From Candidatus Campbellbacteria bacterium (GTDB lineage: Bacteria; Patescibacteriota; Minisyncoccia; Phycocordibacterales; JAXHMZ01), in contig JAXHMZ010000004.1 in NCBI GenBank assembly GCA_034521025.1, forward strand, positions 1-41,314: 41,314 nt of DNA. Reading direction: 5' to 3'. Both the position numbers and the translations under genes were made by a program. Of the stretch, positions 1 through 41,314 are shown piece after piece. The notes below the pieces were generated by a model. That model saw only the letters and a list, made by a program, of their open reading frames with translations. It had not been told where the DNA came from and made no database searches. How positions within the stretch are numbered: position 1 is the stretch's first letter; each line of letters opens with the position of its first letter.

Positions 1-34
1 ACTCGTGAGCTACCTCACGAGCCAGCTCACGAGT
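1..34. repeat. Iterated inverted repeat at window edge
   Basis: Eleven-base arms at 1-11 and 24-34 are exact reverse complements. The loop between them carries a further copy of CTCACGAG (14-21), so the octamer occurs once inverted and twice direct. There is no T-run, so it is not a convincing terminator. It may be an operator or the end of a longer repeat cut by the window edge. Confidence 0.5.
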
Positions 35-73
35 TCAGATCGTAGCATCTTCTCGGTGGCATTCAGCCTACTG

Positions 74-653
74 CTAACTCAAAGTCGTTTGTGTCGACAC
101 CGGCTTTGTACCTCGGTGCCTCACATTAAAAACTTTCTCCTCGCCAATCAGCGTTTTGATCTTCTCTACCAACTCATCCCGCGTGGCGCGTAACTCTTCA
201 TCCGTTTGCGGATCGGCGATAGCCCATTCTTCAAATTTCTCGGTGGAAACATTGAGGGGGCAGGGCATCCGAAGAAAATAATATGACTCGGCGCTTTGAA
301 GCATTTCGTCGGTCACTTCTTTAGGGGCAAGCGATTCCGGCGGTACGGCAACGCCCCATCTCTGCTAAAAATTGCTCCCAGTCGCGGCTCCACCTCGCGG
401 CAGCGGGCATCGTGCCCGCGCTCTTTGCTATTGCTCTGGTGGCAAAACGATCTAAGATCACCTCGGCCATTTGGCTTCGCTTTTTGTTTTCCGCGCAGGC
501 GAAAAGCACGACCCGCACGGCGTGATCGATGATCTCAAGGTTACAGCTTTGATGTTCTTGGCACCACGCCTCGGATTTTTCCGCCAACTCTTTCTGTTTG
601 TATTTCAAATGGCATTCCGAGCATTCGTATAGTTTGTATTGTTGTTCAGTCAT
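74..653 (-). pseudogene. Zinc-ribbon / LMW protein-tyrosine-phosphatase (ArsC-like) fusion, frameshifted
   Basis: The N-terminal part (about 45 residues) has a Cys/His pattern, CSEC followed by WCQEHQSC, that looks like a small zinc-binding module. It is followed by a low-molecular-weight phosphatase/arsenate-reductase-type domain with VLFACAENKKRSQMAE in place of the usual P-loop, then AKSAGTMPA. The C-terminal third (VTDEML, EEWAIADPQ, ATRDELVEKI) continues in another frame. The two frames join if one C is removed from the C4 run at 354-357, so a single-base homopolymer indel breaks the gene. The start at 653 was chosen because MTEQQYKLYECSEC begins the zinc module. The canonical CX5R loop here reads C-AENKK-R, so Cys and Arg are kept. 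The substrate cannot be told from sequence. Enzyme activity is inference, and the frameshift may be a sequencing error. Confidence 0.72.
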
Positions 654-750
654 TGATAATAATAGCATTTTCTGGGTGGTATCGAATCCTCTCTGGTGGA
701 ATTGGTAATTGTGACGTAGTCGAGCATAAACTGTTAAAAGGTCTAAAACA

Positions 751-779
751 TTGACATCAAAATCTATGAATGTTATTGA
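751..779 (+). promoter_or_regulatory. Promoter of the Tyr/Asp-rich secreted protein gene
   Basis: A perfect TTGACA (751-756), a 17-nt spacer and TATTGA (774-779) end 7 nt before the ATG at 787. This is the leaderless geometry seen elsewhere in the window and selects 787 over the upstream in-frame ATG at 766. Confidence 0.55.
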
Positions 780-786
780 CGGTTCA

Positions 787-1251
787 ATGAATACGATTTA
801 CAAAACAATTTTATCAATAACAATATTTGGTGTTGCAACAATGCCACTGCTTTCTTCTGCCTACGTTAATGTTGATGGCTATTATCGAAGTGATGGTACA
901 TATGTGTATTATGTTACATAAGTGAACTAAATGCAATCCGTACTATAACTATGGCTATGCGGTGATTTGTACAACGATACATACAATGATCCCTCATATG
1001 ATAGCGATTGGAACTCTCCTTCTTGGAATACTGATCCTGATTACTACCAAGGAAGGAGTATATATGATTCGAATGATAGCTTAAACTCTGGGATAAATTC
1101 GTATGATTCATACGATAGCTATAATTATAGTGGGCATGACACGTATGATTACAACTATGATGGATACGACTCATACGATTATGAGTACGATTCATATGAT
1201 TACAACTATGGTTATGACTCATACGATACTTACGACTACGGAGGATATTAA
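787..1251 (+). pseudogene. Secreted Tyr/Asp-rich repeat protein, frameshifted
   Basis: The first frame (787-921) encodes a signal peptide (MNTIYKTILSITIFG then LLSSA, cleavage expected before YVNV) followed by VNVDGYYRSDGTYV, a motif I associate with small secreted proteins of Parcubacteria-like genomes. The next block, NPYYNYGY, sits one frame over (about 935-955). From about 962 the original frame resumes with SDWNSPSWNTDPDYY, then a low-complexity tail of YDSYDYNY-like units to the stop at 1249-1251. At least two compensating indels are therefore needed to restore one protein of about 150 residues. The tail is dominated by Tyr, Asp, Ser and Asn with almost no hydrophobic aliphatic residues, so it is probably disordered and surface-exposed or extracellular. 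Function is unknown. A strong terminator follows. Confidence 0.7.
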
Positions 1252-1284
1252 GGCAACATCTAACTAAGTAGTACCACTATACAA

Positions 1285-1306
1285 AACCGCCAAGCGGTGG
1301 TTTTTT
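1285..1306 (+). terminator. Rho-independent terminator
   Basis: A 7-bp stem AACCGCC/GGTGGTT (one G-T pair) with loop AAGC is followed by a T6 run, 33 nt after the secreted-protein stop. It separates that gene from hsdM. Confidence 0.8.
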
Positions 1307-1346
1307 GCTTGTGAAAGCCCTATTTACGGGGTAGGATTGGGATAGT

Positions 1347-2922
1347 ATGCCAGAAGAGGAAAAGAAAAAGCTGGAACGACAGCTGTGGAAGGTTGCGGAC
1401 GCACTGCGTGGCAAGATGAACGCCGACGAGTACAAGAACTACATTCTTGGCTTCATTTTCTATAAATACCTCTCCGAGCGACTCCTAAAATACGTCGATG
1501 AAAAACTGCTTGCCAGCGAAAATTTTACATACAAAGAGATAACCGAAGGAAGCGAGGAAGGCGAGAAGATACCTCGAGCACATCAAAGACGCCTGTCTCG
1601 GGCATCTTGGCTATTTCTTGCGCCCGTCAGAGCTGTTCTCTTACCTCGTAGCCAAAGGGCAGAGGAGGAAATCGAGGAGACAGAACACGTTCATCCTCGA
1701 AGACCTCAAGAATATCCTCACGAACATCGAGCAGACATCCGCCGGTACCGAAAGCGAAGATGACTTTAAGGGTTTGTTCGACGACGTTGATCTGACCTCC
1801 AGCAAGCTCGGCGCACGAGAAAACGACAAAAACGAGGTTGTCATCGAGATCCTTACCCACCTCGCCGGCATCGAGTTTCATATAAACGGCAGCGACCTGC
1901 TTGGCGATGCCTACGAGTATCTCATCGCGGAGTTTGCCGCCGGTTCAGGCAAGAAGGGCGGCGAGTTTTATACGCCTGAAAAAGTATCAGAGCTTCTTGC
2001 GCGCATTGTGACGGCGGACAAAAAGCGCATCAAAAGCGCCTACGACCCGACCTGCGGATCCGGCTCGCTCCTCCTGCGACTTGACCAGTACACCGATGTT
2101 ACCGACTACTACGGCCAGGAGCTCAACCCGACCACCTATAACCTCGCGCGGATGAATATGATCCTTCACGGTGTTCACTTTTCAAACTTCGATATCCGGC
2201 TTGGCAACACACTCACTGACGATGCACACCCGGACTTGCAAGCGGAGGTGATTGTCGCTAATCCGCCGTTTGGGGCAAATTGGAAAGGCCATACCGACCC
2301 CACACTTGCCCACGACGAGCGATTTTCCCAGTCCGGCCGTCTTGCCCCAAAGAGCGTCGCCGACTATGCGTTCGTCACCCATATGCTCTACCACCTGAGC
2401 GAGAGCGGCACCATGGCAGTGGTCCTGCCGCACGGCGCGCTGTTCCACTCTGGTGCGGAAGAGGAAATCCGCCAGTACATCATCGAGAACCAGAACTATC
2501 TCGATGCGGTTATTGGTTTGCCGGCGAACCTCTTCTACGGCACCTCGATACCGGCGATCGTGATGGTCTTCAAGAAATGTCGGCAAGACGATGACTGCAT
2601 TATGTTCATCGACGCCTCAAAAGAGTTTGAGAAAGGCAAGAACCAGAACTACCTCACCAACGAGAATGTCGAGAAGATCTTCAAGACATACTACGAACGC
2701 AAAGATGTCGAGAAGTATGCACACTGCGCTTACCTCGACGAGATCCGTGAGAACGACTTCAACCTCAACATCCCGCGCTATGTTGACACCTTCGAGGAAG
2801 AAGAGCCGATTGATATTGATGCGGTAGCGAACGATCTGAAGAAACTGCAGTCAAAGGAGCAGAAAACACGGGATGCGATCGCAGGTTTTTGCGATGAGTT
2901 GGAGATAGATAAGCCGTTTTAA
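1347..2922 (+). pseudogene. hsdM: Type I restriction-modification methyltransferase subunit HsdM, one frameshift
   Basis: This is the N6-adenine methyltransferase subunit of a type I system and would work in a complex with HsdS and HsdR. The first frame gives the helical HsdM N-terminal domain ([32 protein letters not shown]). It breaks near 1570; one base removed there restores YLEHIKDA then [14 protein letters not shown] in the frame that runs to 2922. The methyltransferase domain is complete: SAM motif I DPTCGSGSLLL, catalytic motif IV NPPF, and the GGEFYTPEKV segment. The restored length of about 525 residues is normal for HsdM. The DNA is clearly GC-richer, with GCC/CGC/CTC codons, than hsdS and the ATPase downstream. 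It heads a same-strand array running to 8934. Whether the single indel is real or a read error cannot be decided here. Confidence 0.9.
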
Positions 2923-2923
2923 T

Positions 2924-3475
2924 ATGAACAACACCGAAAGCAAAAAGGATCAAGTAAGGCCAATATATTCAGAGCTGCAAGGGTATCTTGAACAGTCACC
3001 TCTGGCGGATAACGGTCAGAAGTATATTTTTGGTGAAATGACTTTAGCTAATCAGGTAAATGCTGCCATTGACGAGCTGGCCGAAATAACGAGTAAGGAT
3101 TTTAATCGGTTTAAGATTGAAATAAAAAACATTGACTCGGGATAGATATCACAACGACCAAAGACAATTATCGACAGTCTGAAACGAGTTGGCTGACGGA
3201 GGATGAAACTCTGACGCTTGATTGGACGAGCCTGCCTATGCAGCGGTATTTATGTCTTTAGAACTGTCATTCAAGTGGCAGACCATCAAGATGCCATTAC
3301 TAATGGATCAGTCTGTGCAAGTTCAGATGATTTTAGAATTTCAAACAAAAGTGATGATAAAGCGTTAACGAAGGTTGAAAGTGGAAGCTCAGAGGAAAAG
3401 TTTTTGGACGTGAGTCAAGGGAGCTCATGAATTCTTCTGTCAAGAGCATTGGACTAGTTCTGCGTTAGTGGCATT
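2924..3475 (+). pseudogene. RM-locus accessory protein of unknown function, multiply frameshifted
   Basis: The gene starts 1 nt after the hsdM stop, so it is translationally linked. The readable pieces, in order, are PIYSELQGYLEQSP, NQVNAAIDELAEI and DFNRFKIEIKN (first frame, to the stop at 3143-3145); DITTTKDNYRQS (3150s); DQSVQVQMILEFQTKV (about 3306-3350); DDKALTKVESGSSEEKFLDV (next frame, to about 3412); and NSSVKSIGLVL (to about 3465). Together they resemble a conserved protein of roughly 180-220 residues that I recall between hsdM and hsdS in other type I loci, but I cannot name a Pfam family or a function. At least three indels break it. The C-terminal half is predicted helical. A role in modulating the complex is only inference from position. 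Confidence 0.6.
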
Positions 3476-3570
3476 CTGCCGCCAAAGCCAAGCGAAGAGT
3501 TGGCAGAGTTTTATATTTATATTACAGGAACATTTATAAGATTGATCTCCAGAAAAGCTAGAAATAGTAA

Positions 3571-4831
3571 TTACTAAGTCCCAACAAAAGAAAACCCAGA
3601 ATATTCCAAAACTCCGCTTTCCGGGTTTTGAGGGTGAGTGGGAGGAGAAGAAGTTGGGGGATTTTATAGTTCAATATAGGCTTGGGGGTAACTATTCTGA
3701 ATACAGATATTAACTCAGGATACCCTTTAATGAAAATGGGGAATTTAGGTAGAGGCAAGTTTGTATTGACAAAGATTGAATACATAAAAGAGGACGAAGA
3801 AATAAATCCTAGAGATAGATCGCTAAAGGTGATATTGCTTTTGTAGCACCAGGAACACTTTAGAATCTAGTGGGCAAGGTTGCTATTTGGAATGGAAGGA
3901 ATATACACTTTTGCATAGATGATAATTGGGCGAATTTAATTCTAGGATTCAAGTTGTAACTGCTTTTCTGAATTAGAGTTATTTAACTCGCAGCAAGGTA
4001 TTGCGTTTGCTAAAATCTATTGCCACATGGAGCAACGAGTCAGTTGCCGCTATCTCAAACACAAAGCGACAGTGTTGAAGATAAAAGCTTCTGTAATTCT
4101 TCCATCACTTATGAACAACAAAAGATCGCCGACTTCCTCAGCTCCGTCGATGAATGGATCGAGTATCTGCGTTCAGAAAAAGCAGCGTGGGAGAAGTACA
4201 AGAAAGGAATGATGCAAAAGATTTTTGCGCAAGAGATTCGTTTTAAAGATGACGACGGAAATAATTTTCCGGAGTGGGAGGAGAAAAAGTTGGGTGAAGC
4301 TGCGTCTTTCAAAAAGGGAAAAGGTATATCAAAAAAAGGATCTCTGTGCAGAATGAAAACAAATGCATCCATTATGGCGAGCTTCTTAGCGAATACGACG
4401 AGCTAATTGATGAAGTTGTTTCCAGCACAGATATTTCAAAGGATGACAGTGTTTTAAGCAAGAGGGAACAGACACTCATGCCGACATCAGATGTTACTCC
4501 TAGAGGCTAGCCACAGCCATGCCTTAAAAGAAAAAGGGGTATGTACTGGGTAGTGATGTTTAAAGTGCAATCGAATGATATATTGAACACCTTCCTTAGC
4601 TACTATATTCACAAACAAAAAAGTGATCATGCGGCTGGTCACTGGTGTAACCGTATATCATATATATGCGTCAGATTAATAAGGATGAGTCTTGTCTCGG
4701 CCATCCTATCTGAACAACAAAAAATCGCTAACTTTTTGACTTCTCTGGATAAAGTAATAGAATCCAAGGAACAGCAAATCGCCCGAGCCGAGCAATGGAA
4801 AAAGGGCTTAATGCAGAAGATGTTTGTGTAA
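3571..4831 (+). pseudogene. hsdS: Type I specificity subunit HsdS, heavily fragmented
   Basis: HsdS recognises the DNA target through two target-recognition domains (TRDs) joined by helical spacers. All the landmarks are present but scattered over frames: PKLRFPGFEGEWEEKKLGD (start of TRD1), YPLMKMGNLGRGKF, LVGKVAIWNGRN, GATSQLPLSQT, central helix EQQKIADFLSSVDEWIE with KKGMMQKIFAQ, a second FPEWEEKKLGE (TRD2), NKCIHYGELLSEYDE, MPTSDVTPRG, LVTGVTVYHIYASD, and the terminal EQQKIANFLTSLDKVIE with MQKMFV. At least five frame changes are needed. No ATG precedes PKLRF in frame; ATT at 3571 sits where an ATG would be expected, so the start may also be mutated. The stretch is AT-richer than hsdM and hsdR. 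It ends 4 nt before the ATPase gene. Confidence 0.85.
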
Positions 4832-4835
4832 AAAT

Positions 4836-6120
4836 ATGTATATTCAGAATGTAAAAATTAAAAATTTTAAAGGTTTCGAAACTTAAATGAAGGTGATGGA
4901 ATAAATTTGCTTTATCCTGATACTACCAAGATAAAGTTGGTTTAAACATTCTTATAGGTGAAAATAATTCTGGTAAAACTAATTTTATTGACGTACTTTC
5001 TAGGCTTAATTGAAAAAATAAAATTTGTTGTAGAGGATTGGAATGTGAAAATTACAGATCAGATAATATTTTAGTAGAGGCAACTTCCTCTGAAAACAGT
5101 ACTCCATAAAATAGAAGGTACTGAACAAAGGTCTACGGTTCACAAAAGCGGAAATTTTTTGAAAGTAAAATAGAGATAATAAAAGATCAGAGAGTCTGGA
5201 ATGCAAAGTATAATTTCGAAGGAACTTTAGAACACAAGGACTATTTAGTTAATAGTAATATGGATAGAAGTTCCATTGATAACAAGTTATCGCAGCTTTT
5301 GGCAAAAATAGAAGAGACAAGAAAACTAAACAAAAATTTACAGATATTTTTAGAAAAGTTTTTGAAGATTTTAGTGATTGGGGTGGAAAAGTCTTATGCA
5401 AAAGCGGGTGATGTTATATCTTACAAGATATCAGATGGTGAATATTTTGATATTGATATGAGTTTAGGTAGTGGGTTGTTAAATCTTTTTAGAATCATTG
5501 CGGCTATTTATTTCGATAAGAAAATAATAGTAATAGATGAACCAGAGGTTTTTTTACATCCATCTGCTCAGATTAAGTTGTCGGAGTTACTTTTTGAGGA
5601 GTCAAAGAAATAGGACAAATAATCATCTCTACACATTCACCATATATGTATCAACTTCCAGTACGGTCTGGTGCCCGTTTAATTCAGTTTGAAAATGATT
5701 TCTGGTAGTGGTATTTCGACTAAGGACGTAACAGAAGACTGGGGTGTGTTTGGAGACAAGAGTCCTACTTGGGGTGAGATTAATTACTGATGTTTACAAC
5801 CTATATACAGTCGAATTCCACAATGAGCTATATGGTTTTATTAAGTCTCAGGCCTATCAAGCCGGACATCTCAATGGAATAACGTTTGATGATTGGTTAC
5901 TTCAAGAATTAAAAAAAGAAGATAAACAAGCAACAAAGCGAGATTGGTATGAAATAGAAAATGGACAGAAAGCACAACGCTTAAAACAAGTAACTAATCC
6001 GCAGTTATATAAGACATACAATTCACCATCCAGAAAACTCACACAATCCTACATTTGAACGATCAAGAATTCCGAGAGTCAACAGATTTTTTAGTAAAAA
6101 TTGCACATCAATTTAAGTAA
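4836..6120 (+). pseudogene. AAA/OLD-like ATPase with HEPN-like C-terminus, fragmented
   Basis: The N-terminus reads MYIQNVKIKNFKGFE, typical of SMC/OLD-like AAA ATPases. Walker A is GENNSGKTN (about 4960-4990), Walker B is IIVIDEPEVFLHPSAQ (about 5527-5568), and a switch histidine lies in QIIISTHSPYMYQLP (about 5612-5655). After further frame changes come SPTWGEIN, then EFHNELYGFIKS and IRHTIHHPEN (about 6010-6036), ending RESTDFLVKIAHQFK and a stop at 6118-6120, 1 nt before hsdR. The R-x3-HH pattern resembles HEPN ribonuclease-type motifs found next to defence ATPases; this is inference. I cannot tell whether the ATPase and HEPN-like parts were one protein or two. At least five indels are present. 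This is the most AT-rich part of the island. A role as an embedded abortive-infection module is plausible but unproven. Confidence 0.65.
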
Positions 6121-6121
6121 T

Positions 6122-8934
6122 ATGCCCCACCAATCCGAGCAACAGCTTGAAAAGACACTGCTAGATCAGCTTGAACAGCTGGGGTTTTCGAAGATCACGT
6201 TGCCGGACACATCCTCGCTCGAGGTGAACCTGCGTACTCAGCTCGAGGAGTTTAACGAAACGACGTTCTCGGATGATGAGTTTAAGCGGATACTGAATCA
6301 TCTCAACAAAGGCGATCGGTATCAGAAGGCGAAGACACTGCGTGATCGGTTTCTCCTGAAGCGAGATGATGAGAGCGACATGTTCGTGCGGTTTTTCAAC
6401 ACTGATCAGTGGTGCAAAAACCAGTACCAAGCTGCCCAGCAGATCACCCAGAAAGGGCGGTACGAGAATCGCTACGACGTGACGATTTTGGTGAACGGCT
6501 TGCCGTTGGTGCAGATCGAGCTCAAGCGCCGCGGAATGGAGCTCAAAGAGGCGTTTAACCAGATCCAGCGGTATCACAAGCACTCCTTTACCGGCACATT
6601 GTTTGAGTACGTGCAGATCTTTGTGATCTCGAACGGCGTGAATACCAAATACTTCTCGAACAACCCGAAGCAATCGTTCGAGCAGACATTTCACTGGACA
6701 GACAAAGAAAATAACAAAATCACCAAGCTCGAGGATTTTACCGAGGCGTTTCTGGAGAAGTGTACGATCTCGAAGTTTATCGCTGAGTATATCGTGCTCG
6801 CTGAGGCGGCAGAGATACCGATGGCGCTGCGGCCGTATCAGTACTACGCCGTGCGGGCGATTGAAAACCGAGTGCGCGAGACAGACAAAAACGGCTACAT
6901 CTGGCACACGACCGGCTCCGGCAAAACACTGACATCGTTTAAGGCGAGTCAGGTATTGAGCGGCATACCGGAGATCAAGAAGGTGCTGTTTGTGGTGGAC
7001 CGCAAGGACTTGGATATTCAGACGACGCGCGAGTTCAACTCATTCTCCGCCGGATCAGTGGACGGGACAGACAAGACCAAGACGCTGGTGGATCAGCTGA
7101 AAGATCAAGACCAGAAGCTGATCGTGACCACGATTCAGAAGCTTGATATCGCCATAAGCCGTGAGTCGTACAGAAAGCAGTTCGAGTATCTGCAGGATGA
7201 AAAGGTGGTGATCATCTTTGATGAGTGTCATCGGAGCCAGTTCGGGCAGACGAACGCGCGGATACAGGACTTTTTCAAGCGGGCGCAGCTATTTGGATTT
7301 ACCGGCACGCCGATCTTTGCCGAGAACCACGTCGGCGGTGTGACCACGGCGGATGTGTTTGATGAGTGTTTGCACAGGTATATCATCACCGATGCGATTG
7401 CGGATAATAACGTGCTTGGCTTTTCGGTGGAGTATGTCGGGAAGTATAAGCAAAAAGATCCGGACGTACTGGATGCGGACATATTCTCTGATGTGGAAGT
7501 TAAGGCCGTGGATACTAGAGAGGTGTTAGAGAGCGAGGAGCGGTTGGAGAAAATTGCCGACTACGTGCTCGGCGACTGGAAGCGTAAAACAAAGAGCGGC
7601 AAATTTAACGCGCTGTTTGCGACGACGTCGATCGATGTATTGAAGAAGTACTACCGGATGTTTAAGGAAAAGAAACCGGACAATCTGAGTATTGCGACTA
7701 TTTTTACTTTCAACGCGAACGAGGATGAGCGTCGCGGATATGCTGGACGTGGACGTGTTTGGTGGCGAGGGTGCTGTGGTCAACCAGCACTCGCGAGATT
7801 TTCTGGAGGACTGTATCAAGGATTACAACGAGCAGTTCGGGACGAATTTTTCGACCGATAGGTTCTAGCGTATACCGATGACCTTCAGCGCAAAAATAAA
7901 AAGCAAGCAGGTGGATTTGACGCTTGTGGTTAATATGTTTTTAACCGGCTTTGATAGTGAGCGACTGAATACACTGTATGTAGATAAGAATCTGCGATAC
8001 CACGGACTGATCCAGGCGTACTCGCGCACGAACCGGCTTTCAAATTCTGATAAGCCGCACGGAAATATTGTGTCTTTCCGGAACCTGAAGAAAGCAACGG
8101 ACAAGGCGCTCGCCCTTTTTGGTGACGAGAATGCCAAGGAGGTGGTGTTCAAAAAACCGTGACGAGGAGCAAAAGAAAGAATTTGATGAGAAACTCGACA
8201 AGCTTTGTGAACAAACACCGAGTGTTGAGGCAATTGACACACTTGATAGCGAAGAGAAACGATCTGAGTTTGTGAAGACATTTAGAGATCTGTTACGGAT
8301 CAAATCATCACTTGAGACATTTGCGGAGTTTTCGTTTGATGATCTTGAGATCAGTGAGCAAGAGTTTTATGACTATCAAAGCAAGTACCTAGATATTTAC
8401 GAAGAGCGCAAGAGCAGTGAAGGCGAGGCTGAGTCAATTTTGGACCAGATTGATTTTGAGCTCGAGCTGACGGTTCGAGATATCGTGAATTTTGACTATA
8501 TTATTCAGTTAATTGCTGGATTAAAAAATATTAAATCTGACTGAATTGCGAGAGAAGAAAGACGGAAGAAATATTGCGAATATTTGATCGGGATGTTCGT
8601 CTTCGCAAGAAGAAAGATTTGATCAAAAAGTTTATCGAGGAGAATTTGCCGAAGGTCGATAAGGCAAACGGTGTAGAAGAAGCTTTCGAGAAGTTTTGGG
8701 AAAGTGAGCGCTCCGATGTTCTAAAAGACATGACAGAGAAGGAGAATATAACACGCGAGCAGTTTGAGGAGCTTGTCGGTGAATATCTATACACCGGTCG
8801 ACTTCCAGAAGAACAGGCAGATTGCAGACGCCATTGAAGGCGGGCCGCCTCCTATTTTGGAACGAAAGAGCGTCATCGGCCGCATTAAATCAGCGATTGA
8901 AAATATCGTCGATATATTTGAGTGGGAAAGATAA
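6122..8934 (+). pseudogene. hsdR: Type I restriction endonuclease subunit HsdR, six frameshifts
   Basis: HsdR is the ATP-driven DNA translocase and nuclease of type I restriction. From the ATG at 6122 the first 535 or so residues are intact. The PD-(D/E)XK nuclease has D119 in YDVTILV and E133/K135 in IELK; Walker A is TTGSGKT (264-270 region); motif II is DECH (367-370); motif III is GFTGTP. The frame then shifts six times, near 7734, 7867, 7895, 8155, 8540 and 8815. Each time a recognisable HsdR block resumes: [68 protein letters not shown] and the C-terminal VDIFEWER. Restored length is about 935 residues. Several shifts lie in A-runs (7890s, 8150s). Protein conservation between breaks argues that any decay is very recent, or that the indels are sequence errors. 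It is GC-rich like hsdM. Confidence 0.9.
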
Positions 8935-8941
8935 ATAAATA

Positions 8942-8970
8942 GGTCAACCTGCCAGGTTGACCATTTTATA
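8942..8970 (+). terminator. Terminator after hsdR (within left repeat)
   Basis: A perfect 8-bp stem GGTCAACC/GGTTGACC with loop TGCCA is followed by ATTTTATATT, 8 nt after the hsdR stop. Confidence 0.75.
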
Positions 8971-8994
8971 TTACGTCAAATCGCACTGTTAGGT

Positions 8995-9000
8995 TATAAT
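8995..9000 (+). promoter_or_regulatory. -10 box of the DUF2779 gene
   Basis: A perfect TATAAT ends 11 nt before the ATG at 9012, so the predicted leader is only about 4-5 nt. No clear -35 hexamer is seen at 17 nt. The same box drives yvcK in the right-hand copy. Confidence 0.65.
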
Positions 9001-9011
9001 CCAGTTAATTT

Positions 9012-10487
9012 ATGCTTTCAAAATCTGATTATTTACAATATTTAAAACATCCGGCTTGGGTCTGGCTGAAAAAGCACGACAAAAGCAAACTACCGCCGGT
9101 GGATGAAGATCTGCAGGCGCGATTCGATGACGGCAATCTCTTTGAGTCGTACGCGAACCAACTATTCCCGCACGCTACCAAACTAGAGTGGAACGATTAC
9201 TCTGACTACAAACTACTGCCTCAAAAAACCATGGAGGCGCTTCGCGAGGGAGCGTTTGTGATTCAGCAAGGTAGGTTTGAGGCGGGCGATATCACCTGCA
9301 TCGTCGATGTTCTCGAGCATGTTGAGTCCAATGTATACAATCTCTATGAGATCAAAGCGAGCACCCAAGCCAAGCCCGAACACGTAGAGGATCTTGCTTT
9401 TCAAACTATCGTTCTTGAGAGATGCGGGCTTGAGATCAAGAACACTCGAGTAATTCACGTAGATAACACATATATACGCAAAGGAGAGATCAGTGTAGAG
9501 GGGCTTACCGCAACCACTGACATAACCGAAAAGGTAAAAGCACAGATACCAATTACGGAGAGCGGTATTGAGGACGCTCTGTCTGTTATCAGTCAACCGG
9601 ACATGCCGGATCCTTCACCGCGCTATGCTTCTTCGAGGGGTTTTCAGGAATGGATGGATGTATTTCGATATCTGTATCCAGATACTGACAAGCACAGTAT
9701 TTATAATTTGCCGGGGATAAGGCCGAAGCTTATAGCTCAGTTGGAAGATGCCGGCATTGAATTTATTCATGATATACCCGAAGAGTATCCGCTCGGAGAT
9801 AAATCGCTCCAATACATAAAGCTGTTGGAAGAAGAGGAAAGCCGAGACGCAAACGAGATCAGAAATTTTCTTCAGTCTTTTCAATATCCGCTCTATTTTC
9901 TGGATTATGAGACGTATGGATCTGTTATACCTCCATTTGATGGTATGCGTCCGTATCAGCAGATACCGTTTCAGTACTCTCTACATCGGATCGATGCGCC
10001 CGACGCGGAAGTGGTACATACCGACTACTTGCACACGGAATCTAGTAACCCCGCAAGCGCCATAGTGTCGCGACTAAAAGAGGACATCGGGTCAACTGGT
10101 GCTGTAGTAGTCTGGAATGAGAGTTTTGAGAAAACATGCAACTCTCTGTTGGCGGACATGGTGCCTGAAGAATCTGAATTTCTCCATGATCTGAATGACC
10201 GAGTGGTTGATCTGATGGTCCCGTTTTCAAAGAAGTGGTTCGAGCACAGAGATTTTCTGGGAAGCGCGTCGATCAAAGCCGTGTTACCTGTCTTGGTTCC
10301 GGAACTAAGCTACAAAGAATTAGAGGTGTCGGACGGAGGTACTGCTCAGCGCCTGTGGGCTCAAACCATTTTACGGGGAGAGAATGATAATAGACAGGAG
10401 CAGGTATTGGAAGATTTGCGCGCCTACTGTGAGCTCGACACCCTCGCGATGGTAAAAATCTGGCGGATATTGCAAGGTTTGAATTGA
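9012..10487 (+). CDS. DUF2779 protein: PD-(D/E)XK-like plus DEDD-type exonuclease domains
   Basis: The protein has 491 residues. The N-terminal part resembles a Cas4/RecB-like nuclease core: D99 in ITCIVDVLEH, E113 and K115 in YEIKAST, and Q131 in LAFQTIVLE. No iron-sulfur cysteine set is seen. The middle (about 228-260) carries a short helix-hairpin-like LPGIRPKLIAQLEDAGI segment. The C-terminal half looks like the DUF2779 RNase-H-fold exonuclease: FLDYET with D298 and E300, WNESFEKTC, and AYCELDTLAMVKIW with D476. The combination is known for DUF2779 proteins; a nucleic-acid-degrading role follows from family knowledge, and its target is unknown. It is the first gene of a repeat-flanked cassette with HicBA and has an intact frame, unlike the island to its left. 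A mobile or defence-linked function is inference from context. Confidence 0.8.
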   Translation: MLSKSDYLQYLKHPAWVWLKKHDKSKLPPVDEDLQARFDDGNLFESYANQLFPHATKLEWNDYSDYKLLPQKTMEALREGAFVIQQGRFEAGDITCIVDVLEHVESNVYNLYEIKASTQAKPEHVEDLAFQTIVLERCGLEIKNTRVIHVDNTYIRKGEISVEGLTATTDITEKVKAQIPITESGIEDALSVISQPDMPDPSPRYASSRGFQEWMDVFRYLYPDTDKHSIYNLPGIRPKLIAQLEDAGIEFIHDIPEEYPLGDKSLQYIKLLEEEESRDANEIRNFLQSFQYPLYFLDYETYGSVIPPFDGMRPYQQIPFQYSLHRIDAPDAEVVHTDYLHTESSNPASAIVSRLKEDIGSTGAVVVWNESFEKTCNSLLADMVPEESEFLHDLNDRVVDLMVPFSKKWFEHRDFLGSASIKAVLPVLVPELSYKELEVSDGGTAQRLWAQTILRGENDNRQEQVLEDLRAYCELDTLAMVKIWRILQGLN

Positions 10488-10536
10488 AGTAAATATGATC
10501 TACACACAGAAAATACAAAAAGCGGTTAATTTTTGA

Positions 10537-10542
10537 TAAGAT
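10537..10542 (+). promoter_or_regulatory. -10 box of hicB, leaderless geometry
   Basis: TAAGAT ends 8 nt before the hicB ATG at 10551, with no Shine-Dalgarno. The hicBA pair therefore probably has its own promoter separate from the DUF2779 gene. Confidence 0.45.
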
Positions 10543-10550
10543 ATTAGCAT

Positions 10551-10832
10551 ATGAAGCCGGAAAAACTCCAACTCACAGTGAATTTTATTAAGCACGGTAG
10601 ACAGGTCGTTGCGTATTCACCCGCGCTAGATATTTCTACGGTCGGTAAAACTGAGAAAAAAGCGAAAGAACGATTTGAAGAGCTCGTAGACATCTTTTTT
10701 GAAGAGATTGCTGAGGAAGGAACCACAGAGCAGGCGCTCAAAGAGCTTGGGTGGAGGAAAGTAAAGAAACACTGGCAACCACCAGCAGTATCGCAGGAGT
10801 CTGTTGACGTTAATGTGTCGATGCCTGCCTAG
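10551..10832 (+). CDS. hicB: HicB-family antitoxin
   Basis: A 93-residue protein with the HicB partial RNase-H-like fold: strand-forming QLTVNFIKHGRQVVAYSPALDISTVGKT followed by the helix EKKAKERFEELVDIFFEEIAEEG. HicB binds and blocks HicA and usually represses its own operon through a C-terminal DNA-binding part. Here the tail after residue 70 is short and shows no clear helix-turn-helix. The order is antitoxin first, with the toxin 14 nt downstream, so they are co-transcribed. Assignment rests on domain pattern plus the adjacent HicA. Confidence 0.8.
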   Translation: MKPEKLQLTVNFIKHGRQVVAYSPALDISTVGKTEKKAKERFEELVDIFFEEIAEEGTTEQALKELGWRKVKKHWQPPAVSQESVDVNVSMPA

Positions 10833-10846
10833 GTTGTAGTAACTCT

Positions 10847-11083
10847 ATGCCGGAGCTCGGTTCAGTTCACTGGAAAAAACTCGAAGCGTTTGTTCTGAAA
10901 GAAGGATGCCGGTTTAAGCGCGAAAAGGGCGATCATCGCATATATTGGCGAAAGGATCTTAGCAGACCTGTGGTAATCCCGCGCTACAAGGAATTGCCGC
11001 CATTTGTTGTACAAAACAACCTCCGTCTCATAGGGGTCAGTGCAAAAGAGTTCCGCTCATTTCTTCGGGCGAACAAAAAATAG
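10847..11083 (+). CDS. hicA: HicA-family mRNA interferase toxin
   Basis: A 78-residue protein with the double-stranded-RNA-binding-like HicA fold: WKKLEAFVLKEGCRFKREKGDHRIYWRK, then VVIPRYKELPPFVVQNNLRLIGVSAKEF. The catalytic histidine expected in the G-x-H motif is H30 (GDHRIY). HicA cleaves mRNA and arrests growth until neutralised by HicB. The gene is intact, so the pair may be active. It sits in the repeat-flanked cassette, consistent with toxin-antitoxin modules being carried on accessory DNA. Confidence 0.85.
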   Translation: MPELGSVHWKKLEAFVLKEGCRFKREKGDHRIYWRKDLSRPVVIPRYKELPPFVVQNNLRLIGVSAKEFRSFLRANKK

Positions 11084-11256
11084 AGGGGTATAAGAAAATT
11101 ATGCAAAAGTCGGAATTTTGCATACATTTGGAAGAGATGGAACAAGGTGAGGAATTGAGCAAGTGAGTAAAGCCGGCCAGTTGGTGGTGTATAAAGAGGC
11201 CTAGGAAGTCTGTCTAAATGCTAAAACCGAGTAGGCTTTAGTGTTTAACCAGTAGT

Positions 11257-11284
11257 TTGAGCGGCTTTGCGTCGAGAGTATAAT
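11257..11284 (+). promoter_or_regulatory. Promoter of the amber-interrupted gene
   Basis: TTGAGC (11257-11262), a 16-nt spacer and a perfect TATAAT (11279-11284) end 8 nt before the ATG at 11293. It supports a real gene start there. The region 11084-11256 shows no other coding signal; it holds only an AT-rich spacer and a few short stop-rich frames. Confidence 0.65.
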
Positions 11285-11292
11285 GAGGCTAT

Positions 11293-11637
11293 ATGGCGAG
11301 AAAAGCAAAATTTCAAGAAAATACAAAACAAACTCCTAAAAAGGGCAGGAAAGAACTTTCTCCAACAGGTCGAAAGGTCAGGACTAGCTACGAAACAGCG
11401 GCTAAAAAACTGGGTCGTACTTAGGCGGTATGCGATTCCTATCTCACAATTATTAAAAAGCTGTACCCCGAAAGCGCGAATATTATTCGTAATGAAGCAG
11501 ACGAGGACTTTTCAGCAATTCATGAATATGCTCTTTATCTCGTCGCTTTGATTACAGCCCGATCACACAGAGACAGGGGTGAGCTATCAACTGTCACTAC
11601 GTCTTTCTTGAAGGAAGCATTCAGAAAAGCTGGATAG
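11293..11637 (+). pseudogene. Small Lys-rich protein gene interrupted by one in-frame TAG
   Basis: From the promoter-defined ATG the frame reads MARKAKFQENTKQTPKKGRK, then LSPTGRKVRTSYETAAKKLGRT, and hits TAG at 11422-11424. The same frame then continues open for 70 codons (AVCDSYLTIIKKLYPESANI, then EYALYLVALITARSHRDRGE) to a TAG-TAG pair at 11635-11640. The whole reads as one 113-residue helical protein with a basic N-terminus. The intact first part alone would be 43 residues. I do not recognise the family. The stop could be a point mutation, an assembly error, or two separate small genes. Other genes in the window use TAG as a normal stop, so recoding is unlikely. Confidence 0.5.
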
Positions 11638-11734
11638 TAGACCGAGTCATTAAATAAAGCGGCCGCCCCCCAAGTTGGCAACTTTTCAGTTTCAGTTGAG
11701 CCTTAACTCGAACTATTTCTGATCTGACGTAAAG

Positions 11735-11803
11735 AGGTCAACCTGCCACGTTGACTATTTTTTATTACGTCAAAACGGGCGGTTGGGTTATAATCCAGTT
11801 AAT
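11735..11803. repeat. 69-bp terminator-promoter repeat, right copy
   Basis: This is the partner of 8941-9009. The hairpin is weaker here (GTCAAC/GTTGAC with a longer loop) but a T6 tail follows, so it still terminates the cassette. The TATAAT at 11789-11794 drives yvcK. The 90 nt between the amber gene and this repeat contain only a GC-rich patch (GCGGCCGCC) and no gene. Confidence 0.9.
11789..11794 (+). promoter_or_regulatory. -10 box of yvcK, leaderless geometry
   Basis: TATAAT ends 7 nt before the ATG at 11802. A longer upstream reading (from 11751) would translate through the promoter, so 11802 is the start. The result is a leaderless mRNA. Confidence 0.75.
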
Positions 11804-12770
11804 GAAAAAGGTGGTTACTATTGGCGGCGGTGGAGGGCACTCTAAGGTTCTTGAAGCGATCAAGGAAATCCCTGATATTCAAATTACCGGGATTTGTCCC
11901 AGTACTGATTCGGGCGGTTCGACCGGTGTTTTGCGGGAAGAATACGACGGTAGTGGATACACCGGGGATCTGACAAGATGCATACTCGCGCTTTGTGACG
12001 ATGAGGTTCTCGTAGACGGGCTTTCTTATCGTTATGAAAGCGGTCCTCTACATACTCATTCTGTAAAAAACTTGCTTTTTCACGCCCTCGAGAAAGTGAG
12101 TGATACATATACGGCTCTCGAGGAGATTTGGAAGGTGTGTGATTTGGGTGTTCATCGCGTACTTCCGGTGACTACCGAAAATACCGAGCTGTGCGCGAGG
12201 TTAACCACAGGCAACACGGTAACAGGAGAGACCAATATAGATACTATTGCCAAGAATCCGCTTTGGAATCCTAACTTTCATTCGATCTCTGATATTTATC
12301 TCAAGCCTGAGGTTCGAGTTTCAGACGTGGCGGCAAATGCGATCAAAGAGGCTGATTGGTTGATCGTTTCCCCTGGGAATCTGTATTCAAGCACACTTCC
12401 TACCTTGCTACCTTTGGGGATGAAGGAGGCCATCGCGAGCTCTTCGGCAAAAATTGTCATTATTTTGAATATTATGACTAAGCAAGGAGAGACGGACGAC
12501 TATACGGCAGAAGATTTTATAAAAAGGATCGAGGGCAGAGTGGGGAAGAAAGCGGACTATATCTTGCACAACAATGTCCCGATACCGGAGGACGTTTTCT
12601 TGCGGTATTCGCTTGAAAGAAAGGTTGAGCTAAAGACTTCCGATGGAGAGGACCCAAGGATCATCCCGAGCCCCCTCGCTACATTCACTGAGTCAGGACA
12701 GATCTTTAGTAGTCCAGAGGTCATACGAGAAGAGATACTTAAGTTACTACAAAATACTGATTCAAAATAA
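11802..12770 (+). CDS. yvcK: YvcK/CofD-like gluconeogenesis factor
   Basis: A 322-residue member of the YvcK (CofD-like) family. These proteins bind UDP-sugars and are needed for cell-shape maintenance and growth on gluconeogenic carbon in Bacillus. The Rossmann nucleotide-binding loop is at the N-terminus (VVTIGGGGGHSKVL), followed by TDSGGSTGVLREEY and YTGDLTRCILAL. LIVSPGNLYSS and the C-terminal YILHNNVPIPEDV are also typical. MKKVVTIGGGGG begins right at the ATG after the promoter, which decides the start. It stands alone, with a predicted promoter on each side. Assignment is secure at family level; the partner sugar nucleotide is not visible. Confidence 0.9.
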   Translation: MKKVVTIGGGGGHSKVLEAIKEIPDIQITGICPSTDSGGSTGVLREEYDGSGYTGDLTRCILALCDDEVLVDGLSYRYESGPLHTHSVKNLLFHALEKVSDTYTALEEIWKVCDLGVHRVLPVTTENTELCARLTTGNTVTGETNIDTIAKNPLWNPNFHSISDIYLKPEVRVSDVAANAIKEADWLIVSPGNLYSSTLPTLLPLGMKEAIASSSAKIVIILNIMTKQGETDDYTAEDFIKRIEGRVGKKADYILHNNVPIPEDVFLRYSLERKVELKTSDGEDPRIIPSPLATFTESGQIFSSPEVIREEILKLLQNTDSK

Positions 12771-12771
12771 G

Positions 12772-12799
12772 TTGACTATTGAGAGTTTTGGTGTTTAAT
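12772..12799 (+). promoter_or_regulatory. Promoter of the glycosylase gene
   Basis: TTGACT (12772-12777), a 16-nt spacer and TTTAAT (12794-12799). The ATG is 20 nt downstream, giving a leader of about 13 nt. Confidence 0.5.
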
Positions 12800-12818
12800 G
12801 ATCTTTCACTAGATTACT

Positions 12819-13163
12819 ATGAGGATTTGGGATATTGATACTAAGCACTTGTGTCGAAAACATCTGCTCGGAGAGCACAGAGAGCTTCATGGTTTGTGGA
12901 ATGTTCTCACAAAGCACGGAGGTAAGGGCGGGTATTCAAAGCATCCGGAAACCAAGCGCTGGGTAGGTAAAACGCGCGCTTTGTACGAGCGACACGATGC
13001 ACTCGTCAAAGAAATGGAGCGGCGCGGATATAATCACTGGTCACCCTTGGACGAAAAACTTGCAAAAGGCAAGAGCGAGCAATCTGTTTATATAAATACC
13101 TTAGATGAGCAAAGGGCTTTATTGCGAGACAAGCCGTGCGAGTGCTTTATGGAGCTAGATTAA
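12819..13163 (+). CDS. Pyrimidine-dimer DNA glycosylase-like protein (T4 endonuclease V family)
   Basis: A 114-residue protein whose layout follows the small pyrimidine-dimer glycosylase family (PF03013): an N-terminal helix with CRKHLLGEHRELHGLWNVL, which carries the Glu that acts with the N-terminal amine in T4 endonuclease V; WVGKTRALYERHDALVKEMERRGY in the middle; and a short C-terminal tail. Family members excise UV-induced dimers or cleave abasic sites. The match is by recalled motif, so substrate specificity is uncertain. It has its own promoter and is not linked to a neighbour. Confidence 0.65.
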   Translation: MRIWDIDTKHLCRKHLLGEHRELHGLWNVLTKHGGKGGYSKHPETKRWVGKTRALYERHDALVKEMERRGYNHWSPLDEKLAKGKSEQSVYINTLDEQRALLRDKPCECFMELD

Positions 13164-13245
13164 AATTAGTGAGCAATTTTTGTCTCTAGAAAAGCAGGTG
13201 TGTATAAGTAGATCGATTGATCTATTAAGTACGGTGAGCGAGTGG

Positions 13246-13251
13246 TATAAT
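13246..13251 (+). promoter_or_regulatory. Extended -10 promoter upstream of DUF378 gene
   Basis: TGGTATAAT is an extended -10 element with a perfect TATAAT. The predicted leader to 13298 is about 40 nt. Confidence 0.55.
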
Positions 13252-13297
13252 ACGTACGGTCGGTGTGTGTACTTTATAAGAATAAAAATGATTTTAT

Positions 13298-13528
13298 ATG
13301 AAACTATCAACAATCGATTGGGTCGCGCTCGTTTTGGCGATCGTCGGAGGTGTGAACTGGGGTCTAGTCGGTGCGTTTGACTTTGACCTTGTAGCTACAC
13401 TTTTCGGTGATATGACAGCTCTAGCTCGTGTTGTGTACGTACTTGTCGGACTTTCCGCTTTGTGGCTTATCTACACAGCTATGAAGTCCTCAGGTGGCGA
13501 GCAACAGCAGGATTCATTTGGAAACTAG
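13298..13528 (+). CDS. DUF378 two-helix membrane protein
   Basis: A 76-residue protein with two transmembrane segments: VALVLAIVGGVNWGLVGAF (about 9-27) and VVYVLVGLSALWLIYTAM (about 45-62). GGVNWGLVG followed by FDLVATLFGD is the DUF378 signature. The function of DUF378 is unknown. The tail SSGGEQQQDSFGN is short and hydrophilic. The gene is monocistronic, ended by the long hairpin downstream. Confidence 0.9.
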   Translation: MKLSTIDWVALVLAIVGGVNWGLVGAFDFDLVATLFGDMTALARVVYVLVGLSALWLIYTAMKSSGGEQQQDSFGN

Positions 13529-13561
13529 TTACACGTCGTGAGTATGGTTTATATAGCCACG

Positions 13562-13609
13562 CGACAAAAGAAAAATATCCGGTATTTTCCGGATATTTTT
13601 CTTTTGTCG
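13562..13609. terminator. 21-bp perfect-stem bidirectional terminator
   Basis: The arms 13562-13582 and 13589-13609 are exact complements with loop TATTTT. A and T tracts inside the stem make it work in either direction. It ends the DUF378 transcript. Confidence 0.85.
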
Positions 13610-13646
13610 GAGCACGAAACGAAGACAATGTTTTGTATTAATAGTG

Positions 13647-13652
13647 TATAAT
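13647..13652 (+). promoter_or_regulatory. -10 box of the cupin gene; decides the start
   Basis: TATAAT ends 8 nt before the ATG at 13661 but only 2 nt before the in-frame ATG at 13655. The second ATG is therefore the real start. Confidence 0.65.
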
Positions 13653-13660
13653 GTATGTAT

Positions 13661-14059
13661 ATGAAAGGATACATAACAAATATAGAAAAGGACACGCTAG
13701 AGAATGATATGTTCCGAAAAGTTCTCTATACGGCTCCCAATAGCCAACTGGTGCTTATGAGTATCGCTCCTGGTGGCGAGATAGGGGAAGAGGTGCATGA
13801 TGAGCTCGATCAGTTTATTCGATGTGAAGCTGGCGAAGGTAAAGCTATACTTAATGGAGAAGAGCGTGAGATAGGCGATGGTTTTGCAATTGTTGTACCC
13901 GCCGGCGCAAGGCACAACGTAGTTAACACATCTTCAGATACGCATCTTAAACTTTACACGGTGTATTCACCACCTGAACACCGCGACGGAGTTTCGCACG
14001 AGACAAAAGAAGTAGCAGATGCGGATGACGAACATTTTGACGGAGTAACAACAGAGTAG
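13661..14059 (+). CDS. Cupin-domain protein
   Basis: A 132-residue single-domain cupin. Metal-ligand-type residues are seen in GEEVHDELDQFIRCEAGEGKA (His and Glu of motif 1) and PAGARHNVVN (His of motif 2). The conserved small-residue turn is SIAPGGEIG. Small cupins of this type bind a divalent metal and may be isomerases, dioxygenase-like or sensors; the substrate is not visible. The C-terminus is acidic (EVADADDEHFDG). It lies just upstream of the Crp-like regulator but on its own promoter and terminator. Confidence 0.85.
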   Translation: MKGYITNIEKDTLENDMFRKVLYTAPNSQLVLMSIAPGGEIGEEVHDELDQFIRCEAGEGKAILNGEEREIGDGFAIVVPAGARHNVVNTSSDTHLKLYTVYSPPEHRDGVSHETKEVADADDEHFDGVTTE

Positions 14060-14143
14060 TAGATCAATGCTCGCGGTGGAAAAGCCAGAGAAAGATCCTT
14101 TGGTGTAAGAAATACAACAAGTTGTCTTAAGCTTCGCAGTGAC

Positions 14144-14179
14144 AAAAAGCGAGCAACCTCTACTATGTTGCTCACTTTT
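14144..14179 (+). terminator. Terminator after the cupin gene
   Basis: Stem GAGCAAC/GTTGCTC (14151-14157 and 14167-14173) is extended by AAAAAG/CTTTTT with one mismatch and ends in a T5 run. Confidence 0.75.
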
Positions 14180-14201
14180 TATAAAAGAACCAACAAGAGA
14201 T

Positions 14202-14270
14202 CTATAGAAAGTAGTTAAGAATGCTGAGAGCGTAGTAGGCGCCAATAGCGAGAAGTGCTAAGTGCTCGAT
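14202..14270 (-). pseudogene. Remnant of a second thioredoxin/CcdA gene 3' end
   Basis: Read on the minus strand this encodes 22 residues, ending GAYYALSILNYFL and TAG. It differs from the C-terminus of the intact gene at 15152-16348 by two residues. At DNA level 14196-14270 aligns ungapped to 15146-15220 with 66 of 75 identical by hand count, and similarity stops abruptly at 14270, just before the palindrome of the regulator gene. It is a truncated copy with no start codon. Most differences are synonymous or conservative. Confidence 0.85.
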
Positions 14271-14271
14271 T

Positions 14272-14289
14272 CTATTTGTTTACAAATAG
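14272..14289. promoter_or_regulatory. Palindromic operator upstream of the Crp-like gene
   Basis: Perfect 8-bp arms CTATTTGT/ACAAATAG around a 2-bp centre resemble the dyad sites bound by Crp/Fnr dimers (core TTGT-N2-ACAA). It lies 51 nt upstream of the regulator start, so autoregulation is likely. I did not see the same site elsewhere in the window. Confidence 0.6.
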
Positions 14290-14326
14290 GTATTTTTCCG
14301 GCAGAGTAAACTAAACCTGTTGTTTG

Positions 14327-14333
14327 AAAGGAG
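14327..14333 (+). promoter_or_regulatory. Shine-Dalgarno deciding the GTG start at 14340
   Basis: AAAGGAG ends 6 nt before GTG 14340. No in-frame ATG lies near, so the GTG is the start. This contrasts with the leaderless starts of many neighbours. Confidence 0.75.
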
Positions 14334-14339
14334 TCAGTC

Positions 14340-14993
14340 GTGAATGGAGCAAATACGCACGGGAGAACGGTAGATTCCTTGACGCGCGCGAGCAGATGGC
14401 ACAAAGATGCGACGGCTAATCTATTCAACTATGAACCTGGTGACCACATTTATCGCGAGATGGACGAAGCCGATACAGTGTTCAAGGTTGTAAGTGGACT
14501 GGTTCTACTAACGCAGCCTTTCGCGCGTACAAACTATGAGTTCAGTGATAAGTGCGCGTGCGTATGCGGTCCGGAGGACACGTTCGGAGGATTGTTTGGA
14601 GATGATGAGTATCGCGAAGACGCGACTACCTTGGTTCAAACCCAAGTACAAGCGTATCGACTTGAGGATGTACCAAGTGAAGTATTGCTTCCGATGACTC
14701 AAGAAGCGGCTCGTAATCAGCGCGAAGCAACAGCTGTTGTGCACGGAGGATCGGTGCGCACTCGAGTTGCGCGCATGCTCGCACTTCTCTGTCGCAAATA
14801 CTTTTGCGATAACGATGTTGTTGTGAAGATCACACACCAAATGCTCGCAGAGTTGATTGCAGTCACGCGCGAATCAGTTACACGCGCGTTGAATGAGCTG
14901 GAAATGTACGAGTACATTACCTTGAAACACTCGAGCATTGAAGTGCACGATGCGACCGCACTCGAAGAGATCCTCCTTAATGGACTGGACTGA
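14340..14993 (+). CDS. Crp/Fnr-family transcription regulator with CxCxC motif
   Basis: A 217-residue protein with an N-terminal cyclic-nucleotide-binding-like beta-roll (about 24-110: FNYEPGDHIYREMDEADTVF, VVSGLVLL), a dimer helix, and a C-terminal winged helix (about 161-200: ITHQMLAELIAVTRESVTRA). The roll carries Cys72, Cys74 and Cys76 as KCACVCG, and two more cysteines (151, 156) precede the DNA-binding domain. The classical cAMP-binding arginine-serine pair is not evident. Cys clustering suggests redox, metal or Fe-S sensing, which is inference. The neighbouring thiol-disulfide exporter and copper ATPase fit that idea. The start is GTG with a strong Shine-Dalgarno; a palindrome upstream suggests autoregulation. 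Confidence 0.85.
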   Translation: MNGANTHGRTVDSLTRASRWHKDATANLFNYEPGDHIYREMDEADTVFKVVSGLVLLTQPFARTNYEFSDKCACVCGPEDTFGGLFGDDEYREDATTLVQTQVQAYRLEDVPSEVLLPMTQEAARNQREATAVVHGGSVRTRVARMLALLCRKYFCDNDVVVKITHQMLAELIAVTRESVTRALNELEMYEYITLKHSSIEVHDATALEEILLNGLD

Positions 14994-15000
14994 CCCTACA

Positions 15001-15027
15001 AGCACGGCAAACGCCGTGCTTTTTTTA
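15001..15027 (+). terminator. Terminator after the Crp-like gene
   Basis: A perfect 8-bp stem AGCACGGC/GCCGTGCT with loop AAAC and T8. The following 15028-15151 has no gene; it holds a G9 tract (15054-15062) and a G6 tract (15115-15120). Confidence 0.9.
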
Positions 15028-15151
15028 TAACAAAACTTTCGGATGATTCGGTAGGGGGGGGGAGGCAGTGAGAGCAGATATGATCTTATTGTCTCAGAGG
15101 ATAGTCTGGCAATCGGGGGGTCTATTGTGCCCTTAAACTAAAAAGAGAGAT

Positions 15152-16348
15152 CTATAGGAAATAGTTAAGAATGCTGAGAGCGTAGTAGGCACCAATAGAG
15201 AGAAGCGCCAAGCCCTCTATCAGAGCCGCCCAAATCGTAAAAGATGGGGAGGCAAGCCATATGTGAAGTCGCCAGACAGCAATGGCAAAGATTATCAACT
15301 CATCTAAGAGATAGAACAGGACAAATAGTCCGATCAGCCCCGTATAGCTCGGGGCTGATAATCCGGCGCCCGCGAGCATACCGGCGAACATTACCGGCAC
15401 TCCTGCCGAGCAAGGGAATTCAACTATTGTGATCACAGCCGCAAACGCTACTATCGCGAGGATCAGAGTAAAGACACTATTCTGGTTCTGGAACAAACCC
15501 TGGACCCACTTGGTGGTTTTGTTTATCAATGGTGATTGTCCGCTCTCGCAGGTAACACCGTGGCGTTTGAAACGCAAGTATTCTTTAATGAAATAAACAC
15601 CTCCGGCGATGCCGATCGCGGCCAAGGTGAGCTCTAGCCAGAACATATGCGGTGCTAAATAGGAGAATAGCTGGTGCCACAATAGTATCAACAGGCCGTA
15701 AATAACGGCGGTAGTCAGTACAAAAGCTCCGCCATAAAGAGCTATTTTTCGTCGGGAGCCTAGAGTTAGAACCAAGCCCAAAATTAGTATCAAGGCGCCA
15801 AGTGAGCACACGTTGAAGCCATCAAGAATACCCAGCGTTATCGCTACAACCGGTAAAGATAGCTCACTCAGGTTAATGTTCAGACCAAGTAGAGAAATAG
15901 AATTATCGCCATCCTCTCGCTCGGTGCTGTTTTTGTTTTGAGGAAGACCAAATTCTTGCTCCAACAATCCGATGATCTCTTGGCCCGTGCCACTGGGGTT
16001 GTCAAAGCCAACTATGTAGCTATCGCCGATAAAGGTCAGTGGAACCACTCCCAGGTATTGCTCAGCTCCTGTTTCTTCGGCTCGTTCTCGCAATAGATCG
16101 TGATAGTCAGCGTTAGAGATAGGGTAACGCTCGATCTCTACAGACGGATAGTCTTTGGAGAGTTGGTCCAAGAAACGTTGTTCGGCGTGGCAGTGCGGAC
16201 AAGTGTCGCTATAGAAAAACTGCAAGCTGGCTTCTTCGGCCGACTGCGAATTGATTTGTTCAGTCTGTGCGCGGGCTGTATCTACAGCAAATACAGCAAA
16301 AAACATTAGTGCTATTAAACCGACAAAAGTAAAAAGACGAGTTAGCAT
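15152..16348 (-). CDS. Thioredoxin-fold plus CcdA/DsbD-like thiol-disulfide membrane protein
   Basis: A 398-residue fusion. Residues 1-27 form a signal peptide ending ARA. A thioredoxin/glutaredoxin-like domain follows with C50-P-H-C53 and the cis-Pro loop VVPLTF (P103). From about 165 there are six or more transmembrane helices with the paired intramembrane cysteines of the CcdA/DsbD family: C181 in GFNVCSLGAL and C313 in EFPCSAGVP. CcdA-type proteins pass electrons from cytoplasmic thioredoxin across the membrane to extracytoplasmic thiols. Here the acceptor domain is fused at the N-terminus, in the order opposite to DsbD. It is convergent with the Crp-like gene and divergent from the copper ATPase. 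A truncated copy of its 3' end lies at 14202-14270. Confidence 0.85.
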   Translation of the reverse strand: MLTRLFTFVGLIALMFFAVFAVDTARAQTEQINSQSAEEASLQFFYSDTCPHCHAEQRFLDQLSKDYPSVEIERYPISNADYHDLLRERAEETGAEQYLGVVPLTFIGDSYIVGFDNPSGTGQEIIGLLEQEFGLPQNKNSTEREDGDNSISLLGLNINLSELSLPVVAITLGILDGFNVCSLGALILILGLVLTLGSRRKIALYGGAFVLTTAVIYGLLILLWHQLFSYLAPHMFWLELTLAAIGIAGGVYFIKEYLRFKRHGVTCESGQSPLINKTTKWVQGLFQNQNSVFTLILAIVAFAAVITIVEFPCSAGVPVMFAGMLAGAGLSAPSYTGLIGLFVLFYLLDELIIFAIAVWRLHIWLASPSFTIWAALIEGLALLSIGAYYALSILNYFL

Positions 16349-16536
16349 AGCTTTTAGGGATTATGTTTTTAAGCCGGCTTAGTTAGTAGTACGCTCAACT
16401 CACTAGACTACTTTCTCGTGTGGCATTAAGCACGGTCAGAGCAAATATAGCACACTTTTAATATTAAATACTAGTGCTCAGGACAGATCGAAAATTCCGT
16501 AGGCATGCTTGTTAAAATTTAAGGTTTGCCAGTTAA

Positions 16537-16542
16537 TATATT
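16537..16542 (+). promoter_or_regulatory. -10 box of the copper ATPase gene
   Basis: TATATT ends 6 nt before the ATG at 16549. The divergent spacer 16349-16548 otherwise contains only AT-rich promoter-like DNA; no hairpin or coding signal was noticed. Confidence 0.45.
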
Positions 16543-16548
16543 TGGCTT

Positions 16549-18501
16549 ATGCTTGATAGTATTATGAGTCATGGCGACGCTAATTTGTACTTACGACGGT
16601 TCTGGGTGGTCACCTTTCTCTTGCTACCGCTCGTTTTGGTACATCCAAAGGTCTCGGAAACCCTTAATCTCACGTTCTTTGATCTCGGAAAGTGGGTGCA
16701 GTTCGGGATCGCGACCGTGATCTTTGGTTTCGCGCTCGTCTTTTTTGAGCACGCTTGGCATGAGATAAAGGCACGTCAGTATGGCATGATGACGCTTGTC
16801 TCTCTTGCTGTGGGAGCAGGATATCTCTTTTCCGTTGCCTCGACTTTTATTCCCTCACTCCATGCTGAGTTCTATTTCGAGATCTCAACCCTCGTCTGGG
16901 TGCTTCTTTTCGGTCATTATTTGGAGGCAAAATCGAGCGGAGCCGCTGGGAACGCTCTTCAGGAAGTAGCCAAACTTTTACCCAAAAAGGCGCACAAAAT
17001 TTCAGATGGCACTGAAGTTGATGTCGATATCTCCGAGCTAGAGGAAGGAGACACAGTGTTGGTGAAGCCGGGCGAGAAAGTGCCCGCGGACGGAACTATT
17101 ACAAAAGGAAATTCTAGCGTTGACGAGTCGCACATCACCGGAGAATCAAAGCCGGTCGAAAAGAAAGAAGGAATGGAGATCGTTGCCGGGTCAATTTGTC
17201 TTGATGGCTCGCTCACGATCGAGCTAGCTCGGGTCGGGGAGAGCTCGACTGTCGGGCAGATACAGAAACTTATAGAACAAGCGGGCAAAACCAAACCACG
17301 TTCGCAAAGGATGGCAGACAAGGCATCGGCGGTGCTGACGTTCGTCGCCGCTACGACGGCTCTCCTCACGCTTCTCGTCTGGACGTTTGTGATCGGCGAG
17401 CCGTTTGCCTTCGCGATAACGCTCGCTATCACGGTACTTGTGATCGCTTGTCCGCACGCGCTTGGGCTCGCTATTCCAACGGTTACCACTATCACTACAT
17501 CGCTTGCGGTCAAAAACGGTTTCTTTATCAAAGATATGTCTCAAATAGAGATGATACGAAAAACGGACTACGTGGTGTTCGACAAAACGGGTACGCTAAC
17601 GAGCGGGGAATTCGGAGTAACTAAAGTGGTGAACATTGCGGCAGATAATACCGACGAAGTACTCAGAGTAGCGGCTTCATTGGAGCAACATTCTTCCCAC
17701 ATAACCGGCCATTCCATCTTGAGAGACGCTCGCTCTAAAGAGATCGATCTCTCGGAAATTTCTAATTTTCAAAACGTATCCGGAAAGGGTGTAAAAGCCG
17801 AGATCGATGGAAAAGAATACGTTGCCGGCAACGCGGCTTTGCTGGATGAATTGGGTGTAAGCTATAAAGAGCCGGAGGACGTATCCGGAACACTTGTATA
17901 TGTTGCAAGCCACGAGGCATTGCTCGGCTATGTCGTTCTCTCGGACGCGGTTAAGGAGTCTTCGCACAAAGCTGTCGAGAGTTTGCACGATATGGGTATC
18001 AAAGTAGCGATGCTAACTGGAGATAACGAACAAGTGGCACAAGCCGTTTCGGCTGAATTGGGTATTGATACGTATTTTGCCGACGTGTTGCCGGAGGATA
18101 AGTACAAACATATAAAAGAGTTGCAAGAACAGGGGCACACGGTCCTTATGGTCGGCGATGGAGTAAACGATGCTCCTGCGCTCACTCAAGCTGACGCGGG
18201 TGTTGCGATCGGCGCTGGCACGGACGTGGCAGTTGAAGCGGGAGACGTAGTGCTGACCGATAACGATCCACTCGACGTGGTTCGTCTTATAAAACTAGCA
18301 AAGAAGGTGTACGTAAAGATGGTCCAAAACCTCGTATGGGCGCTCGGGTATAACGTGGTGGCGATCCCCGCGGCAGCCGGAGTGTTCGCGGCGTGGGGAT
18401 TTTTCCTACGTCCGGAGATCGGGGCTCTCATAATGAGTCTTTCAACGGTTATTGTCGTTATCAACGCACTCACGCTCAAACGCATTTCGTTGGAGGAATA
18501 A
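16549..18501 (+). CDS. copB: P1B-type heavy-metal ATPase, CPH (CopB-like) class
   Basis: A 650-residue metal-exporting ATPase. Landmarks: TGES actuator loop (197-200), intramembrane metal site CPH (301-303, ACPHALGLAIP), phosphorylation site D345 in DKTGT, hinge GDGVND (536-541), and about eight transmembrane helices. CPH in place of CPC places it with the P1B-3/CopB group, linked to Cu(II) or Cu(I) export. There is no N-terminal metal-binding domain, only a short MSHGDANLYL leader. The nucleotide-domain motif that normally reads SEHP is SSHIT (around H381-384), so the histidine is kept but the proline is lost. A second ATG at 16564 is possible. Neighbouring redox genes suggest a copper or thiol-stress region. 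Confidence 0.9.
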   Translation: MLDSIMSHGDANLYLRRFWVVTFLLLPLVLVHPKVSETLNLTFFDLGKWVQFGIATVIFGFALVFFEHAWHEIKARQYGMMTLVSLAVGAGYLFSVASTFIPSLHAEFYFEISTLVWVLLFGHYLEAKSSGAAGNALQEVAKLLPKKAHKISDGTEVDVDISELEEGDTVLVKPGEKVPADGTITKGNSSVDESHITGESKPVEKKEGMEIVAGSICLDGSLTIELARVGESSTVGQIQKLIEQAGKTKPRSQRMADKASAVLTFVAATTALLTLLVWTFVIGEPFAFAITLAITVLVIACPHALGLAIPTVTTITTSLAVKNGFFIKDMSQIEMIRKTDYVVFDKTGTLTSGEFGVTKVVNIAADNTDEVLRVAASLEQHSSHITGHSILRDARSKEIDLSEISNFQNVSGKGVKAEIDGKEYVAGNAALLDELGVSYKEPEDVSGTLVYVASHEALLGYVVLSDAVKESSHKAVESLHDMGIKVAMLTGDNEQVAQAVSAELGIDTYFADVLPEDKYKHIKELQEQGHTVLMVGDGVNDAPALTQADAGVAIGAGTDVAVEAGDVVLTDNDPLDVVRLIKLAKKVYVKMVQNLVWALGYNVVAIPAAAGVFAAWGFFLRPEIGALIMSLSTVIVVINALTLKRISLEE

Positions 18502-18502
18502 C

Positions 18503-18532
18503 AAAAACCAGCTAACGCAAAGCGTTAGCTGG
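18503..18532 (-). terminator. Terminator for the minus-strand gene at 18590
   Basis: A perfect 11-bp stem CCAGCTAACGC/GCGTTAGCTGG with loop AAA. The T-run (A5 at 18503-18507 on plus) lies on the minus-strand exit side. It probably also blocks the ATPase transcript partly. Confidence 0.75.
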
Positions 18533-18589
18533 TGGTGGACTTTTAGATGTACACGCTGTCGACTATATGTAGATCTCTGAGTGTAGACC

Positions 18590-18964
18590 TTAGAGTGTGG
18601 ATGGCGATGCGGCTATAATAGGAATTTTCAGCTCTACAGCGATTCCCATCCAATGCCGCATAATGGGCACAATACCCTTCTCGCCATAGAGGCAGAGTAA
18701 ATCCACCTCCTCCCGAAAAAACTTAAAAGGCGACGCAAGAAATCTCTGGGTCTCTTCGGTTTGCTCAGCGATCTCCACGAGCTGAGGCGTAAAACAAGAA
18801 AAGAAAGGGAATACCGGCATTCTCTTCCTGTCTGCGAAGAGTAAGTGACAGTGTATGGCTGTTATTACGCTTTTGTCTTTTTCCCCCACGATCTCGATCT
18901 TCTCGTTTCTGAAATCAGAACTCTCTGTTACCGGATAGCCGATAAAGACACGTTCGTAAGCCAC
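18590..18964 (-). CDS. Hypothetical cytoplasmic protein, 124 residues
   Basis: I do not recognise this family. The GTG start at 18964 is chosen because an AGGAG Shine-Dalgarno (minus strand) precedes it by about 8 nt. The protein begins AYERVFIGYPVTESSDFRNE and contains VITAIHCHLLFADRKRMPVF and IAEQTEETQRFLASPFKFFR; it looks like a mixed alpha/beta globular domain without membrane segments. Coding is supported by start signal, downstream terminator and codon usage like its neighbours. It stands alone, convergent with the copper ATPase gene. Confidence 0.6.
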   Translation of the reverse strand: MAYERVFIGYPVTESSDFRNEKIEIVGEKDKSVITAIHCHLLFADRKRMPVFPFFSCFTPQLVEIAEQTEETQRFLASPFKFFREEVDLLCLYGEKGIVPIMRHWMGIAVELKIPIIAASPSTL

Positions 18965-19133
18965 TCTCTTCTCCTTCCAACAAGCGAATCTAGCGCGATT
19001 ATGTATTATTCAGCTTTTCAAAGCAAGGTGTGCCGTGTTTTATAAAAGGTACTTTTATAATTATCTTGGTCTTGGTTACTGCATCTCACTTTGTGATAGA
19101 TACGTTGAAGATTTTTAAGATTCTTTTTCATGT

Positions 19134-19139
19134 TATAAT
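19134..19139 (+). promoter_or_regulatory. Extended -10 promoter of the helical-repeat gene
   Basis: TGTTATAAT is an extended -10 with a perfect TATAAT. The leader to 19178 is about 32 nt, without an evident Shine-Dalgarno. Confidence 0.55.
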
Positions 19140-19177
19140 GAACACAAGGAATTAATAGATATAACTAATACAGAAAT

Positions 19178-19774
19178 ATGTTGAATAGAATTATAGAAGA
19201 AACAAAAAATACTATTGTGGCTACGGTCAAAGGAGCGGCTGATATACTCGGTACGCTCAGGAGCAGCGTAAAAGACTTAGTGGTAGATACGCTCAGAGAC
19301 GCAGGTGAAGTTACTGGCGCGGCTATTGAATTAGTGTCCGGTGTTGTAAAAGGAGCAATAACGGGTGCGTCAGAAATGGGAACTACTGCCGTAGAAGCGT
19401 CATCTGATGTCGTGAGCGGTGCGGTACGCGGTGTCTCAGAGGCAGGCGGAGATATTGCAACAGCGGCAAAAGAAGCAGTTCGCGGTGTCGTACAAGGAAC
19501 TTCAGAAGTTGGTGGCGATATCGGTAATGCCGCGGTAAATGGAGTTCGAGGAGCAATTAAAGCGACTCAAGAGATCGGTGGAGATACCGGAGAAACCGCA
19601 AGGTCCGCTGTGCTCGGTGCCGTTAACGCGGCTGATGAGATCGGCGATGAAGCGGGTAGGACTGTGCGTGATGCACTTTTGGCTAGCGCTGAGTTGCCAA
19701 AAGATATAGTAGAAGCAGCGATTGGAAGAAGAGACCAGGGAAGCCAAGGAGAACAAGAAAGCCAAGAAGAGTAA
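19178..19774 (+). CDS. Amphipathic 22-residue-repeat helical protein
   Basis: A 198-residue protein without a signal peptide. From about residue 45 to 170 it consists of repeats close to 22 residues with consensus AVRGA-x-EAGGDIGxAAxE: for example AVRGVSEAGGDI, VVQGTSEVGGDI, AIKATQEIGGDT and AVNAADEIGDEA each start a unit. The pattern is that of apolipoprotein/LEA-like amphipathic helices which can lie along a membrane or lipid surface. The C-terminus is a polar RRDQGSQGEQESQEE tail. Function is unknown; membrane or stress protection is an inference. It is monocistronic between its own promoter and terminator. Confidence 0.75.
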   Translation: MLNRIIEETKNTIVATVKGAADILGTLRSSVKDLVVDTLRDAGEVTGAAIELVSGVVKGAITGASEMGTTAVEASSDVVSGAVRGVSEAGGDIATAAKEAVRGVVQGTSEVGGDIGNAAVNGVRGAIKATQEIGGDTGETARSAVLGAVNAADEIGDEAGRTVRDALLASAELPKDIVEAAIGRRDQGSQGEQESQEE

Positions 19775-19800
19775 AAATTATCGTAAACACCTTAAGAGGC

Positions 19801-19830
19801 AAAAGCAGCGGATCATTATCCGCCGCTTTT
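19801..19830 (+). terminator. Terminator after the helical-repeat gene
   Basis: The inverted pair AAAAGC-A-GCGGAT/ATCCGC-C-GCTTTT with loop CATT and a T-rich 3' side. Confidence 0.8.
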
Positions 19831-19895
19831 GTATTTTGGCTAAGTGTGCTGTATATTAAAAGTATTAATAAATATTAGAAGAATTAAACATTTAT

Positions 19896-20879
19896 ATGGA
19901 TAACACTAAATTGTATAGTTTCCTAATGATCGCCGTAATGGTGTTTGCACTTGGATTCTTTAACGCAGTAAATGCCGAAGGACACGAAGAAGACGCTGAC
20001 ACTTCGGTTGAAACAGAAACTACAGTTGAAGGAGAGGTAGAAACTACACAAAGCGATAGTGAAAACGGAGAAGGCGCTGAAGCCGACACTCGAGACGCGG
20101 ATAGCGACGATGATGGATTGGATGACGGATCTGAAGCGTCTGAAGCCCAAGTTGAAGCTCAAGATTACAATTCGACCCGTTCAAATAAACCTGGAAGCAT
20201 TGTAGATCCGCAAGATCCCGATGATGACGGAGATGGCGTTCCTACTGTAGAGAGCAGAGCTGGAGCGACAAAAGAGATCGATAAGGCCTCTCCAAAGATC
20301 ATGCGGTTGCGAGGGATTGATAAATCAACTCCTAAACTTTTTCAAAGTTTAGAGATGAGCGGTGCAATTTGTCCGGCAGAAGAAGACTGCGATGACTCAG
20401 ACAGTGACGTGGAGCCGGGAAGCGCTGACCATGTTTTGAGTGTCAGGGCTTCCGGTGAAGAGATGCGCGGAGCTAGCGAAGAGGCCAAGGCGGAAGTACG
20501 TGCACGTCTTCAAGAGATAGACGAAATTACCGATGCCAATGATTTTGGTGTTCAGGTAGCGAGCGCCGCTCTCAGTGACGAGAATGTAGTAGACATAACT
20601 ACAGATGATGAACAAACAGAAGTGCGTTATAAAACGAGAATTCACCTGTTTGGTTTCATCCCTACAAACACGGAAGTAACCGCGCGAGCGGAGTCCGGAG
20701 GAGAAGTTGAGATAGACTATCCTTGGTATGGCTTCCTTTCTCGAAAGGGCGATCAAGGATCATTGTCTGAATTGGTCTCAGGAATAAGGGCTGCTCATGA
20801 CGGTCTTATTTCGATCTCGGTAGAGGAAGAAGGTGCGCCGGTCAACAGAAGGGAAGACACTGAAGACGATAGTGAGTAA
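19896..20879 (+). CDS. Secreted acidic protein with calcium-type Asp-rich repeats
   Basis: A 327-residue protein with a signal peptide (hydrophobic FLMIAVMVFALGFFNAV, cleavage likely after NAVNA at about 27). Then comes an acidic Glu/Thr-rich linker and two or three thrombospondin-type-3-like calcium loops: DADSDDDGLDDGSE, DPQDPDDDGDGVPT and EEDCDDSDSDVEPGS. The C-terminal 150 residues form a separate domain (VRARLQEIDEITDANDFGV, YKTRIHLFGFIPTNTEVTAR, DYPWYGFLSRKG) that I do not recognise. The architecture suggests an extracellular or envelope-associated protein stabilised by Ca2+. Function is unknown. Confidence 0.75.
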   Translation: MDNTKLYSFLMIAVMVFALGFFNAVNAEGHEEDADTSVETETTVEGEVETTQSDSENGEGAEADTRDADSDDDGLDDGSEASEAQVEAQDYNSTRSNKPGSIVDPQDPDDDGDGVPTVESRAGATKEIDKASPKIMRLRGIDKSTPKLFQSLEMSGAICPAEEDCDDSDSDVEPGSADHVLSVRASGEEMRGASEEAKAEVRARLQEIDEITDANDFGVQVASAALSDENVVDITTDDEQTEVRYKTRIHLFGFIPTNTEVTARAESGGEVEIDYPWYGFLSRKGDQGSLSELVSGIRAAHDGLISISVEEEGAPVNRREDTEDDSE

Positions 20880-20916
20880 GCTTTTTTAAGCAAAAACTAA
20901 ACAGAAAGATCAATTT

Positions 20917-20946
20917 AAATGCTTCAATCTATAGATTGAAGCATTT
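20917..20946. terminator. Bidirectional terminator between convergent genes
   Basis: A perfect 13-bp stem AAATGCTTCAATC/GATTGAAGCATTT with loop TATA. T-rich DNA lies on both sides, so it serves both the secreted protein and the minus-strand membrane protein. Confidence 0.85.
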
Positions 20947-20981
20947 ATTTTTGCGCTATTATTATTTAGCCTATTAGCCTA

Positions 20982-21194
20982 TTAGGTAAATAGATTGATA
21001 TATACTTGTAGAGTAAAGCCGGCCAGTAAACAGAAAATCCCAAAGTAAACGAACATTCGTTCGTGTTTCATATACCTGAGGACGTAGCGATCTATCTTCC
21101 TTTCTTTGGCTATATGCATATGGACCGACAGTACAACAAGCGCGATGATTATCTCGCCGGTGACTGTTAGCCCAAAAGATACTACCTCTAACAT
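20982..21194 (-). CDS. Small two-helix membrane protein
   Basis: A 70-residue protein with two transmembrane segments (VVSFGLTVTGEIIIALVVLS and MFVYFGIFCLLAGFTLQVYI) joined by a basic loop with KERKIDRYVLRYMKHER. Longer upstream reading is possible, but the start at 21194 is chosen because TACAGT on the minus strand ends 7 nt before this ATG. I recall similar tiny proteins in Patescibacteria but no named family. Function is unknown. Confidence 0.7.
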   Translation of the reverse strand: MLEVVSFGLTVTGEIIIALVVLSVHMHIAKERKIDRYVLRYMKHERMFVYFGIFCLLAGFTLQVYINLFT

Positions 21195-21201
21195 ACCTGA
21201 C

Positions 21202-21231
21202 ACTGTACAGCAAAAATAAGACCAAAAGCAA
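21202..21231 (-). promoter_or_regulatory. Promoter of the small membrane protein, leaderless geometry
   Basis: On the minus strand: TTGCTT (21226-21231), an 18-nt spacer, TACAGT (21202-21207), and 7 nt to the ATG at 21194. Confidence 0.55.
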
Positions 21232-21292
21232 CTTGCAACTTGTGAATAGCTGTACACATTTTCAGAACTTTGTACGTACGACAGCAAAACGG

Positions 21293-21298
21293 TACAAT
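21293..21298 (+). promoter_or_regulatory. -10 box of the CPA2 antiporter gene, leaderless geometry
   Basis: TACAAT ends 6 nt before the ATG at 21305 and no Shine-Dalgarno is present. Confidence 0.55.
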
Positions 21299-21304
21299 TG
21301 ATTT

Positions 21305-22522
21305 ATGTCCCCTTTTTCTTCTTTCTTTTTAATACTTTTGGTGGCAGTTATTTTCTCGCAGATATTCACAAGGATGAAGATACCCTGGGTAGTGTCTCTC
21401 ATCATAGGTGGAATTATATTGGGTCCTAGCGGACTCGATATGTTTGAGCCGGATCAAACCATAGAGTTCTTGGCTACTATTGGGCTTGTCTTTCTTATGT
21501 TCATGGCCGGACTTGAGTCGCGCCTCACCAGCACAAAGGGAATGAAAAAACGCCTTGTTCTTACCAGTCTCCTTATCGGTGCTGTGCCGGCTCTGACGGG
21601 TATAGCTATAACGCTTGCATTTGGCTACGAGATGGAAACGGCGGTCCTCATGGGAATTATTTTTATGTCCTCGGCTATCGCGCTTTTAATACCCCAACTG
21701 CAGTCGCAAAAGATCATAGGTACCGATATAGGGAGAGTTCTCGTGGGATCAGCCGTGACGGTAGATGCTCTGAGTTTGGTGCTTCTTTCAATATATTTGC
21801 AGTCGGTGACAACCTCTTTCTCTCCCATAACCCTCTTGATGTACGGAGGTCTTGTTGTATTGATCGCCTTTATTGGTTGGCTTATTCCCAAGGTTCGCTG
21901 GCTTGCTTTTTCGGTGCGCCAGCCGGTAGAGCAGGACCTGTTTGAAAAAGAACTTCGTTTTATCGTACTCGTGCTCATTGGTTTTGTGGTTCTTTTTGAG
22001 GTTGTGGGACTGCACTCCATAATCGCGGCCTTCTTTGCGGGCTTAGTTCTTTCTGGAACAGTCAAAAACAGTCTTATCAAAGCAAAGCTGCATGCGATCA
22101 GTTATGGTTTTCTGGTGCCGGTATTCTTTGTAGTGATCGGCGCGCAAACAGATCTTTCTGTGTTTGGTGAAGGGTTTGGGGCATTGTTTCTTACTGTCAG
22201 CATAGTAGTCGGATTGATTGCTTCTAAGACTTTCAGTGGTTGGCTAGCTGGGCGTTTGGGAGAATTTAGCAATAGAGAAGGGGTGTTTCTGGGAGTAGCG
22301 TCAATGCCTCAGCTTTCTACTTCACTGGCGGTAGCGTTCTTGGGATTCGGTGAAGGTCTTTTAGATCAAAGCCTTTTAGCCGCGATCATAGCTCTGAGTA
22401 TAGTCACGGCAACGGTGGCTCCGATAGTAGCTACAGCTTTGGGTCGTGATATCGCGCCGCAAGAAGGTGTTGCCGAAAAAACAACCGACGGCGAAGAAGA
22501 GTACGCTGAAAAAAGCACGTGA
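21305..22522 (+). CDS. CPA2-family cation:proton antiporter (KefB-like membrane domain)
   Basis: A 405-residue integral membrane protein with about 12 hydrophobic segments. The N-terminal IPWVVSLIIGGIILGPSGL and IGLVFLMFMAGLE are hallmarks of Na+/H+ exchanger-type CPA2 proteins. VTVDALSLVLLSIYL carries the membrane Asp of the ion site, and GVASMPQLSTSLAVAFLG follows the family layout. No TrkA-N/RCK regulatory domain is present; the tail is short and acidic. It probably exchanges Na+ or K+ for protons; the ion cannot be told. It is monocistronic and converges on the sucrose-phosphatase-like gene, 31 bp away. Confidence 0.88.
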   Translation: MSPFSSFFLILLVAVIFSQIFTRMKIPWVVSLIIGGIILGPSGLDMFEPDQTIEFLATIGLVFLMFMAGLESRLTSTKGMKKRLVLTSLLIGAVPALTGIAITLAFGYEMETAVLMGIIFMSSAIALLIPQLQSQKIIGTDIGRVLVGSAVTVDALSLVLLSIYLQSVTTSFSPITLLMYGGLVVLIAFIGWLIPKVRWLAFSVRQPVEQDLFEKELRFIVLVLIGFVVLFEVVGLHSIIAAFFAGLVLSGTVKNSLIKAKLHAISYGFLVPVFFVVIGAQTDLSVFGEGFGALFLTVSIVVGLIASKTFSGWLAGRLGEFSNREGVFLGVASMPQLSTSLAVAFLGFGEGLLDQSLLAAIIALSIVTATVAPIVATALGRDIAPQEGVAEKTTDGEEEYAEKST

Positions 22523-22553
22523 TTCTTTGGGAATTGGCGCCGCTTGATCAATG

Positions 22554-23360
22554 TTAATCCTTTGCCTCTTTAAAGTGCTTGATCCCTTCTATTACGCCTG
22601 AAGCATAGTTGCCGTCTTCGTCGTACTGACCGGACGCGACGTAAACCAACTCTGAGATCTGCGCTGCTTTAGCGATATTCAAAACTTCTTCTTTGACTTC
22701 ATCCGGAGCGTTTTTGACAAGTATTCCTTTGTATCCGTAGGTGAGAGGTAATATGTCATTACCGCTATCGCCGGCGTATATCACATCCTCTTTCTCTTTT
22801 TCTAGAGTAACCCTGATATATTCAAGCGCCCCCAGCTTGGTCGCGGTTGTTGGCAGTATGTCGAGAAGCCCTATCTTTTTATGAGGATCAACGCTATACA
22901 CTATTTCAATTCCTTCTCTGCCTTCGAGCATCTGGTGAACCGCTTTTTCTATTTCTTCCTTATCTTCCTCGGTTTTAACGTAGAAGCTGATCTTAAATTC
23001 ATTCTGCACCTCTTCTTCCTGGTATTCTAATTCTTCGATCGCGTCGAGCTTCAGCGATATCTCTTCTCTATCCCATTCGGGGTGTTTTGTATATACGTAG
23101 TCTATCCAGTTCGGGTCAAGCGAAAGTTTGTCTCCTTCGCGTTTATAAACCATCGTTCCAACCGAGGCGAGAAGATAGTCGGGCACTTTCAATCCAAATT
23201 CTTCGTAAGCACTTCTTACCATCTCTAAGTTTCTCCCCGTGGCATAAACCAGGGTGTGGTCAAAGTCTTTGACGAATTCATAAAATCTCTCAAGCGAAGA
23301 GTTGTTGTCCTCGAATCCGTTCGGTATAAGTGTTCTGTCTAGGTCGCATGCGATTATCAT
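22554..23360 (-). CDS. HAD-superfamily sucrose-6-phosphate phosphatase-like hydrolase
   Basis: A 268-residue HAD protein of the Cof/S6PP type. Motif I is DLDRTL (nucleophile D6, acid D8), motif II is YATGRN, and motifs III/IV are TKLGAL and GDSGNDILPL. A C2-type cap lies in the middle. The plant and cyanobacterial S6PP family removes phosphate from sucrose-6-phosphate; trehalose- or mannosylglycerate-phosphatases are close alternatives. The start ATG overlaps the stop of the upstream glycosidase gene (ATGA at 23357-23360), so the two are translationally coupled. Joint work on a disaccharide and its phosphate is inferred. Confidence 0.8.
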   Translation of the reverse strand: MIIACDLDRTLIPNGFEDNNSSLERFYEFVKDFDHTLVYATGRNLEMVRSAYEEFGLKVPDYLLASVGTMVYKREGDKLSLDPNWIDYVYTKHPEWDREEISLKLDAIEELEYQEEEVQNEFKISFYVKTEEDKEEIEKAVHQMLEGREGIEIVYSVDPHKKIGLLDILPTTATKLGALEYIRVTLEKEKEDVIYAGDSGNDILPLTYGYKGILVKNAPDEVKEEVLNIAKAAQISELVYVASGQYDEDGNYASGVIEGIKHFKEAKD

Positions 23361-24547
23361 ATAATCCGTCCAAATGGTTTCTTATTTTCAATTGCCGAAT
23401 GATAGGCGATCAAGTATCCGGCCGCGCTCATTCCTAAGCGTGAGACTCCCATAGACGTGCAATCTCTGCCGTGATAAAACTCCGGAAATCTAAAGTTATC
23501 ACGAGCGAGAATTTGCGCAAACCTTTCCACCTCCGAGTGTAGATCATGGTTTCCGCCGGCAATATAGAAGCCGTGTACCATCGGCCAGCGTCCGCCGTTG
23601 TGGAATTCAAACGGTTTGTTTTTAAAGTGGAACAAGTAATTGGCTTCAAGTTTCTTCCAGTCGGGTTCGTCTTCGTGGATCACCGGATAAAAAGCGGGAA
23701 CAATAGGGAAATCACTATTCACGAATTCCACTCCGATGCTGTCTATTATATCTCGACAGGCCTCCTTATCAGCTAACTCCAACATCATAAACAAGCTGAC
23801 CGCAAAGACATCTTTATGGTGATAAGTTCGGTGCGGGTTGAAGCTAGCGATCGGAAGTGGGGGCACATACGACTCCACCATTTTTTGGTAGAGACTTTTA
23901 TGATAGACCATATCACTGTCTTTGTTCTCCTCAGTGGGTGTGTAGTTCACCTTTATGATCTCCCTTAACTTACTTGCCTTTTCGGTGTAATACTCATCGC
24001 CTGTGCGTTTTGCAAATAAAGTCAAGGCGATCAGGTATAGCAGTTGATCGAACAGGACATAACCTTCATGTAGGTATTCATCTGCCCAGTCGCCCCCTTG
24101 GGGAACATATATCAGACCTCGTCCGTTGAGCTCGAGGCATTCGAGATAAAATAGGGCTTTTTCTATGTTTTCTTTATAAGTATCAAAAAAGTAGTTGTCG
24201 CCGGTAGCTTCTGTGAAGCGCATCATTCCGATGACGTACCAAAGAGTCGCGTCAACCCTTCCCACGGTTGTCCCGTAACTTATCTTTTCTCCATTCAACG
24301 AAACGTTGCTCACAATGCGTCCGGTGTGGTCTTGAAATTCGCTCAACGTCTCCAGGGTCTTTTTCGACGTATCTATCAGATCTTCCTCCTCGGACATCAG
24401 TGCCCCTAGCGCGCAAATTACTCCATCGCGACCCCAGACTCTGTAATAGTTATCGTGTTCCTCTGTTGTTGCGACGAAGCCTTTTGCGGTGGAAATTTCT
24501 CTGAGCAATTTGACCGCTTCTTTTTGTGTCTCTTCTGCAATACTCAC
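23357..24547 (-). CDS. GH100-like (neutral invertase/amylo-glucosidase-type) alpha/alpha-barrel glycosidase
   Basis: A 396-residue protein with an (alpha/alpha)6-barrel glycosidase layout: YYRVWGRDGVICALGAL, TVGRVDATLWYVIGM, GLIYVPQGGDWADEYLHEG, and FHNGGRWPMVHGFYIAG near the C-terminus. The last motif resembles YHNGGSWP of alkaline/neutral invertases (GH100). Acidic residues in the RDG, RVDA and DWADE motifs are candidate catalytic groups. The start is GTG at 24547; no stronger upstream start was seen. Coupling to an S6PP-like phosphatase favours sucrose as substrate. Glycogen-debranching or glucosylglycerate hydrolysis are alternatives. No signal peptide, so it is cytoplasmic. Confidence 0.7.
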   Translation of the reverse strand: MSIAEETQKEAVKLLREISTAKGFVATTEEHDNYYRVWGRDGVICALGALMSEEEDLIDTSKKTLETLSEFQDHTGRIVSNVSLNGEKISYGTTVGRVDATLWYVIGMMRFTEATGDNYFFDTYKENIEKALFYLECLELNGRGLIYVPQGGDWADEYLHEGYVLFDQLLYLIALTLFAKRTGDEYYTEKASKLREIIKVNYTPTEENKDSDMVYHKSLYQKMVESYVPPLPIASFNPHRTYHHKDVFAVSLFMMLELADKEACRDIIDSIGVEFVNSDFPIVPAFYPVIHEDEPDWKKLEANYLFHFKNKPFEFHNGGRWPMVHGFYIAGGNHDLHSEVERFAQILARDNFRFPEFYHGRDCTSMGVSRLGMSAAGYLIAYHSAIENKKPFGRII

Positions 24548-24660
24548 GTTACGGATATATTAACACAAGCAAAACGCGTATGAGAACTTATTGTGTTTAT
24601 TGTGACTTTCACTTCTATGCATACGCGTTTATCTTCTTAGCAACAAATGAGATAGTTTGT

Positions 24661-24666
24661 TATAGT
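24661..24666 (+). promoter_or_regulatory. -10 box of the HD-domain gene, leaderless geometry
   Basis: TATAGT ends 7 nt before the ATG at 24674. The divergent spacer 24548-24673 holds this promoter and presumably the minus-strand one; nothing else was seen. Confidence 0.55.
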
Positions 24667-24673
24667 AGTTTTT

Positions 24674-25219
24674 ATGAATTTGCCAACTAGAGAAGAAGCG
24701 CAAGAGATCCTAAACGAACACGTACAAAATGAATACCAGCGTCACCACTCAAATATGGTAGCTCTGGCTATGGAGGGGTACGCCGATCTTTTTGATGAGG
24801 ACAAAGATCTTTGGTACATCACGGGTCTTTTGCATGATCTGGACTTTGAAGAATATCCAGATGAGCACCCGGGAAGGTCATTAGAGTGGTTCAAGGAATG
24901 GGGTTATCCCGAAGAGTTGATACAAGCGGTGGAAGCTCATGCTTATGGATACAATGGCTATTCTGTGATTCCTGAGACGAAATTGGCGGCCGCACTCATG
25001 GCTTGCGATGAGATCAGCGGAATATTTTATGCCTACCAAAAGATCAATCCTGTTCCGTATAGTGATATGAAGGTGAAATCTATAAAAAAGAGACTAAAAG
25101 AGAAAGATTTTGCCGCCAAAATAGAAAGGGAGACGATCTATCTAGGGGCGGAAAAACTCGGAGTAGAACTAGATGAACATATTGAAAATTTGATCAAATT
25201 TTTCTCTCCAATAAGGTAA
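24674..25219 (+). CDS. HD-domain phosphohydrolase-like protein
   Basis: A 181-residue protein with an HD-type metal site: H in QRHHSNMVALAMEGYA, the HD pair in GLLHDLDFEEYPDEHPG, and a distal His/Asp in VEAHAYGYNGY and ALMACDEISGIFYAY. HD proteins hydrolyse nucleotides or phosphoesters; this short form resembles the stand-alone HD proteins often annotated as phosphohydrolase. No partner domain is present and the substrate is unknown. Transcribed alone and probably leaderless. Confidence 0.85.
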   Translation: MNLPTREEAQEILNEHVQNEYQRHHSNMVALAMEGYADLFDEDKDLWYITGLLHDLDFEEYPDEHPGRSLEWFKEWGYPEELIQAVEAHAYGYNGYSVIPETKLAAALMACDEISGIFYAYQKINPVPYSDMKVKSIKKRLKEKDFAAKIERETIYLGAEKLGVELDEHIENLIKFFSPIR

Positions 25220-25239
25220 AACTAATTAAGTATCTCTCA

Positions 25240-25266
25240 TTGACACGATCTAAATTCTATTATAAT
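25240..25266 (+). promoter_or_regulatory. Promoter of the bactofilin-like gene
   Basis: Perfect TTGACA (25240-25245) and perfect TATAAT (25261-25266), 15 nt apart. The leader to 25304 is about 31 nt, with no clear Shine-Dalgarno. Confidence 0.65.
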
Positions 25267-25303
25267 TTAGTAACTGAATAGATTATCTAATAGTAAAAAG
25301 TAA

Positions 25304-26464
25304 ATGATGAAAGCGATATTTAAGCGAATAAGTTTGGTAGTTTTACTGGGAGTGCTTTTCATACCGACAGCGGCAGAGGCCCTGGAGGTTCGCGGCGGCG
25401 AAGGGGTTTCAGTATCCTCTGATGAAGTCGTTACAGAGAATCTTTATGTGGGCGCGGGAGACTTCTCGATGCTCGGAGCTGTTGAGGGTTCTCTGGTTGC
25501 GGCAGGAGGTCAACTGCTCGTCGCGGGAGAAGTGCTCGATGACCTAACAATTCTCGGTGGTCAGATCAATGTTTCTGGAGACATAGGTGGCAGTATGCAA
25601 ACGGCCGGTGGTTCTGTAACTGTTAGCGGTTCAGTCGATGATGATATTTTAGCGCTGGCTGGTTCGGTCATTTTGCTTCCTGATTCTACGGTCAATGGCG
25701 GCGTTGTTGCCTTTGGTGGCGATATTACGCTTAACGGAGAGGTTAATGGAGATGTATATATAGACGGCGGTAGTGTTGTGATCAACGGACCTGTCGGGGG
25801 TGACGTTGACATACAAGGCGGCAAGATAGAGATCGGCTCTGGTGCTGTTATATCGGGAGATGTGATCCACCGCTCTGGAACCGAAGCTAACATCTCTTCA
25901 GAAGCTCAAATTGATGGTGAAGTAAGTTCTGGAGATCTTAGAGAAGTTTACAGAGATGGCGAATTCGCCTTTGCTGGCATAAACACCAAAACGACTGGAC
26001 TTATTTTTAGATTTTTGAGCTTACTCGCGGGAGCGCTTCTCTTGGGATTGGTTCTCAGAAGATTTTCCTCAAGAGTTGTTGAACGATCTCTATCGCAAAC
26101 TTGGTGGAAGCATACCCTGCTCGGTTTCGCGCTACTCGTACTCATTCCGGTCGCGTTTATTATTCTAGTGGCAACGTTTATCGGAATACCAGTAGGAATT
26201 ATGGTGATCCTTTCTTACGTTTCATTTTTGATCGCTGGTTGGTTTACAGCGGCAATTGTATTCGGTAGTTTGATCCTAAAATGGACCGCTAAGGAAGATA
26301 CCGGCAGTATCTCGTGGCAGAGTATAACTATTGGTGTTATCGCCTACTTCTTGCTTACCTTTATACCTATCGTTGGATGGGTTGCTCAATTCCTACTCTT
26401 CATTACCGCTATAGGCGCTATAGGTATCGTATCTTGGAGAGGAGTCAAAGATAAGCTACAATAA
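25304..26464 (+). CDS. Membrane protein with bactofilin-like beta-helix
   Basis: A 386-residue protein. It has a signal peptide (VVLLGVLFIPTAAEA), then about 190 residues of short Gly/Val-rich repeats such as GGSVTVSGSVDDDI, GGDITLNGEVNGDV and GGSVVINGPVGGDV, which should stack into a right-handed beta-helix like bactofilins and related polymer-forming proteins. The C-terminal third has four transmembrane helices (SLLAGALLLGLVLRRF, LGFALLVLIPVAFIILVATF and two more). The beta-helix would lie outside the membrane. A scaffold role in the envelope is inferred. ATG 25304 and 25307 are adjacent and equivalent. Confidence 0.8.
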   Translation: MMKAIFKRISLVVLLGVLFIPTAAEALEVRGGEGVSVSSDEVVTENLYVGAGDFSMLGAVEGSLVAAGGQLLVAGEVLDDLTILGGQINVSGDIGGSMQTAGGSVTVSGSVDDDILALAGSVILLPDSTVNGGVVAFGGDITLNGEVNGDVYIDGGSVVINGPVGGDVDIQGGKIEIGSGAVISGDVIHRSGTEANISSEAQIDGEVSSGDLREVYRDGEFAFAGINTKTTGLIFRFLSLLAGALLLGLVLRRFSSRVVERSLSQTWWKHTLLGFALLVLIPVAFIILVATFIGIPVGIMVILSYVSFLIAGWFTAAIVFGSLILKWTAKEDTGSISWQSITIGVIAYFLLTFIPIVGWVAQFLLFITAIGAIGIVSWRGVKDKLQ

Positions 26465-26524
26465 GACAATAAAAAGATTTAGAGTGACTGAATTTTCAAT
26501 TGCTCTGAATAGATTGCCCATTCT

Positions 26525-27520
26525 ATGGAAATTATATTTCATCTTGTACTTTTCTTGTCGTCCGCGGTTTTTCTCTGGTTTTTTGCCGGATTGCTAATCG
26601 ACGCCACTAATACGGTAGCTAGGAAACTAAAGCGTAACAGTTTTACTGTTGCGTTTTTTGTTTTGGGATTCTTAACTTCAATCGGGGAGTTGTCAATAAT
26701 GATCAACTCTGTTATTAACGGCACTCCGCAAATAGCCGCGGGCAATACGATCGGATCTTCTTTTGTGATTCTCTTATTCATTATTCCGGTCTTGGCAATA
26801 GTAGGCCGCGGAATTCGCTTGGAGAACGCGTTAAGTATGAAGCAATTGGCTGCAGCGCTTTTGGTAGTAGTGCTCCCTGTGTTGTTCATATTGGACGGGC
26901 AGGTCCAAGTGATCGAAGGCGTGGTTGGCCTACTGGTTTATTTGATGCTGATCGTTTTACTGCAAAAGCCACACCGAAGATGGTGGTGGCAGAAAAAACC
27001 AGAATCCGCTACTGAGATAGTAGAGGACGTGGAAGAGGAGTTGCATTCGGAAGAGAAAGCTACCAAATATGATTTTGCTAGGATCGTTTTTGGAGGGATC
27101 GTTATTTTCTTAGCCGGAAGCGTGTTGGTTGACGAGACAGTTTATTTCTCAGAGCTCTTAAGTATTCCTAGTTCTATTATTGGGCTATTACTTTTGTCTA
27201 TTAGTACCAACGTGCCGGAATTAATAATTGCCGTAAGAGCCGTTAAGAAAGGCAACGCAAACGTTGCCTTGGGTAATTATCTCGGTTCTGCCGTGGCGAA
27301 TACTGTTATTTTCAGTTTTCTCGCTCTATTTACTGGTACGTTCGCTATTTTTGCGGGTAATGGTCTGTCATTCACCTCGGTCCTTATGGTGGTAGGGCTC
27401 ATACTCTTTTATCTATTCTCCAGAAGTAAAAACGATATTTCGAGAAAAGAAGGAGTGGTTCTCGCTTCTTTTTACGCGGTATTGATCTTGTCTCATTTTA
27501 TAAATTACTTTTGGATTTGA
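26525..27520 (+). CDS. CaCA-family Ca2+/cation antiporter
   Basis: A 331-residue membrane protein with the two inverted alpha-repeats of the Ca2+:cation antiporter family: GFLTSIGELSIMINSVING with GNTIGSSFV in the first half, and STNVPELIIAVRAVKKGN with GNYLGSAVAN in the second. The Glu in each (GE and PE) is the usual cation ligand. About ten transmembrane helices flank a charged loop (EIVEDVEEELHSEEKATK). It probably exports Ca2+ in exchange for H+ or Na+. Monocistronic. Confidence 0.88.
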   Translation: MEIIFHLVLFLSSAVFLWFFAGLLIDATNTVARKLKRNSFTVAFFVLGFLTSIGELSIMINSVINGTPQIAAGNTIGSSFVILLFIIPVLAIVGRGIRLENALSMKQLAAALLVVVLPVLFILDGQVQVIEGVVGLLVYLMLIVLLQKPHRRWWWQKKPESATEIVEDVEEELHSEEKATKYDFARIVFGGIVIFLAGSVLVDETVYFSELLSIPSSIIGLLLLSISTNVPELIIAVRAVKKGNANVALGNYLGSAVANTVIFSFLALFTGTFAIFAGNGLSFTSVLMVVGLILFYLFSRSKNDISRKEGVVLASFYAVLILSHFINYFWI

Positions 27521-27590
27521 ATACGCAAGGTAATGTACTAGAGATAAAAAACTGCTATTATCAAGGGGTTGCATTTGCATAAGTACGAAA

Positions 27591-29231
27591 ATGAAAAAGC
27601 TTAAAACTTTCAGGAAGCCAAAGTATTTAATTCCCGGCCTTTTGATTTTGGGTGTTGTTATATTTCTCCTAATGAATACCGGCCGAAACCAAAATACCGG
27701 TATAGAAACTCGTGGACTAGAGAGGACTAATGTTGAGCAAGTAATAACCGAGACCGGCGTAGTCGAGCCGGCCCAAGAGGTCAATTTGAGCTTTGCCTCC
27801 AGCGGTCGTATTTTTGATATCCAAGTTAGAGAAGGCTCTGCTGTGGAGGTTGGAGATCTCCTGATGTCTTTTGAAAGTTCAGTAGAAAAGAGTGAGGTTT
27901 CGTCGGCTAGTGCTCAAGTGAGGGCGGCACAAGACGCTCTAGCTGAAACAAAAAGTGGAGCGCGAGAGGTAGATGCCGAGACGACTCGAGCGCAGGTAAG
28001 TTCAGCTCAAACTGCTGTAGATAATGCTGAAGAGAGCCTAGATAATACGCTTGAAAATCAAGATCAATTAGTCAAGGCAGCAAGGGAAAATTTCCTCTCT
28101 AATGACCTTCAGGCATACCTTACAAGTGGAGGTAAAGAGTCTGGGGATGACTCACATACTCCGCCAACCATTTCCGGAACGTATTCCGGCGAAGAGTCGG
28201 GGAGCTATACCATTGAACTTTATCAGTCTGGAACACAAAGCGGTTATTCGTTTCGTTATTCCGGACTAGAAAATGGAACTGCGCCGGTTTCTTCAACTCG
28301 TCCGGTGCCTCTGGGGCAAGACGGTTTATATATAGAGTTTCCGGAAGATTTTGTATACACTTTTGGAATAGAATGGACAGTTCCGGTACCCAACACCAGA
28401 TCAAATACTTACCAGCAAAAGAAAAATGCTTATAATTCGGCGGTCTTAACAAGAGAAAAGACCGTTGAGCAGGCAGAAGCTTCTCTAAGAACGGCAGAGG
28501 CGCAATTAGAGGAAGCGTTGGCGCAACAAGAAAAAACTCTCGCTAAGGCAACTGAAGCGGAGCTGAGCTCAAGTGAGGCATCTCTAGCTCAGGCGAGAGC
28601 AGCACTACAGCGCGCGGAAAAAAGTCTAACAGACGCGGACTTAACTGCTCCGTTTAGTGGCGTGATCGAAGATATCTCTGTCTCAGTTGGTGAAGTAGTT
28701 TCCCCCGGCTCTAGGGTTGCCACGCTTTTTTCAGAAGGAAGAAACATAATTACTGTTAACGTCCCTGAGGCAGATATTGCGTTTGTTGAGGTTGGAGATG
28801 AAGCGGAGATTACTTTCGACGCTTATGACGGTGTTGCGGTTCCAGCAAAAGTTTTCTCGGTTGCGCCGACAGCTAAAAACGTCGAGGGGGTTACAGTGGT
28901 TGAAGTAGAATTAGAAATTTTAGATTCTGAAGTAAATATTAAACCCGGGCTTTCGGCAGACGTAGAGATATTTACGGAACGACGGGAAGGTGTTTTTGCT
29001 GTACCAGCGCGCGCAGTTATATCGAGAGATGGAGAAACTTTTGTGCGAGTCATAGAGAGCGGAAGTCCTAAGAGTATAGAAAATATCAAATTACTATCAG
29101 TAGAAACAGGATTGCGTGGATCAGATGGGATGGTCGAGATAAAAAGTGGGCTTTCCGGCTCTGAGGAAGTGGTTACGTTTTTGGAGGAAAATCTTCGCTC
29201 GAGAGTGGAAGAAATCGAGAGAGAAGAGTAA
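27591..29231 (+). CDS. macA: MacA-like periplasmic adaptor with an inserted beta-rich domain
   Basis: A 546-residue membrane-fusion/adaptor protein. It has one N-terminal transmembrane anchor (IPGLLILGVVIFLLMN), a lipoyl/barrel start (VVEPAQEVNLSFASSGRIF), and a long coiled-coil hairpin (SASAQVRAAQDALAE to AEASLRTAEAQLEEALAQQE). The second lipoyl half (LTAPFSGVIEDISVSVGEVV) and beta-barrel and membrane-proximal domains follow. Between the two coiled-coil arms (about residues 165-275) is an extra domain with SGTYSGEESGSYTIELY and SGYSFRYSGLENGT. The next two genes are its ABC transporter, 14 nt and 2 nt apart, forming an operon. Confidence 0.85.
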   Translation: MKKLKTFRKPKYLIPGLLILGVVIFLLMNTGRNQNTGIETRGLERTNVEQVITETGVVEPAQEVNLSFASSGRIFDIQVREGSAVEVGDLLMSFESSVEKSEVSSASAQVRAAQDALAETKSGAREVDAETTRAQVSSAQTAVDNAEESLDNTLENQDQLVKAARENFLSNDLQAYLTSGGKESGDDSHTPPTISGTYSGEESGSYTIELYQSGTQSGYSFRYSGLENGTAPVSSTRPVPLGQDGLYIEFPEDFVYTFGIEWTVPVPNTRSNTYQQKKNAYNSAVLTREKTVEQAEASLRTAEAQLEEALAQQEKTLAKATEAELSSSEASLAQARAALQRAEKSLTDADLTAPFSGVIEDISVSVGEVVSPGSRVATLFSEGRNIITVNVPEADIAFVEVGDEAEITFDAYDGVAVPAKVFSVAPTAKNVEGVTVVEVELEILDSEVNIKPGLSADVEIFTERREGVFAVPARAVISRDGETFVRVIESGSPKSIENIKLLSVETGLRGSDGMVEIKSGLSGSEEVVTFLEENLRSRVEEIEREE

Positions 29232-29245
29232 GAAGAATATACATT

Positions 29246-29965
29246 ATGGCTCTATTCGAGGTAGACAATCTCAGAAAGTCGTATAAAAGCAGCGAGGTCG
29301 AGACCAAAGTTCTCCACGGCCTTTCTTTCGTTATTGAAGAAGGCGAATTTGTCTCAGTAATGGGACCGTCGGGATCGGGGAAATCCACCCTTTTGCATAT
29401 TTTGGGTTTTCTAGAAAATCTAACCGAGGGAGAATATAGATTTAACGAAAAGAGCTACCACGAATTTACCGAAGATGAAGTGGCTAATATTCGCAACGAA
29501 GAAATGGGGTTTGTTTTTCAAACTTTTAATCTATTGCCCAGGCAAACAGTCTTTGAAAATGTACGCCTGCCGCTTATGTACTCAAAGCGTCCGGAAGAAG
29601 AGTGGCGAGAGCGTGTAGAAGAAGTGGTGCAAATTGTTGGACTTTCACATCGATTAGACTATGAGACATACAAGCTTTCCGGAGGTGAAAAACAGCGCGT
29701 GGCGATAGCTCGAGCGTTAGTAAACAATCCCAATGTGATCTTTGCCGATGAGCCCACCGGTAACTTGGATTCTGTCTCAGGAAGGGCGGTTATGGAAACT
29801 TTGCAAGCTCTGCACGATGATCTGGGTCATACTATCGTGCTTATAACCCACGAAACATATACGGCTGAGCACGCCGAAAGGATCATATATCTGAAAGATG
29901 GAAAGATAGAGAGCGATTCATTTGTCAGTGAACGGCGTATAGCAAAAGAGAACTTTAAGAAATAG
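29246..29965 (+). CDS. MacB/LolD-type ABC transporter ATP-binding protein
   Basis: A 239-residue ATPase with Walker [11 protein letters not shown]-loop [12 protein letters not shown], signature [15 protein letters not shown], Walker [13 protein letters not shown] and switch-H LITHE. The Q-loop and NLD ending are typical of the MacB/LolD/FtsE group. It powers the FtsX-like permease encoded 2 nt downstream and works with the adaptor upstream. The substrate could be a peptide, antibiotic or envelope component. Confidence 0.92.
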
Positions 29966-29967
29966 AG

Positions 29968-31197
29968 ATGAATATCAAACATACAATAGAGACAGCATTT
30001 GCAGCACTCTGGATTCATACTACAAGATCTCTTTTGACTATCTTGGGAATAGTTATCGGTGTGGCGGCTATTATTATCGTTATGGCTTTAGGTAGAGGCG
30101 CCGAGAATTTGATAGTGGGAGAAATAAGTTCGTTGGGGGCCGAAACGGCGGTAATACAACCGGGCACCGGCGATGATTTTAGCGGCTTTCTTTTAGAGTC
30201 GATAACAGAAAAGGACCTGGAGGCGATTCGAGACAAGCGAAGAGTGCCTAATTTGGTCGATTCCATGCCTGTTTTAAGTGTTCCTGGCTCTATTAGTCGT
30301 GGCGGCAATACCTATCGCCCGATGATAATTGGAGCTGCGGCGGAGTTTTTTGTTAATACTTTTGACGTATATCCGGAATCAGGAATACCTTTTAACGACA
30401 GCGATATTGAATCAAATAGAAGAGTTGCTGTGATCGGATCCACCGTCAAAGAAGAGTTATTTGGTCCGAATGCCGCTGTAGGGGAAAATGTAAAGATCAA
30501 AAATCAGAATTTTCGCATAGTGGGAGTTTTCCCAGACGTTGGACAGGTAGGGTTTTTCAATTTTAACGAAATGGCTGTAATTCCTTGGACAACAGCGCAA
30601 ATTTATCTTTTGGGTCAGGATCACTTTAACGAAATAGTAGTCAAGGCTGATAGTCCGGAAAATGTCGATAAACTGGTATATGATCTGGAGGCTACATTAC
30701 GAGAAACTCATAACATAGAAGCAGGTGAAGAGAAAGATTTTGTGGTCCGAACACAACAAGCTTTACTTGATCAAGTTTCAACCATTGTGGCGATCCTTAC
30801 GGCGTTTCTCTCAGCAGTCGTGGCTATTTCATTAGTAGTTGGTGGAGTTGGAATCATGAATATTATGTTGGTCTCTGTTACGGAAAGAACACGTGAAATA
30901 GGTCTACGTAAAGCACTGGGAGCCACAAAGAAAGATATTCGCAGGCAGTTCCTTTATGAGGCGGTGATCTTAACCGGAGTAGGTGGCATACTCGGCGTGG
31001 TTATAGGAGGTCTGCTTGCCTACGGAGTATCCGTGATATTGGCAAGCACTGTCGTATCTGGATGGTCGTTCAGCTTCCCTATTATGGGAGCAATAATTGG
31101 TATTCTTGTTTCTGCCGGAGTGGGTCTTTTGTTTGGAATTTATCCGGCAACACAGGCGGCGGAGAAAAGCCCAATTGAAGCATTGAGGTATGAGTAA
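29968..31197 (+). CDS. MacB-type ABC permease (FtsX-like)
   Basis: A 409-residue permease with four transmembrane segments. An N-terminal helix (SLLTILGIVIGVAAIIIVMAL) is followed by a large extracytoplasmic MacB_PCD-type domain (GETAVIQPG-like region, GIPFNDSDIESNRRVAVIGS), then three C-terminal helices with MNIMLVSVTERTREIGLRKA, the classic MacB/FtsX coupling motif, and EKSPIEALRYE at the end. MacB-type pumps use ATP to move substrates from the outer leaflet or periplasm through the adaptor (mechanotransmission), so the system probably exports peptides or toxins. It closes the operon. Confidence 0.92.
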   Translation: MNIKHTIETAFAALWIHTTRSLLTILGIVIGVAAIIIVMALGRGAENLIVGEISSLGAETAVIQPGTGDDFSGFLLESITEKDLEAIRDKRRVPNLVDSMPVLSVPGSISRGGNTYRPMIIGAAAEFFVNTFDVYPESGIPFNDSDIESNRRVAVIGSTVKEELFGPNAAVGENVKIKNQNFRIVGVFPDVGQVGFFNFNEMAVIPWTTAQIYLLGQDHFNEIVVKADSPENVDKLVYDLEATLRETHNIEAGEEKDFVVRTQQALLDQVSTIVAILTAFLSAVVAISLVVGGVGIMNIMLVSVTERTREIGLRKALGATKKDIRRQFLYEAVILTGVGGILGVVIGGLLAYGVSVILASTVVSGWSFSFPIMGAIIGILVSAGVGLLFGIYPATQAAEKSPIEALRYE

Positions 31198-31223
31198 GCG
31201 TATTGGGTTTTCTATAATATTTG

Positions 31224-31253
31224 TTGACAAACGATCATTTTAACGCATACTAG
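31224..31253 (+). promoter_or_regulatory. Promoter and long leader of the helicase gene
   Basis: A perfect TTGACA (31224-31229) lies 18 nt before a weak TACTAG (31248-31253). The leader to 31428 would be about 170 nt, AT-rich and without an evident Shine-Dalgarno. A long untranslated leader is typical of cold-shock helicase genes; this is inference. Confidence 0.4.
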
Positions 31254-31427
31254 TTGAGTAAGTTCAAAATCTACTAGTTTTTGTTGTGGGCTAAGCTATT
31301 AAATTCTATTTATTTTATTCAATAAAACAAAACCTAGTCGTTTATATTCAGAATACATTGAGTAAAGGTTTTAGTTAAAGTCATTATATTTTGTTTATGG
31401 AAACTTTCTTAAAAGTAGTAGTTTTAT

Positions 31428-32606
31428 ATGTATAAAAACAAGTCACAACACAAAAATAAACGTTCTTCTAGATCACACCAGCAGAGAAAGAAAGTGCAAA
31501 AGATGGACGTAAATAAGTTTATAAATAAACCTGAAGTCGTAGAAGAAAAACAGGAAGAGATACCTGAGCATTCTTCATTTAATGATTTTGAGGTAGATGA
31601 GCGAATTAAGAAAAATATAATAGACAAGGGCTTCGAGACCCCGACTCCGATTCAAGACAAGATCATTCCCCATCTTCTTGATGGCCTTGATGTAGTTGGT
31701 ATAGCAAATACCGGTACCGGCAAAACCGCTGCTTTCCTGATACCTCTGATCGATAAGGTTCTAAAGGATCCAAGCGAAAATATTCTGATCATTACACCTA
31801 CTCGCGAGCTGGCTATTCAAATTCACGATGAACTTATTGAACTTACTAAAAAGACCAGTGTGTTCGGGGTATGTTGTGTCGGCGGAGCTCCTATTGAAAG
31901 ACAGATAAGGGCGATCGAGCGACCTTACACGAAGTTCGTTATCGGGACTCCAGGACGGATCGAAGACCTGATGGATCAAGATATCCTTGACGTCTCAAAA
32001 TATAACTCTGTTGTTCTAGACGAAGCAGATAGGATGCTTGATATGGGATTCATAGAAGACATGAGATTTATTCTAAATCATATGCCAACGGAGCGTCATA
32101 CTATGTTCTTCTCGGCTACTTTTTCAAAAGAAATAGAATCATTGGTTGATGAGTTTTTGAACAAGCCGGTGAGAGTTTCTGTAAAAACTGGTGAAACAGC
32201 AAAAAACGTGGAGCAGGATGTCATAAAAATCGATCAAAAGGTTGGAAAGGTCAACGTACTTTGTGAACTTTTGAATGAACCTGGTTTTGAAAAGGTGCTC
32301 GTTTTTGGTAGGACCAAGCGAGGAGTGGAAAATCTTTCAAACGCCCTGTTGAAAAAGGGAATAAAGGCCGGCAGTATTCACGGAGACAAAAGTCAATTTC
32401 AAAGACAAAGAGCGCTCGGTTTGTTTAAGGAAAATCAACTTCAGGTCTTGATAGCCACTGACGTAGCGGCGCGTGGTCTGGATATTTCGAATATAAGTCA
32501 CGTTATAAACTTTGACTTGCCGGCCACAGATGAAGATTATATTCATCGGATCGGTAGAACCGGCCGAGCAGACAAGAAAGGAAAAGCTCTAACGTTTGTT
32601 GAGTAA
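31428..32606 (+). CDS. DEAD-box RNA helicase
   Basis: A 392-residue helicase with all core motifs: Q (FETPTPIQDKIIP), I (ANTGTGKT), Ia (TPTRELAIQ), Ib (GTPGR), II (DEAD), III (SAT), IV (VLVFGRTKRG), V (ATDVAARGLD) and VI (HRIGRTGR). The first 50 residues are a basic and then acidic tail (KNKSQHKNKRSSRSHQQRKK). The protein stops soon after motif VI and lacks a long C-terminal RNA-binding tail, unlike CsdA/DeaD. Expected roles are ribosome assembly or mRNA unwinding. Monocistronic, with a long leader. Confidence 0.93.
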   Translation: MYKNKSQHKNKRSSRSHQQRKKVQKMDVNKFINKPEVVEEKQEEIPEHSSFNDFEVDERIKKNIIDKGFETPTPIQDKIIPHLLDGLDVVGIANTGTGKTAAFLIPLIDKVLKDPSENILIITPTRELAIQIHDELIELTKKTSVFGVCCVGGAPIERQIRAIERPYTKFVIGTPGRIEDLMDQDILDVSKYNSVVLDEADRMLDMGFIEDMRFILNHMPTERHTMFFSATFSKEIESLVDEFLNKPVRVSVKTGETAKNVEQDVIKIDQKVGKVNVLCELLNEPGFEKVLVFGRTKRGVENLSNALLKKGIKAGSIHGDKSQFQRQRALGLFKENQLQVLIATDVAARGLDISNISHVINFDLPATDEDYIHRIGRTGRADKKGKALTFVE

Positions 32607-32607
32607 G

Positions 32608-32633
32608 CTTATTCGACAATAGTCGATTAAGCA
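32608..32633 (+). terminator. Weak terminator after the helicase gene
   Basis: An 11-bp stem GCTTATTCGAC/GTCGATTAAGC with one mismatch and loop AATA. No strong T-run follows, so termination is uncertain. Confidence 0.4.
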
Positions 32634-32650
32634 GTTATTGGTGAGTGCGG

Positions 32651-32656
32651 TACAAT
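32651..32656 (+). promoter_or_regulatory. -10 box of the DedA gene, leaderless geometry
   Basis: TACAAT ends 7 nt before the ATG at 32664. Confidence 0.6.
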
Positions 32657-32663
32657 ATCCTAA

Positions 32664-33311
32664 ATGGTTGATTTTATAACAGAGACCATATCTGAGGGGA
32701 GCTATCTGGGCATAGCTCTTTTGATGCTGGTTGAGAACATCTTCCCTCCGATACCTTCTGAGTTGATAATGCCCTTTGCTGGTTTTGTTGCCGCGCGAGG
32801 CGAGATGTCGGTTATTGGTGTTGTTATTGCGGGAACTCTTGGGTCCGTTCTAGGGACTTTTTTGTGGTACATCGCGGCTCGTTGGTTTGGTGAAAGGCGA
32901 GTGAGGGCTTTTGCTCTAAAATTTGAGCGCTGGCTTACGCTCACTCAAAAAGAGATCGACGACGCGCAATGGTGGTTTGATCGAAAGGGATGGTTAGCTG
33001 TTCTATTGGGCAGATTACTGCCGGGTATTCGCACAATAATTTCGGTTCCGGCGGGAGTCGCGCGTATGCCGGTGTATACGTTTCTTTTGCTTACAACGAT
33101 AGGTTCTCTCGTCTGGGTTTCCATTCTTACAATTTTGGGTCTAGTTCTAGACGCGCAGTATGTTTTGGTGGAGGAATGGCTTGATCCGGTTTCTAAAATG
33201 ATTTTATTTGGTCTTATAGGGTGGTATGTCTATAGGGTAGTAACATACGGAATGAGAAGTAAGGGTCAAAAACAAACTGATAATGACAGTGACAACTACA
33301 CACAACTTTAA
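32664..33311 (+). CDS. DedA-family membrane protein
   Basis: A 215-residue protein with the DedA/SNARE-associated layout: VENIFPPIPSELIMPFAGFVA (N-terminal reentrant with the conserved Glu and Pro), GTFLWYIAARWFG, GRLLPGIRTIISVPAGVARM (conserved Arg-Pro-Gly) and two or three further transmembrane helices. DedA proteins are now linked to undecaprenyl-phosphate and phospholipid recycling across the membrane, and to proton-motive-force maintenance. The role here is inferred from the family. It is 20 nt upstream of the ABC-F gene, which has its own -10 box. Confidence 0.92.
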   Translation: MVDFITETISEGSYLGIALLMLVENIFPPIPSELIMPFAGFVAARGEMSVIGVVIAGTLGSVLGTFLWYIAARWFGERRVRAFALKFERWLTLTQKEIDDAQWWFDRKGWLAVLLGRLLPGIRTIISVPAGVARMPVYTFLLLTTIGSLVWVSILTILGLVLDAQYVLVEEWLDPVSKMILFGLIGWYVYRVVTYGMRSKGQKQTDNDSDNYTQL

Positions 33312-33318
33312 AAACTGT

Positions 33319-33324
33319 TAGAAT
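33319..33324 (+). promoter_or_regulatory. -10 box of the ABC-F gene, leaderless geometry
   Basis: TAGAAT ends 7 nt before the ATG at 33332, just after the dedA stop. Confidence 0.5.
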
Positions 33325-33331
33325 CTCCTCT

Positions 33332-34783
33332 ATGTCTGGAAATACAATTATTCGTTTTGACGAAGTAGATTTCGATTTTGGTTATACAAAGCCGATATTG
33401 GATGAGGTTAGTTTTACTATCCGTCGCGGCTCTAAGATCGCTTTGATGGGACAGAATGGCGCCGGAAAGAGTACTCTTTTCAAGTTATTTACCGGTGAAT
33501 TTAAACCTCATGAAGGAAAGATAACCAACGACCGAAATCCCTCAATTGCTGTCGCGAAGCAAGTGATAGACACGAAAGATCTCGATAAAACAGTTCGTGA
33601 TTATTTTCAGGATGCTTTTGAGGAGGTTGTGTATGATATAGATCCGCGCATAGACGAAGTTCTTGAAATAGTTAATCTCGAAGCTGATAAGGATAAAACG
33701 CTTAGGAAATTTTCCGGTGGTCAGAAAGCGCGTTTGCTCTTAGCTTTTGCTCTGATACAGAAACCGGATATTATACTTCTTGATGAACCGACGAACAATC
33801 TCGACAAGAAAGGAATAGAGCACCTGAGAGATTTTCTAAAAAATTACCAAGGAACATGTGTGGTCATTTCTCACGACGCTGAGTTTCTCAACTACTTTAC
33901 TAACGGCGTGCTCTATTTGGATGTGCATACTCATAAGGTAGAGCAATATGTTGGAAACTATAACGATGTAGTGAAAGAAATATCTTCGCGGATCGCGGCA
34001 GAAGAGAGAAAAAACGCACAACTTAAAAAGGGTATACAGGAAAAGAAAGACAAGGCCAACTTTTTTGCCAGCAAAGGAGGGCAAATGCGAGCTCGCGCAA
34101 AAAAGATGCGCGTAGAAGCAAGCGAGATGCAAGAATCCAAGGTTGAGATCAGGAAAGAGGATAAAGTGATACCCAATTTTCAAATACCATTACAGGAAAA
34201 TGTTCCGGACACAGTTGTGCTCTTTCACACGATTTCCCTTATGAAGGGCGGTGAAGAAAAGGAAAAGAAAAAGCGTCTTGAGCTGCACAAAGGTGACATT
34301 TTGTTACTAAAAGGACCAAACGGTATAGGAAAGACAACATTTCTCGAAAAGTTCATTGAAACTCCAACGCGGTTTTCTGAGATAGGTCCTGAAGTTAAAA
34401 TTGGATACTACTCGCAAGATTTTTCTCGCCTTGATCATGACGCAACCGTTTTTGAAGTGCTGAAAAGATCAGCAATTGAAAACAATGAAGAGAAAATTCG
34501 TGCCACGGCGGCAAAATTCCTCATCGGCTCGGATCTTATTTTTAAGGAAATACACACACTCTCTGAAGGTCAGAAGGGATTGGTTTCGCTCGCAAGGTTG
34601 GTCCTTGAGGAGCCCGCTCTTATAGTCTTGGACGAGCCCACGAATCATATAAATTTCCGCCATTTGCCAATAATTGCCAAAGCGGTTAAAGATTTTAAGG
34701 GAGTAGTTATCTTGGTTTCTCACAACGACAGTTTTGTGAATGAAATAGGAGAGACAAAGACTCTTGATTTGGAAACAATATAG
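33332..34783 (+). CDS. ABC-F family ATPase (translation factor-like)
   Basis: A 483-residue soluble protein with two ABC domains. The first has Walker A GQNGAGKST, signature FSGGQKARLLLAFAL and Walker B IILLDEPTNNLD. The second has GPNGIGKTT, signature LSEGQKGLVSLARLV and Walker B IVLDEPTNHIN. Between them is the charged inter-domain linker (EERKNAQLKKGIQEKKD, MRARAKKMRVEASEM) that in this family reaches the ribosomal P or E site. ABC-F proteins act on translation, either as ribosome-stalling relief factors or antibiotic-protection factors. The second signature has Glu in place of the usual second Gly. Membrane segments are absent. Confidence 0.92.
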   Translation: MSGNTIIRFDEVDFDFGYTKPILDEVSFTIRRGSKIALMGQNGAGKSTLFKLFTGEFKPHEGKITNDRNPSIAVAKQVIDTKDLDKTVRDYFQDAFEEVVYDIDPRIDEVLEIVNLEADKDKTLRKFSGGQKARLLLAFALIQKPDIILLDEPTNNLDKKGIEHLRDFLKNYQGTCVVISHDAEFLNYFTNGVLYLDVHTHKVEQYVGNYNDVVKEISSRIAAEERKNAQLKKGIQEKKDKANFFASKGGQMRARAKKMRVEASEMQESKVEIRKEDKVIPNFQIPLQENVPDTVVLFHTISLMKGGEEKEKKKRLELHKGDILLLKGPNGIGKTTFLEKFIETPTRFSEIGPEVKIGYYSQDFSRLDHDATVFEVLKRSAIENNEEKIRATAAKFLIGSDLIFKEIHTLSEGQKGLVSLARLVLEEPALIVLDEPTNHINFRHLPIIAKAVKDFKGVVILVSHNDSFVNEIGETKTLDLETI

Positions 34784-34811
34784 ATCTTTTAGCAAAAGAA
34801 TATTGTTTCCA
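34770..34811 (+). terminator. Long hairpin overlapping the ABC-F stop codon
   Basis: A 12-bp stem TGGAAACAATAT/ATATTGTTTCCA encloses, after a 3-nt bulge, a TCTTTT/AAAAGA stem with loop AGC. The TAG at 34781-34783 lies in the structure. No long T-run follows; it may be a terminator or a 3'-end stabiliser. Confidence 0.55.
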
Positions 34812-34845
34812 CAGTTAACGCTTTCTAAATATTAGTGAATGGGTG

Positions 34846-34851
34846 TAGTAT
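34846..34851 (+). promoter_or_regulatory. -10 box of the pilin gene; decides the start
   Basis: TAGTAT ends 7 nt before the ATG at 34859. The longer frame from 34835 would run through the promoter and add residues before the prepilin motif. Confidence 0.5.
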
Positions 34852-34858
34852 TAGACCT

Positions 34859-35383
34859 ATGAATAGAGGATTTACTCTGGTTGAACTTTTAGGGGTCATA
34901 GTTATCATTGGCCTCCTTAGTGGTATTATTCTTCCGCAGATAAACGGGATGAGAGAAAAAGGCCGAGACACGGAAAGGATCACTGATGTTAAAAAGATGC
35001 AGACATCACTTGAGCGCTATTTTGATAGAAACGGAGAGTATCCCGATGTTGGTTCCAGCAAAACATATGCTGTAAGTGGTGATTCAGGTGATCCTTCTTG
35101 TTATTCCGGTGATTCGATAGCATTTCCAGACTCGGGACTTATAAATTTGGTAAACCAAGGGCTTATCTCAAGTCTCCCGCGAGATCCTATAAATGAGTCC
35201 AATCACTGTTATTTGTACAGAAAAAATTACACATGTAGTGGTAATATGCCCTCGGGACAAACGACCGGATATGTGCTTTTGTTTAAACCGGAAAATTTTG
35301 ACACATTTGGAGGCGACAATGGCGGAGAAAACGGCGCCTTGAACTGGGATGACAATAATGATTGGCTTTGCGTAGAATCATAG
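34859..35383 (+). CDS. Type IV pilin-like / pseudopilin protein
   Basis: A 174-residue protein with a class III signal: MNRG then FTLVELLGVIVIIGLLSGII, cleavage expected after G4, and the E at mature position 5 present. The hydrophobic N-helix is followed by MREKGRDTERITDVKKMQTSLERYF, as in G-type pseudopilins, and a C-terminal globular domain with four cysteines (likely two disulfides: CYSGDS, CYLYRK, CSGNM, CVES). The start at 34859 fits the four-residue leader. Pilus assembly genes are not in this window, so it is an orphan pilin here. Confidence 0.88.
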   Translation: MNRGFTLVELLGVIVIIGLLSGIILPQINGMREKGRDTERITDVKKMQTSLERYFDRNGEYPDVGSSKTYAVSGDSGDPSCYSGDSIAFPDSGLINLVNQGLISSLPRDPINESNHCYLYRKNYTCSGNMPSGQTTGYVLLFKPENFDTFGGDNGGENGALNWDDNNDWLCVES

Positions 35384-35387
35384 TTTT

Positions 35388-35921
35388 ATGAAGAAAAATT
35401 TGATCATTACAGTTCTTGCCATACTTTTATTTTTAGCTGTTGTGTATATTGTGCTTATTTTTAATCTATCGGGCACGTTTTGCGGTGTTCAGGTGGAAAC
35501 CGATAAGTATTCACTAATTGCCAACCGGGAACAGGTAGAAGGCGAGGGCTTAGATCCGGAGTCTGAGGAAAGTAGCGGAGCTCGAGATCACGTCTCTCAG
35601 AATTCCCAGAATGATCTTAAAGAAAATATAATAGGATCATGGAGGGATGCGCAAAATGAGCAAAGCATAACGAGCTTTGAAGCCAGTGGCACTTTTAGGT
35701 TTGTATATTCAGGTGGAGCAATCCAAGAAACTGGGACGTATCAGATCTTTGCTGACGCCAGTGTGGTTCCGGAAGAACTGCCGAATATATCCGGTCCCGT
35801 GTTAAGACAATCTGTCGGCGGTAACCATACTTATTATGAAATTCTTGAAATCACTAAAGATAATATGATGCTCGTTGACCTTAACGATGGAAGAACATAC
35901 GAGTTCGAAAAAGTTAACTAA
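35388..35921 (+). CDS. Membrane-anchored protein with lipocalin-like domain
   Basis: A 177-residue protein with one N-terminal transmembrane anchor (LIITVLAILLFLAVVYIVLIF), a polar linker rich in Glu, Ser and Gln (EGLDPESEESSGARDH) and a C-terminal domain of about 90 residues. That domain has alternating strands: IIGSWRDAQNEQSITSFEASG, FRFVYSGGAIQETGTYQIF, HTYYEILEITKDNMMLVDLN. GSW at the start of such a domain is common in lipocalin-like DUF families. It starts 4 nt after the pilin stop, so both are likely co-expressed. Function is unknown. Confidence 0.65.
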   Translation: MKKNLIITVLAILLFLAVVYIVLIFNLSGTFCGVQVETDKYSLIANREQVEGEGLDPESEESSGARDHVSQNSQNDLKENIIGSWRDAQNEQSITSFEASGTFRFVYSGGAIQETGTYQIFADASVVPEELPNISGPVLRQSVGGNHTYYEILEITKDNMMLVDLNDGRTYEFEKVN

Positions 35922-35982
35922 AACAAAAATAGCCGCCTAATCTGTCCACAGAGTCTCTTAATTAGAGATATATCTTATATGG

Positions 35983-35988
35983 TATGAT
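35983..35988 (+). promoter_or_regulatory. -10 box deciding the start of the small membrane protein
   Basis: TATGAT ends 7 nt before the ATG at 35996, while the earlier ATG (35984) lies inside the hexamer. Confidence 0.5.
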
Positions 35989-35995
35989 TAATACG

Positions 35996-36202
35996 ATGAA
36001 ATCGTCCACTGGCAGGCTATCATTGCGTCCTTTTGAAGCAATTTTGTTTCTTTCCGGTGTTGGTATATTGCTTAGCGTTCCGGTTATTTTTTTCTTTGAG
36101 ATCTTTGCAGTTTGGGTTATCGCGAAAGTACTGTACGGTCTCGGGGTGGCCGTTTTTTTAGTGGAAGCCGTTTTAACTATCAAAAAATATGCTCGCGGTT
36201 GA
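35996..36202 (+). CDS. Small two-helix membrane protein
   Basis: A 68-residue protein with two hydrophobic segments (FEAILFLSGVGILLSVPVIFF and VIAKVLYGLGVAVFLVEAVL) and a basic end KKYARG. Unrecognised family. It overlaps the next gene by 14 nt, with the ATG at 36189 inside this frame, so they are translationally coupled. Confidence 0.6.
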   Translation: MKSSTGRLSLRPFEAILFLSGVGILLSVPVIFFFEIFAVWVIAKVLYGLGVAVFLVEAVLTIKKYARG

Positions 36203-37220
36203 GTACATTGAGTTGGTTTCTTTCATAAAACAAGCCAGTTTGGCTTTGGCTGGAGCAGCGGCGCTTTGGGGCGCCGTAATCTATTTTTTAAGCGTAAGAG
36301 CCAAAAAAGGCGGACACAACGAGACAGGGTCGTTAATTCTCGAATGGATTTCGTTAAGATTATTTGCTCTGTTTAGCGCGGGAGCCGCCGTAGCTGTAAT
36401 TGCGTTTTCTGAGCTTTACTCCATTAGTACCGCGGGTGCGCATGAAGGGATAGTCATAGTACCGACAAAGAGCGAGATAAGCTCAGCAGTTTTCTTAACT
36501 CTACCTCTCTACGCGTTCTTTATAGCTTTTGTCCTTGTGACTGTATGGATGCGTGTTGCCAAAACGGCTCTTTTCAGAAGATTTCTTCCTTATATATACG
36601 TTGCGGGCTTTGTTCTTTCTTTGGTCTTGATATCTCTCCCGGCTTGGACAGGCAGACTTGATCCGACGCAATGGTTTTACATAGGGCATTCGGTGCACTC
36701 TATTTTTACAGTTGGCACTGTGCTCGTGTTGGATTTCTTGATCCTTTCTTCTCAGTCTTCAAATATATTAAAACAACATATTTTTCCCCTGTTTCCGGTG
36801 CTTTCCGGCGTGATATGGGTTGGGCTTGGGTTTGATTTTCTTTCCGTATGGTTGGTTTTTGAGGAGGCTCTTAGGTTCACTCCGAAGTTCTTCTTTATGC
36901 AAACCGTTATAGGGATATTAATAATCAATGGGATTCTCCTTTCCGGTCCAATAACAAGGGCGATGACAAAAGCAATCAAGAAGAAAGGAATTGAGTTGTC
37001 GAAACGAATGACAACATTTGCGAATATAGCCGGTACTATCTCAATAACTTCTTGGCTGACCATAACCTTCATTGATTATGTAGAGTCCGCGGAATTGAGC
37101 TATTGGGGACTGATGATGGGTTATTTGTTATTTGGTATGGCTTTGTATGTGGGGCACGAGCTTTATGAAAAGTTTGGAGAAAAACCACCCGAGTTTTTAA
37201 GTGTCAATAACCGGATATGA
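36189..37220 (+). CDS. Polytopic membrane protein, unknown function
   Basis: A 343-residue integral membrane protein with about nine hydrophobic helices; examples are LALAGAAALWGAVIYFL, VFLTLPLYAFFIAFVLVTVWM, YIYVAGFVLSLVLISLPAW and FMQTVIGILIINGILLSGPI. WFYIGHSVHSIFTVGTVLV contains two conserved-looking histidines in a membrane helix, and YVGHELYEKFGEKPP closes the protein. His in membrane helices could bind haem or metal, but I see no known family signature. Coupled to the small protein upstream and followed 15 nt later by the polysaccharide operon. Confidence 0.6.
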   Translation: MLAVEYIELVSFIKQASLALAGAAALWGAVIYFLSVRAKKGGHNETGSLILEWISLRLFALFSAGAAVAVIAFSELYSISTAGAHEGIVIVPTKSEISSAVFLTLPLYAFFIAFVLVTVWMRVAKTALFRRFLPYIYVAGFVLSLVLISLPAWTGRLDPTQWFYIGHSVHSIFTVGTVLVLDFLILSSQSSNILKQHIFPLFPVLSGVIWVGLGFDFLSVWLVFEEALRFTPKFFFMQTVIGILIINGILLSGPITRAMTKAIKKKGIELSKRMTTFANIAGTISITSWLTITFIDYVESAELSYWGLMMGYLLFGMALYVGHELYEKFGEKPPEFLSVNNRI

Positions 37221-37235
37221 ATTTAGCTAAACAAA

Positions 37236-38516
37236 ATGGACAATAGAGCAATAAAAGTACTTATGTTCGGTTGGGAATTTCCTCCCCATAACAGCGGAGG
37301 GTTGGGAACGGCGTGCTTGGGTTTAGCGCGCGCCCTCGGCGAGCACAAGGACGAGGTTGATCTAACTTTTGTCCTTCCCAGAAAACAAGCTGCCGACGAC
37401 GTGGGGGCTAATTTTGTTTTTGCCGATGCTTTTTTGAAACACCTGAAGGTCAGAACGATCGACTCTCTTTTGTCACCTTATCTAACCAGCCAATCGTATA
37501 GCGATCGCTACAACCTCTTAACAACCGAAGAAAAAGATCTCTACGGAGCCTCTCTTTTTGAGGAAGTCAATATATATGCTCGTCGTGCCGAAGCAATAGC
37601 TAAATACGAGGAATATGATGTTATACACGCTCACGATTGGCTGTCATTTGGGGCGGGCATAGCCGCAAAGCGAATATCAGGGAAGCCGTTGGTGGTCCAA
37701 ATACACGCGACTGAGGTCGACAGAACCGGTGGAAATGGAGTTAACCAGTACGTATATAATCTTGAAAAACAAGGAATGGAGATCGCTGATGCAGTAGTTG
37801 CTGTAAGTAATTTCACAAAAAATATAATTGTGGAGAAGTATGGTATACCACCAAGCAAAGTCCGGGTGGTGCATAACGGTACTGTAATAAGAAATGAAAA
37901 CAAAGAGACAACAGAACTAGAAGAAAGACCTCACACTCCCTTAAGTGTTCTAAAAGAAAAAGGCAATAAAATTGTTTTGTTTGTCGGAAGGGTTACTTTA
38001 CAAAAAGGCCCGGAGTATTTTTTGAACGCTGCCAAACGCGTTTTGGAATACAGACCGGATACGTTATTTGTAGTGGCCGGTTCCGGTGATATGAGAGAGC
38101 AGATGATACGCGAGGCAGCAGCTTTGGGTATCTCTAAAAATGTTCTTTTCGCGGGCTTCCTTCGAGGAGATGAATTGGATTACGCTTATAAGGCAGCTGA
38201 TTTATACGTTATGCCCTCTGTTTCAGAGCCGTTTGGTTTGACTGCCTTAGAAGCGATAGAGAACGGTACTCCGGTTTTGCTTTCTAAGCAGTCGGGAGTA
38301 TCAGAGGTAGTGAAGCATTCGCTGTTGGCTGATTTCTGGGATATCGAAGAGATGGCGAATAAAATACTTTCGGTCATTTCTCACAGATCCCTCGGCAACG
38401 AAATGCGCCGCAACGCATTCAAGGAACTTTTCCATATTTCATGGTCAAACTCGGCGAAAAAATGCAAAGATATATACCGTTCGCTCACTTCTAGGTTATT
38501 TAAAAATATGAAATAA
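37236..38516 (+). CDS. GT4 glycosyltransferase, glycogen/starch synthase-like
   Basis: A 426-residue GT-B glycosyltransferase. The N-domain has FGWEFPPHNSGGLGTACLGL (donor/acceptor loop), VIHAHDWLSFGAGIA and QIHATEVDRTGGN. The C-domain has LFVGRVTLQKGPEYFLNAAK, the DLYVMPSVSEPFGLTALEA motif with E331 and E339 (E-x7-E of GT4), and SGVSEVVKH. Layout and neighbours fit the GT4 glycogen-synthase-like group of archaea and Patescibacteria, which add alpha-1,4-glucose from a nucleotide sugar. It begins a tight operon: GH57 is 7 nt downstream, then DUF5752, then GH15. No promoter is obvious between it and the membrane gene upstream. Confidence 0.85.
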   Translation: MDNRAIKVLMFGWEFPPHNSGGLGTACLGLARALGEHKDEVDLTFVLPRKQAADDVGANFVFADAFLKHLKVRTIDSLLSPYLTSQSYSDRYNLLTTEEKDLYGASLFEEVNIYARRAEAIAKYEEYDVIHAHDWLSFGAGIAAKRISGKPLVVQIHATEVDRTGGNGVNQYVYNLEKQGMEIADAVVAVSNFTKNIIVEKYGIPPSKVRVVHNGTVIRNENKETTELEERPHTPLSVLKEKGNKIVLFVGRVTLQKGPEYFLNAAKRVLEYRPDTLFVVAGSGDMREQMIREAAALGISKNVLFAGFLRGDELDYAYKAADLYVMPSVSEPFGLTALEAIENGTPVLLSKQSGVSEVVKHSLLADFWDIEEMANKILSVISHRSLGNEMRRNAFKELFHISWSNSAKKCKDIYRSLTSRLFKNMK

Positions 38517-38523
38517 TTAAAAT

Positions 38524-39711
38524 ATGACTTCAATTTGTCTTTACATGCAGGTTCACCAGCCGCGTAGGTTAAAAAAATATCGGATCTTTGATATAGGCTC
38601 AAAAGGCGGATACTTTGACGATGTATCGGATACGGATCTAAATAATCGTAAAGTCTTTCAGAAAGTAGCTCGCAAGTGTTATCTACCCACAAATTCCCTT
38701 ATGCTAGACCTTTTGAAGAAGCATCCAGAGTTCAGACTCAGTTTTTCGATCACCGGAATATTCTTAGATCAGGCCGAAGAATACAGCCCGGAGACATTGG
38801 AGTCGTTCAAAAAGCTTGTGGATACCGGTCAAGTGGAGATATTGTCAGAGACTTACTATCACTCTCTTGCGTTTCTATACTCACAGAGAGAATTTGAAGA
38901 ACAGACGCAATTGCATAAAGAGAGAGTGAAAGAATTGTTCGGTGTTGAGCCGACTGTATTTAGGAACACAGAGTTAATATATAATAATGAATTAGCCAAA
39001 GCGGCGGAAAGAATGGGATATCGCGGCGTACTGGCAGAAGGCGTGGATAATATTTTGGGCTGGAGGAGTCCTAATTTTGTATATCGTCCACAAGGAACCG
39101 ATAACATTTCTTTGCTATTGAAAAACTATCGTCTTTCTGATGATATTGCATTTCGTTTTTCTTCTTCCGAGTGGGCTGAATATCCATTGACGGCGGAGAA
39201 ATTCGCAAATTGGATAAGCTCCGTAAATGGCTCCGGCGAGATAGTGAATCTTTTTATGGACTACGAAACGTTCGGTGAGCACCAGTGGGAGGATACCGGA
39301 ATATTCGACTTTCTCCGCGCCTTGCCGACGGCAGTGTATAAAAATCCCGACAATGATTTCGTTACACCTACGGAGGCAATAGATCGATATGAAAGACGTG
39401 ATGAGATCGATATCCCCCATTATATTTCTTGGGCTGACGTAGAGCGAGATCTCTCGGCTTGGCTTCACAACGATATGCAGAAGGACGCTATTAAGTCACT
39501 TTATGAGATAGAAGATAAAGTAAAAGCTTCAAAGGATAAGAAGTTGATCAACGATTGGCGTACACTAACGACCTCAGACCACTTTTATTATATGTGTACA
39601 AAATGGTGGTCTGACGGCGATGTACACAAATATTTCTCCCCGTATGATTCACCTTATGATGCTTTTATCACCTTTATGAATGTATTAAATGATGTAACAC
39701 TAAGAGTATAA
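38524..39711 (+). CDS. GH57 alpha-amylase/4-alpha-glucanotransferase-type glycosidase
   Basis: A 395-residue GH57 enzyme. The five family regions are visible: region 1 HQPRR (11-15), region 2 around GIFLDQ, region 3 FRNTELIYN with nucleophile-type E150, region 4 FMDYETFGEH with acid D246, and region 5 in the C-terminal part. No signal peptide, so it acts in the cytoplasm on the polymer made by the upstream GT4. Branching enzyme and 4-alpha-glucanotransferase activities also occur in GH57; the exact reaction cannot be read from motifs. Cys and signal features are absent. Operonic. Confidence 0.88.
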   Translation: MTSICLYMQVHQPRRLKKYRIFDIGSKGGYFDDVSDTDLNNRKVFQKVARKCYLPTNSLMLDLLKKHPEFRLSFSITGIFLDQAEEYSPETLESFKKLVDTGQVEILSETYYHSLAFLYSQREFEEQTQLHKERVKELFGVEPTVFRNTELIYNNELAKAAERMGYRGVLAEGVDNILGWRSPNFVYRPQGTDNISLLLKNYRLSDDIAFRFSSSEWAEYPLTAEKFANWISSVNGSGEIVNLFMDYETFGEHQWEDTGIFDFLRALPTAVYKNPDNDFVTPTEAIDRYERRDEIDIPHYISWADVERDLSAWLHNDMQKDAIKSLYEIEDKVKASKDKKLINDWRTLTTSDHFYYMCTKWWSDGDVHKYFSPYDSPYDAFITFMNVLNDVTLRV

Positions 39712-39715
39712 AACT

Positions 39716-40099
39716 ATGAAAAAAACAAATGTAACCAAAAAGAAAAATACCGGTGCTTCTAAAAAGACAACTCGTAAAGTACCCGTAAGGAAAGCCCCGG
39801 CAAAAAAGTCCTCTAGCTCTCGAACTCGCAAAAAGCGTTTAGTGATAGCCCCTCCTGAAACTGCTTTTTTTGCTGTCAATGGAGCTGTGCTGTATTCGCT
39901 ATTGGATCTGTATAATGAACTTGCGACAATGAGTGATGAAGAGTTTTCTTTTCACGCCGGAGATGAGAGCAATCACTTCGCCAATTGGGTGCGAGATGTT
40001 GTTAAAGACAAATCCTGTGCTAAAGACCTACAAAGTGCGAATACTCGCAGAAAGGCGCGATCAGTGGTCAAGAAGTATTTAGTTAAGTATTCTTATTAG
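39716..40099 (+). CDS. DUF5752 protein with Lys/Arg-rich N-terminal tail
   Basis: A 127-residue protein. The first 45 residues are a low-complexity basic tail (KKTNVTKKKNTGASKK, RKVPVRKAPAKKSSSS), like histone-H1/AlgP-type tails. The C-terminal 80 residues form the DUF5752 domain: FFAVNGAVLYSLLDLYNELATM, FSFHAGDESNHFANWVRDVV and AKDLQSANTRRKARSVVKKY. DUF5752 is of unknown function; I recall it accompanying polysaccharide-metabolism genes. The tail could bind a polyanion, nucleic acid or a phosphorylated surface. It sits 4 nt after GH57 and 19 nt before GH15, in one operon. Confidence 0.75.
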   Translation: MKKTNVTKKKNTGASKKTTRKVPVRKAPAKKSSSSRTRKKRLVIAPPETAFFAVNGAVLYSLLDLYNELATMSDEEFSFHAGDESNHFANWVRDVVKDKSCAKDLQSANTRRKARSVVKKYLVKYSY

Positions 40100-40118
40100 T
40101 GAGTAATTAGTTCTATTG

Positions 40119-41314
40119 ATGGCCAGAAATCTTATCCTAGGCAACAATTCTATGCTTGTTTCACTTGATTCTTGCGGTCAAGTGAGTGACTTGTATTTTC
40201 CTTACGTTGGACTAGAAAATCACATAGCTCATGACAGCGTGCATCGTATCGGTGTATATGTTGATGATGAGATGTCTTGGCTGAGCGAGGACGAGTGGGA
40301 AATTTCCATTACTTGCGCTAAAGACGCATTGCTTGGACAAGTAAGGGCGGTAAATAATAAAGCTGGAGTAAAAGTATCCTTTGGCGATGTGGTATATAAC
40401 GAGAAAAACATTTTTATTCGCAACGTGGAGGTGGAAAATCTGAGTGAGCGTGATAGGGAAATCAAATTATATTTTTGCCAAGAGTTTCAGCTTGCTGAAT
40501 CCGATCGCGCCGATACTGCTTATTTTGACCCTTACAGCAGGGGATTGGTTCATTACAAAGGGCAGCGCGTGGTCTTAATAAATGCTTTCACGACAGAAGG
40601 CCAGTTTCATGAGTATACAGTGGGTGAATTCAATACTTACGGTAAGCAGGGTAGTTTTAAGGACGCCGAAGACGGAATGTTAGCGCTAAATAATGTAGAG
40701 CATGGCAACACCGACTCTGTAGTGGCGCTTTCTTTCAATATAGAGTCTGGTAAAAGGGCCAGTGGTTACTATTGGTTGTGTGTTGCCGAGTCATTTTCTG
40801 AAGCACATAAATTAAACCAGTATGTACTCGAAAAAAATCCACAATACATGACAAGAACAACCAAGGACTACTGGCGCGCGTGGGTAAATCGTTATGACTA
40901 TAACTTTTATGACCTCTCAGAGGAGGCGGCTGAACTATTTAAAAAATCCCTTCTTTTTATGCGAGCCGCTGTTGACGACGAAGGCTCTATCTTAGCTTCA
41001 GCGGACGCCAGTATGCTTCAGAGGGGAAAGGATACTTATAGCTACACGTGGATGCGTGATGGAGCATTTATCAGCTTAGCTCTCGATAGATCAGGTTATT
41101 ATTATACTTCCAAGCGATTTTTTGAATTCAGTGCGGAAGTTATGTCCGAAGAAGGATACCTAATGCACAGATTTGCGCCTGATCGTACACTCGGTAGTTC
41201 TTGGCATCCCAGAGTACAGAACGGAAAGCCGGCTTTACCTATTCAAGAAGACGAAACGGCTCTGGCTCTTATTTCATTGTTGAGACACTACGAATTTTCT
41301 CAAGACCTGGAATT
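40119..41314 (+). CDS. GH15 glucoamylase-like protein (partial, runs off window end)
   Basis: An open frame from ATG 40119 (MARNLILGNNSMLVSLDSCG) to the window edge, 398 codons, with no stop. The N-terminal beta-sandwich domain (VSDLYFPYVGLENH, VEVENLSERDREIKLYF) is followed by the (alpha/alpha)6 barrel: SYTWMRDGAFISLALDRSGY, RFAPDRTLGSSWHPRVQNG and the catalytic-acid motif LPIQEDETALALISLL. This matches bacterial and archaeal glucoamylase or glucodextranase-type GH15, which releases glucose from alpha-glucans. No signal peptide, so it is likely intracellular and mobilises the operon's storage polymer. About 250 more residues are expected beyond the window. Confidence 0.88.
   Translation, partial: MARNLILGNNSMLVSLDSCGQVSDLYFPYVGLENHIAHDSVHRIGVYVDDEMSWLSEDEWEISITCAKDALLGQVRAVNNKAGVKVSFGDVVYNEKNIFIRNVEVENLSERDREIKLYFCQEFQLAESDRADTAYFDPYSRGLVHYKGQRVVLINAFTTEGQFHEYTVGEFNTYGKQGSFKDAEDGMLALNNVEHGNTDSVVALSFNIESGKRASGYYWLCVAESFSEAHKLNQYVLEKNPQYMTRTTKDYWRAWVNRYDYNFYDLSEEAAELFKKSLLFMRAAVDDEGSILASADASMLQRGKDTYSYTWMRDGAFISLALDRSGYYYTSKRFFEFSAEVMSEEGYLMHRFAPDRTLGSSWHPRVQNGKPALPIQEDETALALISLLRHYEFSQDLE

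Follow-up and report, generated by a model that had tools for sequence, protein, structure and literature searches.

The window, the 41,314 nucleotides analyzed here, is the start of contig C4 of the 686-kb genome G000. It contains two copies of an intergenic control unit, one upstream of a DUF2779 gene and the other upstream of yvcK. The features at the locus, in window coordinates, are:

1347-8934, + strand: broken type I restriction-modification genes hsdM, hsdS and hsdR, with frameshifts or stops, directly upstream of the bracketed genes
8936-9009, + strand: left copy of the module, palindrome/terminator plus putative leaderless promoter of the DUF2779 gene
8943-8961, + strand: REP-like palindrome, exact consensus GTCAACCTGCCAGGTTGAC, bidirectional terminator-like; the left 19 bp of the module
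8995-9000, + strand: TATAAT of the putative DUF2779 promoter, 11 nt 5' of the ATG at 9012
9012-10487, + strand: DUF2779 protein gene (family match E 2.5e-39)
10551-10832, + strand: HicB-like putative antitoxin, called from position and size only, without a Pfam match
10847-11083, + strand: HicA toxin (PF07927, E 3e-10; phrog_353)
11293-11636, + strand: orfX, the 'broken gene', with an in-frame TAG and without a family match
11725-11772, no strand assigned: outer inverted arms TGACGTAA (11725-11732) and TTACGTCA (11765-11772) around the right palindrome
11730-11803, + strand: right copy of the module, palindrome/terminator plus putative leaderless promoter of yvcK
11737-11755, + strand: REP-like palindrome, CCAC variant GTCAACCTGCCACGTTGAC, a variant also present in G223, G248, G101 and G087
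11789-11794, + strand: TATAAT of the putative yvcK promoter, 7 nt 5' of the ATG at 11802
11802-12770, + strand: yvcK, CofD-related (YvcK/CofD, E 2e-59)

The hsdR gene is spread over several frames, and its frame closes immediately 5' of the left repeat; most genes downstream of hsdM, hsdS and hsdR are intact. The family literature places DUF2779 among the RNase H-like 3'-5' exonucleases and describes its N-terminal part as PD-(D/E)XK-like; the 3'-5' exonuclease activity is a prediction (PMC3985635). An earlier note on this DNA had read the bracketed genes as a nuclease, a HicBA toxin-antitoxin pair and a broken gene. The family matches uphold DUF2779 and HicA, and the broken gene has its in-frame TAG; HicB stays a putative call. 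The note had further treated DUF2779-hicBA as one cassette. This is not a known unit, and a linked cassette was rejected because hicBA lies beside none of the DUF2779 homologues in the 8 relatives inspected. DUF2779 is patchily distributed in the order (31/197 genomes), and neither DUF2779 nor hicBA has a match in PADLOC. The GC content of the segment equals that of its surroundings, and the segment thus carries no foreign mark.

The repeats described earlier, at 8941-9009 and 11735-11803, were recovered as reported, with 61 of 69 bases identical and no gaps; a repeat search extends them to 74 bp (8936-9009 and 11730-11803) at 88% identity. Full-length matches to the module occur only at these two sites in the genome (E 1e-30 and 5e-20), the remaining matches being to the hairpin alone. 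Similarly, GGTTATAATCCAGTTAAT is found only at the two module sites with up to 3 mismatches allowed, and the right ~42 bp of the module, its promoter part, occurs in the genome only at DUF2779 and yvcK. The possibility that the repeat recurs elsewhere in the genome thus holds for the hairpin half, which is dispersed over about 14 sites, but not for the whole unit. With the hairpin (19 bp) and the TATAAT left out, the copies still agree at 35 of 42 bases (binomial P about 7e-14). The two modules are therefore one intergenic control unit that was truly duplicated as a whole, as the note had proposed, and not two converged terminators. An Rfam search with the module gave no match.

The module appears to be built of two pieces, a REP-like palindrome that would act as an intrinsic terminator and a putative leaderless promoter. 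On the + strand both copies score as intrinsic terminators, with a T tract behind a GC-containing stem, and both have a TATAAT near the ATG, in line with the terminator-promoter composition assigned to the unit before. The left copy has a 9-bp stem and a terminator score on the + and - strands, and lacks the left outer arm. The right copy has 7 stem pairs, with one pair broken, and a better T tail than the left. Both hairpins would be expected to end transcription. The distance from TATAAT to ATG suggests that the DUF2779 and yvcK transcripts are leaderless. A promoter scan did not call the duplicated promoter, a -35 match being missing, so that the leaderless reading depends on the TATAAT spacing; a window-wide test was weak (11/27 genes vs 6/27 in the control). 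The copied promoter had also been thought to supply the whole cargo, but it cannot serve all of these genes, as hicB and orfX have promoter-like sequences of their own.

The palindrome consists of two half sites of 6 bases each (GTCAAC/GTTGAC) around a 7-base centre. GTCAACCTGCCAGGTTGAC and its near variants account for about 14 sites in G000, and no genome has more than 10-14. In a sample of the order, the palindrome is present at up to 1 mismatch in 12 of 297 genomes, including G049 with 12 exact copies and G223 with about 12; in congeners of G049 it is low-copy or absent. A phylum-wide sample of 380 genomes yields only 3 matching genomes, all from this order, and the palindrome is in none of the sampled genomes outside it. 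The reversed-pattern control gives 0 matches in G000, G049 and G223. There is no exact match in IMG/VR, and a phage origin of the palindrome was set aside on this ground. Most sites separate genes that are co-directional or convergent; 4 of the 55 classified sites fall between divergent genes. The hairpin apex keeps its sequence from genus to genus within the order, and the outer arms vary between clades (G049, for example, has CCCCCGT/ACGGGGG). Beyond the core, the flanks are more complementary than controls in which flanks were re-paired within genomes (0/5000 shuffles, all sites). A GT(A/G)G head occurs within 8 nt of either hairpin foot at only 2 of 53 sites, and we therefore do not class the palindrome with the classical GTAG REPs. 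T-rich tails follow 10 of the 14 sites in G000, consistent with terminator use; G049 and G223 together have such tails at 5 of 23 sites (p 0.005). However, all 6 palindromes of G087 have T tails, so these are not special to genomes without a transposase and the contrast is not clean.

RAYTs are REP-associated tyrosine transposases. The single Y1_Tnp gene of G049, which encodes 222 aa, lies between two palindrome copies, as does a Y1 gene in G223 whose product is 52% identical to that of G049. An orthologous transposase in G248 (49% identical) lies between two copies of a sister palindrome, GTCAACGTCGTATGTTGAC. The flanking palindromes have the same orientation in all three genomes, although the near-perfect symmetry makes orientation a weak character and other loci show both. 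The HUH motif (H72, H74) and Y133-x3-N137 are invariant in the three proteins, for which a catalytic role as transposases is putative, by analogy. These proteins match Pfam Y1_Tnp and NCBIfam REP_Tyr_transpos weakly, below the cut-offs; the latter is the best family of the RAYT-like proteins (E 2e-6 to 3e-3, below its cut-off), and a sequence search of the PDB with a RAYT-like protein gave no match. Across the order, a palindromic word common to both flanks is present at no fewer than 38 of 56 RAYT-like loci vs 0 of 39 control loci, a lower bound because the scan uses exact words and diverged palindromes may escape it. Among the genomes sampled, the palindrome family is found only in this order, and it is tied to RAYT-like Y1/HUH transposases, whose genes it flanks in relatives of G000. 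This RAYT-linked palindrome system in an order of the Patescibacteria is the main result. Literature searches, within the limits of the library searched, returned no report of such a system in this bacterial group. Many different flanking palindromes are seen at RAYT-like genes across the order (L150-L208), apparently one per transposase lineage.

G248 also contains two CCAC-variant palindromes, though the palindromes around its RAYT have another core, and no close RAYT exists in most genomes with 1-6 palindrome copies; cognate pairing is therefore firm only in G049 and G223. Transposase presence goes with palindrome richness in these two genomes but not in G000, which has 14 sites. No RAYT is detectable in G000, and its palindrome copies thus look like orphan REPs. 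A search for empty palindrome sites in congeners of G049 showed that these lack the RAYT stretch, with synteny too broken for junction mapping.

In the gammaproteobacterial RAYT-REP systems, two REPs flank the RAYT gene and solo copies are scattered between genes (Nunvar et al., 2010; PMC2817692). The present system resembles these in its short extragenic palindromes, two of them around a Y1/HUH transposase gene, in the intergenic solo copies, and in that palindrome and transposase diverge together. It differs in the lack of the GT(A/G)G head, in the shared orientation of the flanking copies, so far as it can be judged, and in the absence of a transposase from the window's genome. Copy numbers also differ, as gammaproteobacterial REPs often exceed 100 per genome and the palindrome of this order reaches about 10-14. 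Atypical hairpins have been described for some subclasses of the TnpA_REP / TnpA_Y1 superfamily, and no mention of Parcubacteria was found in the text of that study (Quentin et al., 2018; PMC6006769). The HUH and Y-x3-N motifs, the size of about 220 aa and the hairpin-flanked gene are shared with this superfamily, but the proteins of the order match the curated family only weakly, below its cut-off, and match nothing in the PDB by sequence. As in IS200/IS605, a Y1 transposase lies between subterminal hairpins. However, G049 has many solo palindromes and one transposase gene, and the protein is nearer to RAYT than to IS200 TnpA. The order of hairpin, T tract and TATAAT 5' of the start codon is that of an ordinary intrinsic terminator followed by a promoter, from which the module differs in its apex, conserved across genera of the order, and in the duplication of the entire unit.

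Our preferred account, which as a whole we hold to be rather probable, is a duplicated REP-terminator and promoter module, with orphan palindromes and a segment joined by recombination. The left module would end the broken hsdR unit and start DUF2779, and the right module would end the preceding unit and start yvcK. More tentatively, the second copy may have arisen when the DUF2779-hicBA segment joined an accessory island upstream of yvcK, through recombination between DNAs sharing the module, for example by single-crossover uptake of a donor piece. After such a crossover, the resident copy and the donor copy would stand as direct repeats that differ by about 12%, and the joining would require no RAYT action. 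With copies 12% apart, the event would not be recent, unless the copies stem from different lineages. Since the hairpin is a dispersed REP-like palindrome, it is by itself no evidence of insertion at this locus. The duplication of 69-74 bp also far exceeds the target-site duplications of ordinary transposons. Insertion of the segment at the yvcK locus is nevertheless plausible: the broken type I restriction-modification genes, the patchy DUF2779 and a serine recombinase near a DUF2779 homologue on an IMG/VR contig count for joining to an accessory island. On that contig (L209), the homologue (46%) has as neighbours a large serine recombinase and a 713-aa protein that contains a TnsA-like domain. 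Neither an empty site nor an excised form was observed. A DNA search for an empty site in 60 relatives, among them no family-level relative, matched the genome itself alone, and the closest yvcK genes in GTDB genomes (49-55% identical) have unrelated neighbours, no repeat and no synteny. A second direct repeat in the window (75 bp, 88%; 14196-14270 and 15146-15220) encloses a gene for a crp-like regulator (14340-14993). The left copy of this repeat is a 3' piece, in frame, of the gene at 15152-16348, and 6 of 8 changed codons are synonymous, as expected if both copies come from two functional genes. In 241 kb of G000, this repeat and the module are the only short close direct repeats outside paralogous gene arrays, and both brackets would be accounted for by recombination with a donor whose DNA had diverged by about 12%.

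The unit could also have been duplicated locally, without any cassette, the terminator-promoter of yvcK or DUF2779 having been copied in place or left over from a tandem duplication followed by loss. The copied stretch corresponds to one intergenic control unit, the GC content of the bracketed segment matches its surroundings, and the inspected relatives show no linkage of DUF2779 to hicBA, all of which agree with such an origin. However, it requires the loss of all other duplicated sequence, and the adjacent decayed restriction-modification genes and the other bracket, that around crp, suggest that this region acquired DNA repeatedly, so that we regard local duplication as possible but doubtful. 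Movement of the DNA between direct palindromes as a composite, by a RAYT since lost, appears improbable. Palindromes do flank RAYT-like genes in the same orientation in three relatives, and in G000 itself two paralogues (L005 1499-2232 and L008 1499-2229; 84% over 735 bp) each end in the palindrome, with homology stopping 2 bp outside it. Against this, G000 has no RAYT, and the sequence common to the two modules extends 48 bp beyond the palindrome, which such movement does not predict. We know of no composite element of this palindrome-bounded kind for RAYTs.

The remaining alternatives concern the palindrome and the assembly. The palindrome might not be a REP but a site bound by a regulator, or a common terminator whose sequence is convergent. 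Its symmetric six-base half sites with a 7-base centre would suit a regulator, and the T tails in G000 a terminator, but sites between divergent genes are rare, congeners of G049 have few or no copies, and the palindrome flanks RAYT-like genes, with sister RAYTs carrying sister palindromes; we consider this reading unlikely. An assembly artefact is very improbable. The genome is a draft of 5 contigs, and elsewhere on the contig a 7.6-kb stretch (153726-161314 of C4; L215) matches its own reverse complement at 97%, as a possible artefact or a true inverted duplication. However, the two module copies have 8 mismatches in 69 positions and their flanks are not alike, whereas a duplicated or collapsed read stack would be identical.

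Patescibacteria genomes are tiny and usually considered repeat-poor, and the head sequence is thought to guide known RAYTs. As a speculative generalization, many genomes of this one order may host low-copy, head-less RAYT-palindrome systems, with one palindrome per lineage, whose orphan palindromes became terminators and boundaries for unit duplication and cassette insertion, as at yvcK. If this were true, RAYT-palindrome systems would reach the Patescibacteria, those of this order would do without the guiding head, and many natural transposase-palindrome pairs would be available for the study of co-evolution. At the locus itself, an orphan palindrome and a promoter would have been copied together, giving an accessory nuclease gene a housekeeping promoter. 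Other repeats are also present. A second repeated palindrome, TAAATGCTTCAATCTATAGATTGAAGCATTTA, lies at 20916-20947 of the window and elsewhere, with 11 copies in 241 kb of G000, and a nested double palindrome (L014, 1501-1532) lies upstream of genes that resemble rpsF-ssb-rpsR from their translations.
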